Below, piece after piece: positions 1 through 64,000 of a stretch of DNA of 64,000 nt. How positions within the stretch are numbered: position 1 is the stretch's first letter; each line of letters opens with the position of its first letter. The position numbers and the translations under genes are program-made. Origin of the DNA: Actinomucor elegans. Lineage: Eukaryota > Mucoromycota > Mucoromycetes > Mucorales > Mucoraceae. The stretch lies in assembly GCA_026027325.1 (NCBI GenBank), contig JAMSLZ010000013.1, forward strand, positions 206,501-270,500. Reading direction: 5' to 3'. A model generated the notes under the pieces. That model ran no database searches, was not told the origin of the DNA, and saw only the letters and a program-made list of their open reading frames with translations.

Positions 1-806
1 AACTCAGGACAGTCCTTACGAACATGTCCTGACAAACGACAAAAGTGACAAACAGGGGGCGCATTCTTGAACTGGGCAGGGGCAAACATGTCCCAAGCAC
101 TCAGGTACAGCATTCTTGTCAAAGGCTGAGGAGGAACCACCTCACCATCCTCACCTTCCATGCCTACCGACGTATCAATGAGCACCGACATCTTGCCCTC
201 GAAATAGCCTTTGTGGGTATACTTCTTCAACTGGTATACCTTACCATAGAAGGCCAAAGAATCCAACATGTCCACCAAAAAGGTAGCTCTGTTCGGAGTA
301 CAACATACCAAATTAAACTGAACATGGGTCAGATTACCACCCACAGAAGAGCCAGAGCCAGAAGCAGCAGAAGTCGATACGGCCTTGTACACCACACCAT
401 TGACAACAACACCATCATTAACGGCCTTGGTAGCATCATCCTTAGCGTCAAAATTGGCTTCAACAAGAAGGTCACCACCAGCATTAGCGCGCATGGAACT
501 AATGTGTCAAAAATCCACATTAGTACCAATTTGTTCTTCTATGACCTTATAGGCACCAGTGCGGTCACCAAACAGCTTCCCAGGGAAGGAGAACAGAACA
601 GAACTTGAGCAAAGCGCCTGCTCCACCAGAGCAGCGGCTTTGCGCACCAAAAGTTCGGACTTGAGGTCATCATCTTCAAAGATGACCTCACCAACAAGAG
701 GAACAGCAGCATTGTCGACATTACGTCGACCAGGAGTCAATGGAACCTTCTTGGAGGCACCACGGGCAACAACAGTCGTCCAGGACACGGCAGAATTTTC
801 AGTCAT
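1..806 (-). pseudogene. LINE copy A ORF1 (gag-like), premature stop, partial
   Basis: The N-terminal part of the ORF1 RNA-binding protein starts at the ATG at 806-804 with MTENSAVSW, as in the intact copies. Codon 100, an Arg (AGA) in copies G and J, is TGA here (509-507), so the product would end at 99 residues. Sequence after the stop still reads as ORF1 down to the window edge, including the first zinc-knuckle region near 1-60. The frame is also open upstream of the ATG as far as 920, as in copy J. It is judged a dead copy, but only one substitution separates it from an open frame in the visible part. Confidence 0.85.
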
Positions 807-1292
807 GTGCCAGATTTCTTGAAATTGGCGAGATTGTGAGAAAAAGTTTTTAAGATGTCGAAATTGGCGAATTGAGATGTCAAGATCGAGCGAAATGTGC
901 AAAAAGTTGGAGATGTGCAAAAATAATTATACCACCAGAAGCGCAGCGACGAGTAGAATACGAATACGAAACAAGCGGAGATGGATGGATTGAATTGAGC
1001 GAGATATCGACAAAAAACCAGACGGATGCAAAATTTTTTGTAAAAAGTGATCTTTAAGCGAAAGAGCCTCCCGAAATTCGATTTATTGAAATTGGCGAGA
1101 TTGAGAAAAAGTTTTTTTTTGAGATGTCGAAATTGGCGAATTGAGATGTCAAGATCGAGCGAAATGTGCAAAAAGTTGGAGATGTGCAAAAATAATTATA
1201 CCACCAGAAGCGCAGCGACGAGTAGAAGACGAATACGAAACAAGCGGAGATGGATGGATTGAATTGAGCGAGATATGGACAAAAAACCAGAC
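807..1292 (-). repeat. LINE A 5' leader with two monomers
   Basis: Reading on the minus strand, the leader proper begins with GGCTCTTTCGCTTAAAG at 1068 and runs to the ORF1 ATG. Upstream of it (1069-1292) lies a second, incomplete copy of the same leader. That copy starts at GTCTGGTTTTTTG and ends shortly before the ORF1 start position. The result is a tandem duplication of leader sequence comparable in layout to 5' monomer arrays of mammalian L1. No coding function is seen. Confidence 0.8.
1280..1292. repeat. 13-bp target site duplication of LINE B (3' side)
   Basis: CAAAAAACCAGAC next to the poly(A) of copy B. The same 13 bases recur at 9087-9099 at the other end of B. In intact leaders this sequence is internal, so it marks insertion of B into another LINE's 5' leader. 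Confidence 0.85.
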
Positions 1293-1361
1293 TTTTTTTT
1301 TTTTGTATTAAATGTAATTTATTAATCTTAAAGTGGTTTTACAAAGCTAAATTACAATGGA

Positions 1362-4300
1362 CTAATCTAATGTTGTGCTAGTAGACTCATCAGGAGTTCT
1401 ACTATCTAAAAAAGTGGTGATAACAAGGCTGTTATCTGTCTTGAAGGAATTGAGGACCCAAGCTGAGGACCAAGTATCGTCATGAATAACACATCGCCAA
1501 TGTGCAGCCCATAGGGTATAGAAGATCGAACCCAAAATGGAAAGCACATCCACATCAAGCGGTTTACAATCGAGGCCACTTAGTGAGACCAGAGCAGCCC
1601 AAACGTTTGCATCAGATGGAAGGTCTTTGTCTAAGGAGAGAAAAGCAAGAGCTTGACGCCAGAAATCAGATTTACGTGGGCAACCGACCGCAAAGTGGTA
1701 CAAATCTTCCGTGGCACCGCAGAGAACACAGAATGGAGAGGGAAATTGCTGAGGAGACCAGCGATTCACCCGAGAGCGATAGCCAATCTTGTCGTGAAGC
1801 AGGCGCCACCAGGGAGTGAAGGCCTTGGCCACCATGGGAAGAGACCAAAACAAACGCCAAAAGAAAGGACGCAAAAGCAAGTGAGAAGCCACAGCCAAAG
1901 GAGGACCAGGACGAGCGGAAACAACAGAGTGATCAGCGTGCCAGAAGCGACGCAAGACACCAAGAGGGAGTTTGGCAACAGATACCACCGAAGAGGGACC
2001 AGAAGGGACAGTCCAATGACGGGTCGATGGCATCCAGGAAGAAGCACCAGTGCGAGAAACAGGAAGAGCACGCTGTTCATCGTAAGTGAAAGCCACTTTT
2101 GACCTGATCACCGGAGGGAGAGCCAGAGAAACAGGACCAAAAGGAGGACTTAAACCATAATAGACCGACTTGACTTGGCTGGAACTTGGCAGAGCCTTAT
2201 TGGAGAACAGGGTACCAGAGTGAATATTCCAGTGGAATATGTCAGACATGAGATACTTGGGAGCAACAGACGAAGGAACAAAACCAGGAGACAGATCATG
2301 AGCAACACCAGGAACAGAAGACACCACACAGCACAAAGGAAGATCCAGAAACCACCGAGAAGACCAAGAAGAATGCACCACCAAAGGAGGCAGCCGAACC
2401 AGAAGCTTGGTTAGATGATCCAGGGTTGGAATGCTATTCAATCGAGGCTTGAATCGAGATGGATACATCAACCAAGGGAGAACCGAAGAATGACCAGAAT
2501 AGGCTTGAAAGCAGAACACCAACCAAGGAGACACAAAATCCGAAGACACCAGAGGACGAAGCAGACGTTGAACATACACAAGATGCAAAGCAAAGCTCTG
2601 ATCTTGGATATCCACCAGACCAACACCACCATACTTGCGAGGAAGACACAAAGAAGACCAAGACGGCGCGGGCCAAAACGATGCCACATACTTGCGCACT
2701 ACTGCCTTGATATCCAGAAGCCACTTGCCAGGCACAGGAACCACACGAAGAAGATGATACACCTTGGAGAGCAACAGAGAATTCGCCACCAGACCAGTAC
2801 CACGAATAGACAGGTGTCGTTCACGAAGCATGTTTGCATGCCTCTCCAACTTGACTTTGACACCATCCAGGAAATGCAGTAACTGAGCATCGGTATGATA
2901 CAGTGGATAACCAAGGTAACGCACCGAGCCAACAGACGACGAATCATGCCACTCTACACCAGCAGCAGAAGCTATATCAACCCAAGGCTGATGAGCCACA
3001 CCAGAAAGAGACACCAGAACAGTCTTGCTGAGATTCACCTTGGCGTTGGAGGCACGACCATAGACCTCAAGAAGAGACAGAAGCACCAACCATTCACCAG
3101 GCGAAGACAAGAACACCTCAAGATCATCGGCATAACTGAGAAGCTTGATAGGAGCCGGAGGAGAAGAACCACTGACGAAATCAAGCGGGTAGTTACCCGT
3201 ATCATCACCCAAATCAAGATGGACCTTTTGAGGGTTAGGGAGCCAAGTCCGAGGAACCACCACAGGAGCCAGAGAAACACCAGACAGAGAAGAACAAGCC
3301 AAGACAGACCGCAACAGGGGTTCAAAAGCCAAGTTGAACAACAGAGGTGATAGTGGATCACCCTGCCTAAGGCCACGCAACTGAGGAACAGCTGCTCCTA
3401 ACCACCCGTTAATGGACACGGAGATCTTGGTACCAAAGAACAAAGAAGAGAGACAACCAACCAGACCAGAAGGAAAACCAAAACGAAGCAACACACGCCG
3501 AAGATACTCAGGATGGACCCGATCATAGGCCTTCTCTTGATCAAGTAACACCGCAACTTGAGGAAGGTTTGGAGCCACCGACCGAAGATTAGCCATCAAC
3601 GTTTGATTCAACCACCCATTATCCGAGATCAATCGATGAGGAAGGAACCCAGTTTGATAGGGGTTGATCAGTTTGGAAGGACACGGTTGAACCTATTGGC
3701 CAGCAACTTGGTAAACAACTTGGCATCAGAGTTGATCAGAGACAGAGGACGCCAGTTAGCCAAGAGCAGAGGATCACCTTTCTTGAACAAAAGCACCATC
3801 CGAGTTTGTTGCCACGAAGGAGGAAACACACCAGAGAAAGCACCACCAAGGACTGCCACCAGCAAGTCCAGAAAAGGTCGCGAACGACCAGCCAAGTAAT
3901 GATATACCTCGAAAGGAATACCATCCATGCCAGGAGACCGAGACCTAGGGGCGTGAGCCAGTAGATCCAGCACCGTAACGGCATTAGGCAGAGCCATCAG
4001 ATACTTGGCATCATCCGAAGACAACACCACTTCTTCAGGGATACCATTCAAAAGAGAGTCCACGGCTTCGGCATCGATGTCGTCCGGGGTGTATAGCTTT
4101 TGGTAAAAACCGCGAGCCTCCCGAAGTATATCAGCCGCTTCCACCAAGACCTCACCAGTAGTAGAGCACTTCAAGGACTGGATTGTCTGTTGAGACTGGC
4201 GATCCTTGATGACACGATAGAAATACTTGTTGTTACGTTCACCCAGTTCATGCCAACGAGTGGCAGAGCGAAGCATATTCTGGCGTGTTTCTTTCTGAAT

Positions 4301-5413
4301 CTGACCATCAATCAATTTCTCTAGCTCATGCACCACCTGAAGAGGAAGTGAATCATCACTAGGTTGAATTGATGGTGTAGCATCACTAGCCATAACACCT
4401 GAGACAGAAGAGGAAACAGCCTTCATACGTTCCTGTTGTAAAGCAGCAACCTTGTTCTTGAATCGAGCCTTAGCACCCCAAGCGTACTTTTGCGCACAGC
4501 ACTTGAGCAACAACTTGAAAGATTCCCATTGAGATTGGACCCTCAAAGGTTCACCCTTACCACCAGGGCTAGCATTGTCACCATCACCACCAGAGGATTC
4601 GAAAAAGAGAGACACCGTCTTGTCCAGCAATAGGAGAAACTCTGAATCCTCCAGCAGAGTGGGATTAAAGCGCCAACAGCCAGGACCAATACGAGCACAA
4701 GCAGGCTGCAGATCGATTGTCAAAAGACAGTGATCGGTCCACACACCAGGAACATAATGGACTTGACCATTCACCAACCGAGTCACCAGCGAAGTATGAC
4801 CAAAGATATAATCAATAGTAGTACCAGCCCTAGGAAAAGTAATAGGACCGTCCGGGAAACAGTTGTTAAAGTGGAGACGAAGCCAATCATACAGCGGAGC
4901 CACAGAGGAAAGACTTGTCTCGGCAGAAGAGTGCAAATGAATGTTGAAGTCACCTACCAACATCCAAGGCGTGTTGGACACCTCAGACCACAAAGCAAGA
5001 GAGAGAAAAGATTGTATAAACAGTGGACGGTCCGAAGACTGTGCCGGTGCATAGATATTGGCCACACGACACAAGACATTATGCTGGGCATCCTTGACAG
5101 TAGCCACAACACAACGCTCATCCAGGAGAACTTGAGTAGCATCCAAAGAAAGACCAGGCTTGAGGCAGACAATGGCACAATGTTTGGACACCACAAAGGG
5201 ACAGCGAGGAAAGAAGAAAGAGAAAGAGCGGATTTGATGATCAGTGAGAGAAGATTGAGAATAGAAGTGAGATACCTCTTGCAAGCAAAGGATATCCACA
5301 CCGAGAGAACGAGCGCGTAGGTAAGAAGCGAACTCCTTTTGTGTTGTTTTTTGGGACTCCATAAAAATGCTACGCACATTTAAGGAACCCAATCGAATGT
5401 TTTGACCTAGCAT
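1362..5413 (-). pseudogene. LINE copy B ORF2 (endonuclease-RT), frameshifted
   Basis: ORF2 polyprotein with an N-terminal AP-endonuclease domain, a reverse transcriptase with a YADD core, and a C-terminal CCHC knuckle. It starts at the ATG overlapping the ORF1 stop (TAATG). The frame breaks near 3670-3682: the run reading GCTTGGGAAGAAC in copy D is one base shorter here, so the first part (5413 to 3668, about 581 aa) ends soon after RVLPN. The rest, from the MISDNGWL region to 1362, is open in the shifted frame (about 756 aa). The break is early in the RT domain, so no active RT is expected unless frameshifting occurs. Confidence 0.9.
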
Positions 5414-6834
5414 TATACCCTATGGGCAGAAGAAGAAGACTTGGAAGACTTGGACGTCTTGATAGCAGAAGCAGAAGCCTTGGTCTTCGCCACATTCACA
5501 ATATTCTTCTTGAGAAAGTCAATCTTGTTTTGGGTTCGAGCTTTGACTTTACTCAGATCCAGCATTTCTTGAGCACTATCCACCTTCATAGTAGAAGCAA
5601 CCTCGAAGTCAGCAAACTTGGAAGCATTCACACCGTACGGACTGTTGGGATTGTACTCCGCCTTCTGGCCAGAAGACGAAGGAGCACCCTCACCATCAAC
5701 TTCCATTGTGTCAACAGCATTATCATTGTTGACTACACCAGTAGCATCACCACCAACAACACCAGCAGCACCAGAGACACCACCAGAGACACCACCAGAG
5801 ACACCACCAGAGACACCACCAGAGACACCACCAGACCCAGAAACAGAGCTACCCACAGACACCATCGACACCACAGAGGCTTGGTCTTCGTCATCATCAG
5901 CTGTAGCTTCCTCTTGTACTACAAAATCTTCTGAATCAGAGCTTGGACCAAGCTTCTTACCACCAGACAGAGCAACGTACTCACTTAGCTCCACCGCAAA
6001 CGACTTGTCCTTATCCTGTTTGGTCTTGGACTTGACCTTACAGAAGCGAGCCGTGTGACCATGCTCTCGACACGAAAAGCACACGCGCTTGGCTAACTCG
6101 GGGCAATCCTTACGGACATGACCGGATAAACGGCAGAAATGACAAACCGGAGGGGCGTTCTTGAACTGAGCGGGTGCGAAACTATCCCAGGCATTCAGAT
6201 ACAGCATTCTTGATAAAGGCTGAGATGGAACCACCTCCCCATCTTCACCTTTCATGCCCACTGAGGTATCTAACAGCACCGACATCTTGCCTTCAAAGTA
6301 GCCCTTGCGACTGTACTTTTTAAGCTGGTACACCTTACCATAAAACGCCAAGGAGTCTAACATATCCACCAAAAATGTATGTTCATCGGGGATAGCATTC
6401 AACATTGTAAATTGAACATGCGTCAAATTACCACCAACAGAAACACCTGAACCAGAACAAGTGGAAACAGCTTTGTATACCACACCATTGACAGTAACCC
6501 CATCACTGACAGCCTTAGTGGCATCCACCTTTGCCTTGAAAGTGGCTTCCACCAATAGGTCACCACCAGCATTTTCACGCCATGTGCTAATGGGCCTGAA
6601 TTGCACATTGGCACCGACTTGTTCTTGGATGGCCTTGTACGCATCAACACGGTCACCAAACAATCTTCCGGGAAAAGAAAAGAGAACAGAACCAGAAGAG
6701 AGAGCTTGTTGCACAATAGCAGTAGCCTTGCGCACCAAAATTTCAGATTTGGGATGATTATCAAACGAGCTCTCACATCACGTGATAATAGAATATATTG
6801 TTTTAAGATTATTTTATTTTATAAATTTATAATT

Positions 6835-7122
6835 TTATTTTTTAAGAACAGGTACAATATTGTTATTAACATTATTAAATATATCTTCCTCATTGTTTTC
6901 ATATACTCTTTTGCTTTTTTTACTTTTGTTATATGTTTTAAATTCATAAACTTTTTTTATTTTTTTATTTGATCCATTTTTTTTAATATAAATTTCAAAA
7001 CACCCATCTTTTTGTTTAATTTTAAATTCACTTAAATCATATTTTTTTATTTTTTTTACAATCATACTTCTTTTAATATTATATTTAAAGTTATCATCGG
7101 CTATTAAATCTAATATGTTCAT
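6835..7122 (-). CDS. Hypothetical 95-aa protein in Merlin-type element
   Basis: An open frame of 95 codons with an ATG at 7122, on the same strand as the transposase and downstream of it. The protein is very rich in Lys, Asn, Ile and Tyr, begins MNILDLIADDNFKYN, and has a basic, low-complexity C-terminal half. I do not recognise a family. In DNA this AT-rich a frame of this size can be chance, but it fills a large part of the element outside the transposase. It could be an accessory protein or a leftover of one. Confidence 0.35.
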   Translation of the reverse strand: MNILDLIADDNFKYNIKRSMIVKKIKKYDLSEFKIKQKDGCFEIYIKKNGSNKKIKKVYEFKTYNKSKKSKRVYENNEEDIFNNVNNNIVPVLKK

Positions 7123-7662
7123 TATTTTTCTATATAATTGTTTTCAATTTTTAAATTTTTTATGTTGACATTATATCTAATCCAATTCATACTATTAAGT
7201 AACGCCGAGAACATATTAGAAAAGTTAATTTTACTAGAAAATAAATCTATATTATAATAATATGTATATTAAAAAAAGGAATCTATAATATAATTATTGA
7301 AAATAATTAAAATAAAAGTTATATATATTATTGATTAATAAATCTTTTCTTGAAAAGTATATTCAACGATGTAAGATTCATTAAATTTATAATCAATGTA
7401 TGTAATATAAGAATAATTATTAGAACAATATGAAATGAATTATTTTATTAAAGATAATCATTCAAATATACTTATATACAAATTTTTTAGGTTTATAATA
7501 AAATAACTATATAATATTTAATAAATCAGTTTAATAACATGATCAGATCATATTAATAATTGAAATAAACTTTCAAAATGCATTTTAAGTTTAATATATT
7601 TCGTGTCATATTACATTTTTATAAAAAAATCAAATTGTATTTAATCAAGTTATATATAAACT
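7123..7662. other. AT-rich non-coding interior of Merlin-type element
   Basis: About 540 bases between the two open frames, almost all A and T. No convincing frame, repeat or RNA was seen. Confidence 0.6.
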
Positions 7663-8544
7663 TTAATCTGTCAAAAACTTTTTCCATAAATTATATTCCC
7701 TATTTTTTTTCCTCCATTGATATTCTTTTAAAAACAATAATATATCTTTTTTGTTTCTATGTCTGGGTATTATACTCTGTTTTAATCCATTCCAAGTACC
7801 TTCAATAGTATTAGTATGTACACCTGTTATTGGATCTTTAAAATTTTTGGAATGATTTACAGTCATATGTTTATATCCTATATTCTTTAAATTATTGTAT
7901 CCTTTCCATAAATCTGTATATATTGTGGTTCCTTTTTTTACATATTTTTTAATAATTAAATCTATATTATCAATATTTCTTTCTTTAATAGGGACAAAAA
8001 AAGTTTTTTTATTTTCGTTTTTTATTTTATTTTTTAACATACTTCTTTCTACACCTCCAATAATCCATGCACCTTCTACTCTATGACCTCTATTATATTT
8101 TCTTTTAGCTATTTTACTTTCATCTACTTCTACAATTTTATTTCTACCCCCAATTTTAATATTTCTATTACTTAATAATTGCTTATTTTTTAAATGTTTT
8201 CTAAATAATTTATTATAAGATGACACAGTATTCTTTGATATTCCTAATGTTGATGCAGTAAATGAACATGGCACTTTTCCAAGAAAATAATATAGTATAT
8301 GTAATTGTATATTTAATGATAATGTTAATTTATTAAATATTGTACCTTTTAAAGGTGATATAGCTTTTCTACATTTATAAAATCTGCAAACATATAATTT
8401 TTTATTTATATTTAATTTAATATCATGGTTACATTTTAAACACTTTTCATAATGGTTAACATAGTTGTTTTCAATTAAATACAATAGTGCTTCCTTCTCA
8501 TCATCAAATATTTTTTTCAAAGATTTGTATGGTTCTATAAACAT
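7663..8544 (-). CDS. Merlin/IS1595-type DDE transposase
   Basis: A 293-aa intronless transposase. The N-terminal zinc ribbon has Cys pairs at about 35/38 and 53/58. A helix-turn-helix-like stretch around residues 95-120 (STLGISKNTVSSYNK) follows. The RNase-H-like catalytic core has D141 in VEVDESK, D211 in IYTDLWKGY and E248 in HTNTIEGTWN. The arrangement DES-K..NRGH...TD.W.GY...NHS.NF...HTN.IEG matches the IS1595/ISXO2 family, whose eukaryotic branch is Merlin. It would cut and paste its own GG-ended element. The frame is complete and undamaged, so the element may be recently active. Codon use is extremely AT-biased compared with the LINE around it, which hints at a foreign or AT-rich source. 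Confidence 0.88.
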   Translation of the reverse strand: MFIEPYKSLKKIFDDEKEALLYLIENNYVNHYEKCLKCNHDIKLNINKKLYVCRFYKCRKAISPLKGTIFNKLTLSLNIQLHILYYFLGKVPCSFTASTLGISKNTVSSYNKLFRKHLKNKQLLSNRNIKIGGRNKIVEVDESKIAKRKYNRGHRVEGAWIIGGVERSMLKNKIKNENKKTFFVPIKERNIDNIDLIIKKYVKKGTTIYTDLWKGYNNLKNIGYKHMTVNHSKNFKDPITGVHTNTIEGTWNGLKQSIIPRHRNKKDILLFLKEYQWRKKNREYNLWKKFLTD

Positions 8545-8823
8545 ATAGTTCTATAAAAACCTTTTTAAGTTATATTTTAAATATAAAACAAAATTCAATT
8601 TTGTATAAAACAAAAATTAAAATGATTTCGGAGTTTTAATAATAAACCTGAGAGTTCTTTTGGGATACATCCCAGATTTGAGGTCATCATCTTCAAAGAT
8701 GACCTCACCAACAAGAGGAATGGAGGAACTGTCGACATTGCGTCGAGCAGGAGTAACGAGTACCTTCTTAGAGGCACCACGAGCGACAATAGTCGTCCAG
8801 GACACGGCAGAATTTTCAGTCAT

Positions 8824-9086
8824 GTGCCAGATTTCTAGAAAATGGCGAGATTACGAAAAAAAGTTTTTGAGATGTCGAAATTGGCGAATTGAGATGTCAA
8901 GATCGAGCGAAATGTAGAAGATGTTGAAGATTTGCAAAAATAATTATACCACCAGGAGCGCAGCGACGAGTAGAAGACGAATACGAAACAAGCGGAGATG
9001 GATGGATTGAATTGAGCGAGATATTGACAAAAAACCAGACGGATGCAAAATTTTTTGTAAAAAGTGATCTTTAAGCGAAAGAGCCC
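8824..9086 (-). promoter_or_regulatory. LINE B 5' leader
   Basis: Leader of about 260 bases from the GGCTCTTTCGC terminus (9085) to the ORF1 ATG. It shares with the other copies the pyrimidine-rich coding strand and the GTCTGGTTTTTTG motif. An internal promoter is expected for this class, but no specific box can be identified by eye. Confidence 0.55.
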
Positions 9087-9099
9087 CAAAAAACCAGAC
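9087..9099. repeat. 13-bp duplication shared by LINE B (5' side) and LINE C (3' side)
   Basis: CAAAAAACCAGAC sits between the 5' end of B and the poly(A) of C. It pairs with 1280-1292 for B and with 14896-14908 for C. Confidence 0.85.
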
Positions 9100-9145
9100 T
9101 TTTTTTTTTTTGTATGAAGTGTAACTTTATTTAACAATTAGTATT

Positions 9146-12100
9146 CTAATTTAATTCTAACAAACTAGGAGATTCAGTGGCAGTGGATGTACTAGCCATG
9201 AATTCCGAAATTATAAGTGAATGATCATGCTCGAATGCATTAATAGCATGAGCAGAGGACCAGGATTCATCATGAATCACGCATTTCCAATGCAAACGCC
9301 AAACTGTAGCTAAGCCGGCACCAAGGAGCACCAAAAGGTCGTTCGAAAGAGGTACTGACTTGAGATCACACAAGGTGACCAAGCCAGACCAAACAGAAGC
9401 AAGATCGCAGAGAGGTTCTTGGAGACAGAGCAACTGGATCATATCCATCCAAAAGATAGCCTTCATGGGACAGTATACGAGCATATGGCCAAGTGTTTCC
9501 ACTTCACCACAGAGGCCACAGAGAGGAGACAGGTACACATTTGGATCCCACCGATGCAAGCGAGCACGATAGCCAATGCGGTCATGCAAGAGACGCCACC
9601 AAGGAGTGAATGCTTTTGCAGGCATAGGCAAAGACCAAAAGAGACGCCAAAAGAAGGGCCGAAGCAGAGCATGAGCACCCATAGTAGCAGGAGGTTGAGG
9701 ACGGTGCATCACAAGTGATGCATACTCCGGATGCCAAGAGCGACGCAGAACACCAAGAGGAACCTTTCGAATCGAGACTACCGTTTTACTGGTAACCTGG
9801 ATAGTCCAGTGGGCAGTAGAAGGCAGCCAAGAAGAAGCAGCAGGAGAACAGGGCAGAGCAGACAGTTCCGAAGAAGAGAAGCCAATCTTGGAACGGATTA
9901 CCTCAGGCAAAGTCAGAGTCGGAGGACCATTAAATGGTTGGAAACCAGACCAGACTAGACGAACTTGCCTTTTCATGTTGTTCTTGAGACCAGCAGAGAC
10001 CACACCGAGATGAGGAATCCAGAAACACAAGTCCGAGAGCAAATACCTTGGAGCCAGGGCAGCAGGATCCAGAGGAGGAGGCTTACCCAGAGGATTCTCG
10101 CAAGGCGATACCACAGAACAAAGAGGAAGATCCAAAAACCAGCGAGGAGACCAACTTTCCGACACGACCAGAGGAGGCAACCGAGAAAGCAACTCCACCA
10201 AGTGAGAAACCACAGGCACACCCTTGAAAAGCGACTTGTACATGGCTGGATACATGAACCAGGGTAGGACCGAAGAGTGACCAGTATACACCTGAATACA
10301 ATGCACCAACCAAGGAGAAACAAAGTCCACAGCAGAACGAGAAGGAAACAGCAATCGTTGGATGTACACCATATGGAGAGCCAGGCTTTGATCTTTGACA
10401 TCAACAAGAGAGGCACCACCGAACTTCTTTGGTAGACACAAGGAAGACCAAGACACAGACGGGTTGAAGGGGACCATGAATTCACGAATGACCCTTTTGA
10501 GCTGGTTCAGCCAGGAAGTAGGAGCAGGAATCACCCGAAGAATATGGTACACCTTAGAGAGCAGCAGAGAGTTAGCCACAAGGCTTTTACCACGGATTGA
10601 CAGCTGTCGTTCCTTAAGCAGGTTGCTATGCCTTGTAACCTTGACCAAGATAGCATCCAGGTAGTCCAACAGTTGAGCTTGTGTACTGTAGAGAGGATAG
10701 CCCAAGTACCGCACCGCACCAGAAGAAGTAGCATCATGCCATTCGATACCAGAGGAATCTGCTAGAGACACCCATGAAGCATGAGAGACACCAGAGAGAG
10801 ACACCAAGACCGTCTTGCTAAGATTGACTTTTGCATTGGAAGCGCGACCATAAAGATCCAAGAGAGAGAGTAGTAGAGACCATTCATCCGGAGAGGATAG
10901 AAACACTTCAAGATCATCAGCATAACTTAGGAGCTTCACCGCTGGAGGAGGGGTTGAGCCACTGACAAAGTCAAGAGGCCAATTGCCCGTACCATCCTTT
11001 GGATCCACATGCACCGAGAGAGGAGAAGGCTTGAACCGAGGAGACACCATCACCGAACCAAGAGAGACACCAGCCAAAGAAGACACCAGAAGAGAACGCA
11101 GCAGTGGCTCGAAAGCCAAGTTGAAGAGCAAAGGCGAGAGAGGATCACCTTGCCGTAAGCCTCGCTGTTGAGGTATTGGAGCCCCTAACCAACCATTGAT
11201 GGACACCGAGATTTGGGTACCAAAAAAGAGAGAAGAGAGGGAACTCACCAACGAAGCAGGAAAGCCAAAACGAAGTAGGACCAGCCGAAGGTATTCAGGA
11301 TGAACCCTATCATAGGCCTTTTCTTGATCCAAGAGCACAGCCACCTGCGGTAACTCTGGAGAGACCGAGCGCAAATGAGACATCAGGAGCTGGTTGAGCC
11401 AGCCATTATCAGAGATCAACCGACGGGGCATAAAGCCAGTTTGGTACGGATTGATCAGACCAGGAAGCACCTCATTGAACCGATTGGCCAACAGTTTTGT
11501 GAACAGCTTGGCATCCGAATTGATCAAAGAAAGGGGTCGCCAGTTAGAGAGCAGCTGAGGATCACCCTTCTTGTACAGCAGAACCATTCGAGTTTGTTGC
11601 CAAGATTGCGGAAACACACCTGAGAAAGCATCACCAAGAACCGATACTAAGAGATCAAGGAAAGGACGGGAGTTTGTAGCCAAATATTGATACACCTCAA
11701 ATGGAAGACCATCCAGACCAGGACTACGAGACTTGGGAGCATGAGCAAGCACAGAAAGCACCAGAAGAGCATTAGGCAAAGCCGTCAGCTTTTCCGCATC
11801 CGAAGATGAAAGCACCACCTCAGGAGGTATAGCCGCCAAAAGAGAATCTATAGCTTCCGCATCGATATCATCAGGAGTGTACAGCTTTTGGTAGAAACCT
11901 CGAGCTTCCTTCAGAATATCAGCCGCTTCCACCAAGACCTCACCAGTAGTAGAGCACTTTAAGGATTGGATAGTCATAGAAGACTGCCGCTCCTTGATGA
12001 CCCGGTAGAAATACTTGTTGTTGCGTTCCCCAAGTTCATGCCAACGAGTGGCCGAGCGAAGCATATGTTGGCGAGTTTCTTTTTGAATCTGACCATCGAT

Positions 12101-13204
12101 CAATTTCTCTAGTTCATGCACCACCTGAAGAGGAAGTGAATCACAACTAGGTTGAATCGACGGTGTAGCATCACTAGTCCTAACACCTGACTCAACAGAG
12201 GAAACAGCCTTCATACGTTCCTTTTGCAACGCAGCAACTTTGTTCTTGAACCGAGTCTTCATGCTTCGAGAGTACGTCTGTGCACAGCACTTCAGTAACA
12301 TCTTGAAGGATTCCCAACGTTCCTGCACCGAAAGCGAAGGGTCTCCACCACTACCATGACTAGAATTGTCAGAATCACCATCACCACCATCAAAGAACAG
12401 AGCCACAGTCTTGTCCAGCAAAGCCAAGAACTCCGTGTCATCGAGGAGTGTGGGATTAAACCGCCAACAACCTGGACCAATAGAGGCACGAGCAGGAAGA
12501 AGATCAACCGTCAAAAGACAGTGATCTGTCCACTTTGGGGGTACATATTGGACCAGAGCATTCACCAGGCGCGTAGCCAAAGACCGATGACCAAAGATGT
12601 AGTCAATGGTTGTGCCAGCTTGAGGGAAGGTAGCAGCCCCATCCGGGAAGCAGTTGTCAAAATGAGTACATAGCCATTCATACCAAGGGAGCACGGCAGA
12701 ATGACTAGTCTCGGCGGTAGTATGCAGGTGGATGTTGAAATCACCTACCAACATCCAAGGCGTGTTGGACACCTCAGACCACAAAGCAAGAGAGAGAAAA
12801 GATTGTAGAAACTGTGGACGGTCCGAAGACTGTGCCGGTGCATAGATATTGGCCACACGACACAAGACATTATGCTGGGCATCCTTGACAGTAGCCACAA
12901 CACAACGCTCATCCAGGAGAACTTGAGCAGCATCCAAAGAAAGACCAGGCTTGAGACAGACAATGGCACAATGTTTGGATACCACAAAGGGACAGCGAGG
13001 AAAGAAGAAAGAGAAAGAGCGGATTTGTTGATCAGAAAGAACGGATTGAGAGTGAAAGTGAGATACCTCTTGTAAGCAAAGGATATCCACACCAAGAGAA
13101 CGAGCGCGTAGGTAAGAAGCGAACTCCTTTTGTATGTTTTTATTGGACTCCATAAAAATGCTACGCACATTTAAAGAGCCAATTCGAATGTGTGAACCTA
13201 ACAT
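9146..13204 (-). CDS. LINE copy C ORF2: AP endonuclease-reverse transcriptase
   Basis: A complete 1,352-aa ORF2 protein. The AP-endonuclease domain keeps LGSLNVRS, the Glu of ILCLQE, the Asp/Asn of LVGDFNIH, TTIDYIFG and WTDHCLLT. The RT domain follows with YKKGDPQLLSNWRPLSL, LLDQEKAYDRVH, RGLRQGDPLSPLLFN and the catalytic LLSYADDLEVF. A C-terminal CCHC knuckle begins CGLCGEVETLGH. The protein would nick target DNA and copy the LINE RNA there (target-primed reverse transcription) as a ribonucleoprotein with ORF1. The ATG overlaps the ORF1 stop by one base. From the start to about 12745 the DNA is close to copy D, and beyond that it diverges sharply, which suggests recombination or gene conversion. 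Confidence 0.93.
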   Translation of the reverse strand: MLGSHIRIGSLNVRSIFMESNKNIQKEFASYLRARSLGVDILCLQEVSHFHSQSVLSDQQIRSFSFFFPRCPFVVSKHCAIVCLKPGLSLDAAQVLLDERCVVATVKDAQHNVLCRVANIYAPAQSSDRPQFLQSFLSLALWSEVSNTPWMLVGDFNIHLHTTAETSHSAVLPWYEWLCTHFDNCFPDGAATFPQAGTTIDYIFGHRSLATRLVNALVQYVPPKWTDHCLLTVDLLPARASIGPGCWRFNPTLLDDTEFLALLDKTVALFFDGGDGDSDNSSHGSGGDPSLSVQERWESFKMLLKCCAQTYSRSMKTRFKNKVAALQKERMKAVSSVESGVRTSDATPSIQPSCDSLPLQVVHELEKLIDGQIQKETRQHMLRSATRWHELGERNNKYFYRVIKERQSSMTIQSLKCSTTGEVLVEAADILKEARGFYQKLYTPDDIDAEAIDSLLAAIPPEVVLSSSDAEKLTALPNALLVLSVLAHAPKSRSPGLDGLPFEVYQYLATNSRPFLDLLVSVLGDAFSGVFPQSWQQTRMVLLYKKGDPQLLSNWRPLSLINSDAKLFTKLLANRFNEVLPGLINPYQTGFMPRRLISDNGWLNQLLMSHLRSVSPELPQVAVLLDQEKAYDRVHPEYLRLVLLRFGFPASLVSSLSSLFFGTQISVSINGWLGAPIPQQRGLRQGDPLSPLLFNLAFEPLLRSLLVSSLAGVSLGSVMVSPRFKPSPLSVHVDPKDGTGNWPLDFVSGSTPPPAVKLLSYADDLEVFLSSPDEWSLLLSLLDLYGRASNAKVNLSKTVLVSLSGVSHASWVSLADSSGIEWHDATSSGAVRYLGYPLYSTQAQLLDYLDAILVKVTRHSNLLKERQLSIRGKSLVANSLLLSKVYHILRVIPAPTSWLNQLKRVIREFMVPFNPSVSWSSLCLPKKFGGASLVDVKDQSLALHMVYIQRLLFPSRSAVDFVSPWLVHCIQVYTGHSSVLPWFMYPAMYKSLFKGVPVVSHLVELLSRLPPLVVSESWSPRWFLDLPLCSVVSPCENPLGKPPPLDPAALAPRYLLSDLCFWIPHLGVVSAGLKNNMKRQVRLVWSGFQPFNGPPTLTLPEVIRSKIGFSSSELSALPCSPAASSWLPSTAHWTIQVTSKTVVSIRKVPLGVLRRSWHPEYASLVMHRPQPPATMGAHALLRPFFWRLFWSLPMPAKAFTPWWRLLHDRIGYRARLHRWDPNVYLSPLCGLCGEVETLGHMLVYCPMKAIFWMDMIQLLCLQEPLCDLASVWSGLVTLCDLKSVPLSNDLLVLLGAGLATVWRLHWKCVIHDESWSSAHAINAFEHDHSLIISEFMASTSTATESPSLLELN

Positions 13205-14628
13205 TACGCCCTATGGGCAGAACCAGATGACTTGGAAGGCTTGGGGGCCTTGATCGAAGAGCTACCAGAAGTCTTGGTTACGTTCGCAATGTTCTTTTTC
13301 AAAAAATCAATCTTGTTCTGAGTAGAAGAGTTGACCTTGGACAAATTCAGCATCTCCTTAGGACTATCCACCTTCATTCCAACACCAGAAGCAAAAGGAG
13401 CATGCTTCGAAGCCAATGAACCGTACGGACTGTTGGGATTGTACTTTGAATTCACGCCGGAAGACAAAGGAGCACCCTCACCGGTTTCGGTCATCACCAC
13501 ATCTTGATCACCAGCATCATCACCAGCACCAACACCAGAGTCACCACCAGCACCAACACCAGCATCAACACCAGAGTCACCACCAGCACCAACAAAGGAC
13601 ACACCAGAAGATTCCGGAACCTCGTCCTGATCAGCCAAATCAACTGTAGCTTCCTCAACCACTACGTTATCTTCCATTGACTTGGAATCAGAACCAGTTC
13701 TCATATCACCAGACAGAGCAACATATTCATCAAGTTCGACCTCAAACGGCTTCACCTTGGACTTCTTCACTTTACAAAAACGCGCAGTATGGCCATGCTC
13801 TTGGCAAGAGAAACACCTGCGCTTGGCCAATTCAGGGCAGTCCTTGCGGACATGACCTGAACGGCGACAAAAGTGACACACAGGAGGAGCATTCTTGTAC
13901 TGAGCGGGAGCAAAGTTGTCCCAGGCACTCATGTAGAGCATTCTTGACAAAGGTTGAGGAGGAACCACCTCACCATCCTCATTCTTCATACCCACAGAAG
14001 TATCAAGCAACACCGACATCTTGCCCTCGAAATACCCTTTGCTAGTAAACTTTTTCAATTGGTACACCTTACCATAAAAAGCCAAAGAGTCAAGCAAGTC
14101 CACCAGGAAGGTATCCTCATTGGGAATAGCATTGAGCAGTGTAAACTGCACATGGGTCAAACTATTTCCCACGGAAGCACCAGAACCAGAAGAAGTTGAA
14201 ACGGCCTTGTAGACAATACCATTTACCATAATACCAGAACCAACAGCCTTGAGAGCATCAGCCTTCAGCCTGAAAGTTGCTTCCACCAGAAGGTCACCAC
14301 CAGCAGTTTTGCCCCAAGCACTAATAGGCCTAAACTGCACCTTACTATCGATTTGGTCTTGAATCGCCTTGTAAGCAGCAAAACGATCAGGAAACAACTT
14401 TCCAGGGAAAGAGAACAAAACAGAACCAGAAGAGAGAGCTTGCTCCACCAAAGCAGCAGCCTTGCGAACCAAGATTTCAGATTTAAGGTCATCATCTTCG
14501 AAAATGACCTCACCAACAAGAGGAATTGCAGAATTGTCGACATTACGTCGACCAGGAGTAACAAGTACCTTCTTAGAGGCACCACGAGCAACAATAGTTG
14601 TCCAGGACACGGCAGAATTTTCGGTCAT
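13204..14628 (-). CDS. LINE copy C ORF1: CCHC RNA-binding protein
   Basis: A 474-aa gag-like protein starting MTENSAVSWTTIV. The first 240 residues form a conserved region of unknown fold, possibly RRM-like but not shown. Two CCHC zinc knuckles follow (CHFCRRSGHVRKDC, CFSCQEHGHTARFC; spacing C-x2-C-x4-H-x4-C), then an acidic low-complexity part with repeated GAGGDSG-type units, and a Lys/Ser-rich tail ending SSGSAHRA. In L1-like elements ORF1 packages the element RNA. The ATG at 14628 was chosen because all copies share MTENS. The stop TAA shares its last A with the ORF2 ATG. Confidence 0.9.
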   Translation of the reverse strand: MTENSAVSWTTIVARGASKKVLVTPGRRNVDNSAIPLVGEVIFEDDDLKSEILVRKAAALVEQALSSGSVLFSFPGKLFPDRFAAYKAIQDQIDSKVQFRPISAWGKTAGGDLLVEATFRLKADALKAVGSGIMVNGIVYKAVSTSSGSGASVGNSLTHVQFTLLNAIPNEDTFLVDLLDSLAFYGKVYQLKKFTSKGYFEGKMSVLLDTSVGMKNEDGEVVPPQPLSRMLYMSAWDNFAPAQYKNAPPVCHFCRRSGHVRKDCPELAKRRCFSCQEHGHTARFCKVKKSKVKPFEVELDEYVALSGDMRTGSDSKSMEDNVVVEEATVDLADQDEVPESSGVSFVGAGGDSGVDAGVGAGGDSGVGAGDDAGDQDVVMTETGEGAPLSSGVNSKYNPNSPYGSLASKHAPFASGVGMKVDSPKEMLNLSKVNSSTQNKIDFLKKNIANVTKTSGSSSIKAPKPSKSSGSAHRA

Positions 14629-14890
14629 GTACCAGAATTCTCAAAATTGAGGAGATTGAGCAAAAAAGTTTTTGAAATGTCGAAATTGGCGAATTGAGAT
14701 GTCAAGATCGAGCGAAATGTGCAAAAAGTTGGAGATGTGCAAAAATAATTATACCACCAGAAGCGCAGCGACGAGTAGAATACGAATACGAAACAAGCGG
14801 AGATGGATGGATTAAATTGAGCGAGATATGGACAAAAAACCAGACGGATGCAAAATTTTTTGTAAAAAGTGATCTTTAAGCGAAAGAGCC

Positions 14891-14948
14891 CTTGACAAAA
14901 AACCAGACCCCCAAAAAACCAGACGGATGCAAAATTTTTTGTAAAAAG
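14891..14948 (-). repeat. Leader fragments between LINE C and LINE D
   Basis: Between the 5' end of C and the poly(A) of D lie only pieces of LINE leader. CAAAAAACCAGAC occurs at 14896-14908 and again at 14912-14924, separated by three C. The second copy is followed by GGATGCAAAATTTTTT and GTAAAAAG, as in the normal leader. The doubled motif looks like a scar of a further insertion at the same site. Confidence 0.75.
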
Positions 14949-15028
14949 TTTTTTTTTTTTTTTTTTTTTTTGTATTAAATGTAATTTATTAATCTTAAAG
15001 TGGTTTTACAAAGCTAAATTACAAATTA

Positions 15029-18000
15029 CTAATCTAATGTTGTGCTAGTAGACTCATCAGGAGTTCTACTATCTAAGAAAGTGGTGATAACAAGGCTGTT
15101 ATCTGTCTTGAAGGAATTGAGGACCCAAGCTGAGGACCAAGTATCATCATGAATAACACATCGCCAATGTGCAGCCCATAGGGTATAGAAGAGCGAACCC
15201 AAAATGGAAAGCACATCCGCGTCAAGCGGTTTACAATCGAGGCCACTTAGAGAGACAAGAGCAGCCCAGATGTTCGCATCAGACGGAAAGTCTTCACCCA
15301 AAGAGAGAAAGGCAAGAGCTTGGCGCCAGTAGTCGGACTTTTGCGGGCAACCGACAGCAAAATGGTACAAGTCTTCATTAGCACCGCAGAGAACACAGAA
15401 AGGAGAAGGAAACTGCTGAGGAGACCAGCGATTCACCCGAGAGCGATAGCCAATCTTGTCGTGAAGCAGGCGCCACCAGGGAGTGAAGGCCTTGGCCACC
15501 ATGGGAAGAGACCAAAACAAACGCCAAAAGAAAGGACGCAAAAGCAAGTGAGACGCCACAGCCAAAGGAGGACCAGGACGAGCGGAAACAACAGAGTGAT
15601 CAGCGTGCCAGAAGCGACGCAAGACACCAAGAGGGAGTTTGACCACAGATACCACCGAAGAGGGACCAGAAGGAACAGTCCAATGACGGGTCGATGGCAT
15701 CCAGGAAGAAGCACCAGTGCGAGACACAGGAAGAGCACGCTGTTCATCGTAAGTGAAAGCCACTTTTGACCTGATCACCGGAGGGAGAGCCAGAGAAACA
15801 GGACCAAAAGGAGGACTTAAACCATAATAGACCGACTTGACATGGCTGGAACTCGGCAGAGCCTTATTGGAGAATAGGGTACCAGAGTGAATATTCCAGT
15901 GGAATATGTCAGACATGAGATACTTGGGAGCAACAGACGAAGGAACAAAACCAGGAGACAGATCATGAGCAACACCAGGAACAGAAGACACCACACAGCA
16001 CAAAGGAAGATCCAGGAACCACCGAGAAGACCAAGAAGAATGCACCACCAGAGGAGGCAGCCGAACCAGAAGCTTGGTTAGATGATCCAGGGTTGGAATA
16101 CTATTCAACCGAGGCTTGAATCGAGATGGATACATCAACCAAGGGAGAACCGAAGAATGACCAGAATAGGCTTGAAAGCAGAACACCAACCAGGGAGACA
16201 CAAAATCCGAAGACACCAGAGGACGAAGCAGACGTTGAACATACACAAGATGCAAAGCAAAGCTCTGATCTTGGATGTCCACCAGACCAACACCACCATA
16301 CTTGCGAGGAAGACACAAAGAAGACCAAGACGGCGCGGGCCAAAACGATGCCACATACTTGCGCACTACTGCCTTGATATCCAGAAGCCACTTGCCAGGC
16401 ACAGGAACCACACGGAGAAGATGATACACCTTGGAGAGCAACAGAGAATTCGCCACCAGACCAGTACCACGAATAGACAGGTGCCGTTCACGAAGCATGT
16501 TTGCATGCCTCTCCAACTTGACTTTGACACCATCCAGGAAATGCAGCAACTGAGCATCGGTATGATACAGTGGATAACCAAGGTAACGCACCGAGCCAAC
16601 AGACGACGAATCATGCCACTCTACACCAGCAGCAGAAGCTATATCAACCCAAGGCTGATGAGCCACACCAGAAAGAGACACCAGAACAGTCTTGCTGAGA
16701 TTCACCTTGGCGTTGGAGGCACGACCATAGACCTCAAGAAGAGACAGAAGCACCAACCATTCACCAGGCGAAGACAAGAACACCTCGAGATCATCGGCAT
16801 AACTAAGCAGCTTGATAGGAGCCGGAGGAGAAGAACCACTGACGAAATCAAGCGGGTAGTTACCCGTATCATCACCCAAATCAAGATGGACCTTTTGAGG
16901 GTTAGGGAGCCAAGTCCGAGGAACCACCACAGGAGCCAGAGAAACACCAGACAGAGAAGAACAAGCCAAGACAGACCGCAACAGGGGTTCAAAGGCCAAG
17001 TTGAACAACAGAGGTGATAGTGGATCACCCTGCCTAAGGCCACGCAACTGAGGAACAGCTGCTCCTAACCACCCGTTAATGGACACGGAGATCTTGGTAC
17101 CAAAGAACAAAGAAGAGAGACAACCAACCAGACCAGAAGGAAAACCAAAACGAAGCAACACACGCCGAAGATACTCAGGATGGACTCGATCATAAGCCTT
17201 CTCTTGATCAAGTAACACCGCAACTTGAGGAAGGTTTGGAGCCACCGACCGAAGATTAGCCATCAACGTTTGATTCAACCACCCATTATCCGAGATCAAT
17301 CGATGAGGAAGGAACCCAGTTTGATAGGGGTTGATCAGCTTGGGAAGAACACGGTTGAACCTATTGGCCAGCAACTTGGTAAACAACTTGGCATCCGAGT
17401 TGATCAGAGAGAGAGGACGCCAGTTAGCCAAGAGCAGAGGATCACCTTTCTTGAACAAAAGCACCATCCGAGTTTGTTGCCACGAAGGAGGAAACACACC
17501 AGAGAAAGCACCACCAAGGACTGCCACCAGCAAGTCCAGAAAAGGTCGCGAACGACCAGCCAAGTAATGATATACCTCGAAAGGAATACCATCCATGCCA
17601 GGAGACCGAGACCTAGGGGCGTGAGCCAGTAGATCCAGCACCGTAACGGCATTAGGCAGAGCCATCAGATACTTGGCATCATCCGAAGACAACACCACTT
17701 CTTCAGGAATACCATTCAAAAGAGAGTCCACGGCTTCGGCATCGATGTCGTCCGGGGTGTATAGCTTTTGGTAAAAACCGCGAGCCTCCCGAAGTATATC
17801 AGCCGCTTCCACCAAGACCTCACCAGTAGTAGAGCACTTCAAGGACTGGATTGTCTGTTGAGACTGGCGATCCTTGATGACACGATAGAAATACTTGTTG
17901 TTACGTTCACCCAGTTCATGCCAACGAGTGGCAGAGCGAAGCATATTCTGGCGTGTTTCTTTCTGAATCTGACCATCAATCAATTTCTCTAGCTCATGCA

Positions 18001-19081
18001 CCACCTGAAGAGGAAGTGAATCATCACTAGGTTGAATTGACGGTGTAGCATCACTAGCCATAACACCTGAGACAGAAGAGGAAACAGCCTTCATACGTTC
18101 CTGTTGTAAAGCAGCAACCTTGTTCTTGAATCGAGCCTTAGCACCCCAAGCGTACTTTTGCGCACAGCACTTGAGCAACAACTTGAAAGATTCCCATTGA
18201 GATTGGACCCTCAACGGTTCACCCTTACCACCAGGGCTAGCATTGTCACCATCACCACCAGAAGATTCGAAAAAGAGAGACACCGTCTTGTCCAGCAATA
18301 GGAGAAACTCTGAATCCTCCAGCAGAGTGGGATTAAAGCGCCAACAGCCAGGGCCAATACGAGCACAAGCAGGCTGTAGATCGATTGTCAAAAGACAGTG
18401 ATCGGTCCACACACCAGGAACATAATGGACTTGACCATTCACCAACCGAGTCACCAGCGAAGTATGACCAAAGATATAATCAATAGTAGTACCAGCCCTA
18501 GGAAAAGTAATAGGACCGTCCGGGAAACAGTTGTTAAAGTGGAGACGAAGCCAATCATACAGCGGAGCCACAGAGGAAAGACTTGTCTCGGCAGAAGAGT
18601 GTAGATGAATGTTGAAGTCACCTACCAACATCCAAGGCGTGTTGGACACCTCAGACCACAAAGCAAGAGAGAGAAAAGATTGAATAAACAGTGGACGGTC
18701 CGAAGACTGTGCCGGTGCATAGATATTGGCCACACGACACAAGACATTATGCTGGGCATCCTTGACAGTAGCCACAACACAACGCTCATCCAGGAGAACT
18801 TGAGCAGCATCCAAAGAAAGACCAGGCTTGAGACAGACAATGGCACAATGTTTGGATACCACAAAGGGACAGCGAGGAAAGAAGAAAGAGAAAGAGCGGA
18901 TTTGATGATCAGTGAGAGAAGATTGAGAATAGAAGTGAGATACCTCTTGCAAGCAAAGGATATCCACACCGAGAGAACGAGCGCGTAGGTAAGAAGCGAA
19001 CTCCTTTTGTGTTGTTTTTTGGGACTCCATAAAAATGCTACGCACATTTAAGGAACCCAATCGAATGTTTTGACCTAGCAT
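15029..19081 (-). CDS. LINE copy D ORF2: AP endonuclease-reverse transcriptase
   Basis: A complete 1,350-aa ORF2. Endonuclease residues: N12, E46, D155/N157, D201 and D227-H228. RT catalytic Asp: D625 (LLDQEKAYD) and D763-D764 (SYADD); QGDP at 684-687. C-terminal knuckle: C1229, C1232, H1240, C1245. No RNase H domain is recognised in the tail, as in L1-type elements. Translation probably follows ORF1 by reinitiation at TAATG (19081-19079). The predicted protein matches that of copy E throughout, as far as compared by eye. It is a candidate for a source element that could still move. Confidence 0.93.
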   Translation of the reverse strand: MLGQNIRLGSLNVRSIFMESQKTTQKEFASYLRARSLGVDILCLQEVSHFYSQSSLTDHQIRSFSFFFPRCPFVVSKHCAIVCLKPGLSLDAAQVLLDERCVVATVKDAQHNVLCRVANIYAPAQSSDRPLFIQSFLSLALWSEVSNTPWMLVGDFNIHLHSSAETSLSSVAPLYDWLRLHFNNCFPDGPITFPRAGTTIDYIFGHTSLVTRLVNGQVHYVPGVWTDHCLLTIDLQPACARIGPGCWRFNPTLLEDSEFLLLLDKTVSLFFESSGGDGDNASPGGKGEPLRVQSQWESFKLLLKCCAQKYAWGAKARFKNKVAALQQERMKAVSSSVSGVMASDATPSIQPSDDSLPLQVVHELEKLIDGQIQKETRQNMLRSATRWHELGERNNKYFYRVIKDRQSQQTIQSLKCSTTGEVLVEAADILREARGFYQKLYTPDDIDAEAVDSLLNGIPEEVVLSSDDAKYLMALPNAVTVLDLLAHAPRSRSPGMDGIPFEVYHYLAGRSRPFLDLLVAVLGGAFSGVFPPSWQQTRMVLLFKKGDPLLLANWRPLSLINSDAKLFTKLLANRFNRVLPKLINPYQTGFLPHRLISDNGWLNQTLMANLRSVAPNLPQVAVLLDQEKAYDRVHPEYLRRVLLRFGFPSGLVGCLSSLFFGTKISVSINGWLGAAVPQLRGLRQGDPLSPLLFNLAFEPLLRSVLACSSLSGVSLAPVVVPRTWLPNPQKVHLDLGDDTGNYPLDFVSGSSPPAPIKLLSYADDLEVFLSSPGEWLVLLSLLEVYGRASNAKVNLSKTVLVSLSGVAHQPWVDIASAAGVEWHDSSSVGSVRYLGYPLYHTDAQLLHFLDGVKVKLERHANMLRERHLSIRGTGLVANSLLLSKVYHLLRVVPVPGKWLLDIKAVVRKYVASFWPAPSWSSLCLPRKYGGVGLVDIQDQSFALHLVYVQRLLRPLVSSDFVSPWLVFCFQAYSGHSSVLPWLMYPSRFKPRLNSIPTLDHLTKLLVRLPPLVVHSSWSSRWFLDLPLCCVVSSVPGVAHDLSPGFVPSSVAPKYLMSDIFHWNIHSGTLFSNKALPSSSHVKSVYYGLSPPFGPVSLALPPVIRSKVAFTYDEQRALPVSRTGASSWMPSTRHWTVPSGPSSVVSVVKLPLGVLRRFWHADHSVVSARPGPPLAVASHLLLRPFFWRLFWSLPMVAKAFTPWWRLLHDKIGYRSRVNRWSPQQFPSPFCVLCGANEDLYHFAVGCPQKSDYWRQALAFLSLGEDFPSDANIWAALVSLSGLDCKPLDADVLSILGSLFYTLWAAHWRCVIHDDTWSSAWVLNSFKTDNSLVITTFLDSRTPDESTSTTLD

Positions 19082-20550
19082 TACGCCCTATGGGCAGAAG
19101 AAGAAGACTTGGAAGACTTGGACGTCTTGATAGCAGAAGCAGAAGCCTTGGTCTTCGCCACATTCACAATATTCTTCTTGAGAAAGTCAATCTTGTTTTG
19201 TGTTTTAGCCTTGACTTTGCTCAAATCCATCATCTCTTGCACCGTATCAACCTTCATGGTTGAAGCAACCTCGTAGTCAGCAAACTTGGAAGCTCGAGCA
19301 CCAGTAGGACTGTTGGGATCGTACTCTACTCTCTCGCCAGAGAGCAGAGGATCACCCTCACCATCGAGCTCCATGACTTCAATGATTGAGTCATCACCAG
19401 GAACATCACCAGAGACACCACCAGTAACACCAGAGACACCACCAGTTGCACCAGAGACACCACCAGTTGCACCAGAGACACCACCAGCAACACCAGAGAC
19501 ACCAGGTACACCATCACAAACATCAACCAAGGGCTCAGAAGCCACATCCTGCTCAACCAGCACAATGGGAGCCTCTTCAACAACTACATCACCGTCGTTT
19601 GACGTAGTGACAGGACCAGATTTCTTCACCCCAGACAAAGCCACATAATCATCGAGCTCAGCCTCGAAAGACTTCACAGCTTGCTTCTTAGCCTTACAGA
19701 ATCTTGCAGTGTGGCCTTTCTCGCGACAAGAGAAACACATACGCTTAGCCAACTCAGGGCAGTCCTTACGGACATGACCCGACAAGCGACAAAAGTGGCA
19801 AACAGGAGGAGCATTTTTAAACTGAGCAGGAGCAAACATGTCCCAAGCACTCAAGTACAGCATTCTTGTTAAAGGCTGAGGAGGAACCACCTCACCATCC
19901 TCACCTTCCATGCCAACCGAGGTATCAATCAACACCGACATCTTGCCCTCAAAGTAGCCCTTACGAGTGTATTTCTTCAGCTGGTACACCTTACCATAAA
20001 AAGCTAATGAATCCAACATGTCAACCAGAAAAGTAGCTCTGTTGGGAGTACAACACACCAAATTAAACTGAACATGGGTCAGATTACCACCAACAGAAGA
20101 GCCAGAGCCAGAGCTAGTAGAAACGGCCTTGTACACAACACCATTCACAGTAACACCATCATTGACAGCTTTGGTAGCGTCCGCCTTGCTATCGAAATTA
20201 GCTTCGACCAGAAGATCACCACCAGCACTTGCACGCATAGAACTAATGTGTCGGAAGTCCACATTAGCACCAACTTGTTCTTCAATGACCTTATACGCGT
20301 CAGTACGGTCACCAAACAGCTTTCCAGGGAAGGAGAACAGAACAGAACTTGAACAAAGCGCCTGCTCCACCAGAGCAGCGGCTTTGCGCACCAACAGTTC
20401 GGACTTGAGGTCATCATCTTCAAAGATGACCTCACCAACAAGAGGAACGGCAGAATTGTCGATATTACGTCGACCAGGAGTCAATGGAACCTTCTTGGAG
20501 GCACCACGGGCAACAACAGTTGTCCAGGACACGGCAGAATTTTCAGTCAT
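19081..20550 (-). CDS. LINE copy D ORF1: CCHC RNA-binding protein
   Basis: A 489-aa gag-like protein. Residues 1-245 are conserved across the copies. Zinc knuckles lie at C251-C254-H259-C264 and C272-C275-H280-C285. Then come an acidic linker, a run of GGVSG/TGGVSG units, the conserved block EYDPNSPTGARASKFADYEV, and a basic Ser/Lys tail (SKSSKSSSSAHRA). It probably coats the LINE RNA and delivers it with ORF2. Compared with copy E it has GG rather than GD at residues 154-155, the one difference noticed. ATG at 20550, shared with all copies. Confidence 0.9.
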   Translation of the reverse strand: MTENSAVSWTTVVARGASKKVPLTPGRRNIDNSAVPLVGEVIFEDDDLKSELLVRKAAALVEQALCSSSVLFSFPGKLFGDRTDAYKVIEEQVGANVDFRHISSMRASAGGDLLVEANFDSKADATKAVNDGVTVNGVVYKAVSTSSGSGSSVGGNLTHVQFNLVCCTPNRATFLVDMLDSLAFYGKVYQLKKYTRKGYFEGKMSVLIDTSVGMEGEDGEVVPPQPLTRMLYLSAWDMFAPAQFKNAPPVCHFCRLSGHVRKDCPELAKRMCFSCREKGHTARFCKAKKQAVKSFEAELDDYVALSGVKKSGPVTTSNDGDVVVEEAPIVLVEQDVASEPLVDVCDGVPGVSGVAGGVSGATGGVSGATGGVSGVTGGVSGDVPGDDSIIEVMELDGEGDPLLSGERVEYDPNSPTGARASKFADYEVASTMKVDTVQEMMDLSKVKAKTQNKIDFLKKNIVNVAKTKASASAIKTSKSSKSSSSAHRA

Positions 20551-20995
20551 GTGCCAGATTTCTAGAAAATGGCGAGATTACGAAAAAAAGTTTTTGAGAT
20601 GTCGAAATTGGCGAATTGAGATGTCAAGATCGAGCGAAATGTGCAAAAAGTTGGAGATTTGCAAAAATAATTATACCACCAGAAGCGCAGCGACGAGTAG
20701 AATACGAATACGAAACAAGCGGAGATGGATGGATTGAATTGAGCGAGATATTGACAAAAAACCAGACGGATGCAAAATTTTTTTGTAAAAAGTGATCTTT
20801 AAGCGAAAGAGCCTTAGCGAGATATTGACAAAAAACCAGACGGATGCAAAATTTTTTGTAAAAAGTGATCTTTAAGCGAAAGAGCCCTTGAAAAAAAACA
20901 AGCGGAGATGGATGGATTGAATTGAGCGAGATATCGACAAAAAACCAGACGGATGCAAAATTTTTTGTAAAAAGTGATCTTTAAGCGAAAGAGCC
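20551..20995 (-). repeat. LINE D leader plus two extra partial 5' monomers
   Basis: Three successive units, each starting with GGCTCTTTCGCTTAAAGATC on the minus strand, begin at 20995, 20886 and 20813. The first is cut after the CCGCTTGT region, the second after ATATCTCGCT, and the third continues into ORF1. All units keep the extreme 5' end and lack 3' parts. This is the reverse of ordinary 5' truncation and resembles an L1 monomer array. Confidence 0.8.
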
Positions 20996-21318
20996 TTTGT
21001 CTTTTCTTTTCAGCATAGCTTTAATAACAAATCAAGTATGTATTAAGTATCTTCGAGTTAAGATACTTTAAAACCAAAAATTTTATTATATGTAATGCAT
21101 TGTCCACAATTACTACTATATAAAAAAGTTGTTTAGTTAGGATTTAATATTTAATATTTTTTGTACACACTATCATATCTTTTGGTTCTTGATACGATTA
21201 ATTATATTGTTACTACACTTAGTGCATTTGCAAGCAATTGTGTGATAGCGCCCGAAACTGGGAAAGGTACAATATGGGAATGGTATTTATTCTTGCATGT
21301 GTATGCACGAAGTAATTG
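20996..21318. other. Unique spacer without recognised element
   Basis: About 320 bases of AT-rich DNA unlike any other part of the window, lying between the diverging 5' ends of LINEs D and E. It contains no convincing frame, RNA gene or repeat. It may be original host DNA. Confidence 0.6.
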
Positions 21319-21351
21319 TTTTTTTTTTTTTTTTGTATTAAATGTAATTTA
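21319..21351 (-). repeat. Minus-strand LINE 3'-end fragment
   Basis: A T-run (21319-21334) followed by GTATTAAATGTAATTTA, which is the reverse complement of the last 17 bases of a LINE plus its poly(A). It is a severely 5'-truncated insertion or a breakpoint remnant just upstream of copy E. Confidence 0.75.
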
Positions 21352-21373
21352 TGGCGGCAAGGCTCTTTCGCTT

Positions 21374-21395
21374 ATTTAATACAAAAAAAAAAAAT
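21374..21395 (+). mobile_element. 22-bp ultra-short LINE 3'-end insertion
   Basis: ATTTAATAC followed by 13 A is exactly the 3' terminus of these LINEs. It lies inside the leader of copy E between two copies of TTCGCTT (21367-21373 and 21396-21402), which occurs once in other leaders. This is the pattern of a target-primed insertion that copied only nine bases before ending. Confidence 0.8.
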
Positions 21396-21651
21396 TCGCT
21401 TAAAGATCACTTTTTACAAAAAAATTTTGCATCCGTCTGGTTTTTTGTCAATATCTCGCTCAATTCAATCCATCCATCTCCGCTTGTTTCGTATTCGTAT
21501 TCTACTCGTCGCTGCGCTTCTGGTGGTATAATTATTTTTGCAAATCTCCAACTTTTTGCACATTTCGCTCGATCTTGACATCTCAATTCGCCAATTTCGA
21601 CATCTCAAAAACTTTTTTTCGTAATCTCGCCATTTTCTAGAAATCTGGCAC
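21396..21651 (+). promoter_or_regulatory. LINE E 5' leader
   Basis: About 255 bases of pyrimidine-rich leader up to the ORF1 ATG, containing GTCTGGTTTTTTG, the sequence used as insertion target elsewhere in the array. Promoter function is inferred from its position only. Confidence 0.5.
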
Positions 21652-23121
21652 ATGACTGAAAATTCTGCCGTGTCCTGGACAACTGTTGTTGCCCGTGGTG
21701 CCTCCAAGAAGGTTCCATTGACTCCTGGTCGACGTAATATCGACAATTCTGCCGTTCCTCTTGTTGGTGAGGTCATCTTTGAAGATGATGACCTCAAGTC
21801 CGAACTGTTGGTGCGCAAAGCCGCTGCTCTGGTGGAGCAGGCGCTTTGTTCAAGTTCTGTTCTGTTCTCCTTCCCTGGAAAGCTGTTTGGTGACCGTACT
21901 GACGCGTATAAGGTCATTGAAGAACAAGTTGGTGCTAATGTGGACTTCCGACACATTAGTTCTATGCGTGCAAGTGCTGGTGGTGATCTTCTGGTCGAAG
22001 CTAATTTCGATAGCAAGGCGGACGCTACCAAAGCTGTCAATGATGGTGTTACTGTGAATGGTGTTGTGTACAAGGCCGTTTCTACTAGCTCTGGCTCTGG
22101 CTCTTCTGTTGGTGATAATCTGACCCATGTTCAGTTTAATTTGGTGTGTTGTACTCCCAACAGAGCTACTTTTCTGGTTGACATGTTGGATTCATTAGCT
22201 TTTTATGGTAAGGTGTACCAGCTGAAGAAATACACTCGTAAGGGCTACTTTGAGGGCAAGATGTCGGTGTTGATTGATACCTCGGTTGGCATGGAAGGTG
22301 AGGATGGTGAGGTGGTTCCTCCTCAGCCTTTAACAAGAATGCTGTACTTGAGTGCTTGGGACATGTTTGCTCCTGCTCAGTTTAAAAATGCTCCTCCTGT
22401 TTGCCACTTTTGTCGCTTGTCGGGTCATGTCCGTAAGGACTGCCCTGAGTTGGCTAAGCGTATGTGTTTCTCTTGTCGCGAGAAAGGCCACACTGCAAGA
22501 TTCTGTAAGGCTAAGAAGCAAGCTGTGAAGTCTTTCGAGGCTGAGCTCGATGATTATGTGGCTTTGTCTGGGGTGAAGAAATCTGGTCCTGTCACTACGT
22601 CAAACGACGGTGATGTAGTTGTTGAAGAGGCTCCCATTGTGCTGGTTGAGCAGGATGTGGCTTCTGAGCCCTTGGTTGATGTTTGTGATGGTGTACCTGG
22701 TGTCTCTGGTGTTGCTGGTGGTGTCTCTGGTGCAACTGGTGGTGTCTCTGGTGCAACTGGTGGTGTCTCTGGTGTTACTGGTGGTGTCTCTGGTGATGTT
22801 CCTGGTGATGACTCAATCATTGAAGTCATGGAGCTCGATGGTGAGGGTGATCCTCTGCTCTCTGGCGAGAGAGTAGAGTACGATCCCAACAGTCCTACTG
22901 GTGCTCGAGCTTCCAAGTTTGCTGACTACGAGGTTGCTTCAACCATGAAGGTTGATACGGTGCAAGAGATGATGGATTTGAGCAAAGTCAAGGCTAAAAC
23001 ACAAAACAAGATTGACTTTCTCAAGAAGAATATTGTGAATGTGGCGAAGACCAAGGCTTCTGCTTCTGCTATCAAGACGTCCAAGTCTTCCAAGTCTTCT
23101 TCTTCTGCCCATAGGGCGTAA
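21652..23121 (+). CDS. LINE copy E ORF1: CCHC RNA-binding protein
   Basis: A 489-aa ORF1, near-identical to copies D and F, with GD in place of GG at residues 154-155. CCHC knuckles lie at 251-264 and 272-285. A run of GGVSG-type units (coded about 22690-22800) separates them from the basic tail. It would bind the element RNA. The gene ends GCGTAATG, where the last A of the stop is also the first base of the ORF2 start. No frame damage is seen. Confidence 0.9.
   Translation: MTENSAVSWTTVVARGASKKVPLTPGRRNIDNSAVPLVGEVIFEDDDLKSELLVRKAAALVEQALCSSSVLFSFPGKLFGDRTDAYKVIEEQVGANVDFRHISSMRASAGGDLLVEANFDSKADATKAVNDGVTVNGVVYKAVSTSSGSGSSVGDNLTHVQFNLVCCTPNRATFLVDMLDSLAFYGKVYQLKKYTRKGYFEGKMSVLIDTSVGMEGEDGEVVPPQPLTRMLYLSAWDMFAPAQFKNAPPVCHFCRLSGHVRKDCPELAKRMCFSCREKGHTARFCKAKKQAVKSFEAELDDYVALSGVKKSGPVTTSNDGDVVVEEAPIVLVEQDVASEPLVDVCDGVPGVSGVAGGVSGATGGVSGATGGVSGVTGGVSGDVPGDDSIIEVMELDGEGDPLLSGERVEYDPNSPTGARASKFADYEVASTMKVDTVQEMMDLSKVKAKTQNKIDFLKKNIVNVAKTKASASAIKTSKSSKSSSSAHRA
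22683..22800 (+). repeat. Coding minisatellite in ORF1 (GGVSG units)
   Basis: Imperfect tandem units built on GGTGTCTCTGGTG(CAACT) and coding for Gly, Val, Ser and Thr. Unit number and order differ between the ORF1 copies in this window (for example B, E, G and H), so the tract is length-variable. Confidence 0.75.
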
Positions 23122-26100
23122 TGCTAGGTCAAAACATTCGATTGGGTTCCTTAAATGTGCGTAGCATTTTTATGGAGTCCCAAAAAACAACACAAAAGGA
23201 GTTCGCTTCTTACCTACGCGCTCGTTCTCTCGGTGTGGATATCCTTTGCTTGCAAGAGGTATCTCACTTCTATTCTCAATCTTCTCTCACTGATCATCAA
23301 ATCCGCTCTTTCTCTTTCTTCTTTCCTCGCTGTCCCTTTGTGGTATCCAAACATTGTGCCATTGTCTGTCTCAAGCCTGGTCTTTCTTTGGATGCTGCTC
23401 AAGTTCTCCTGGATGAGCGTTGTGTTGTGGCTACTGTCAAGGATGCCCAGCATAATGTCTTGTGTCGTGTGGCCAATATCTATGCACCGGCACAGTCTTC
23501 GGACCGTCCACTGTTTATTCAATCTTTTCTCTCTCTTGCTTTGTGGTCTGAGGTGTCCAACACGCCTTGGATGTTGGTAGGTGACTTCAACATTCATCTA
23601 CACTCTTCTGCCGAGACAAGTCTTTCCTCTGTGGCTCCGCTGTATGATTGGCTTCGTCTCCACTTTAACAACTGTTTCCCGGACGGTCCTATTACTTTTC
23701 CTAGGGCTGGTACTACTATTGATTATATCTTTGGTCATACTTCGCTGGTGACTCGGTTGGTGAATGGTCAAGTCCATTATGTTCCTGGTGTGTGGACCGA
23801 TCACTGTCTTTTGACAATCGATCTACAGCCTGCTTGTGCTCGTATTGGCCCTGGCTGTTGGCGCTTTAATCCCACTCTGCTGGAGGATTCAGAGTTTCTC
23901 CTATTGCTGGACAAGACGGTGTCTCTCTTTTTCGAATCTTCTGGTGGTGATGGTGACAATGCTAGCCCTGGTGGTAAGGGTGAACCGTTGAGGGTCCAAT
24001 CTCAATGGGAATCTTTCAAGTTGTTGCTCAAGTGCTGTGCGCAAAAGTACGCTTGGGGTGCTAAGGCTCGATTCAAGAACAAGGTTGCTGCTTTACAACA
24101 GGAACGTATGAAGGCTGTTTCCTCTTCTGTCTCAGGTGTTATGGCTAGTGATGCTACACCGTCAATTCAACCTAGTGATGATTCACTTCCTCTTCAGGTG
24201 GTGCATGAGCTAGAGAAATTGATTGATGGTCAGATTCAGAAAGAAACACGCCAGAATATGCTTCGCTCTGCCACTCGTTGGCATGAACTGGGTGAACGTA
24301 ACAACAAGTATTTCTATCGTGTCATCAAGGATCGCCAGTCTCAACAGACAATCCAGTCCTTGAAGTGCTCTACTACTGGTGAGGTCTTGGTGGAAGCGGC
24401 TGATATACTTCGGGAGGCTCGCGGTTTTTACCAAAAGCTATACACCCCGGACGACATCGATGCCGAAGCCGTGGACTCTCTTTTGAATGGTATTCCTGAA
24501 GAAGTGGTGTTGTCTTCGGATGATGCCAAGTATCTGATGGCTCTGCCTAATGCCGTTACGGTGCTGGATCTACTGGCTCACGCCCCTAGGTCTCGGTCTC
24601 CTGGCATGGATGGTATTCCTTTCGAGGTATATCATTACTTGGCTGGTCGTTCGCGACCTTTTCTGGACTTGCTGGTGGCAGTCCTTGGTGGTGCTTTCTC
24701 TGGTGTGTTTCCTCCTTCGTGGCAACAAACTCGGATGGTGCTTTTGTTCAAGAAAGGTGATCCTCTGCTCTTGGCTAACTGGCGTCCTCTCTCTCTGATC
24801 AACTCGGATGCCAAGTTGTTTACCAAGTTGCTGGCCAATAGGTTCAACCGTGTTCTTCCCAAGCTGATCAACCCCTATCAAACTGGGTTCCTTCCTCATC
24901 GATTGATCTCGGATAATGGGTGGTTGAATCAAACGTTGATGGCTAATCTTCGGTCGGTGGCTCCAAACCTTCCTCAAGTTGCGGTGTTACTTGATCAAGA
25001 GAAGGCTTATGATCGAGTCCATCCTGAGTATCTTCGGCGTGTGTTGCTTCGTTTTGGTTTTCCTTCTGGTCTGGTTGGTTGTCTCTCTTCTTTGTTCTTT
25101 GGTACCAAGATCTCCGTGTCCATTAACGGGTGGTTAGGAGCAGCTGTTCCTCAGTTGCGTGGCCTTAGGCAGGGTGATCCACTATCACCTCTGTTGTTCA
25201 ACTTGGCCTTTGAACCCCTGTTGCGGTCTGTCTTGGCTTGTTCTTCTCTGTCTGGTGTTTCTCTGGCTCCTGTGGTGGTTCCTCGGACTTGGCTCCCTAA
25301 CCCTCAAAAGGTCCATCTTGATTTGGGTGATGATACGGGTAACTACCCGCTTGATTTCGTCAGTGGTTCTTCTCCTCCGGCTCCTATCAAGCTGCTTAGT
25401 TATGCCGATGATCTCGAGGTGTTCTTGTCTTCGCCTGGTGAATGGTTGGTGCTTCTGTCTCTTCTTGAGGTCTATGGTCGTGCCTCCAACGCCAAGGTGA
25501 ATCTCAGCAAGACTGTTCTGGTGTCTCTTTCTGGTGTGGCTCATCAGCCTTGGGTTGATATAGCTTCTGCTGCTGGTGTAGAGTGGCATGATTCGTCGTC
25601 TGTTGGCTCGGTGCGTTACCTTGGTTATCCACTGTATCATACCGATGCTCAGTTGCTGCATTTCCTGGATGGTGTCAAAGTCAAGTTGGAGAGGCATGCA
25701 AACATGCTTCGTGAACGGCACCTGTCTATTCGTGGTACTGGTCTGGTGGCGAATTCTCTGTTGCTCTCCAAGGTGTATCATCTTCTCCGTGTGGTTCCTG
25801 TGCCTGGCAAGTGGCTTCTGGATATCAAGGCAGTAGTGCGCAAGTATGTGGCATCGTTTTGGCCCGCGCCGTCTTGGTCTTCTTTGTGTCTTCCTCGCAA
25901 GTATGGTGGTGTTGGTCTGGTGGACATCCAAGATCAGAGCTTTGCTTTGCATCTTGTGTATGTTCAACGTCTGCTTCGTCCTCTGGTGTCTTCGGATTTT
26001 GTGTCTCCCTGGTTGGTGTTCTGCTTTCAAGCCTATTCTGGTCATTCTTCGGTTCTCCCTTGGTTGATGTATCCATCTCGATTCAAGCCTCGGTTGAATA

Positions 26101-27173
26101 GTATTCCAACCCTGGATCATCTAACCAAGCTTCTGGTTCGGCTGCCTCCTCTGGTGGTGCATTCTTCTTGGTCTTCTCGGTGGTTCCTGGATCTTCCTTT
26201 GTGCTGTGTGGTGTCTTCTGTTCCTGGTGTTGCTCATGATCTGTCTCCTGGTTTTGTTCCTTCGTCTGTTGCTCCCAAGTATCTCATGTCTGACATATTC
26301 CACTGGAATATTCACTCTGGTACCCTATTCTCCAATAAGGCTCTGCCGAGTTCCAGCCATGTCAAGTCGGTCTATTATGGTTTAAGTCCTCCTTTTGGTC
26401 CTGTTTCTCTGGCTCTCCCTCCGGTGATCAGGTCAAAAGTGGCTTTCACTTACGATGAACAGCGTGCTCTTCCTGTGTCTCGCACTGGTGCTTCTTCCTG
26501 GATGCCATCGACCCGTCATTGGACTGTTCCTTCTGGTCCCTCTTCGGTGGTATCTGTGGTCAAACTCCCTCTTGGTGTCTTGCGTCGCTTCTGGCACGCT
26601 GATCACTCTGTTGTTTCCGCTCGTCCTGGTCCTCCTTTGGCTGTGGCGTCTCACTTGCTTTTGCGTCCTTTCTTTTGGCGTTTGTTTTGGTCTCTTCCCA
26701 TGGTGGCCAAGGCCTTCACTCCCTGGTGGCGCCTGCTTCACGACAAGATTGGCTATCGCTCTCGGGTGAATCGCTGGTCTCCTCAGCAGTTTCCTTCTCC
26801 TTTCTGTGTTCTCTGCGGTGCTAATGAAGACTTGTACCATTTTGCTGTCGGTTGCCCGCAAAAGTCCGACTACTGGCGCCAAGCTCTTGCCTTTCTCTCT
26901 TTGGGTGAAGACTTTCCGTCTGATGCGAACATCTGGGCTGCTCTTGTCTCTCTAAGTGGCCTCGATTGTAAACCGCTTGACGCGGATGTGCTTTCCATTT
27001 TGGGTTCGCTCTTCTATACCCTATGGGCTGCACATTGGCGATGTGTTATTCATGATGATACTTGGTCCTCAGCTTGGGTCCTCAATTCCTTCAAGACAGA
27101 TAACAGCCTTGTTATCACCACTTTCTTAGATAGTAGAACTCCTGATGAGTCTACTAGCACAACATTAGATTAG
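23121..27173 (+). CDS. LINE copy E ORF2: AP endonuclease-reverse transcriptase
   Basis: A complete 1,350-aa protein. The endonuclease covers about residues 5-235 (N12, E46, D155, N157, D201, D227, H228). RT covers about 490-790, with D625, QGDP 684-687 and YADD 761-764. The C-terminal knuckle is C1229/C1232/H1240/C1245. The start ATG at 23121 overlaps the ORF1 stop. The stop TAG at 27171-27173 falls inside the 12-bp duplication created by insertion of copy F, so the protein is intact but its transcript now runs into F. Loss of its own 3' UTR next to the stop probably prevents normal retrotransposition. Confidence 0.93.
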   Translation: MLGQNIRLGSLNVRSIFMESQKTTQKEFASYLRARSLGVDILCLQEVSHFYSQSSLTDHQIRSFSFFFPRCPFVVSKHCAIVCLKPGLSLDAAQVLLDERCVVATVKDAQHNVLCRVANIYAPAQSSDRPLFIQSFLSLALWSEVSNTPWMLVGDFNIHLHSSAETSLSSVAPLYDWLRLHFNNCFPDGPITFPRAGTTIDYIFGHTSLVTRLVNGQVHYVPGVWTDHCLLTIDLQPACARIGPGCWRFNPTLLEDSEFLLLLDKTVSLFFESSGGDGDNASPGGKGEPLRVQSQWESFKLLLKCCAQKYAWGAKARFKNKVAALQQERMKAVSSSVSGVMASDATPSIQPSDDSLPLQVVHELEKLIDGQIQKETRQNMLRSATRWHELGERNNKYFYRVIKDRQSQQTIQSLKCSTTGEVLVEAADILREARGFYQKLYTPDDIDAEAVDSLLNGIPEEVVLSSDDAKYLMALPNAVTVLDLLAHAPRSRSPGMDGIPFEVYHYLAGRSRPFLDLLVAVLGGAFSGVFPPSWQQTRMVLLFKKGDPLLLANWRPLSLINSDAKLFTKLLANRFNRVLPKLINPYQTGFLPHRLISDNGWLNQTLMANLRSVAPNLPQVAVLLDQEKAYDRVHPEYLRRVLLRFGFPSGLVGCLSSLFFGTKISVSINGWLGAAVPQLRGLRQGDPLSPLLFNLAFEPLLRSVLACSSLSGVSLAPVVVPRTWLPNPQKVHLDLGDDTGNYPLDFVSGSSPPAPIKLLSYADDLEVFLSSPGEWLVLLSLLEVYGRASNAKVNLSKTVLVSLSGVAHQPWVDIASAAGVEWHDSSSVGSVRYLGYPLYHTDAQLLHFLDGVKVKLERHANMLRERHLSIRGTGLVANSLLLSKVYHLLRVVPVPGKWLLDIKAVVRKYVASFWPAPSWSSLCLPRKYGGVGLVDIQDQSFALHLVYVQRLLRPLVSSDFVSPWLVFCFQAYSGHSSVLPWLMYPSRFKPRLNSIPTLDHLTKLLVRLPPLVVHSSWSSRWFLDLPLCCVVSSVPGVAHDLSPGFVPSSVAPKYLMSDIFHWNIHSGTLFSNKALPSSSHVKSVYYGLSPPFGPVSLALPPVIRSKVAFTYDEQRALPVSRTGASSWMPSTRHWTVPSGPSSVVSVVKLPLGVLRRFWHADHSVVSARPGPPLAVASHLLLRPFFWRLFWSLPMVAKAFTPWWRLLHDKIGYRSRVNRWSPQQFPSPFCVLCGANEDLYHFAVGCPQKSDYWRQALAFLSLGEDFPSDANIWAALVSLSGLDCKPLDADVLSILGSLFYTLWAAHWRCVIHDDTWSSAWVLNSFKTDNSLVITTFLDSRTPDESTSTTLD

Positions 27174-29034
27174 TTTTTTTTTTTTTTTGTATTAAATGTA
27201 ATTTATTAATCTTAAAGTGGTTTTACAAAGCTAAATTACAAATTACTAATCTAATGTTGTGCTAGTAGACTCATCAGGAGTTCTACTATCTAAGAAAGTG
27301 GTGATAACAAGGCTGTTATCTGTCTTGAAGGAATTGAGGACCCAAGCTGAGGACCAAGTATCATCATGAATAACACATCGCCAATGTGCAGCCCATAGGG
27401 TATAGAAGAGCGAACCCAAAATGGAAAGCACATCCGCGTCAAGCGGTTTACAATCGAGGCCACTTAGAGAGACAAGAGCAGCCCAGATGTTCGCATCAGA
27501 CGGAAAGTCTTCACCCAAAGAGAGAAAGGCAAGAGCTTGGCGCCAGTAGTCGGACTTTTGCGGGCAACCGACAGCAAAATGGTACAAGTCTTCATTAGCA
27601 CCGCAGAGAACACAGAAAGGAGAAGGAAACTGCTGAGGAGACCAGCGATTCACCCGAGAGCGATAGCCAATCTTGTCGTGAAGCAGGCGCCACCAGGGAG
27701 TGAAGGCCTTGGCCACCATGGGAAGAGACCAAAACAAACGCCAAAAGAAAGGACGCAAAAGCAAGTGAGACGCCACAGCCAAAGGAGGACCAGGACGAGC
27801 GGAAACAACAGAGTGATCAGCGTGCCAGAAGCGACGCAAGACACCAAGAGGGAGTTTGACCACAGATACCACCGAAGAGGGACCAGAAGGAACAGTCCAA
27901 TGACGGGTCGATGGCATCCAGGAAGAAGCACCAGTGCGAGACACAGGAAGAGCACGCTGTTCATCGTAAGTGAAAGCCACTTTTGACCTGATCACCGGAG
28001 GGAGAGCCAGAGAAACAGGACCAAAAGGAGGACTTAAACCATAATAGACCGACTTGACATGGCTGGAACTCGGCAGAGCCTTATTGGAGAATAGGGTACC
28101 AGAGTGAATATTCCAGTGGAATATGTCAGACATGAGATACTTGGGAGCAACAGACGAAGGAACAAAACCAGGAGACAGATCATGAGCAACACCAGGAACA
28201 GAAGACACCACACAGCACAAAGGAAGATCCAGGAACCACCGAGAAGACCAAGAAGAATGCACCACCAGAGGAGGCAGCCGAACCAGAAGCTTGGTTAGAT
28301 GATCCAGGGTTGGAATACTATTCAACCGAGGCTTGAATCGAGATGGATACATCAACCAAGGGAGAACCGAAGAATGACCAGAATAGGCTTGAAAGCAGAA
28401 CACCAACCAGGGAGACACAAAATCCGAAGACACCAGAGGACGAAGCAGACGTTGAACATACACAAGATGCAAAGCAAAGCTCTGATCTTGGATGTCCACC
28501 AGACCAACACCACCATACTTGCGAGGAAGACACAAAGAAGACCAAGACGGCGCGGGCCAAAACGATGCCACATACTTGCGCACTACTGCCTTGATATCCA
28601 GAAGCCACTTGCCAGGCACAGGAACCACACGGAGAAGATGATACACCTTGGAGAGCAACAGAGAATTCGCCACCAGACCAGTACCACGAATAGACAGGTG
28701 CCGTTCACGAAGCATGTTTGCATGCCTCTCCAACTTGACTTTGACACCATCCAGGAAATGCAGCAACTGAGCATCGGTATGATACAGTGGATAACCAAGG
28801 TAACGCACCGAGCCAACAGACGACGAATCATGCCACTCTACACCAGCAGCAGAAGCTATATCAACCCAAGGCTGATGAGCCACACCAGAAAGAGACACCA
28901 GAACAGTCTTGCTGAGATTCACCTTGGCGTTGGAGGCACGACCATAGACCTCAAGAAGAGACAGAAGCACCAACCATTCACCAGGCGAAGACAAGAACAC
29001 CTCGAGATCATCGGCATAACTAAGCAGGGATCAG

Positions 29035-29117
29035 TGCTAATATAAGGACACCAGGTGGATTTGGACGAATTGAGACCATAAGGGGGTTACCTAATTCGGA
29101 TGAGACCACGTGATGGT
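29035..29117. repeat. Left terminal inverted repeat of second Merlin-type element
   Basis: Starts TGCTAATATAAGG and includes GGTGGATTTGGACGAATTG, which recurs inverted at the right end (about 31340-31423). The outer half is perfect and the inner half has scattered mismatches. Confidence 0.85.
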
Positions 29118-29507
29118 CACGTGATTAATATATGTCCTTGTTGGGCTGTTACCATTTTTTTATTTGTAAAAGAGTGCGCATTTGGCCTAGGTGTAGGCTC
29201 GGTTCAGTTATATTGAAACGGTTGGGAGTTCAATACTAGTAGTCAACATTATTATTTTTCCATTGCTCTGTAGTGTATGTAGTCTTTTATCTGGCTTACT
29301 CATCAATTTTGAGTCTTAATGACTCATTTTCTTTTGTAGTTAGTAATTGGCTGGCTTATATAGCTCAGTATGACATATTATGACTCATTGTGACTGCTAG
29401 TTGTAGAAAAAAAGTAATAAAAAGGTGCCTTTTTCCACCTTCTCCCCTTTCTTTATCTCTTTTATCAAGTATTTACTATCTTCATTTTATCTAAGCTTCT
29501 TGTCAAG

Positions 29508-31039
29508 ATGTTCTCCTCATTCCATGCTTTTGATTCCAGTTCTACCAACGCTTCTGGTTCTCTCTCAACTCCTATTCCTACTTCTTCTATTGAAGTTCGC
29601 TCGACTAGTCCTCAATTATTGGATGACCTAAGTCTGGAGCAGAATACTGTGACTTCAACCAGATCCTCTGGCGACGAGGAGGATGATGGTGATGCTTATT
29701 TGGCTTATTTGGATAGTCTTCAACCTCAGCAAGTTGAACCAAGTACATTTAGTGGCGTTTCTCTCCCAACGGCTTTGCCTCTTAGTCAGCTTGGTGAAAT
29801 AGAGCTTTGGTCTAGAAAACCTACCACTAAAATGATCACTATCTTTGAACTTATTGGAAATCAGTTAAAAGACGACAATAGTACAGTGCGGTACGTATAT
29901 ACATTCACCTAGCATAAAGTATAATTAACTGAATTCATTTTATTTAGTTATCTCATGGAACAAAAAATACTTTATGACTATACTCACACAGGAATAAAGT
30001 GTCCTAATGGTATCACCATGAAACTAACCTTTAATAGCGATCGCGGCTATGTTTGGCGTTGTCACAAGAGCAAATGCTGCAACAAAAGTAGATGTTCGGT
30101 TCTTTTTCAATCGTTCTTTGCTGAACGTAAAAGCACTCTCCGTGATCAGTTTATTGTTTTGTATTACTGGCTATGCTGTAAGGCTCCTCGTAATACAATT
30201 ACTCTATCTACTGGTATCCATCCTGACACCATTAGAGGCGTAATAGATGATTTTTACCAGATAATGCAAGAGGACTTTTTATCTGGTAATCAAACGGAAG
30301 AAGATCTTAAAATTGGTAAGTGTACCAGCTAAGGAAGCGAGATAAATTTACGTTACTTACATTAAATTAACTCCTTAGGAGGTCTGGACGATAATAGAAA
30401 TCCCATTATCGTCCAAATTGACGAATCCAAATTTGGTAAACGAAAATATAATCGAGGCCACCGAGTTGATGGTATTTGGGTTGTTGGTGGTGTAGAGATC
30501 ACCAACAAACGAAGATGTTTTATGGTGACAGTACCAAATCGTAGTGCTGAAACGATGAAGGTTATCATCCAAAGGTTTATAAAACCAGGTACGATTATCC
30601 ACTCAGACTGCTGGAGGGCATATAACAATATTCCTCAATGGGGTGACTTTTCGCATGAAACAGTAAACCATTCAGCGGAATTTGTATCAAGAACTGGGGT
30701 GCATACTCAAGTAATTGAAGGTATTTTTATTAATACATTAATATAAACTCGCCTAATTAACACAATTTATAAACTTTAGGTAATTGGAATGGTATTAAAC
30801 TCCATGCAAAACCACGCCAACGTACCGCTGAAGAAATGCCTTGGATATTGCTCGAGTTTATGTGGCGTCGAAAATACAACGCCGACATATTTGGAGGGCT
30901 TCTGAAGACTTTGAGAGAGGTTGAATTCAACCGTAGGGAGTTCAATCCTCCAGTATATACTCAAGTAATAGAAGAACGTGAAACAGAAGAAGATATACCA
31001 ATTGAAAGACGACGCCATAGAAGAAGAAGGCTAAATTAA
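29508..31039 (+). CDS. Merlin/IS1595-type DDE transposase, four exons
   Basis: Exons 29508-29890, 29948-30315, 30379-30720 and 30780-31039 join to 1,353 nt (450 aa). Introns are 57-63 nt with GTACGT, GTAAGT and GTATTT donors and TAG acceptors. The N-terminus (about 1-125) is Ser/Asp-rich and acidic. A Cys-rich zinc ribbon lies at about 147-180. The catalytic core has D265 in VQIDESKFGKRK, D327 in IIHSDCWRAY and E364 in HTQVIEGNWNG. The C-terminus is strongly basic (RRRHRRRRLN), a likely nuclear signal. An A/T-rich TATA-like stretch lies near 29413. The core resembles the transposase at 7663-8544, but the gene has introns and more balanced codon use, so it is a different lineage. The frame is intact. 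Confidence 0.88.
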
Positions 31040-31339
31040 ATTAAAATTAATAAATTTGTATGTTAAAATTCAACTTATATATGTATATATGACACTTTAA
31101 GTTACTAATCAAAGTACAGCATCTTAAGTCTTATAAAATACAAAACAATATCCATTTTCATAGACTTTCACAATAATAATGTTGACTACATGCACTACCA
31201 CCTACTAAAAAAATACAACTGACTTGAGCCAGTATTGAACCTAAGGCCTCATCAGCGTCAGATTGCATTACTACCACTTTACTAAGTGCGCAACTTTATA
31301 TTTTTAAAACTTATAATTTTTGCCCCTACCGACCGGAGT

Positions 31340-31423
31340 TTAAACCACGTGACCTCGTCCAAATTAGGAAAGCCCCTTAGGGTCTCAATTCGTCCAAATC
31401 CACCTGGTGTCCTTATATTAGCA
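31340..31423. repeat. Right terminal inverted repeat of second Merlin-type element
   Basis: The reverse complement of the left end, finishing CCTTATATTAGCA. Between the transposase stop and this repeat (31040-31339) lies AT-rich DNA with no frame recognised. Confidence 0.85.
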
Positions 31424-33549
31424 TTTAACCCAAGCCAAGACAGACCGCAACAGGGGTTCAAAGGCCAAGTTGAACAACAGAGGTGATAGTGGATCACCCT
31501 GCCTAAGGCCACGCAACTGAGGAACAGCTGCTCCTAACCACCCGTTAATGGACACGGAGATCTTGGTACCAAAGAACAAAGAAGAGAGACAACCAACCAG
31601 ACCAGAAGGAAAACCAAAACGAAGCAACACACGCCGAAGATACTCAGGATGGACTCGATCATAAGCCTTCTCTTGATCAAGTAACACCGCAACTTGAGGA
31701 AGGTTTGGAGCCACCGACCGAAGATTAGCCATCAACGTTTGATTCAACCACCCATTATCCGAGATCAATCGATGAGGAAGGAACCCAGTTTGATAGGGGT
31801 TGATCAGCTTGGGAAGAACACGGTTGAACCTATTGGCCAGCAACTTGGTAAACAACTTGGCATCCGAGTTGATCAGAGAGAGAGGACGCCAGTTAGCCAA
31901 GAGCAGAGGATCACCTTTCTTGAACAAAAGCACCATCCGAGTTTGTTGCCACGAAGGAGGAAACACACCAGAGAAAGCACCACCAAGGACTGCCACCAGC
32001 AAGTCCAGAAAAGGTCGCGAACGACCAGCCAAGTAATGATATACCTCGAAAGGAATACCATCCATGCCAGGAGACCGAGACCTAGGGGCGTGAGCCAGTA
32101 GATCCAGCACCGTAACGGCATTAGGCAGAGCCATCAGATACTTGGCATCATCCGAAGACAACACCACTTCTTCAGGAATACCATTCAAAAGAGAGTCCAC
32201 GGCTTCGGCATCGATGTCGTCCGGGGTGTATAGCTTTTGGTAAAAACCGCGAGCCTCCCGAAGTATATCAGCCGCTTCCACCAAGACCTCACCAGTAGTA
32301 GAGCACTTCAAGGACTGGATTGTCTGTTGAGACTGGCGATCCTTGATGACACGATAGAAATACTTGTTGTTACGTTCACCCAGTTCATGCCAACGAGTGG
32401 CAGAGCGAAGCATATTCTGGCGTGTTTCTTTCTGAATCTGACCATCAATCAATTTCTCTAGCTCATGCACCACCTGAAGAGGAAGTGAATCATCACTAGG
32501 TTGAATTGACGGTGTAGCATCACTAGCCATAACACCTGAGACAGAAGAGGAAACAGCCTTCATACGTTCCTGTTGTAAAGCAGCAACCTTGTTCTTGAAT
32601 CGAGCCTTAGCACCCCAAGCGTACTTTTGCGCACAGCACTTGAGCAACAACTTGAAAGATTCCCATTGAGATTGGACCCTCAACGGTTCACCCTTACCAC
32701 CAGGGCTAGCATTGTCACCATCACCACCAGAAGATTCGAAAAAGAGAGACACCGTCTTGTCCAGCAATAGGAGAAACTCTGAATCCTCCAGCAGAGTGGG
32801 ATTAAAGCGCCAACAGCCAGGGCCAATACGAGCACAAGCAGGCTGTAGATCGATTGTCAAAAGACAGTGATCGGTCCACACACCAGGAACATAATGGACT
32901 TGACCATTCACCAACCGAGTCACCAGCGAAGTATGACCAAAGATATAATCAATAGTAGTACCAGCCCTAGGAAAAGTAATAGGACCGTCCGGGAAACAGT
33001 TGTTAAAGTGGAGACGAAGCCAATCATACAGCGGAGCCACAGAGGAAAGACTTGTCTCGGCAGAAGAGTGTAGATGAATGTTGAAGTCACCTACCAACAT
33101 CCAAGGCGTGTTGGACACCTCAGACCACAAAGCAAGAGAGAGAAAAGATTGAATAAACAGTGGACGGTCCGAAGACTGTGCCGGTGCATAGATATTGGCC
33201 ACACGACACAAGACATTATGCTGGGCATCCTTGACAGTAGCCACAACACAACGCTCATCCAGGAGAACTTGAGCAGCATCCAAAGAAAGACCAGGCTTGA
33301 GACAGACAATGGCACAATGTTTGGATACCACAAAGGGACAGCGAGGAAAGAAGAAAGAGAAAGAGCGGATTTGATGATCAGTGAGAGAAGATTGAGAATA
33401 GAAGTGAGATACCTCTTGCAAGCAAAGGATATCCACACCGAGAGAACGAGCGCGTAGGTAAGAAGCGAACTCCTTTTGTGTTGTTTTTTGGGACTCCATA
33501 AAAATGCTACGCACATTTAAGGAACCCAATCGAATGTTTTGACCTAGCA

Positions 33550-35019
33550 TTACGCCCTATGGGCAGAAGAAGAAGACTTGGAAGACTTGGACGTCTTGAT
33601 AGCAGAAGCAGAAGCCTTGGTCTTCGCCACATTCACAATATTCTTCTTGAGAAAGTCAATCTTGTTTTGTGTTTTAGCCTTGACTTTGCTCAAATCCATC
33701 ATCTCTTGCACCGTATCAACCTTCATGGTTGAAGCAACCTCGTAGTCAGCAAACTTGGAAGCTCGAGCACCAGTAGGACTGTTGGGATCGTACTCTACTC
33801 TCTCGCCAGAGAGCAGAGGATCACCCTCACCATCGAGCTCCATGACTTCAATGATTGAGTCATCACCAGGAACATCACCAGAGACACCACCAGTAACACC
33901 AGAGACACCACCAGTTGCACCAGAGACACCACCAGTTGCACCAGAGACACCACCAGCAACACCAGAGACACCAGGTACACCATCACAAACATCAACCAAG
34001 GGCTCAGAAGCCACATCCTGCTCAACCAGCACAATGGGAGCCTCTTCAACAACTACATCACCGTCGTTTGACGTAGTGACAGGACCAGATTTCTTCACCC
34101 CAGACAAAGCCACATAATCATCGAGCTCAGCCTCGAAAGACTTCACAGCTTGCTTCTTAGCCTTACAGAATCTTGCAGTGTGGCCTTTCTCGCGACAAGA
34201 GAAACACATACGCTTAGCCAACTCAGGGCAGTCCTTACGGACATGACCCGACAAGCGACAAAAGTGGCAAACAGGAGGAGCATTTTTAAACTGAGCAGGA
34301 GCAAACATGTCCCAAGCACTCAAGTACAGCATTCTTGTTAAAGGCTGAGGAGGAACCACCTCACCATCCTCACCTTCCATGCCAACCGAGGTATCAATCA
34401 ACACCGACATCTTGCCCTCAAAGTAGCCCTTACGAGTGTATTTCTTCAGCTGGTACACCTTACCATAAAAAGCTAATGAATCCAACATGTCAACCAGAAA
34501 AGTAGCTCTGTTGGGAGTACAACACACCAAATTAAACTGAACATGGGTCAGATTACCACCAACAGAAGAGCCAGAGCCAGAGCTAGTAGAAACGGCCTTG
34601 TACACAACACCATTCACAGTAACACCATCATTGACAGCTTTGGTAGCGTCCGCCTTGCTATCGAAATTAGCTTCGACCAGAAGATCACCACCAGCACTTG
34701 CACGCATAGAACTAATGTGTCGGAAGTCCACATTAGCACCAACTTGTTCTTCAATGACCTTATACGCGTCAGTACGGTCACCAAACAGCTTTCCAGGGAA
34801 GGAGAACAGAACAGAACTTGAACAAAGCGCCTGCTCCACCAGAGCAGCGGCTTTGCGCACCAACAGTTCGGACTTGAGGTCATCATCTTCAAAGATGACC
34901 TCACCAACAAGAGGAACGGCAGAATTGTCGATATTACGTCGACCAGGAGTCAATGGAACCTTCTTGGAGGCACCACGGGCAACAACAGTTGTCCAGGACA
35001 CGGCAGAATTTTCAGTCAT
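33550..35019 (-). CDS. LINE copy F ORF1: CCHC RNA-binding protein
   Basis: A complete 489-aa ORF1 that appears identical to that of copy D, including GG at residues 154-155. Knuckles lie at 251-264 and 272-285, followed by GGVSG-type repeats and a basic Ser/Lys tail. The TAATG overlap with ORF2 at 33550 is kept. ORF2 downstream is broken, so only this protein could be made from the copy. It could still supply ORF1 protein in trans. Confidence 0.9.
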   Translation of the reverse strand: MTENSAVSWTTVVARGASKKVPLTPGRRNIDNSAVPLVGEVIFEDDDLKSELLVRKAAALVEQALCSSSVLFSFPGKLFGDRTDAYKVIEEQVGANVDFRHISSMRASAGGDLLVEANFDSKADATKAVNDGVTVNGVVYKAVSTSSGSGSSVGGNLTHVQFNLVCCTPNRATFLVDMLDSLAFYGKVYQLKKYTRKGYFEGKMSVLIDTSVGMEGEDGEVVPPQPLTRMLYLSAWDMFAPAQFKNAPPVCHFCRLSGHVRKDCPELAKRMCFSCREKGHTARFCKAKKQAVKSFEAELDDYVALSGVKKSGPVTTSNDGDVVVEEAPIVLVEQDVASEPLVDVCDGVPGVSGVAGGVSGATGGVSGATGGVSGVTGGVSGDVPGDDSIIEVMELDGEGDPLLSGERVEYDPNSPTGARASKFADYEVASTMKVDTVQEMMDLSKVKAKTQNKIDFLKKNIVNVAKTKASASAIKTSKSSKSSSSAHRA

Positions 35020-35284
35020 GTGCCAGATTTCTAGAAAATGGCGAGATTACGAAAAAAAGTTTTTGAGATGTCGAAATTGGCGAATTGAGATGTCAAGATC
35101 GAGCGAAATGTGCAAAAAGTTGGAGATTTGCAAAAATAATTATACCACCAGAAGCGCAGCGACGAGTAGAATACGAATACGAAACAAGCGGAGATGGATG
35201 GATTGAATTGAGCGAGATATTGACAAAAAACCAGACGGATGCAAAATTTTTTTGTAAAAAGTGATCTTTAAGCGAAAGAGCCTT
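35020..35284 (-). promoter_or_regulatory. LINE F 5' leader
   Basis: Single leader of 265 bases ending exactly at the target duplication. It therefore defines the true 5' terminus of the subfamily as AAGGCTCTTTCGCTTAAAG. Confidence 0.65.
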
Positions 35285-35369
35285 ACATTAGATTAGTAAT
35301 TTGTAATTTAGCTTTGTAAAACCACTTTAAGATCAATAAATTACATTTAATACAAAAAAAAAAAAAAAA
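35285..35369 (+). other. LINE E 3' UTR remainder and poly(A)
   Basis: Begins with the second copy of ACATTAGATTAG, continues through the usual 3' UTR (TTTGTAATTTAGCTTTG), and ends AATAC plus 16 A. It joins copy G directly. Confidence 0.85.
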
Positions 35370-35434
35370 TTCGCCAATTTCGACATCTTAAAAACTTTTT
35401 CTCACAATCTCGCCAATTTCAAGAAATCTGGCAC

Positions 35435-36901
35435 ATGACTGAAAATTCTGCTGTGTCCTGGACGACTGTTGTTGCCCGTGGTGCCTCCAAGAAGGTTCCA
35501 TTGACTCCTGGTCGACGTAATGTCGACAATGCTGCTGTTCCTCTTGTTGGTGAGGTCATCTTTGAAGATGATGACCTCAAGTCCGAACTTTTGGTGCGCA
35601 AAGCCGCTGCTCTGGTGGAGCAGGCGCTTTGCTCAAGTTCTGTTCTGTTCTCCTTCCCTGGGAAGCTGTTTGGTGACCGCACTGGTGCCTATAAGGTCAT
35701 AGAAGAACAAATTGGTACTAATGTGGATTTTAGACACATTAGTTCCATGCGCGCTAATGCTGGTGGTGACCTTCTTGTTGAAGCCAATTTTGACGCTAAG
35801 GATGATGCTACCAAGGCCGTTAATGATGGTGTTGTTGTCAATGGTGTGGTGTACAAGGCCGTATCGACTTCTGCTGGTTCTGGCTCTGGCTCTTCTGTGG
35901 GTGGTAATCTGACCCAAGTTCAGTTTAATTTGGTGTGTTGTACTCCGAACAGAGCTACCTTTTTGGTGGACATGTTGGATTCTTTGGCCTTCTATGGTAA
36001 GGTATACCAGTTGAAGAAGTATACCCACAAAGGCTATTTCGAGGGCAAGATGTCGGTGCTCATTGATACGTCGGTAGGCATGGAAGGTGAGGATGGTGAG
36101 GTGGTTCCTCCTCAGCCTTTGACAAGAATGCTGTACCTGAGTGCTTGGGACATGTTTGCCCCAGCCCAGTTCAAGAATGCGCCCCCTGTTTGTCACTTTT
36201 GTCGTTTGTCAGGACATGTTCGTAAGGACTGTCCTGAGTTGGCTAAGCGTACGTGTTTCTCTTGTCGCGAGAAAGGCCATACGGCTAGGTTCTGCAAGGT
36301 CAAGAAGCAAGCAGTGAAGTCTTTCGAGGCTGAACTGGACGAATATGTGGCTTTGTCTGGTGCAAAGAAATCTGGCCTTGACCCTACGCCAAAAGATGAT
36401 GTTGTAGTTGTTGAAGAGGCTCCTATTGAACTGGTTGAGCAGGAGGGCGATTCTGAGCCCTTGGTTGGTGTCTCTGGTGGTATCTCTGGTGTCTCTGGTG
36501 TTGCCTCTGGTGTTGCTGGTGGTGTCTCTGGTGTCTCTGGTGTTGCCTCTGGTGTTGCTGGTGGTGTCTCTGGTGGTGTTCCTGGTGATGACTCAATCAT
36601 TGAAGTCATGGAGCTCGATGGCGAGGGTGATCCTCTGCTCTCTGGCGAGAGAGTAGAGTACGATCCCAACAGTCCTACTGGTGCTCGAGCTTCCAAGTTT
36701 GCTGACTACGAGGTTGCCTCAACTATGAAGGTTGATACGGTGCAAGAGATGATGGATTTGAGTAAAGTCAAGGTCAAAACTCAAAACAAGATTGACTTTC
36801 TCAAGAAGAATATTGTGAATGTGGCGAAGACCAAGGCTTCTGCTTCTGCTATCAAGACGTCCAAGTCTTCCAAGTCTTCTTCTTCTGCCCATAGGGTATA
36901 A
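35435..36901 (+). CDS. LINE copy G ORF1: CCHC RNA-binding protein
   Basis: A 488-aa ORF1. It differs from D, E and F at scattered positions and by a GSGSGSS segment near residue 150, with a different run of GVSGVSGVASGVAGG units (coded about 36470-36580). Both CCHC knuckles (CHFCRLSGHVRKDC, CFSCREKGHTARFC) and the conserved tail are intact. It ends GTATAATG, overlapping the ORF2 start. The start ATG at 35435 lies 65 bases from the element's truncated 5' end, so most of the putative promoter leader is gone. Confidence 0.9.
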   Translation: MTENSAVSWTTVVARGASKKVPLTPGRRNVDNAAVPLVGEVIFEDDDLKSELLVRKAAALVEQALCSSSVLFSFPGKLFGDRTGAYKVIEEQIGTNVDFRHISSMRANAGGDLLVEANFDAKDDATKAVNDGVVVNGVVYKAVSTSAGSGSGSSVGGNLTQVQFNLVCCTPNRATFLVDMLDSLAFYGKVYQLKKYTHKGYFEGKMSVLIDTSVGMEGEDGEVVPPQPLTRMLYLSAWDMFAPAQFKNAPPVCHFCRLSGHVRKDCPELAKRTCFSCREKGHTARFCKVKKQAVKSFEAELDEYVALSGAKKSGLDPTPKDDVVVVEEAPIELVEQEGDSEPLVGVSGGISGVSGVASGVAGGVSGVSGVASGVAGGVSGGVPGDDSIIEVMELDGEGDPLLSGERVEYDPNSPTGARASKFADYEVASTMKVDTVQEMMDLSKVKVKTQNKIDFLKKNIVNVAKTKASASAIKTSKSSKSSSSAHRV

Positions 36902-39900
36902 TGCTAGGTCAAAACATTCGATTGGGTTCCTTAAATGTGCGTAGCATTTTTATGGAGTCCCAAAAAACAACACAAAAGGAGTTCGCTTCTTACCTACGCG
37001 CTCGTTCTCTCGGTGTGGATATCCTTTGCTTGCAAGAGGTATCTCACTTCTATTCTCAATCTTCTCTCACTGATCATCAAATCCGCTCTTTCTCTTTCTT
37101 CTTTCCTCGCTGTCCCTTTGTGGTGTCCAAACATTGTGCCGTTGTCTGCCTCAAGCCTGGTCTTTCTTTGGATGCTACTCAAGTTCTCCTGGATGAGCGT
37201 TGTGTTGTGGCTACTGTCAAGGATGCCCAGCATAATGTCTTGTGTCGTGTGGCCAATATCTATGCACCGGCACAGTCTTCGGACCGTCCACAGTTTATAC
37301 AATCTTTTCTCTCTCTTGCTTTGTGGTCTGAGGTGTCCAACACGCCTTGGATGTTGGTAGGTGACTTCAACATTCATCTGCACTCTTCTGCCGAGACAAG
37401 TCTTTCCTCTGTGGCTCCGCTGTATGATTGGCTTCGTCTCCACTTTAACAACTGTTTCCCGGACGGTCCTATTACTTTTCCTAGGGCTGGTACTACTATT
37501 GATTATATCTTTGGTCATACTTCGCTGGTGACTCGGTTGGTGAATGGTCAAGTCCATTATGTTCCTGGTGTGTGGACCGATCACTGTCTTTTGACAATCG
37601 ATCTGCAGCCTGCTTGTGCTCGTATTGGTCCTGGCTGTTGGCGCTTTAATCCCACTCTGCTGGAGGATTCAGAGTTTCTCCTATTGCTGGACAAGACGGT
37701 GTCTCTCTTTTTCGAATCTTCTGGTGGTGATGGTGACAATGCTAGCTCTGGTGGTAAGGGTGAACCTTTGAGGGTCCAATCTCAATGGGAATCCTTCAAG
37801 TTGTTGCTCAAGTGCTGTGCGCAAAAGTACGCTTGGGGTGCTAAGGCTCGATTCAAGAACAAGGTTGCTGCTTTACAACAGGAACGTATGAAGGCTGTTT
37901 CCTCTTCTGTCTCAGGTATTATGGCTAGTGATGCTACACCGTCAATTCAACCTAGTGATGATTCACTTCCTCTTCAGGTGGTGCATGAGCTAGAGAAATT
38001 GATTGATGGTCAGATTCAGAAAGAAACACGCCAGAATATGCTTCGCTCTGCCACTCGTTGGCATGAACTGGGTGAACGTAACAACAAGTATTTCTATCGT
38101 GTCATCAAGGATCGCCAGTCTCAACAGACTATCCAGTCCTTGAAGTGCTCTACTACTGGTGAGGTCTTGGTGGAAGCGGCTGATATACTTCGGGAGGCTC
38201 GCGGTTTTTACCAAAAGCTATACACCCCGGACGACATCGATGCCGAAGCCGTGGACTCTCTTTTGAATGGTATTCCTGAAGAAGTGGTGTTGTCTTCGGA
38301 TGATGCCAAGTATCTGATGGCTCTGCCTAATGCCGTTACGGTGCTGGATCTACTGGCTCACGCCCCTAGGTCTCGGTCTCCTGGCATGGATGGTATTCCT
38401 TTCGAGGTATATCATTACTTGGCTGGTCGTTCGCGACCTTTTCTGGACTTGCTGGTGGCAGTCCTTGGTGGTGCTTTCTCTGGTGTGTTTCCTCCTTCGT
38501 GGCAACAAACTCGGATGGTGCTTTTGTTCAAGAAAGGTGATCCTCTGCTCTTGGCTAACTGGCGTCCTCTCTCTCTGATCAACTCGGATGCCAAGTTGTT
38601 TACCAAGTTGCTGGCCAATAGGTTCAACCGTGTTCTTCCAAAGCTGATCAACCCCTATCAAACTGGGTTCCTTCCTCATCGATTGATCTCGGATAATGGG
38701 TGGTTGAATCAAACGTTGATGGCTAATCTTCGGTCGGTGGCTCCAAACCTTCCTCAAGTTGCGGTGTTACTTGATCAAGAGAAGGCGTATGATCGGGTCC
38801 ATCCTGAGTATCTTCGTCGTGTGTTGCTTCGTTTTGGTTTTCCTTCTGGTCTGGTTGGTTGTCTCTCTTCCTTGTTCTTTGGTACCAAGATCTCCGTGTC
38901 CATTAACGGGTGGTTAGGAGCAGCTGTTCCTCAGTTGCGTGGCCTTAGGCAGGGTGATCCACTATCACCTCTGTTGTTCAACTTGGCTTTTGAACCCCTG
39001 TTGCGGTCTGTCTTGGCTTGTTCTTCTCTGTCTGGTGTTTCTCTGGCTCCTGTGGTGGTTCCTCGGACTTGGCTCCCTAACCCTCAAAAGGTCCATCTTG
39101 ATTTGGGTGATGATACGGGTAACTACCCGCTTGATTTCGTCAGTGGTTCTTCTCCTCCGGCTCCTATCAAGCTTCTCAGTTATGCCGATGATCTCGAGGT
39201 GTTCTTGTCTTCGCCTGGTGAATGGTTGGTGCTTCTGTCTCTTCTTGAGGTCTATGGTCGTGCCTCCAACGCCAAGGTGAATCTCAGCAAGACTGTTCTG
39301 GTGTCTCTTTCTGGTGTGGCTCATCAGCCTTGGGTTGATATAGCTTCTGCTGCTGGTGTAGAGTGGCATGATTCGTCGTCTATTGGCTCGGTGCGTTACC
39401 TTGGTTATCCACTGTATCATACCGATGCTCAGTTGCTGCATTTCCTGGATGGTGTCAAAGTCAAGTTGGAGAGGCATGCAAACATGCTTCGTGAACGACA
39501 CCTGTCTATTCGTGGTACTGGTCTGGTGGCGAATTCTCTGTTGCTCTCCAAGGTGTATCATCTTCTCCGTGTGGTTCCTGTGCCTGGCAAGTGGCTTCTG
39601 GATATCAAGGCAGTAGTGCGCAAGTATGTGGCATCGTTTTGGCCCGCGCCGTCTTGGTCTTCTTTGTGTCTTCCTCGCAAGTATGGTGGTGTTGGTCTGG
39701 TGGACATACAAGATCAGAGCTTTGCTTTGCATCTTGTGTATGTTCAACGTCTGCTTCGTCCTCTGGTGTCTTCGGATTTTGTGTCTCCCTGGTTGGTGTT
39801 CTGCTTTCAAGCCTATTCTGGTCATTCTTCGGTTCTCCCTTGGTTGATGTATCCATCCCGATTCAAGCCTCGGTTGAATAGCATTCCAACCCTGGATCAT

Positions 39901-40953
39901 CTAACCAAGCTTCTGGTTCGGCTGCCTCCTTTGGTGGTGCATTCTTCTTGGTCTTCTCGGTGGTTCCTGGATCTTCCTTTGTGCTGTGTGGTGTCTTCTG
40001 TTCCTGGTGTTGCTCATGATCTGTCTCCTGGTTTTGTTCCTTCGTCTGTTGCTCCCAAGTATCTCATGTCTGACATATTCCACTGGAACATTCACTCTGG
40101 TACCCTGTTCTCCAATAAGGCTCTGCCAAGTTCCAGCCATGTCAAGTCGGTTTATTATGGTTTAAGTCCTCCTTTTGGTCCTGTTTCTCTGGCTCTCCCT
40201 CCGGTGATTAGGTCCAAAGTTGCTTTCACTTACGATGAACAGCGTGCTCTTCCTGTTTCTCGCACTGGTGCTTCTTCCTGGATGCCATCGACCCGTCATT
40301 GGACTGTCCCTTCTGGTCCCTCTTCGGTGGTATCTGTTGCCAAACTCCCTCTTGGTGTCTTGCGTCGCTTCTGGCACGCTGATCACTCTGTTGTTTCTGC
40401 TCGTCCTGGTCCTCCTTTGGCTGTGGCGTCTCACTTGCTTTTGCGTCCTTTCTTTTGGCGTTTGTTTTGGTCTCTTCCTATGGTAGCCAAGGCTTTCACT
40501 CCCTGGTGGAGGCTGCTCCATGACAAGATTGGTTACCGCTCTCGGGTGAATCGCTGGTCTCCTCAGCAGTTCCCTTCTCCTTTCTGTGTTCTTTGCGGTG
40601 CTAATGAGGACTTGTACCATTTTGCTGTCGGTTGTCCTCATAAATCCGACTACTGGCGTCAAGCTCTTGTTTTCCTCTCCTTGGATGAAGACTTTCCCTG
40701 TGACGCGAACATCTGGGCTGCACTGGTCACTCTATGTAGTCTAGATTGCAAGCCGCTTGATGTGGATGTGCTTTCCATTTTGGGTTCGATCTTCTATACC
40801 CTATGGGCTGCACATTGGCGATGTGTTATTCATGATGATACTTGGTCCTCAGCTTGGGTCCTCAATTCCTTCAAGACAGATAACAGCCTTGTTATCACCA
40901 CTTTCTTAGATAGTAGAACTCCTGATGAGTCTACTAGCACAACATTAGATTAG
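36901..40953 (+). CDS. LINE copy G ORF2: AP endonuclease-reverse transcriptase
   Basis: A complete 1,350-aa protein with all endonuclease motifs (LGSLNVRS, LCLQE, VGDFNIH, TTIDYIFG, WTDHCLLT), the RT core (LLDQEKAYD, RQGDPLSPLLFN, SYADD) and the terminal CCHC (CVLCGANEDLYH). It is close to copy D but with scattered differences, most of them in the last 150 residues (for example GCPHKSDYW and ALVTLCSLDC). No stop or shift is seen. It should be catalytically competent if expressed. Confidence 0.93.
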   Translation: MLGQNIRLGSLNVRSIFMESQKTTQKEFASYLRARSLGVDILCLQEVSHFYSQSSLTDHQIRSFSFFFPRCPFVVSKHCAVVCLKPGLSLDATQVLLDERCVVATVKDAQHNVLCRVANIYAPAQSSDRPQFIQSFLSLALWSEVSNTPWMLVGDFNIHLHSSAETSLSSVAPLYDWLRLHFNNCFPDGPITFPRAGTTIDYIFGHTSLVTRLVNGQVHYVPGVWTDHCLLTIDLQPACARIGPGCWRFNPTLLEDSEFLLLLDKTVSLFFESSGGDGDNASSGGKGEPLRVQSQWESFKLLLKCCAQKYAWGAKARFKNKVAALQQERMKAVSSSVSGIMASDATPSIQPSDDSLPLQVVHELEKLIDGQIQKETRQNMLRSATRWHELGERNNKYFYRVIKDRQSQQTIQSLKCSTTGEVLVEAADILREARGFYQKLYTPDDIDAEAVDSLLNGIPEEVVLSSDDAKYLMALPNAVTVLDLLAHAPRSRSPGMDGIPFEVYHYLAGRSRPFLDLLVAVLGGAFSGVFPPSWQQTRMVLLFKKGDPLLLANWRPLSLINSDAKLFTKLLANRFNRVLPKLINPYQTGFLPHRLISDNGWLNQTLMANLRSVAPNLPQVAVLLDQEKAYDRVHPEYLRRVLLRFGFPSGLVGCLSSLFFGTKISVSINGWLGAAVPQLRGLRQGDPLSPLLFNLAFEPLLRSVLACSSLSGVSLAPVVVPRTWLPNPQKVHLDLGDDTGNYPLDFVSGSSPPAPIKLLSYADDLEVFLSSPGEWLVLLSLLEVYGRASNAKVNLSKTVLVSLSGVAHQPWVDIASAAGVEWHDSSSIGSVRYLGYPLYHTDAQLLHFLDGVKVKLERHANMLRERHLSIRGTGLVANSLLLSKVYHLLRVVPVPGKWLLDIKAVVRKYVASFWPAPSWSSLCLPRKYGGVGLVDIQDQSFALHLVYVQRLLRPLVSSDFVSPWLVFCFQAYSGHSSVLPWLMYPSRFKPRLNSIPTLDHLTKLLVRLPPLVVHSSWSSRWFLDLPLCCVVSSVPGVAHDLSPGFVPSSVAPKYLMSDIFHWNIHSGTLFSNKALPSSSHVKSVYYGLSPPFGPVSLALPPVIRSKVAFTYDEQRALPVSRTGASSWMPSTRHWTVPSGPSSVVSVAKLPLGVLRRFWHADHSVVSARPGPPLAVASHLLLRPFFWRLFWSLPMVAKAFTPWWRLLHDKIGYRSRVNRWSPQQFPSPFCVLCGANEDLYHFAVGCPHKSDYWRQALVFLSLDEDFPCDANIWAALVTLCSLDCKPLDVDVLSILGSIFYTLWAAHWRCVIHDDTWSSAWVLNSFKTDNSLVITTFLDSRTPDESTSTTLD

Positions 40954-41023
40954 TAATTTGTAACTTAGCTTTGTAATACCACTTTAAGATTAATAAATTA
41001 CATTTAATACAAAAAAAAAAAAA

Positions 41024-42230
41024 TGGCACATGACTGAAAATTCTTCCGTGTCCTGGACGACTGTTGTTGCCAGTGGTGCCTCTAAGAAGGTTCCATTGAC
41101 TCCTGGTCGACGTAATGTCGACAATGCTGCTGTTCCTCTTATTGGTGAGGTCATCTTTGAAGATGATGACCTCAAGTCCGAACTTTTGGTGCGCAAAGCC
41201 GCTGCTCTGGTGGAGCAGGCGCTTTGCTCAAGTTCTGTTCTGTTCTCCTTCCCTGGGAAGCTGTTTGGTGACCGCACTGGTGCCTATAAGGTCATAGAAG
41301 AACAAATTGGTACTAACGTGGATTTTAGACACATTAGTTCCATGCGCGCAAATGCTGGTGGTGACCTTCTTGTTGAAGCCAATTTTGACGCTAAGGATGA
41401 TGCTGCCAAGGCCGTTAATGATGGTGTTGTTGTCAACGGTGTGGTGTACAAGGCTGTATCGACTTCTACTGGTTCTGGCTCTGGCTCTTCTGTGGGTGGT
41501 AATCTGACCCAAGTTCAGTTTAATTTGGTGTGTTGTACTCCGAACAGAGCTACCTTTTTGGTGGACATGTTGGATTCTTTGGCCTTCTATGGTAAGGTAT
41601 ACCAGTTGAAGAAGTATACCCACAAAGGCTATTTCGAGGGCAAGATGTCGGTGCTCATTGATACGTCGGTAGGCATGGAAGGTGAGGATGGTGAGGTGGT
41701 TCCTCCTCAGCCTTTGACAAGAATGCTGTACCTGAGTGCTTGGGACATGTTTGCCCCTGCCCAGTTCAAGAATGCGCCCCCTGTTTGTCACTTTTGTCGT
41801 TTGTCAGGACATGTTCGTAAGGACTGTCCTGAGTTGGCTAAGCGTACGTGTTTCTCTTGTCGCGAGAAAGGCCATACGGCTAGGTTCTGCAAGGTTAAGA
41901 AACAAGCAGTGAAGTCTTTCGAGGCTGAACTGGACGATTATGTGGCTTTGTCTGGTGCAAAGAAATCTGGCCTTGATCCTACGCCAAAAGATGATGTTGT
42001 AGTTGTTGAAGAGGCTCCCATTGAACTGGTTGAGCAGGATGGCGATTCTGAGCCCTTGGTTGGTGTCTCTGGTGGTATCTCTGGTGTTGTCTCTGGTGTC
42101 TCTGGTGGTGTCTCTGGTAGTGTCTCTGGTGGTGTTGCTGGTGGTGTCTCTGGTGGTGTTCCTGGTGATGACTCAATCATTGAAGTCATGGAGCTCGATG
42201 GTGAGGGTGATCCTCTGCTCTCTGGCGAGA
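41024..42230 (+). mobile_element. LINE copy H, truncated at both ends
   Basis: Begins TGGCACATGACTG, six bases before the ORF1 ATG, directly after the 13-nt poly(A) of copy G. It ends inside ORF1, where the CACTA transposon starts (42231). It is a 5'-truncated head-to-tail insertion. Confidence 0.9.
41030..42230 (+). pseudogene. LINE copy H ORF1, C-terminally truncated
   Basis: ORF1 from MTENSSVSW to the DPLLSGE region (about 400 residues). Both CCHC knuckles and part of the GGVSG repeat region are kept. The frame then runs into the CACTA terminal repeat and stops at 42328 after about 32 foreign residues. The C-terminal conserved block and basic tail are lost. Differences from G include SSVSW and ASGASKK near the N-terminus. 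Confidence 0.88.
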
Positions 42231-43533
42231 CACTATGGCGAAAATATTGTCGGTTTTTTGCCCAAAAGTTGATAATATTAGGGGTAAAATCGACTATAGT
42301 TCTGCTAATAATTATTGTCAATTTCTAGGCAGTGTTTTTTCGGCGGTTGATAATATTAGTGACTCTTATTCGATAATATTATGGGTAAATACTATAATAT
42401 TAAGGGTTTTCCTTCAATATTATTATGGGTAAATTGTATAATAGTAGTGGTTTCCAGTCAATAATAGTATGGATTAATCCCTCCATATTGATGATTTATA
42501 ATCAATATTATTATTAGTTTTCTATCATATATTCACAATACACTACTAATAATATTATAGTCATTTTGGTTATTCAGATAATAATTTAATTGCTATTTTT
42601 TTTATTTATATAATATATAACTTCAACAGATATTACTCTAATACACACTAGCCTTCAATAGCTGAATATACAATAACCAGCTTTCTATCACACACGAACA
42701 GTATTTAACTTACCTTATTGTCATACAAGTATAAAAGAATTTATGTCCCACTGGCAAGTAACAGGTAAATGAATTAAGCAAATAACTGTATAAATAATGT
42801 CAGTTATCGTTGATGAAACAATATTTTAAGAGTATATTTGAACTAACCTTTAGAAGAATGGCCCACGCTTGTATAATAGCATATTTTAATCATCTTTTCC
42901 TAAAGTAAGTAATGATTAGATTCTTGAATGAAACTCGCTATTGCTACAGACTTACCAACACTATATCAGACACAATCAATTATAATTCACTGGGCTACAG
43001 TTTTAATAGTCTTCGTCTTGTATATATACACAACTAAATCTATTATAACAGTATTAGATTAATATACAAAGAAATTAATGGATTAGTAATCATTGCACTT
43101 ACTTAATGGTTATTAGCTTTAAAACTAATAGTAAAGGTTCAAAAGCTATATGGCATTACTGGCTATAAGTATTACTGAAGTGGTATAAGTATTTAAGAAT
43201 ACAAGTCAGTATAAGAATATAAGCAGTATGAATGACGACGTATTTATAGATAATTACGACATTAAGAACGAGGGAAATATTCGAAAGCTTGGAAAAAAAA
43301 ACACAATTACAAGCTGACATTGAGGTTAATTCCTATTATACAGAAGCTTCAGTTAAAGTGTTGTGCGCAATAAGAGTGACAAATGTCAAGAAACCTTACG
43401 TTTAATGTGCCAATTTAGCAAACGAAAAAAAAGAAAGAAACTCAAGATTGGTGTAAAAAAGTTTTTCTTAATACTGAAAAGCCGCAGAAAAATGCTACGT
43501 CAGCTACTTAAACCAATAAAAAAACGTCTATAT
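42231..43533. promoter_or_regulatory. Left subterminal region of CACTA copy 1
   Basis: About 1.3 kb, AT-rich, without a supported gene. Short motifs such as ATAATATTATGGGTA (near 42378) and close variants recur within the first 250 bases and again near the right end (about 49571). In CACTA elements subterminal repeats of this kind bind the transposase or its helper. Confidence 0.55.
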
Positions 43534-44616
43534 TTATTTCGTTTTTTTTGTATTTTTCTTAGAGCGTGGTTTACGCTTATTGGAATCCGCTTCTTTGGAA
43601 CGATTGTCAGATCCAGCCTCCTCATCTTCACCAACGTCAGGTTGAACCGTAATGGCTTTTCTTTTCGTTGATGAGCGAGCAGAATGTAGATCCAACAAGC
43701 TAGCAATTGGAGATGCAAGACCAACTGGAGCAACAGAAGTAGCTAGACGATCAACAAGGATATGCTGATTATCCACACTATTTGCATAACAAGCATATTA
43801 ATAAAGATATAAAAACAGAAATAAAAAAGCATCTAACCTGAAGAACGATTCAATCTCATTGTCTTCAACAGATTCTTGATTTTGTTGACTTTCACCTTCT
43901 TCAGCAGAATTACTTCTGGTACGTACAGTCTTCTTGTTTTTGAGTGCTTCAGATAAAAGTAACTTGGCAGCCCACATCTCTACACAGAGATGCAGATGCA
44001 AGCCCACATCTAAAGCACGTTTCTCTAAAAGCAAAGCATAACGTTCTTGAATGCTGGTATCCTCTTCGCCAATTTCACTCCAAGTTTTACCAACAATATT
44101 TATATTTGCCCTTTCCATGTCTTTCAAGACATCTCTTGCCAAGTATTTCAACGTATTGTATTGCGGTTGAACATCATCATCGGTCAGTTCATTTTGTTGG
44201 CCTTTTATATACTTGAGGTGTTTCAAGAGGGCATATAACCTTAATGGTGCAGAAGGGGTGACATTTGTCTTGGTTGCCTTTTGTTGATAACGCACTTTTG
44301 CTTCTTCTAGCACTTTTGGGATTGACCGTTTACTACGTAAATTAGGATTCAAAGCATTTGCAATTGCTTCTCGTTCAGCTATATATGACAAGCTAAGAGG
44401 TTAATAAAACTGAATGTAGTAACATGCTTCAGATATGATTGTACCATCGTCAAGTGCTTGTTCAATTTCTTCGTTAGATGAAACCCTCGAAGCTTCTCGA
44501 GGAAATAGAGGTGCTAATATTTGGATCAAATCTTGAATTAAACGACGGTTGATTAAGATTTCTTGTTCAATCTTCTCAAAGTAGACGCTCCAATTATTGT
44601 TGTTGTTGTTTGACAT
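43534..44616 (-). CDS. CACTA accessory gene, three exons, function unknown
   Basis: Exons 44616-44424, 44378-43838 and 43777-43534 join to 978 nt (325 aa). Introns are 45 and 60 nt with GTTACT and GTTAGA donors and TAG acceptors. The protein has an Asn run at the N-terminus, helical Glu/Lys-rich stretches at about 10-45 and 75-200, an acidic Gln/Ser/Glu segment at about 215-240, and a very basic end (KRKPRSKKNTKKTK), a likely nuclear and DNA-binding tail. No known domain is recognised. CACTA elements often carry a second gene whose product binds subterminal repeats, and this gene's position and divergent orientation fit that role, but it is inference. The same gene is present intact in copy 2. 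Confidence 0.72.
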
Positions 44617-45021
44617 AGCTATAAAGTAAATATATTATAAAGAAAAGTGATTGAATGATTTGAGCTATTTAACTGTTTTATAAGCGTACTTTACCATTTA
44701 TCCATTAGTAATCCTTACTAATGTCCAAAGAGCTTTCTGGAAAGTAAGCTTACTGACAGGTATGACTGACTTGGAAAGGAATTAGCTTGATTAGAAATCA
44801 TAAGGATCCATTAAAATGTATTCGATATCTGAATAATCTGGAAGGCTGAGTAATATGAAAAGCTGATTAGTTCAAAGGATTCAACAGCCTAAAACAATGA
44901 ATTACCATTGAGAACTCTGTCAATTGTAGACCAAGCAAACGTATTTAAGACCTGCTTTTTCTAAACAACAAAACCGCTATTCATTAATTCGATATATTTA
45001 CTTGTTTTTACTTATCTTTAA
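44617..45021. promoter_or_regulatory. Divergent promoter region of CACTA copy 1
   Basis: 405 bases between the start codons of the two oppositely oriented CACTA genes. A TATTTAAG stretch (about 44942-44949) lies about 75 bases upstream of the transposase ATG. No other signal was recognised. Confidence 0.5.
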
Positions 45022-47994
45022 ATGGGCAAAGTTTCCTCTTCTGCTACACCATATAAATATACTTGCGCTACTTGTTTGAGGCCATTCAAAACTGTTAAAG
45101 CTAGGAGTAATCACTATAGCCATAATCGTGATCATAGAAAACAAAGGGTCGTCCAAACGCAAGAAGCTAGCATTCCTGTCCAAGGTGAGTTAACAGATAT
45201 ATTACTAAAGCTTTTAATTTAACAATATACCTTGTTTGAAATAGAGCCTACTCCAATTGCTTACAACGTCAAATCCTCGGATCAAAACCTTTTCACCAAT
45301 ACGGAATTAAATAGCATCCAATTGAGAGATATTTGCGACACGTATGGTATTCCTCGAGAGGCTCAAAGAGAACTTGTCTATCTAATGCGTACCATAATCA
45401 AAAACAATGAAGAGAGCCGTAAAACCGATGGATTGGGTATGTATCTATTCAAATAGAGTTAAAAAAAAAGTACTTATCAGCTTTTATTCCCATTATATAT
45501 AGGTTACCTACCATCCACTCTCATGTTCCCTGATACCTTGGATCGTACTCTTAAAGCAAAAACCAATATTCAATGTCATTTTCATGATGTCTGCGTCAAT
45601 GGTTGCATGCTGTTTGAAAAGGAAGATATAGAGACTATTCAATGTAAAAACCCTGCTTGTAAAGAAAATCGCTTTGATGATCATGGTAAACCTCGTCGCT
45701 CTATGAAGATGCTTCCTATTGGTGAACAAGTCGCTCAAATGCTTGCGAATGCAAAGACAAGAGACTTGATGAAATACCGCTACAACTATAAATCAACTGA
45801 CGGTGAATATAAAGATTACTTTGATGGTGCAGCATACAAGTACTTTAAGGATAATAGCATTCTGTTTTCCGGTGAAGATGATGTCGCAATGGTTCTTTTT
45901 GTCGATGGTTTCTGTACTAGCAAGAATCATAAAGGGGACAAGTTAACAATCATCCATCTCTTGAATATGAACATTCCCCCAGAATACCGCTACCAAGACG
46001 AATACATGCTTCAATTGGCGATCTTGCCAGGTCCAAACTACCCAAAGTACATGCATACCTTTTTAAAGCCTATTATTGATGAGTTTCATGCTCTGTCTAC
46101 CAAAGGCATGCTTGTACAAAAGGATGGTGTAATTGTTTGTCAAGCTAAAGTCAACTTGGTGATGGCTACTGGTGATCTTCCTGCTGCAGCTGAGCTTGCA
46201 AATCATATTGGTCATATGGCTACGTTTGGTTGCCGTATTTGTCGTGTCCAAGCTGAACGTCATGATTATCATAATTGTTTTTTAACGATCGACAATGAGA
46301 TCAGAAGCAGAAACGATTTCATTTCCCCAGATGCAGCGAATGTAAGTACTATAATCAGCATTAATCTTTACAAGTTTTTAACATTTCTTTTTCTTTTTAC
46401 CTCATAGAGCTACAGTATCAAGTCTGCAACACCATTTGCAATACTTCCCAGTTTTACTGGCGCTACTTTTTTTGGTTTAGACGAAATGCATCTTCTCGGA
46501 CAAGGTATCGCTCAACACGTATTCAATATGCTGACAGTCGACATGGGTAAAGAGTACAATGCAGCAAGAAAAACTCGATATAAGCCCAATGAAGATGAAT
46601 TGAGTGATGCCCGATTGAAGTCTGCTGATGAATGGCCGTATACTTTCTATATTCCAAAATTATCGCTCATCAAAATTGGTAAACTTGTTGAAGCTTCTAG
46701 AGCCACTGTACCGACATCCTTTTCATCCAAATGGGAAGATCCAATTATCAAGAGTGGTGGCAAACGTGCTGTTGACTGGATTGATATTTTCTTATATATG
46801 ATTCCCACCTTGTTCGTTCCTGAATTGATTCAAGAATCCGCTAAGAAACCATTGATTCATCTGACAAAAGCTGTCGCATTGGCTCTTAAATGGGAACTTT
46901 CTATTGAAGACCTTATTCTGATGGAAAGGTAAATATATTTTTTTTGTACTCATAAATCTAGTTTACTTACATACTTTCCAAAGATATATCAAAGAATGGC
47001 AAGAATTTTTGTTGGCAGAAATCAAGGCAAAGCGTATTCATTCCGGTGTATTCAAGCCTGTTCAACACTACCTTTCGCATATAGTCTATATGATCAAACA
47101 ACAAGGTGTGTTGAGAGCATATTCCGCCCGATCAATGGAAAGAAGCATCGGAAAATACAAAAAGCTCATCAAGTCAAAGGTTGATGCTGGCGCAAACGCT
47201 GGTAATATCTTGGAAAGACTCATAACGCGTAATCATATAAACAGCCAGACTTGGGATGTTCATACTGAGCTTGACCTGATCACTCCTCGAAAATACAGCG
47301 AATCCACTTTCAGGAATAACCCTTCTGGTGATGCTAGTGATCCACAATTATGGGCTCCCTTTAGTAATATTTCAGTGGATACTCTTCCCTTTGGTGTCTC
47401 CACTCAAACTTTTTTGAAGGCGCTATTGCATTACTATCGCCGTACTGAAGCAAATGGTGTAAATATTGCTGAAATTGATTCGTTGAATAGTATTTCCATC
47501 GCTGGTCGTGCCTGGGCATATGGCAATGTATATACGTCTACCATGTATAAAAGCCATATAAATGAATATCGTCGAGGAAACAATTACGTGATGATCACTG
47601 CCAGCTACTTGAAGTAAGTAATTAGCTCAAGAACAAAAACCTCTTTGATTAACCAACCTTTGTTAATAGTCGAAATAATTCCATTCGTGAAAGCTGGTTC
47701 ATTGGTTCTATCGTTTTCTTTTTCGAGCATTCATTCAATGGTAGACCACAGTATTTGGCTTTGGTTGATTTAGCGAAAAAGAATGCAACTACCAAATATG
47801 ACAAGACTATTGCTTTGGTTGAGCTGCACAGTAGCGGTGCACACAGTTACGCTGTCTGTCGGTTTGAAGATATTGTTGCCAGTGTAGGTCTTGTGCGTTC
47901 AAGTGAATCTAATGAGAAAGAGTTCAAGATCATCTCTCATCATATATTTAAACAAGATCTAGAGCAAAATGCTGGCATATTAAGTCGTTTGTAA
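45022..47994 (+). CDS. CACTA tnp2-type transposase, six exons
   Basis: Exons 45022-45184, 45245-45436, 45503-46341, 46408-46928, 46984-47613 and 47670-47994 join to 2,670 nt (889 aa). All junctions keep frame with GT-AG introns of 55-66 nt. A C2H2-like finger (C15, C18, H31 and H34 or H38) opens the protein. A Cys ribbon (CVNGC and CKNPAC) lies at about 149-171. The tnp2 core has D253 (VLFVDGF), ILPGPNYPKYMHTFLKPIIDE, D343 (ATGDLPAAAEL), the CRIC pair at 362-365, DEMHLLGQG (D423), and E624 in YSARSMERSIGKYK as a likely acidic partner. Family knowledge: cut-and-paste transposase of CACTA elements, including fungal Plavaka-like lineages. The gene looks intact. Copy 2 has a frameshift. Confidence 0.88.
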
Positions 47995-49608
47995 ATAGCA
48001 TGAAGACAAGAGCAAAAAGCGTTTTATTTGAAATAAAATTGTTCTCTGAATTGATTATGTATTTAAACCACCGAAAATAATATAAAGCTTCCCTCCAAAA
48101 GGACTTCATCATAATATAGCAAAAGTAAAATAGGTATTTACACTTTCTGTAGTAGATATAAACTATAGATAATTTAACTCGTTTTTATATATCATGTTAT
48201 TAATTCGAGAGAAAGGTATTAGCAATCTTGCAACAGAATGTAAAAACATTTCTTAATCAAAAATTTAACCCATTTCCCTGATGTTTAAGAAATTATTTCA
48301 TAATATCAGAAATATAGAACCAGGATAACCCAAGTTATACAGTTCTATATTCATCATTCAATAATGTTAATTGACTATTTAGTTGCTCCAGTTAATCTTT
48401 AAAACCAAATGTAAAATATGATTAATGCTCTTGTTTATCTTTATAGTAAAATTAGTTTATTATCAAGCAATGCGGATTAATTTTCCAACAGACAGCAAAA
48501 ATGTTCATCGATTGTAGTTTTCTAGCACCTAAAAAAACGTGCATGTTTTTGAAGCTTTCGATCGTCATTAAGAATTCTATCATAATCATCAATTACTCGA
48601 AAGTCCAAAAACGAACGCGTTTTTTTGTAGTTTGAGAAGTGGATATATGATTTTGACAATAAATCATCTAGTTAAATAACCGCCTAGCAATAATGACTAA
48701 GATTACTGGCAATTAATAATCGCTACTTGACCTATTTTTTTTTTTACACAATAATTTATCTCTTTTTTTACGCAATATATTTCTTTTTTTTTACGCAATG
48801 TATTTCTTTTTTTTTAACGCAATGTATTTTCTTTTTTTCTTTCTTTCTTTCTTTATTCTATAATTTTACTAAACATAAAATTGAGTAAATTAGACACTTA
48901 ATGGCAGCTCATTCTTAATGTCATTCAGCATTTTAAATACACAGCTATTAGCCAAAGGCTAAATCACGGCAATGAAAGTGCTCAGCTTATTAAATGGAAC
49001 TAGCGATTCGTTCTTGTTTCCAAAAGAGTAATTTACAAGAGAATTTTTTGCAACCTGACCTGTATAAGAGACTTTTCAACGAATAATAAACGCATTTGAA
49101 AGACAATTGTTCAACATTATTTTTGACAAACGTTGAAATTAAACGTTTCTAGGAATTTACATAAAAGATCGTTGAAACGAAAAGCAGAGTTCATTTTAGT
49201 AAATAAAATAAACGAGGATTATGTTGTTGCGTACAAGCATCAGAATTTCATGTACTCATTTATAAGAAGTTTGCAAGATTTGGCTTTCATCGGCAAAAGA
49301 CAAGAATACATAAAAATTGTTTGCAAATAAAATGGAGTTCAGGCTTTTCTTTCTTATTGTCAATTTATGTTATAATATTGACTAAACCCATAACATTATT
49401 GTCTGCTTTCCACTAATATTAGGAGTAACCACTAATAAATGAGCAAAGCACTGTTAATTGCGCAGCCATAGAAAATAATTGCTCTAATTTCATTGGTTCG
49501 CAGATTATTATTAGTAGGTAAATCTATAGTATTAGTAGGTAAATGATAATAAAATCGTCGTTTTACCACATAATATTATGGGTAGCACACAATATTTTCG
49601 CCATAGTG
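47995..49608. promoter_or_regulatory. Right subterminal region of CACTA copy 1
   Basis: About 1.6 kb of AT-rich DNA with no supported gene. It holds a T-rich tandem tract (48733-48855). Its last 60 bases contain TAATATTATGGGTA, which mirrors the left end, followed by the terminal repeat. A 65-codon frame at 49133-49330 has no recognisable features. Confidence 0.55.
48733..48855. repeat. T-rich tandem repeat in CACTA copy 1
   Basis: About four degenerate units of a T-run followed by ACGCAATGTATTTC, passing into a CTTT microsatellite. Non-coding. Confidence 0.75.
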
Positions 49609-51467
49609 CCTCAAAAGGTCCATCTTGATTTGGGTGATGATACGGGTAACTACCCGCTTGATTTCGTCAGTGGTTCTTCTCCTCCGGCTCCTATCAAGCT
49701 TCTCAGTTATGCCGATGATCTTGAGGTGTTTTTGTCTTCGCCTGGTGAATGGTTGGTGCTTCTGTCTCTTCTTGAGGTCTATGGTCGTGCCTCCAACGCC
49801 AAGGTGAATCTCAGCAAGACTGTTCTGGTGTCTCTTTCTGGTGTTGCTCATCAGCCTTGGGTTGATATAGCTTCAGCTGCTGGTGTAGAGTGGCATGATT
49901 CGTCGTCTGTTGGCTCGGTGCGTTACCTTGGTTATCCGCTGTATCATACCGATGCTCAGTTGCTGCATTTCCTGGATGGTGTCAAAGTCAAGTTGGAGAG
50001 GCATGCAAACATGCTTCGTGAACGACACCTGTCTATTCGTGGTACTGGTCTGGTGGCGAATTCTCTGTTGCTCTCCAAGGTGTATCATCTTCTCCGTGTG
50101 GTTCCTGTGCCTGGCAAGTGGCTTCTGGATATCAAGGCAGTAGTGCGCAAGTATGTGGCATCGTTTTGGCCCGCGCCGTCTTGGTCTTCTTTGTGTCTTC
50201 CTCGCAAGTATGGTGGTGTTGGTCTGGTGGACATCCAAGATCAGAGCTTTGCTTTGCATCTTGTGTATGTTCAACGTCTGCTTCGTCCTCTGGTGTCTTC
50301 GGATTTTGTGTCTCCCTGGTTGGTGTTCTGCTTTCAAGCCTATTCTGGTCATTCTTCGGTTCTCCCTTGGTTGATGTATCCATCTCGATTCAAGCCTCGG
50401 TTGAATAGTATTCCAACCCTGGATCATCTAACCAAGCTTCTGGTTCGGCTGCCTCCTCTGGTGGTGCATTCTTCTTGGTCTTCTCGGTGGTTTCTGGATC
50501 TTCCTTTGTGCTGTGTGGTGTCTTCTGTTCCTGGTGTTGATCATGATCTGTCTCCTGGTTTTGTTCCTTCGTCTGTTGCTCCCAAGTATCTCATGTCTGA
50601 CATATTCCACTGGAATATTCACTCTGGTACCCTGTTCTCCAATAAGGCTCTGCCAAGTTCCAGCCATGTCAAGTCGGTCTATTATGGTTTAAGTCCTCCT
50701 TTTGGTCCTGTTTCTCTGGCTCTCCCTCCGGTGATCAGGTCAAAAGTGGCTTTCACTTACGATGAACAGCGTGCTCTTCCTGTGTCTCGTTCTGGTGCTT
50801 CTTCCTGGATGCCATCGACCCGTCATTGGACTGTTCCTTCTGGTCCCTCTTCGGTGGTATCTGTGGTCAAACTCCCTCTTGGTGTCTTGCGTCGCTTCTG
50901 GCACGCTGATCACTCTGTTGTTTCCACTCGTCCTGGTCCTCCTTTGGCTGTGGCTTCTCACTTGCTTTTGCGTCCTTTCTTTTGGCGTTTGTTTTGGTCT
51001 CTTCCCATGGTGGCCAAGGCTTTCACTCCCTGGTGGCGCCTGCTTCACGACAAGATTGGCTATCGTTCTCGGGTGAATCGCTGGTCTCCTCAGCAATTTC
51101 CCTCTCCATTCTGTGTTCTCTGCGGTGCCACGGAAGATTTGTACCACTTTGCGGTCGGTTGTCCACGTAAATCTGATTTCTGGCGTCAAGCTCTTGCTTT
51201 TCTCTCCTTAGACAAAGACTTTCCATCTGATGCAAACGTTTGGGCTGCTCTGGTCTCACTAAGTGGCCTCGATTGTAAACCGCTTGATGTGGATGTGCTT
51301 TCCATTTTGGGTTCGATCTTCTATACCCTATGGGCTGCACATTGGCGATGTGTTATTCATGATGATACTTGGTCCTCAGCTCCTTCAAGACAGATAACAG
51401 CCTTGTTATCACCACTTTCTTAGATAGTAGAACTCCTGATGAGTCTACTAGCACAACATTAGATTAG
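49609..51467 (+). pseudogene. LINE copy I ORF2, 5'-truncated and frameshifted
   Basis: ORF2 from PQKVHLDLGDDTG, just before the YADD motif, through the thumb-like region and the terminal CCHC (CVLCGATEDLYH). Near 51380 a 13-bp deletion between short TCCTCA repeats removes TGGGTCCTCAATT relative to copy G. The frame shifts there and stops at 51423 instead of 51467. Endonuclease and most RT fingers are absent. Residual similarity is closest to copy B (GCPRKSDFW, SLDKDFPSDANVW). Confidence 0.88.
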
Positions 51468-51541
51468 TAATTTGTAACTTAGCTTTGTAATACCACTTTA
51501 AGATCAATAAATTACATTTAATACAAAAAAAAAAAAAAAAA
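49609..51541 (+). mobile_element. LINE copy I, 3' half only
   Basis: Starts abruptly in mid-ORF2 (CCTCAAAAGGTCC) at the right end of CACTA copy 1. It continues to the LINE 3' UTR and a 17-nt poly(A) (51525-51541), which joins copy J. Same strand as H. H and I could be the two sides of one LINE that lost about 2.4 kb, or two different LINEs. Confidence 0.88.
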
Positions 51542-51612
51542 GGGTTTTTTGTCGCTGGTTTCGTATTCGTATTCTACTCGTCGCTGCGCTTCTGGTGGTA
51601 TAATTATTTTTG

Positions 51613-51666
51613 CACATCTCCAACTTTTTGCACATCTCCAACTTTTTGCACATCTCCAACTTTTTG
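51613..51666 (+). repeat. Triplicated 18-bp unit in LINE J leader
   Basis: CACATCTCCAACTTTTTG occurs three times in tandem. Other leaders have one unit. Eighteen is a multiple of three, so the open frame upstream of ORF1 is kept, giving repeated HISNFL. Confidence 0.9.
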
Positions 51667-51759
51667 CACATTTCGCTCGATCTTGACATCTCAATTCGCC
51701 AATTTCGACATCTTAAAAACTTTTTCTCACAATCTCGCCAATTTCAAGAAATCTGGCAC

Positions 51760-53226
51760 ATGACTGAAAATTCTGCCGTGTCCTGGACGACTGTTGTTGC
51801 CCGTGGTGCCTCCAAGAAGGTTCCATTGACTCCTGGTCGGCGTAATGTCGACAATGCTGCTGTTCCTCTTATTGGTGAGGTCATCTTTGAAGATGATGAC
51901 CTCAAGTCCGAACTTTTGGTGCGCAAAGCCGCTGCTCTGGTGGAGCAGGCGCTTTGCTCAAGTTCTGTTCTGTTCTCCTTCCCTGGGAAGCTGTTTGGTG
52001 ACCGCACTGGTGCCTATAAGGTCATAGAAGAACAAATTGGTACTAATGTGGATTTTAGACACATTAGTTCCATGCGCGCTAATGCTGGTGGTGACCTTCT
52101 TGTTGAAGCCAATTTTGACGCTAAGGATGATGCTACCAAGGCCGTTAATGATGGTGTTGTTGTCAATGGTGTGGTGTACAAGGCCGTATCGACTTCTGCT
52201 GCTTCTGGCTCTGGCTCTTCTGTGGGTAGTAATCTGACCCATGTTCAGTTTAATTTGGTATGTTGTACTCCGAACAGAGCTACCTTTTTGGTGGACATGT
52301 TGGATTCTTTGGCCTTCTATGGTAAGGTATACCAGTTGAAGAAGTATACCCACAAAGGCTATTTCGAGGGCAAGATGTCGGTGCTCATTGATACGTCGGT
52401 AGGCATGGAAGGTGAGGATGGTGAGGTGGTTCCTCCTCAGCCTTTGACAAGAATGCTGTACCTGAGTGCTTGGGACATGTTTGCCCCTGCCCAGTTCAAG
52501 AATGCGCCCCCTGTTTGTCACTTTTGTCGTTTGTCAGGACATGTTCGTAAGGACTGTCCTGAGTTGGCTAAGCGTACGTGTTTCTCTTGTCGCGAGAAAG
52601 GCCATACGGCTAGGTTCTGCAAGGTCAAGAAGCAAGCAGTGAAGTCTTTCGAGGCTGAACTGGACGATTATGTGGCTTTGTCTGGTGCAAAGAAATCTGG
52701 CCTTGACCCTACGCCAAAAGATGATGTTGTAGTTGTTGAAGAGGCTCCTATTGAACTGGTTGAGCAGGAGGGCGATTCTGAGCCCTTGGTTGGTGTCTCT
52801 GGTGGTATCTCTGGTGTCTCTGGTGTTGCCTCTGGTGTTGCTGGTGGTGTCTCTGGTGTCTCTGGTGTTGCCTCTGGTGTTGCTGGTGGTGTCTCTGGTG
52901 GTGTTCCTGGTGATGACTCAATCATTGAAGTCATGGAGCTCGATGGTGAGGGTGATCCTCTGCTCTCTGGCGAGAGAGTAGAGTACGATCCCAACAGTCC
53001 TACTGGTGCTCGAGCTTCCAAGTTTGCTGACTACGAGGTTGCTTCAACTATGAAGGTTGATACGGTGCAAGAGATGATGGATTTAAGCAAAGTCAAGGTC
53101 AAAACTCAAAACAAGATTGACTTTCTTAAAAAGAACATTGTGAATGTGGCGAAGACCAAGGCTTCTGCTTCTGCTATCAAGACGTCCAAGTCTTCCAAGT
53201 CTTCTTCTTCTGCCCATAGGGTATAA
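51760..53226 (+). CDS. LINE copy J ORF1: CCHC RNA-binding protein
   Basis: A 488-aa ORF1 close to copy G. Knuckles CHFCRLSGHVRKDC and CFSCREKGHTARFC, the GVSGVSGVASGVAGG repeat region and the basic tail are all present. The ATG at 51760 is chosen by agreement with all copies. The frame is also open 50 codons further upstream to an ATG at 51610, through the 18-bp repeats, so an N-terminally extended form is possible but less likely. It ends GTATAATG, overlapping the ORF2 start. Confidence 0.9.
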   Translation: MTENSAVSWTTVVARGASKKVPLTPGRRNVDNAAVPLIGEVIFEDDDLKSELLVRKAAALVEQALCSSSVLFSFPGKLFGDRTGAYKVIEEQIGTNVDFRHISSMRANAGGDLLVEANFDAKDDATKAVNDGVVVNGVVYKAVSTSAASGSGSSVGSNLTHVQFNLVCCTPNRATFLVDMLDSLAFYGKVYQLKKYTHKGYFEGKMSVLIDTSVGMEGEDGEVVPPQPLTRMLYLSAWDMFAPAQFKNAPPVCHFCRLSGHVRKDCPELAKRTCFSCREKGHTARFCKVKKQAVKSFEAELDDYVALSGAKKSGLDPTPKDDVVVVEEAPIELVEQEGDSEPLVGVSGGISGVSGVASGVAGGVSGVSGVASGVAGGVSGGVPGDDSIIEVMELDGEGDPLLSGERVEYDPNSPTGARASKFADYEVASTMKVDTVQEMMDLSKVKVKTQNKIDFLKKNIVNVAKTKASASAIKTSKSSKSSSSAHRV

Positions 53227-53883
53227 TGCTAGGTCAAAGCATTCGATTGGGTTCCTTAAATGTGCGTAGCATTTTTATGGAGTCCCAAAAAACAACACAA
53301 AAGGAGTTCGCTTCTTACCTACGCGCTCGTTCTCTTGGTGTGGATATCCTTTGCTTGCAAGAGGTATCTCACTTCTATTCTCAATCTTCTCTCACTGATC
53401 ATCAAATCCGCTCTTTCTCTTTCTTCTTTCCTCGCTGTCCCTTTGTGGTGTCCAAACATTGTGCCATTGTCTGCCTCAAGCCTGGTCTTTCTTTGGATGC
53501 TACTCAAGTTCTCCTGGATGAGCGTTGTGTTGTGGCTACTGTCAAGGATGCCCAGCATAATGTCTTGTGTCGTGTGGCCAATATCTATGCACCGGCACAG
53601 TCTTCGGACCGTCCACTGTTTATACAATCTTTTCTCTCTCTTGCTTTGTGGTCTGAGGTGTCCAACACGCCTTGGATGTTGGTAGGTGACTTCAACATTC
53701 ATCTGCACTCTTCTGCCGAGACAAGTCTTTCCTCTGTGGCTCCGCTGTATGATTGGCTTCGTCTCCACTTTAACAACTGTTTCCCGGACGGTCCTATTAC
53801 TTTTCCTAGGGCTGGTACTACTATTGATTATATCTTTGGTCATACTTCGCTGGTGACTCGGTTGGTGAATGGTCAAGTCCATT

Positions 53884-54104
53884 GAAGAACATTTAGTATT
53901 ACAGAAATATGTTCAAAATAGTACAATATATAAAAAAATTAGGAAATAATAGATTTTTTTGAATACAAATAATAATATAAATAAATTTTATTCTAAAATA
54001 GAACAAGTAACCAACATTTTATTTATGGATAAAAAGGCAACATTATATTTATGCCTTGATTTTTTAGGAAAGTTAAAAATATTAAGTAGTTGTAAATGTT
54101 TATC
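53884..54104 (+). repeat. Left 221-bp direct terminal repeat
   Basis: Identical by eye to 56167-56387. It contains a frame from 54024 that continues past the repeat to 54237 and ends in a Thr/Ser/Trp pattern (KTTSLASNSWHD) faintly like Merlin-type zinc ribbons. That resemblance is weak. Confidence 0.9.
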
Positions 54105-54259
54105 TTGTCCTATTTTTAGACTTCCATTGCGTTTAATCACATTGAGAAATCTAAAAACAACTTCCTTGGCATCTAATTCTTGGCATGATATTTTGGAAAA
54201 TATAAAAGTATCTATAATATTTGAGAATTATTTTTAAAATAACATCAATATTATATTTA

Positions 54260-54628
54260 ATGGAAAAAATCTATTATTATGCTGTGGTTTTAACTCTAAA
54301 TCCTGAAAAAAAAGATGTCAAGAATAAATCATCCGAAATATTAAACAAGAAAATACTGCAATGGGTTGGAAATATAAAAAATATTGATAAAATTTTATAT
54401 AGTGGTCCTTTCTATGATGTTGGTGAAAACAATACAAATATCCATGCCAATTTAGTGATAAAAACAATTTTAGATGATAACGAAAAAGTTAGAAATGAAT
54501 ATTTCAAATCCTGGTGTTTAAGAAAAGGATATGTTAGTATTAAAGAAATTTATAATTTTAAATCATGGTTAGATTATGCAAAAAGAAATCATAAGTTCTT
54601 GGAAAATATAGAAAATATTAAAAATTGA
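54260..54628 (+). CDS. Small protein, possible Rep/HUH-like domain
   Basis: A 122-aa intronless protein with an ATG at 54260. It begins with a hydrophobic strand (YYYAVVLTLNPEKK). A Gly-containing stretch (SGPFYDVGENNTNIHANLVIK) follows, with one His in a strand-like setting. It ends SIKEIYNFKSWLDYAKRNHK. The order TLNP, h-H-x-x-L and Y-x-x-K is like motifs I, II and III of Rep-type HUH endonucleases, with Tyr of DYAK as the possible nucleophile. This is pattern recognition only, and the usual two His are not both present. PIF/Harbinger elements have a second, Myb-like gene, but no Myb repeat is visible here. It may alternatively be an unrelated DNA-binding helper. Confidence 0.5.
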   Translation: MEKIYYYAVVLTLNPEKKDVKNKSSEILNKKILQWVGNIKNIDKILYSGPFYDVGENNTNIHANLVIKTILDDNEKVRNEYFKSWCLRKGYVSIKEIYNFKSWLDYAKRNHKFLENIENIKN

Positions 54629-54718
54629 ATTTTCATATATAAATAAAAGTTTATTAAATATAGAAAATATTAAAAATTGAATTTCTCTTTATATAAAAAT
54701 ACATCATTTTATTTGTTT

Positions 54719-56155
54719 ATGAACACTCATATAGACTTATTAATTGAAAATGAATACAGAAATATTTACAATAGGTATTGGAAATTTATGAAAAATGAAT
54801 ATATATATAAAGTTGAATTGAAATATCATAGATCTAAAATAACGAGTATACCAAATATTGATAGAATTAAAAAAAATATATATATTAAATTAGGAAGTAT
54901 TGCTCCATTTGTATTTTTGACAGATTTATGTAACAATATAAAACTACCAGGTCCATATATAACAGCAGATAAAGTATTGATATTATTAGAACATTTATTA
55001 AATGGAAAATCTATAAATGAAATGGAAATGTATATTCCATCTACTAGTTTTTATAAATTATATCAATCATTATATATAAATAATTATGATTTATTGGAAA
55101 AATGGATAAATAATAAATTAGAAAAATGTTTTTCTACACATACATTGAGATTACTTTGTGCTAAGAAATTTAATCCAATGATGTTAGATAATGTAACATT
55201 ACTAATTGATGGTCACCATAATCGTATAACATATCAAGATATTAATCTAGATAAAAAAGAGTTATTCTCGTATAAATTAAAAAGAAATGGATTAAATACA
55301 CAATTTATTATAGATATTAATAGAATATGTGTTTATATATCTGATTCCTTACCTTGTAGAAATAATACTGATGATAAAATGCTTTTAGACATAAATATCA
55401 ATAAGTTTTATAATGAAATAGATTGTATATGTTTTGATGGATTATATGAAAACACAGTAAAAGAATTTATAGAAAAATTTAGTAATATTGGATTTAATAT
55501 ATCCTTGAAAAATTTTTGCTATCCTATAAAAAAAGATAAAGGAGTTGAATTAACCATAGATGAAAAAAAATTCAATGAAGAATTAGGTGGATTAAGGTCA
55601 AAAATAGAAAAATATTTTGCAGAATTAGGTAGTATTTTTAAAAGATTTAGTGGACAAAATAAGATTAGAATAACAGATAATAAGACATATAATATACAGC
55701 TAAAATTAGCAATAGTATTACTGAACATAAAATATTTTACAGAGTTATTTGGAATTGAAGAAAATGCCCATTACAACAAATGGCTAAATGATAATTTTGA
55801 TTATTATTATAAAAATAATATTGAAATGAATAAAGAAGTAACATTAAAAACACAATATAAAATAGAAAATATCGTTGATATAAAATCATTACAAAATCAA
55901 TTTTTAAATAATTTAAATATAAATGAAGTGAATATAGATATTATGGATCAAATGGAGGAAGATATCACTAGTAATAATGATCAAAATATATATGAAATAC
56001 AATATATAATTAAACACAAAAAAGTAAAGAACTTATATGAATATTTTGTAAAATGGAAAAAGTATGGTAAAGAACATAATTCATGGGTAAAAGAAAAAGA
56101 TTTTACATCACATGATACTATTTTGAATTATTGGAAATCAATAGAAAATAATTAA
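54719..56155 (+). CDS. DDE transposase with C-terminal chromodomain
   Basis: A 478-aa protein starting at the ATG at 54719 (the frame is open a little upstream but has no earlier ATG). The catalytic domain shows D164 in TLLIDGHHNRI, D240 in CICFDGLYENT, and E297 in NEELGGLRSKIEKYFAELG, the R..IE..F..LG pattern typical of DDE_4 (HARBI1-like) transposases. The last 55 residues form a chromodomain: YEIQYIIKHK, EYFVKWKKYGKEHNSW, and a helix TILNYWKSIE. The three aromatic cage positions (Y of YEIQ, W of VKW, Y of KKYG) are kept, so binding to methylated histone tails is plausible. Codon use is extremely AT-rich. The frame is intact, so recent activity is possible. Confidence 0.8.
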   Translation: MNTHIDLLIENEYRNIYNRYWKFMKNEYIYKVELKYHRSKITSIPNIDRIKKNIYIKLGSIAPFVFLTDLCNNIKLPGPYITADKVLILLEHLLNGKSINEMEMYIPSTSFYKLYQSLYINNYDLLEKWINNKLEKCFSTHTLRLLCAKKFNPMMLDNVTLLIDGHHNRITYQDINLDKKELFSYKLKRNGLNTQFIIDINRICVYISDSLPCRNNTDDKMLLDININKFYNEIDCICFDGLYENTVKEFIEKFSNIGFNISLKNFCYPIKKDKGVELTIDEKKFNEELGGLRSKIEKYFAELGSIFKRFSGQNKIRITDNKTYNIQLKLAIVLLNIKYFTELFGIEENAHYNKWLNDNFDYYYKNNIEMNKEVTLKTQYKIENIVDIKSLQNQFLNNLNINEVNIDIMDQMEEDITSNNDQNIYEIQYIIKHKKVKNLYEYFVKWKKYGKEHNSWVKEKDFTSHDTILNYWKSIENN

Positions 56156-56166
56156 TCAATTAATAA

Positions 56167-56387
56167 GAAGAACATTTAGTATTACAGAAATATGTTCAAA
56201 ATAGTACAATATATAAAAAAATTAGGAAATAATAGATTTTTTTGAATACAAATAATAATATAAATAAATTTTATTCTAAAATAGAACAAGTAACCAACAT
56301 TTTATTTATGGATAAAAAGGCAACATTATATTTATGCCTTGATTTTTTAGGAAAGTTAAAAATATTAAGTAGTTGTAAATGTTTATC
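56167..56387 (+). repeat. Right 221-bp direct terminal repeat
   Basis: The second copy of the terminal repeat, beginning 11 bases after the DDE-chromodomain stop and ending at the ATT duplication, after which LINE J ORF2 resumes. Confidence 0.9.
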
Positions 56388-57019
56388 ATTATGTTCCTGG
56401 TGTGTGGACCGATCACTGTCTTCTGACAATCGATCTGCAGCCTGCTTGTGCTCGTATTGGTCCTGGCTGTTGGCGCTTTAATCCCACTCTGCTGGAGGAT
56501 TCAGAGTTTCTCCTATTGCTGGACAAGACGGTGTCTCTCTTTTTCGAATCTTCTGGTGGTGATGGTGACAATGCTAGCTCTGGTGGTAAGGGTGAACCTT
56601 TGAGGGTCCAATCTCAATGGGAATCTTTCAAGTTGTTGCTCAAGTGCTGTGCGCAAAAGTACGCTTGGGGTGCTAAGGCTCGATTCAAGAACAAGGTTGC
56701 TGCTTTACAACAGGAACGTATGAAGGCTGTTTCCTCTTCTGTCTCAGGTATTATGGCTAGTGATGCTATACCGTCAATTCAACCTAGTGATGATTCACTT
56801 CCTCTTCAGGTGGTGCATGAGCTAGAGAAATTGATTGATGGTCAGATTCAGAAAGAAACACGCCAGAATATGCTTCGCTCTGCCACGCGTTGGCATGAAC
56901 TGGGTGAACGTAACAACAAGTATTTCTATCGTGTCATCAAGGATCGCCAGTCTCAACAGACAATCCAGTCCTTGAAGTGCTCTACTACTGGTGAGGTCTT
57001 GGTGGAAGCGGCTGATATA

Positions 57020-57742
57020 CAGTGGGTGAAAAAACTGTTCACGTGTTTTGTATTTTTACATATTTTTATAGGGCTTTCGACCCCAAATGGATATACGGCT
57101 ATGAAAAACTATCATTAGAATGCTTAAGTAAAGTGCTATCATGCCAATATATTCATTGATATGTCAGGGTAATACAGAATGTTACACAGCTGATTGAATA
57201 TAGGGCATACACGTGAACAGTTTTTTCCTCACCGGCGCCAAACGTAATATAACATAACAATGGTGCTGTAAATCCATTATTGTTGATCCGAAATGATCCG
57301 AATATACCAAGCAATGATATAAGGTACTGTAAAGTATAAAAGAACCAATATTCGTTCGGTTATATGTTATTTTTCAGGCCTTACAACTATACTCTTCATT
57401 ATACATCAGATATGACTCATTCTCTATCTATCGACACCCAAATGGACATGAAAGCTCTTCTTATTAAAGGAACACCCTACTCAGTGATTGCAAAAAGGTT
57501 TGGCGTCTCTGCTGGAGTTGTATCTAAGTACAACAAGAGATGGTTCCCAGATGGTCAACGTGCTACTGGTGGTAGACCCGCTATTGTGGACGATACAAGC
57601 AAGGCTTTAGTTAGACGGAAGATACTATTTGGTAGGCTTTTGACAGCCCAAGATGCCTACAAAGAGTTTTTGTCACTTGGTTACTATTTGTCATACAAAA
57701 CAGCCACAAATATTTTGAGATCAATGGGATTCCATGCAGTAA
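57020..57742 (+). mobile_element. Tc1/mariner-like element, truncated by CACTA copy 2
   Basis: Inserted after TA in ORF2 of LINE J (57018-57019). It starts CAGTGGGTGAAAAAACTGTT, and an inverted, imperfect copy of this 26-bp end lies inside at 57210-57235. The transposase N-terminus follows. The element is cut at 57742 by the CACTA terminus, and its other end would lie beyond the CACTA copy, outside the window. Confidence 0.75.
57412..57742 (+). pseudogene. Tc1/mariner-like transposase, N-terminal part
   Basis: About 110 residues from the ATG at 57412. A first helix-turn-helix (ALLIKGTPYSVIAKRF, then SAGVVSKYNKRW) is followed by a GGRPAI hinge and a second helix-turn-helix region (LTAQDAYKEFLSLGYYLSYKT, ATNILRSMGFHAV). 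This paired arrangement is typical of Tc1-type DNA-binding domains. The catalytic DDE/D part is absent because CACTA copy 2 begins at 57743. The frame then stops at 57840 in foreign sequence. The remainder of the gene may lie on the far side of the CACTA element. Confidence 0.8.
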
Positions 57743-59045
57743 CACTATGGCGAAAATATTGTCGGTTTTTTGCCCAAAAGTTGATAATATTAGGGGTAAA
57801 ATCGACTATAGTTCTGCTAATAATTATTGTCAATTTCTAGGCAGTGTTTTTTCGGCGGTTGATAATATTAGTGACTCTTATTCGATAATATTATGGGTAA
57901 ATACTATAATATTAAGGGTTTTCCTTCAATATTATTATGGGTAAATTGTATAATAGTAGTGGTTTCCAGTCAATAATAGTATGGATTAATCCCTCCATAT
58001 TGATGATTTATAATCAATATTATTATTAGTTTTCTATCATATATTCACAATACACTACTAATAATATTATAGTCATTTTGGTTATTCAGATAATAATTTA
58101 ATTGCTATTTTTTTTATTTATATAATATATAACTTCAACAGATATTACTCTAATACACACTAGCCTTCAATAGCTGAATATACAATAACCAGCTTTCTAT
58201 CACACACGAACAGTATTTAACTTACCTTATTGTCATACAAGTATAAAAGAATTTATGTCCCACTGGCAAGTAACAGGTAAATGAATTAAGCAAATAACTG
58301 TATAAATAATGTCAGTTATCGTTGATGAAACAATATTTTAAGAGTATATTTGAACTAACCTTTAGAAGAATGGCCCACGCTTGTATAATAGCATATTTTA
58401 ATCATCTTTTCCTAAAGTAAGTAATGATTAGATTCTTGAATGAAACTCGCTATTGCTACAGACTTACCAACACTATATCAGACACAATCAATTATAATTC
58501 ACTGGGCTACAGTTTTAATAGTCTTCGTCTTGTATATATACACAACTAAATCTATTATAACAGTATTAGATTAATATACAAAGAAATTAATGGATTAGTA
58601 ATCATTGCACTTACTTAATGGTTATTAGCTTTAAAACTAATAGTAAAGGTTCAAAAGCTATATGGCATTACTGGCTATAAGTATTACTGAAGTGGTATAA
58701 GTATTTAAGAATACAAGTCAGTATAAGAATATAAGCAGTATGAATGACGACGTATTTATAGATAATTACGACATTAAGAACGAGGGAAATATTCGAAAGC
58801 TTGGAAAAAAAAACACAATTACAAGCTGACATTGAGGTTAATTCCTATTATACAGAAGCTTCAGTTAAAGTGTTGTGCGCAATAAGAGTGACAAATGTCA
58901 AGAAACCTTACGTTTAATGTGCCAATTTAGCAAACGAAAAAAAAGAAAGAAACTCAAGATTGGTGTAAAAAAGTTTTTCTTAATACTGAAAAGCCGCAGA
59001 AAAATGCTACGTCAGCTACTTAAACCAATAAAAAAACGTCTATAT
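57743..59045. promoter_or_regulatory. Left subterminal region of CACTA copy 2
   Basis: Same as 42231-43533: AT-rich, with short ATAATATTATGGGTA-type motifs near the end and no gene recognised. Confidence 0.55.
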
Positions 59046-60128
59046 TTATTTCGTTTTTTTTGTATTTTTCTTAGAGCGTGGTTTACGCTTATTGGAATCC
59101 GCTTCTTTGGAACGATTGTCAGATCCAGCCTCCTCATCTTCACCAACGTCAGGTTGAACCGTAATGGCTTTTCTTTTCGTTGATGAGCGAGCAGAATGTA
59201 GATCCAACAAGCTAGCAATTGGAGATGCAAGACCAACTGGAGCAACAGAAGTAGCTAGACGATCAACAAGGATATGCTGATTATCCACACTATTTGCATA
59301 ACAAGCATATTAATAAAGATATAAAAACAGAAATAAAAAAGCATCTAACCTGAAGAACGATTCAATCTCATTGTCTTCAACAGATTCTTGATTTTGTTGA
59401 CTTTCACCTTCTTCAGCAGAATTACTTCTGGTACGTACAGTCTTCTTGTTTTTGAGTGCTTCAGATAAAAGTAACTTGGCAGCCCACATCTCTACACAGA
59501 GATGCAGATGCAAGCCCACATCTAAAGCACGTTTCTCTAAAAGCAAAGCATAACGTTCTTGAATGCTGGTATCCTCTTCGCCAATTTCACTCCAAGTTTT
59601 ACCAACAATATTTATATTTGCCCTTTCCATGTCTTTCAAGACATCTCTTGCCAAGTATTTCAACGTATTGTATTGCGGTTGAACATCATCATCGGTCAGT
59701 TCATTTTGTTGGCCTTTTATATACTTGAGGTGTTTCAAGAGGGCATATAACCTTAATGGTGCAGAAGGGGTGACATTTGTCTTGGTTGCCTTTTGTTGAT
59801 AACGCACTTTTGCTTCTTCTAGCACTTTTGGGATTGACCGTTTACTACGTAAATTAGGATTCAAAGCATTTGCAATTGCTTCTCGTTCAGCTATATATGA
59901 CAAGCTAAGAGGTTAATAAAACTGAATGTAGTAACATGCTTCAGATATGATTGTACCATCGTCAAGTGCTTGTTCAATTTCTTCGTTAGATGAAACCCTC
60001 GAAGCTTCTCGAGGAAATAGAGGTGCTAATATTTGGATCAAATCTTGAATTAAACGACGGTTGATTAAGATTTCTTGTTCAATCTTCTCAAAGTAGACGC
60101 TCCAATTATTGTTGTTGTTGTTTGACAT
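59046..60128 (-). CDS. CACTA accessory gene, copy 2, three exons
   Basis: Exons 60128-59936, 59890-59350 and 59289-59046, giving the same 325-aa protein as 43534-44616: N-terminal Asn run, helical charged middle, acidic Gln/Ser segment and a basic nuclear-type tail. No difference from copy 1 was noticed. Its preservation in both copies supports a real gene. It diverges from the transposase gene across a 405-bp region (60129-60533). Confidence 0.7.
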
Positions 60129-60533
60129 AGCTATAAAGTAAATATATTATAAAGAAAAGTGATTGAATGATTTGAGCTATTTAACTGTTTTATAAGCGTA
60201 CTTTACCATTTATCCATTAGTAATCCTTACTAATGTCCAAAGAGCTTTCTGGAAAGTAAGCTTACTGACAGGTATGACTGACTTGGAAAGGAATTAGCTT
60301 GATTAGAAATCATAAGGATCCATTAAAATGTATTCGATATCTGAATAATCTGGAAGGCTGAGTAATATGAAAAGCTGATTAGTTCAAAGGATTCAACAGC
60401 CTAAAACAATGAATTACCATTGAGAACTCTGTCAATTGTAGACCAAGCAAACGTATTTAAGACCTGCTTTTTCTAAACAACAAAACCGCTATTCATTAAT
60501 TCGATATATTTACTTGTTTTTACTTATCTTTAA
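60129..60533. promoter_or_regulatory. Divergent promoter region of CACTA copy 2
   Basis: Corresponds to 44617-45021 and includes the TATTTAAG stretch before the transposase gene. Confidence 0.5.
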
Positions 60534-63505
60534 ATGGGCAAAGTTTCCTCTTCTGCTACACCATATAAATATACTTGCGCTACTTGTTTGAGGCCATTCA
60601 AAACTGTTAAAGCTAGGAGTAATCACTATAGCCATAATCGTGATCATAGAAAACAAAGGGTCGTCCAAACGCAAGAAGCTAGCATTCCTGTCCAAGGTGA
60701 GTTAACAGATATATTACTAAAGCTTTTAATTTAACAATATACCTTGTTTGAAATAGAGCCTACTCCAATTGCTTACAACGTCAAATCCTCGGATCAAAAC
60801 CTTTTCACCAATACGGAATTAAATAGCATCCAATTGAGAGATATTTGCGACACGTATGGTATTCCTCGAGAGGCTCAAAGAGAACTTGTCTATCTAATGC
60901 GTACCATAATCAAAAACAATGAAGAGAGCCGTAAAACCGATGGATTGGGTATGTATCTATTCAAATAGAGTTAAAAAAAAAGTACTTATCAGCTTTTATT
61001 CCCATTATATATAGGTTACCTACCATCCACTCTCATGTTCCCTGATACCTTGGATCGTACTCTTAAAGCAAAAACCAATATTCAATGTCATTTTCATGAT
61101 GTCTGCGTCAATGGTTGCATGCTGTTTGAAAAGGAAGATATAGAGACTATTCAATGTAAAAACCCTGCTTGTAAAGAAAATCGCTTTGATGATCATGGTA
61201 AACCTCGTCGCTCTATGAAGATGCTTCCTATTGGTGAACAAGTCGCTCAAATGCTTGCGAATGCAAAGACAAGAGACTTGATGAAATACCGCTACAACTA
61301 TAAATCAACTGACGGTGAATATAAAGATTACTTTGATGGTGCAGCATACAAGTACTTTAAGGATAATAGCATTCTGTTTTCCGGTGAAGATGATGTCGCA
61401 ATGGTTCTTTTTGTCGATGGTTTCTGTACTAGCAAGAATCATAAAGGGGACAAGTTAACAATCATCCATCTCTTGAATATGAACATTCCCCCAGAATACC
61501 GCTACCAAGACGAATACATGCTTCAATTGGCGATCTTGCCAGGTCCAAACTACCCAAAGTACATGCATACCTTTTTAAAGCCTATTATTGATGAGTTTCA
61601 TGCTCTGTCTACCAAAGGCATGCTTGTACAAAAGGATGGTGTAATTGTTTGTCAAGCTAAAGTCAACTTGGTGATGGCTACTGGTGATCTTCCTGCTGCA
61701 GCTGAGCTTGCAAATCATATTGGTCATATGGCTACGTTTGGTTGCCGTATTTGTCGTGTCCAAGCTGAACGTCATGATTATCATAATTGTTTTTTAACGA
61801 TCGACAATGAGATCAGAAGCAGAAACGATTTCATTTCCCCAGATGCAGCGAATGTAAGTACTATAATCAGCATTAATCTTTACAAGTTTTTAACATTTCT
61901 TTTTCTTTTTACCTCATAGAGCTACAGTATCAAGTCTGCAACACCATTTGCAATACTTCCCAGTTTTACTGGCGCTACTTTTTTGGTTTAGACGAAATGC
62001 ATCTTCTCGGACAAGGTATCGCTCAACACGTATTCAATATGCTGACAGTCGACATGGGTAAAGAGTACAATGCAGCAAGAAAAACTCGATATAAGCCCAA
62101 TGAAGATGAATTGAGTGATGCCCGATTGAAGTCTGCTGATGAATGGCCGTATACTTTCTATATTCCAAAATTATCGCTCATCAAAATTGGTAAACTTGTT
62201 GAAGCTTCTAGAGCCACTGTACCGACATCCTTTTCATCCAAATGGGAAGATCCAATTATCAAGAGTGGTGGCAAACGTGCTGTTGACTGGATTGATATTT
62301 TCTTATATATGATTCCCACCTTGTTCGTTCCTGAATTGATTCAAGAATCCGCTAAGAAACCATTGATTCATCTGACAAAAGCTGTCGCATTGGCTCTTAA
62401 ATGGGAACTTTCTATTGAAGACCTTATTCTGATGGAAAGGTAAATATATTTTTTTTGTACTCATAAATCTAGTTTACTTACATACTTTCCAAAGATATAT
62501 CAAAGAATGGCAAGAATTTTTGTTGGCAGAAATCAAGGCAAAGCGTATTCATTCCGGTGTATTCAAGCCTGTTCAACACTACCTTTCGCATATAGTCTAT
62601 ATGATCAAACAACAAGGTGTGTTGAGAGCATATTCCGCCCGATCAATGGAAAGAAGCATCGGAAAATACAAAAAGCTCATCAAGTCAAAGGTTGATGCTG
62701 GCGCAAACGCTGGTAATATCTTGGAAAGACTCATAACGCGTAATCATATAAACAGCCAGACTTGGGATGTTCATACTGAGCTTGACCTGATCACTCCTCG
62801 AAAATACAGCGAATCCACTTTCAGGAATAACCCTTCTGGTGATGCTAGTGATCCACAATTATGGGCTCCCTTTAGTAATATTTCAGTGGATACTCTTCCC
62901 TTTGGTGTCTCCACTCAAACTTTTTTGAAGGCGCTATTGCATTACTATCGCCGTACTGAAGCAAATGGTGTAAATATTGCTGAAATTGATTCGTTGAATA
63001 GTATTTCCATCGCTGGTCGTGCCTGGGCATATGGCAATGTATATACGTCTACCATGTATAAAAGCCATATAAATGAATATCGTCGAGGAAACAATTACGT
63101 GATGATCACTGCCAGCTACTTGAAGTAAGTAATTAGCTCAAGAACAAAAACCTCTTTGATTAACCAACCTTTGTTAATAGTCGAAATAATTCCATTCGTG
63201 AAAGCTGGTTCATTGGTTCTATCGTTTTCTTTTTCGAGCATTCATTCAATGGTAGACCACAGTATTTGGCTTTGGTTGATTTAGCGAAAAAGAATGCAAC
63301 TACCAAATATGACAAGACTATTGCTTTGGTTGAGCTGCACAGTAGCGGTGCACACAGTTACGCTGTCTGTCGGTTTGAAGATATTGTTGCCAGTGTAGGT
63401 CTTGTGCGTTCAAGTGAATCTAATGAGAAAGAGTTCAAGATCATCTCTCATCATATATTTAAACAAGATCTAGAGCAAAATGCTGGCATATTAAGTCGTT
63501 TGTAA
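60534..63505 (+). pseudogene. CACTA tnp2-type transposase, copy 2, frameshifted
   Basis: Same six-exon structure as copy 1: 60534-60696, 60757-60948, 61015-61853, 61920-62439, 62495-63124 and 63181-63505. A T-run in exon 4 (about 61979-61984) has six T instead of seven, so the frame shifts just before GLDEMHLLGQG. D253 and D343 would be made, but D423 and E624 would be lost. All other sequence seen equals copy 1. The change sits in a homopolymer, so a sequencing or assembly error cannot be excluded. If the shift is real, this copy would depend on transposase from copy 1. Confidence 0.78.
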
Positions 63506-64000
63506 ATAGCATGAAGACAAGAGCAAAAAGCGTTTTATTTTGAAATAAAATTGTTCTCTGAATTGATTATGTATTTAAACCACCGAAAATAATATAAAGC
63601 TTCCCTCCAAAAGGACTTCATCATAATATAGCAAAAGTAAAATAGGTATTTACACTTTCTGTAGTAGATATAAACTATAGATAATTTAACTCGTTTTTAT
63701 ATATCATGTTATTAATTCGAGAGAAAGGTATTAGCAATCTTGCAACAGAATGTAAAAACATTTCTTAATCAAAAATTTAACCCATTTCCCTGATGTTTAA
63801 GAAATTATTTCATAATATCAGAAATATAGAACCAGGATAACCCAAGTTATACAGTTCTATATTCATCATTCAATAATGTTAATTGACTATTTAGTTGCTC
63901 CAGTTAATCTTTAAAACCAAATGTAAAATATGATTAATGCTCTTGTTTATCTTTATAGTAAAATTAGTTTATTATCAAGCAATGCGGATTAATTTTCCAA
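63506..64000. other. Right subterminal region of CACTA copy 2, partial
   Basis: About 500 bases matching 47995-48489 of copy 1. AT-rich, no gene seen. The window ends before the T-rich repeat and terminal repeat. Confidence 0.6.

Follow-up and report, generated by a model that had tools for sequence, protein, structure and literature searches.

Long terminal direct repeats (LTDRs) on either side of the internal part (INT) of a DNA transposon were described in KolobokP, a group of animal elements whose LTDRs were presented as unlike anything in other DNA transposons (Kojima and Bao 2022; PMC9587614). As far as the accessible portion of that paper goes, KolobokP elements are built as LTDR-INT-LTDR with inverted ends on each LTDR, also occur as solo LTDRs and multimers, generate short target-site duplications and encode, inside INT, a DDE transposase of the Kolobok superfamily. 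Their LTDRs are given there as about 450 or 660 bp long, INT ends devoid of an LTDR occur in some of the families, and for KolobokP-4N1 of Corbicula 46 copies minus one LTDR are tabulated (PMC9587614, Table 3). KolobokP is furthermore associated with a His-Me finger nuclease, missing from some families, and the same text carries the authors' proposal that a homing-type nuclease helps to maintain the LTDR structure (PMC9587614).

Two further groups invite comparison. The PHIS transposons (PIF/Harbinger, ISL2EU, Spy, Pangu and Nuwa) have short AT-rich duplications and short inverted ends, according to the accessible text of PMC4482050 and PMC12730594. Chromoviral (Ty3/Gypsy) elements combine long direct repeats with an integrase that ends in a chromodomain and belongs to another catalytic family than the enzyme considered here. 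In the accessible text of the open-access literature, which leaves aside most subscription journals and the reports of Repbase, KolobokP was the only DNA transposon encountered with long direct repeats, and the same literature (including PMC4482050, PMC12730594, PMC10799480 and PMC12477816) yielded no chromodomain on a PHIS transposase and no LTDR on a PHIS element. In PMC4482050 no word starts with "chromo", and the single such word of PMC12730594 is not presented as a domain in the accessible text. An LTR-like element with a transposase domain is mentioned for Mucor lusitanicus in the part of PMC11943222 that is accessible; there it is classed by its reverse transcriptase, and it is therefore taken here for another element. 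How, then, does the fungal locus described below compare with these systems?

The element and its target site

Within the window, by which the whole 64,000-nucleotide stretch of Actinomucor elegans DNA that was analysed is meant, positions 53884-56387 are occupied by an element consisting of a 221-bp LTDR, an INT of 2062 bp and a second, identical LTDR, inserted into a LINE-type retrotransposon:

51610-53883 (+), LINE-type retrotransposon split by the insertion, with its ORF1 and the beginning of its ORF2; open frames, empty-site pattern
53881-53883 (no strand), left target-site duplication ATT; empty site in five LINE paralogues
53884-54104 (+), left LTDR, 221 bp; repeat comparison, genome copies
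53884-53896 (+), outer left end GAAGAACATTTAG, which in inverted orientation imperfectly matches the outer right end (the latter's reverse complement being GATAAACATTTAC)
54260-54628 (+), ORF1, 122 aa, possibly HUH/Rep-like (low confidence); homologues and predicted structure
54719-56155 (+), ORF2, transposase of 478 aa; Pfam, alignment, predicted structure
55205-55726 (+), DDE_Tnp_4 domain with candidate catalytic residues D164, D240 and E297; Pfam, alignment, fold
55991-56137 (+), chromodomain with cage candidates Y425, W446 and Y449; Pfam, alignment, fold
56167-56387 (+), right LTDR, 221 bp, same as left; repeat comparison, genome copies
56375-56387 (+), outer right end; inverted match to the outer left end
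56388-56390 (no strand), right target-site duplication ATT; empty site in LINE paralogues
56388-57118 (+), rest of the interrupted LINE ORF2; open frames, empty-site pattern

The left and right LTDRs (221 nt each) are 100% identical, which bears out what had been read from the sequence alone. That reading had put the flanking duplication at 3 or 4 bp; it is the 3-bp ATT. A 39-bp pattern composed of both flanks and a single ATT, i.e. the empty site, has precisely five occurrences among the window's other LINE copies, against none expected. Imperfect short inverted ends are present on each LTDR, and the outer ends of the element match over about 8-13 bp. Only a single protein, that of ORF2, had been recognized; the conserved ORF1 had been overlooked, as had the inverted ends on the LTDRs and, in the rest of the genome, solos and a dimer.

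Copies in the genome

A scan of 36.5 Mb in 27 contigs with the first 28 bases of the LTDR, allowing up to three mismatches and leaving copies without this start uncounted, returned at least 98 LTDRs, 97 of them exact over these bases and one with a single mismatch. Compared with the window LTDR over the full length, 84 of the 98 are identical, 12 carry substitutions or single-base indels, and two are truncated to 35 and 37 bp. They fall into 58 loci: 38 elements of the form LTDR-INT-LTDR, one dimer (LTDR-INT-LTDR-INT-LTDR), 17 solos (the 35- and 37-bp ones included), one left-only and one right-only copy. Three of the 38 elements are 8.7-11 kb long, reflecting further insertions or, at C12:3681537, possibly a rearrangement. 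The same LTDRs, which the sequence-only reading had proposed to look for elsewhere, are mostly accompanied by a 3-bp duplication at their outer flanks: an exact one is present at 34 of the 38 elements, at the dimer and at 13 of the 17 solos, and absent from four elements and four solos. In two of these four elements, inspection by eye reveals flanks that agree over 4 bp, namely TATT at C8:46935 and TATA, which lies in simple sequence, at C12:3695200. In at least two pairs of loci, C5:24143 with C9:581672 and C22:698086 with C22:705463, both flanks are the same; each pair therefore represents duplicates of one insertion, and independent events are fewer than loci.

Two regions are peculiar in themselves. 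At C12:3674047-3697702, three neighbouring LTDR elements have single left or right flanks in common but combined in exchanged fashion, a pattern such as ectopic recombination or segmental duplication would leave. The dimer (C22:9969-14753), flanked by AGT on both sides, has stops in one of its two transposase genes, and two of its three LTDRs lack one and the same base of an A run.

Of 35 elements shorter than 3 kb, 27 including that of the window are readable as a whole. Among the other 26, 21 match the window copy without any substitution and five differ from it by one or two; seven show one or two gap columns. Among the matches listed in a transposase search of the genome are 26 full-length, stop-free copies of the gene, the window's included. 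Judging by these identical copies and intact genes, the burst of the window family is very recent, so that the upkeep of identical direct repeats in a DNA transposon is open to direct test.

All 41 left and all 41 right ends of INT (located with patterns of 28 and 30 bases, up to three mismatches) adjoin an LTDR; none of the 82 was found without one. The inner junctions between LTDR and INT are constant, the outer flanks vary between elements, and the duplication lies at the outer flanks, not the inner ones; the unit therefore probably inserts as a whole. The 13 solos with a duplication bear six substitutions, all of them private, compared with two in the 81 LTDRs residing in elements. Expressed as copies with any substitution, and with indels left out, this amounts to 4 of 13 against 2 of 81 (Fisher p 0.003). 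Solos may thus be seen as older products of recombination between LTDRs, which fits their divergence better than a proliferating short transposon would, and the dimer fits what unequal exchange would produce.

The transposase and its chromodomain

ORF2 matches two Pfam families above their cut-offs, DDE_Tnp_4 (E 1.9e-8) and Chromo (E 8.7e-8), the former being the sole transposase family matched at E<=1. In an alignment of the window protein with 54 of 70 database homologues, D164, D240 and E297 as well as W446 of the chromodomain are invariant, and Y449 is nearly so. The predicted structure has a core of the RNase-H-like kind, and its chromodomain superposes on HP1 with an rmsd of 1.2 A over 52 residues; Y425, W446 and Y449 presumably form its aromatic cage, the roles of these residues being carried over from HP1. 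The profile search and the structure prediction, both of which had been suggested as checks on the sequence-only reading, thus agree with the genome copies in upholding its central claim of a DDE_4-type enzyme with a well-formed C-terminal chromodomain between LTR-like direct repeats.

The relatives of ORF2 that carry a species name come down to two incomplete proteins of Mucor flavus (64% and 55% identity, half of the query covered). Among these homologues and those of the sister family described below, the named hosts are Mucor, Rhizomucor, Cunninghamella, Apophysomyces, Lichtheimia, Lobosporangium, Mortierella and kin; the viral contigs searched contained no relative of ORF2 or ORF1. Many homologues of either protein lie on contigs of about 1.7-2.6 kb, roughly the size of one LTDR plus INT, which could be repeats collapsed in assembly or real circles.

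Eight families with one plan and a sister with inverted repeats

Relatives of the transposase in the same genome are, among the matches listed, 65, 59, 51, 49, 47, 43 and 35% identical to it. Nine of their loci, one or two per further family and all from this one genome, were read, and eight of them, representing seven families with transposases 43-65% identical to that of the window, are bounded by long direct terminal repeats:

L069, LTDR pair of 402/399 bp; L076, of the same family, 401/400 bp
L070, LTDR of 261 bp
L071, LTDR of 220 bp
L072, LTDR of 239 bp
L073, LTDR of 223 bp
L074, LTDR of about 292 bp
L077, LTDR pair of 260/259 bp

The two LTDRs of a pair differ by 0-1 substitutions and 0-3 gap columns. 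Between families, their similarity stays within that of 60 shuffles, save for a slight excess of L077 over L069, L076 and L073 and a tie between L071 and L076. The pairs have thus been kept near-identical while the transposases fell to 43-65% identity. The LTDRs of the further families have short inverted ends that start with GA (in L074 by eye), and the elements are 2.1-2.8 kb long and flanked by a duplication of 3 bp in L070-L074, L076 and L077 and, by eye, of 4 bp (AATA) in L069. Besides the transposase, they contain no frame of at least 70 aa other than those that run antisense to the transposase gene, have been split from it or lie at an edge, so that a second gene is undetected in seven of the eight LTDR families. 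Eight families sharing the same plan in one genome make it a lineage-wide architecture, not a matter of chance.

The most distant of these relatives (L075; C12:3671855 to about 3676765), here called the sister, is itself interrupted by an LTDR element. Its transposase, 35% identical to ORF2 and the same protein as P0083, carries both Pfam domains (DDE_Tnp_4 and Chromo), and ATT stands on both sides of its C3 copy as it does at the window element. In contrast to the latter, the sister has no LTDR and is bounded by inverted terminal repeats of about 426 bp, with like boundaries in L009, L025, L043, L048 and L069; its C12 copy has no matching duplication (ATT versus AGT). The inverted repeats are 99% identical over 211 bp, so that upkeep of this kind is not special to direct repeats. 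Each contains a 282-bp unit with 67-bp inverted arms (positions 256-537 of L075, C12:3671855-3672136), and a 212-bp part of the repeat has 40 genome matches scored, from among 119 candidates.

A quick IQ-TREE tree of 63 rows, midpoint-rooted and limited to the lineages of the window and the sister, was built from the eight LTDR families, 23 of the 70 ORF2 homologues, the sister and 31 of its 120 listed homologues (213 in all). A branch with 99% SH-aLRT support separates the rows from the ORF2 search, all eight LTDR families among them, from those of the sister search, the sister included. The eight families are spread across their group, even its outermost row being one of them (L074, on a long branch and of unsure place). 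A Pfam chromodomain is present in 64 of the 70 ORF2 homologues and in 71 of the 120 listed homologues of the sister transposase. Because the sister with its inverted repeats and many of its relatives carry one, the chromodomain is independent of the direct repeats; most simply, it would be older than the LTDRs. The sequence-only reading, which had called the pairing of chromodomain and direct repeats unusual, needs correction on two points: the repeats have a precedent in KolobokP, and the chromodomain is not tied to them.

Relation to known systems

By enzyme, ends and duplication length, the element would go with PHIS: it possesses the D, D and E of a DDE_Tnp_4-type domain, a Pfam family that we take to be linked to PHIS, a 3-bp duplication (0, 2 or 3 bp in PHIS) and terminal inverted repeats. 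The partner gene of ISL2EU is YqaJ. That of Nuwa encodes Myb/SANT (PMC12730594/PMC4482050), as opposed to none or ORF1 here, and the LTDRs and chromodomain likewise set the element apart from PHIS as portrayed in the accessible parts of these two papers. In its workings it would resemble KolobokP and, in formal terms, a composite transposon that has its transposase gene in the interior. It is nevertheless not filed as KolobokP, because its enzyme is of another family, ORF1 and ORF2 match no His-Me finger nuclease in Pfam, and INT ends without LTDR were not found, although some KolobokP families likewise do without the nuclease according to the text available (PMC9587614). Moreover, the host is a fungus and not an animal, the LTDRs measure 220-402 bp, shorter than those reported for KolobokP, and the KolobokP paper does not mention the chromodomain present here (PMC9587614).

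To judge from sequence, the element seems to be another instance, independently arisen, of an architecture otherwise known to us only from descriptions of certain animal transposons. A second LTDR lineage with another transposase family, and with seven of eight families lacking a detected second gene, suggests that the architecture is convergent and that the nuclease proposed to maintain KolobokP is not required. Elements of this kind can also be mistaken for LTR retrotransposons in annotation. Could DNA transposons then have evolved an LTR-like, self-renewing form at least twice, independently, the repeats being regenerated here from one copy in each or most cycles (via a one-LTDR circle or templated repair) by a transposase that suffices alone, while a histone-reading domain steers insertion? 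In this full form the idea is speculative and rather doubtful.

How the repeats may be kept alike

Most likely, the element is a DNA transposon of the PHIS type that is mobilized through its outer ends, while recombination or a circular intermediate would keep its two LTDRs identical. The transposase would bring together the 5' terminus of the left LTDR and the 3' terminus of the right LTDR and integrate the complete unit at a cut staggered by 3 bp; solos and dimers would arise where LTDRs recombine, and gene conversion or passage through a one-LTDR circle would uphold LTDR identity. ORF1 may be an accessory protein of the window's sub-clade, on which the LTDR plan does not depend.

The main competitor of this outer-end mechanism is borrowed from bacterial composite transposons: each LTDR would be an independently mobile short transposon, the solos its transposed copies, and the unit would move only if two LTDRs chance to be used together. 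Every LTDR does bear its own short inverted ends, 13 of 17 solos are flanked by a 3-bp duplication, and signs of excision of single LTDRs are reported for KolobokP in the text available (PMC9587614). However, not one of 82 INT ends was found without an LTDR, the six solo substitutions are all private, so that no solo lineage is seen, and the greater divergence of the duplication-flanked solos is what old recombination products should show; taken together, this makes the composite scenario improbable. Somewhat less probable again is that ORF1 acts as an HUH/Rep nickase that cuts in the LTDR, with rolling-circle or gap-repair copying renewing the pair from one copy in each cycle. ORF1 has 12 database homologues (46-99% identity; 11 aligned), and its model (mean pLDDT 83) runs beta-alpha-beta-beta-alpha-beta-alpha, which we take to be the order expected of HUH domains. 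The invariant T12 (end of strand 1), H62 (strand 3) and Y106/K108 (last helix) are in our view reminiscent of motifs I-III of Rep-type HUH nucleases, even if the Tyr-Lys spacing departs from what we take to be the usual one. The 50 viral fold matches listed include 14 named proteins, four of which are Rep proteins or initiators of replication (ranks 15, 17, 35 and 39), and IS200/ISHp608 chains occur among the weak PDB fold matches. Against this, eight of the 14 are uncharacterized, the two viral fold matches at E<=0.001 are both nameless, the best PDB folds are other ferredoxin-like proteins, and no sequence match exceeds a curated cut-off or has a convincing E-value (Pfam, 0.0076 and 0.018; PDB sequences, 0.29; PHROGs, 0.0061 to a family of unknown function). 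ORF1 is hence a possible HUH/Rep-like protein at low confidence. By tblastn, the loci of the other families gave no genuine match (the best, in L070 at E 0.003, coincides with the end of the transposase gene, and all others have E >0.02); being found in one of eight LTDR families, ORF1 cannot explain the architecture and is ruled out as the cause of the LTDRs.

An origin from an LTR retrotransposon, or from an LTR element that captured a transposase, would account for direct repeats, solos and a short duplication, and a C-terminal chromodomain is also found on chromoviral integrases (accessible text of PMC10799480). Yet the window element has no reverse transcriptase according to Pfam, its relatives have no open frame of at least 70 aa able to hold one, the ends read GA..TC and not TG..CA, and the enzyme is a DDE_Tnp_4 transposase whose sister is framed by long inverted repeats. 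With these observations, the junctions and eight families of one plan, the LTR reading is rejected as very unlikely. The least credible account, with next to no probability left, is that a short element landed by chance, in tandem or nested, on both sides of a transposase gene, the outcome by which the sequence-only reading would have had itself overturned. Nothing speaks for it but the LTDR's own inverted ends, and it is refuted by the other genome copies, in which inner junctions are constant while outer flanks differ and carry the duplication, and by the recurrence of the plan in eight families.

Chromodomain and genomic surroundings

In the proposed mechanism, the chromodomain would tether the transposition complex to methylated histone H3. 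Is insertion then guided by chromatin, as the place of the element in a cluster of transposable elements had suggested to the sequence-only reading? Distances to 34 of 37 LINE rows (34 of 354 candidates scored; three LINE fragments left out by hand) were taken from the LTDR loci and, as a control, from the best 77 of 134 matches of a DDE_Tnp_IS1595 transposon (lower-scoring rows left out by hand), both sets of positions being lower bounds. Ten of the 58 LTDR loci have a LINE copy at no more than 50 kb, an enrichment over random positions (500 draws averaged 1.58 and reached 6 at most), and so do 14 of 77 control copies. At 20 kb the control leads (12 of 77 versus 3 of 58), and within 100 kb the numbers are 10 for LTDR loci and 16 for the control. 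By these lower-bound LINE distances, LTDR loci show no excess over the control transposon, and they cluster strongly with it, 37 of the 58 lying within 50 kb of a control copy (random mean 6.35). The proposal of chromatin-guided insertion thus goes unsupported, and heterochromatin targeting was set aside as LTDR loci are no closer to LINEs than the control is; accumulation where insertions are tolerated explains the clustering as well as targeting does.

The control transposon itself is represented in the window at 7663-8544 (DDE_Tnp_IS1595 transposase, E 1.7e-17), its 134 genome matches lying at several identity levels. Near-identical LINE arrays with an intact ORF2 of about 1350 aa run in both orientations through the window (1-64000) and look like the pericentric Grem-LINE1 arrays of Mucor in the accessible text of PMC7377519. 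The window also holds two copies of a Transposase_21 element (43798-47617 and 59310-63128), whose listed open frames look identical.
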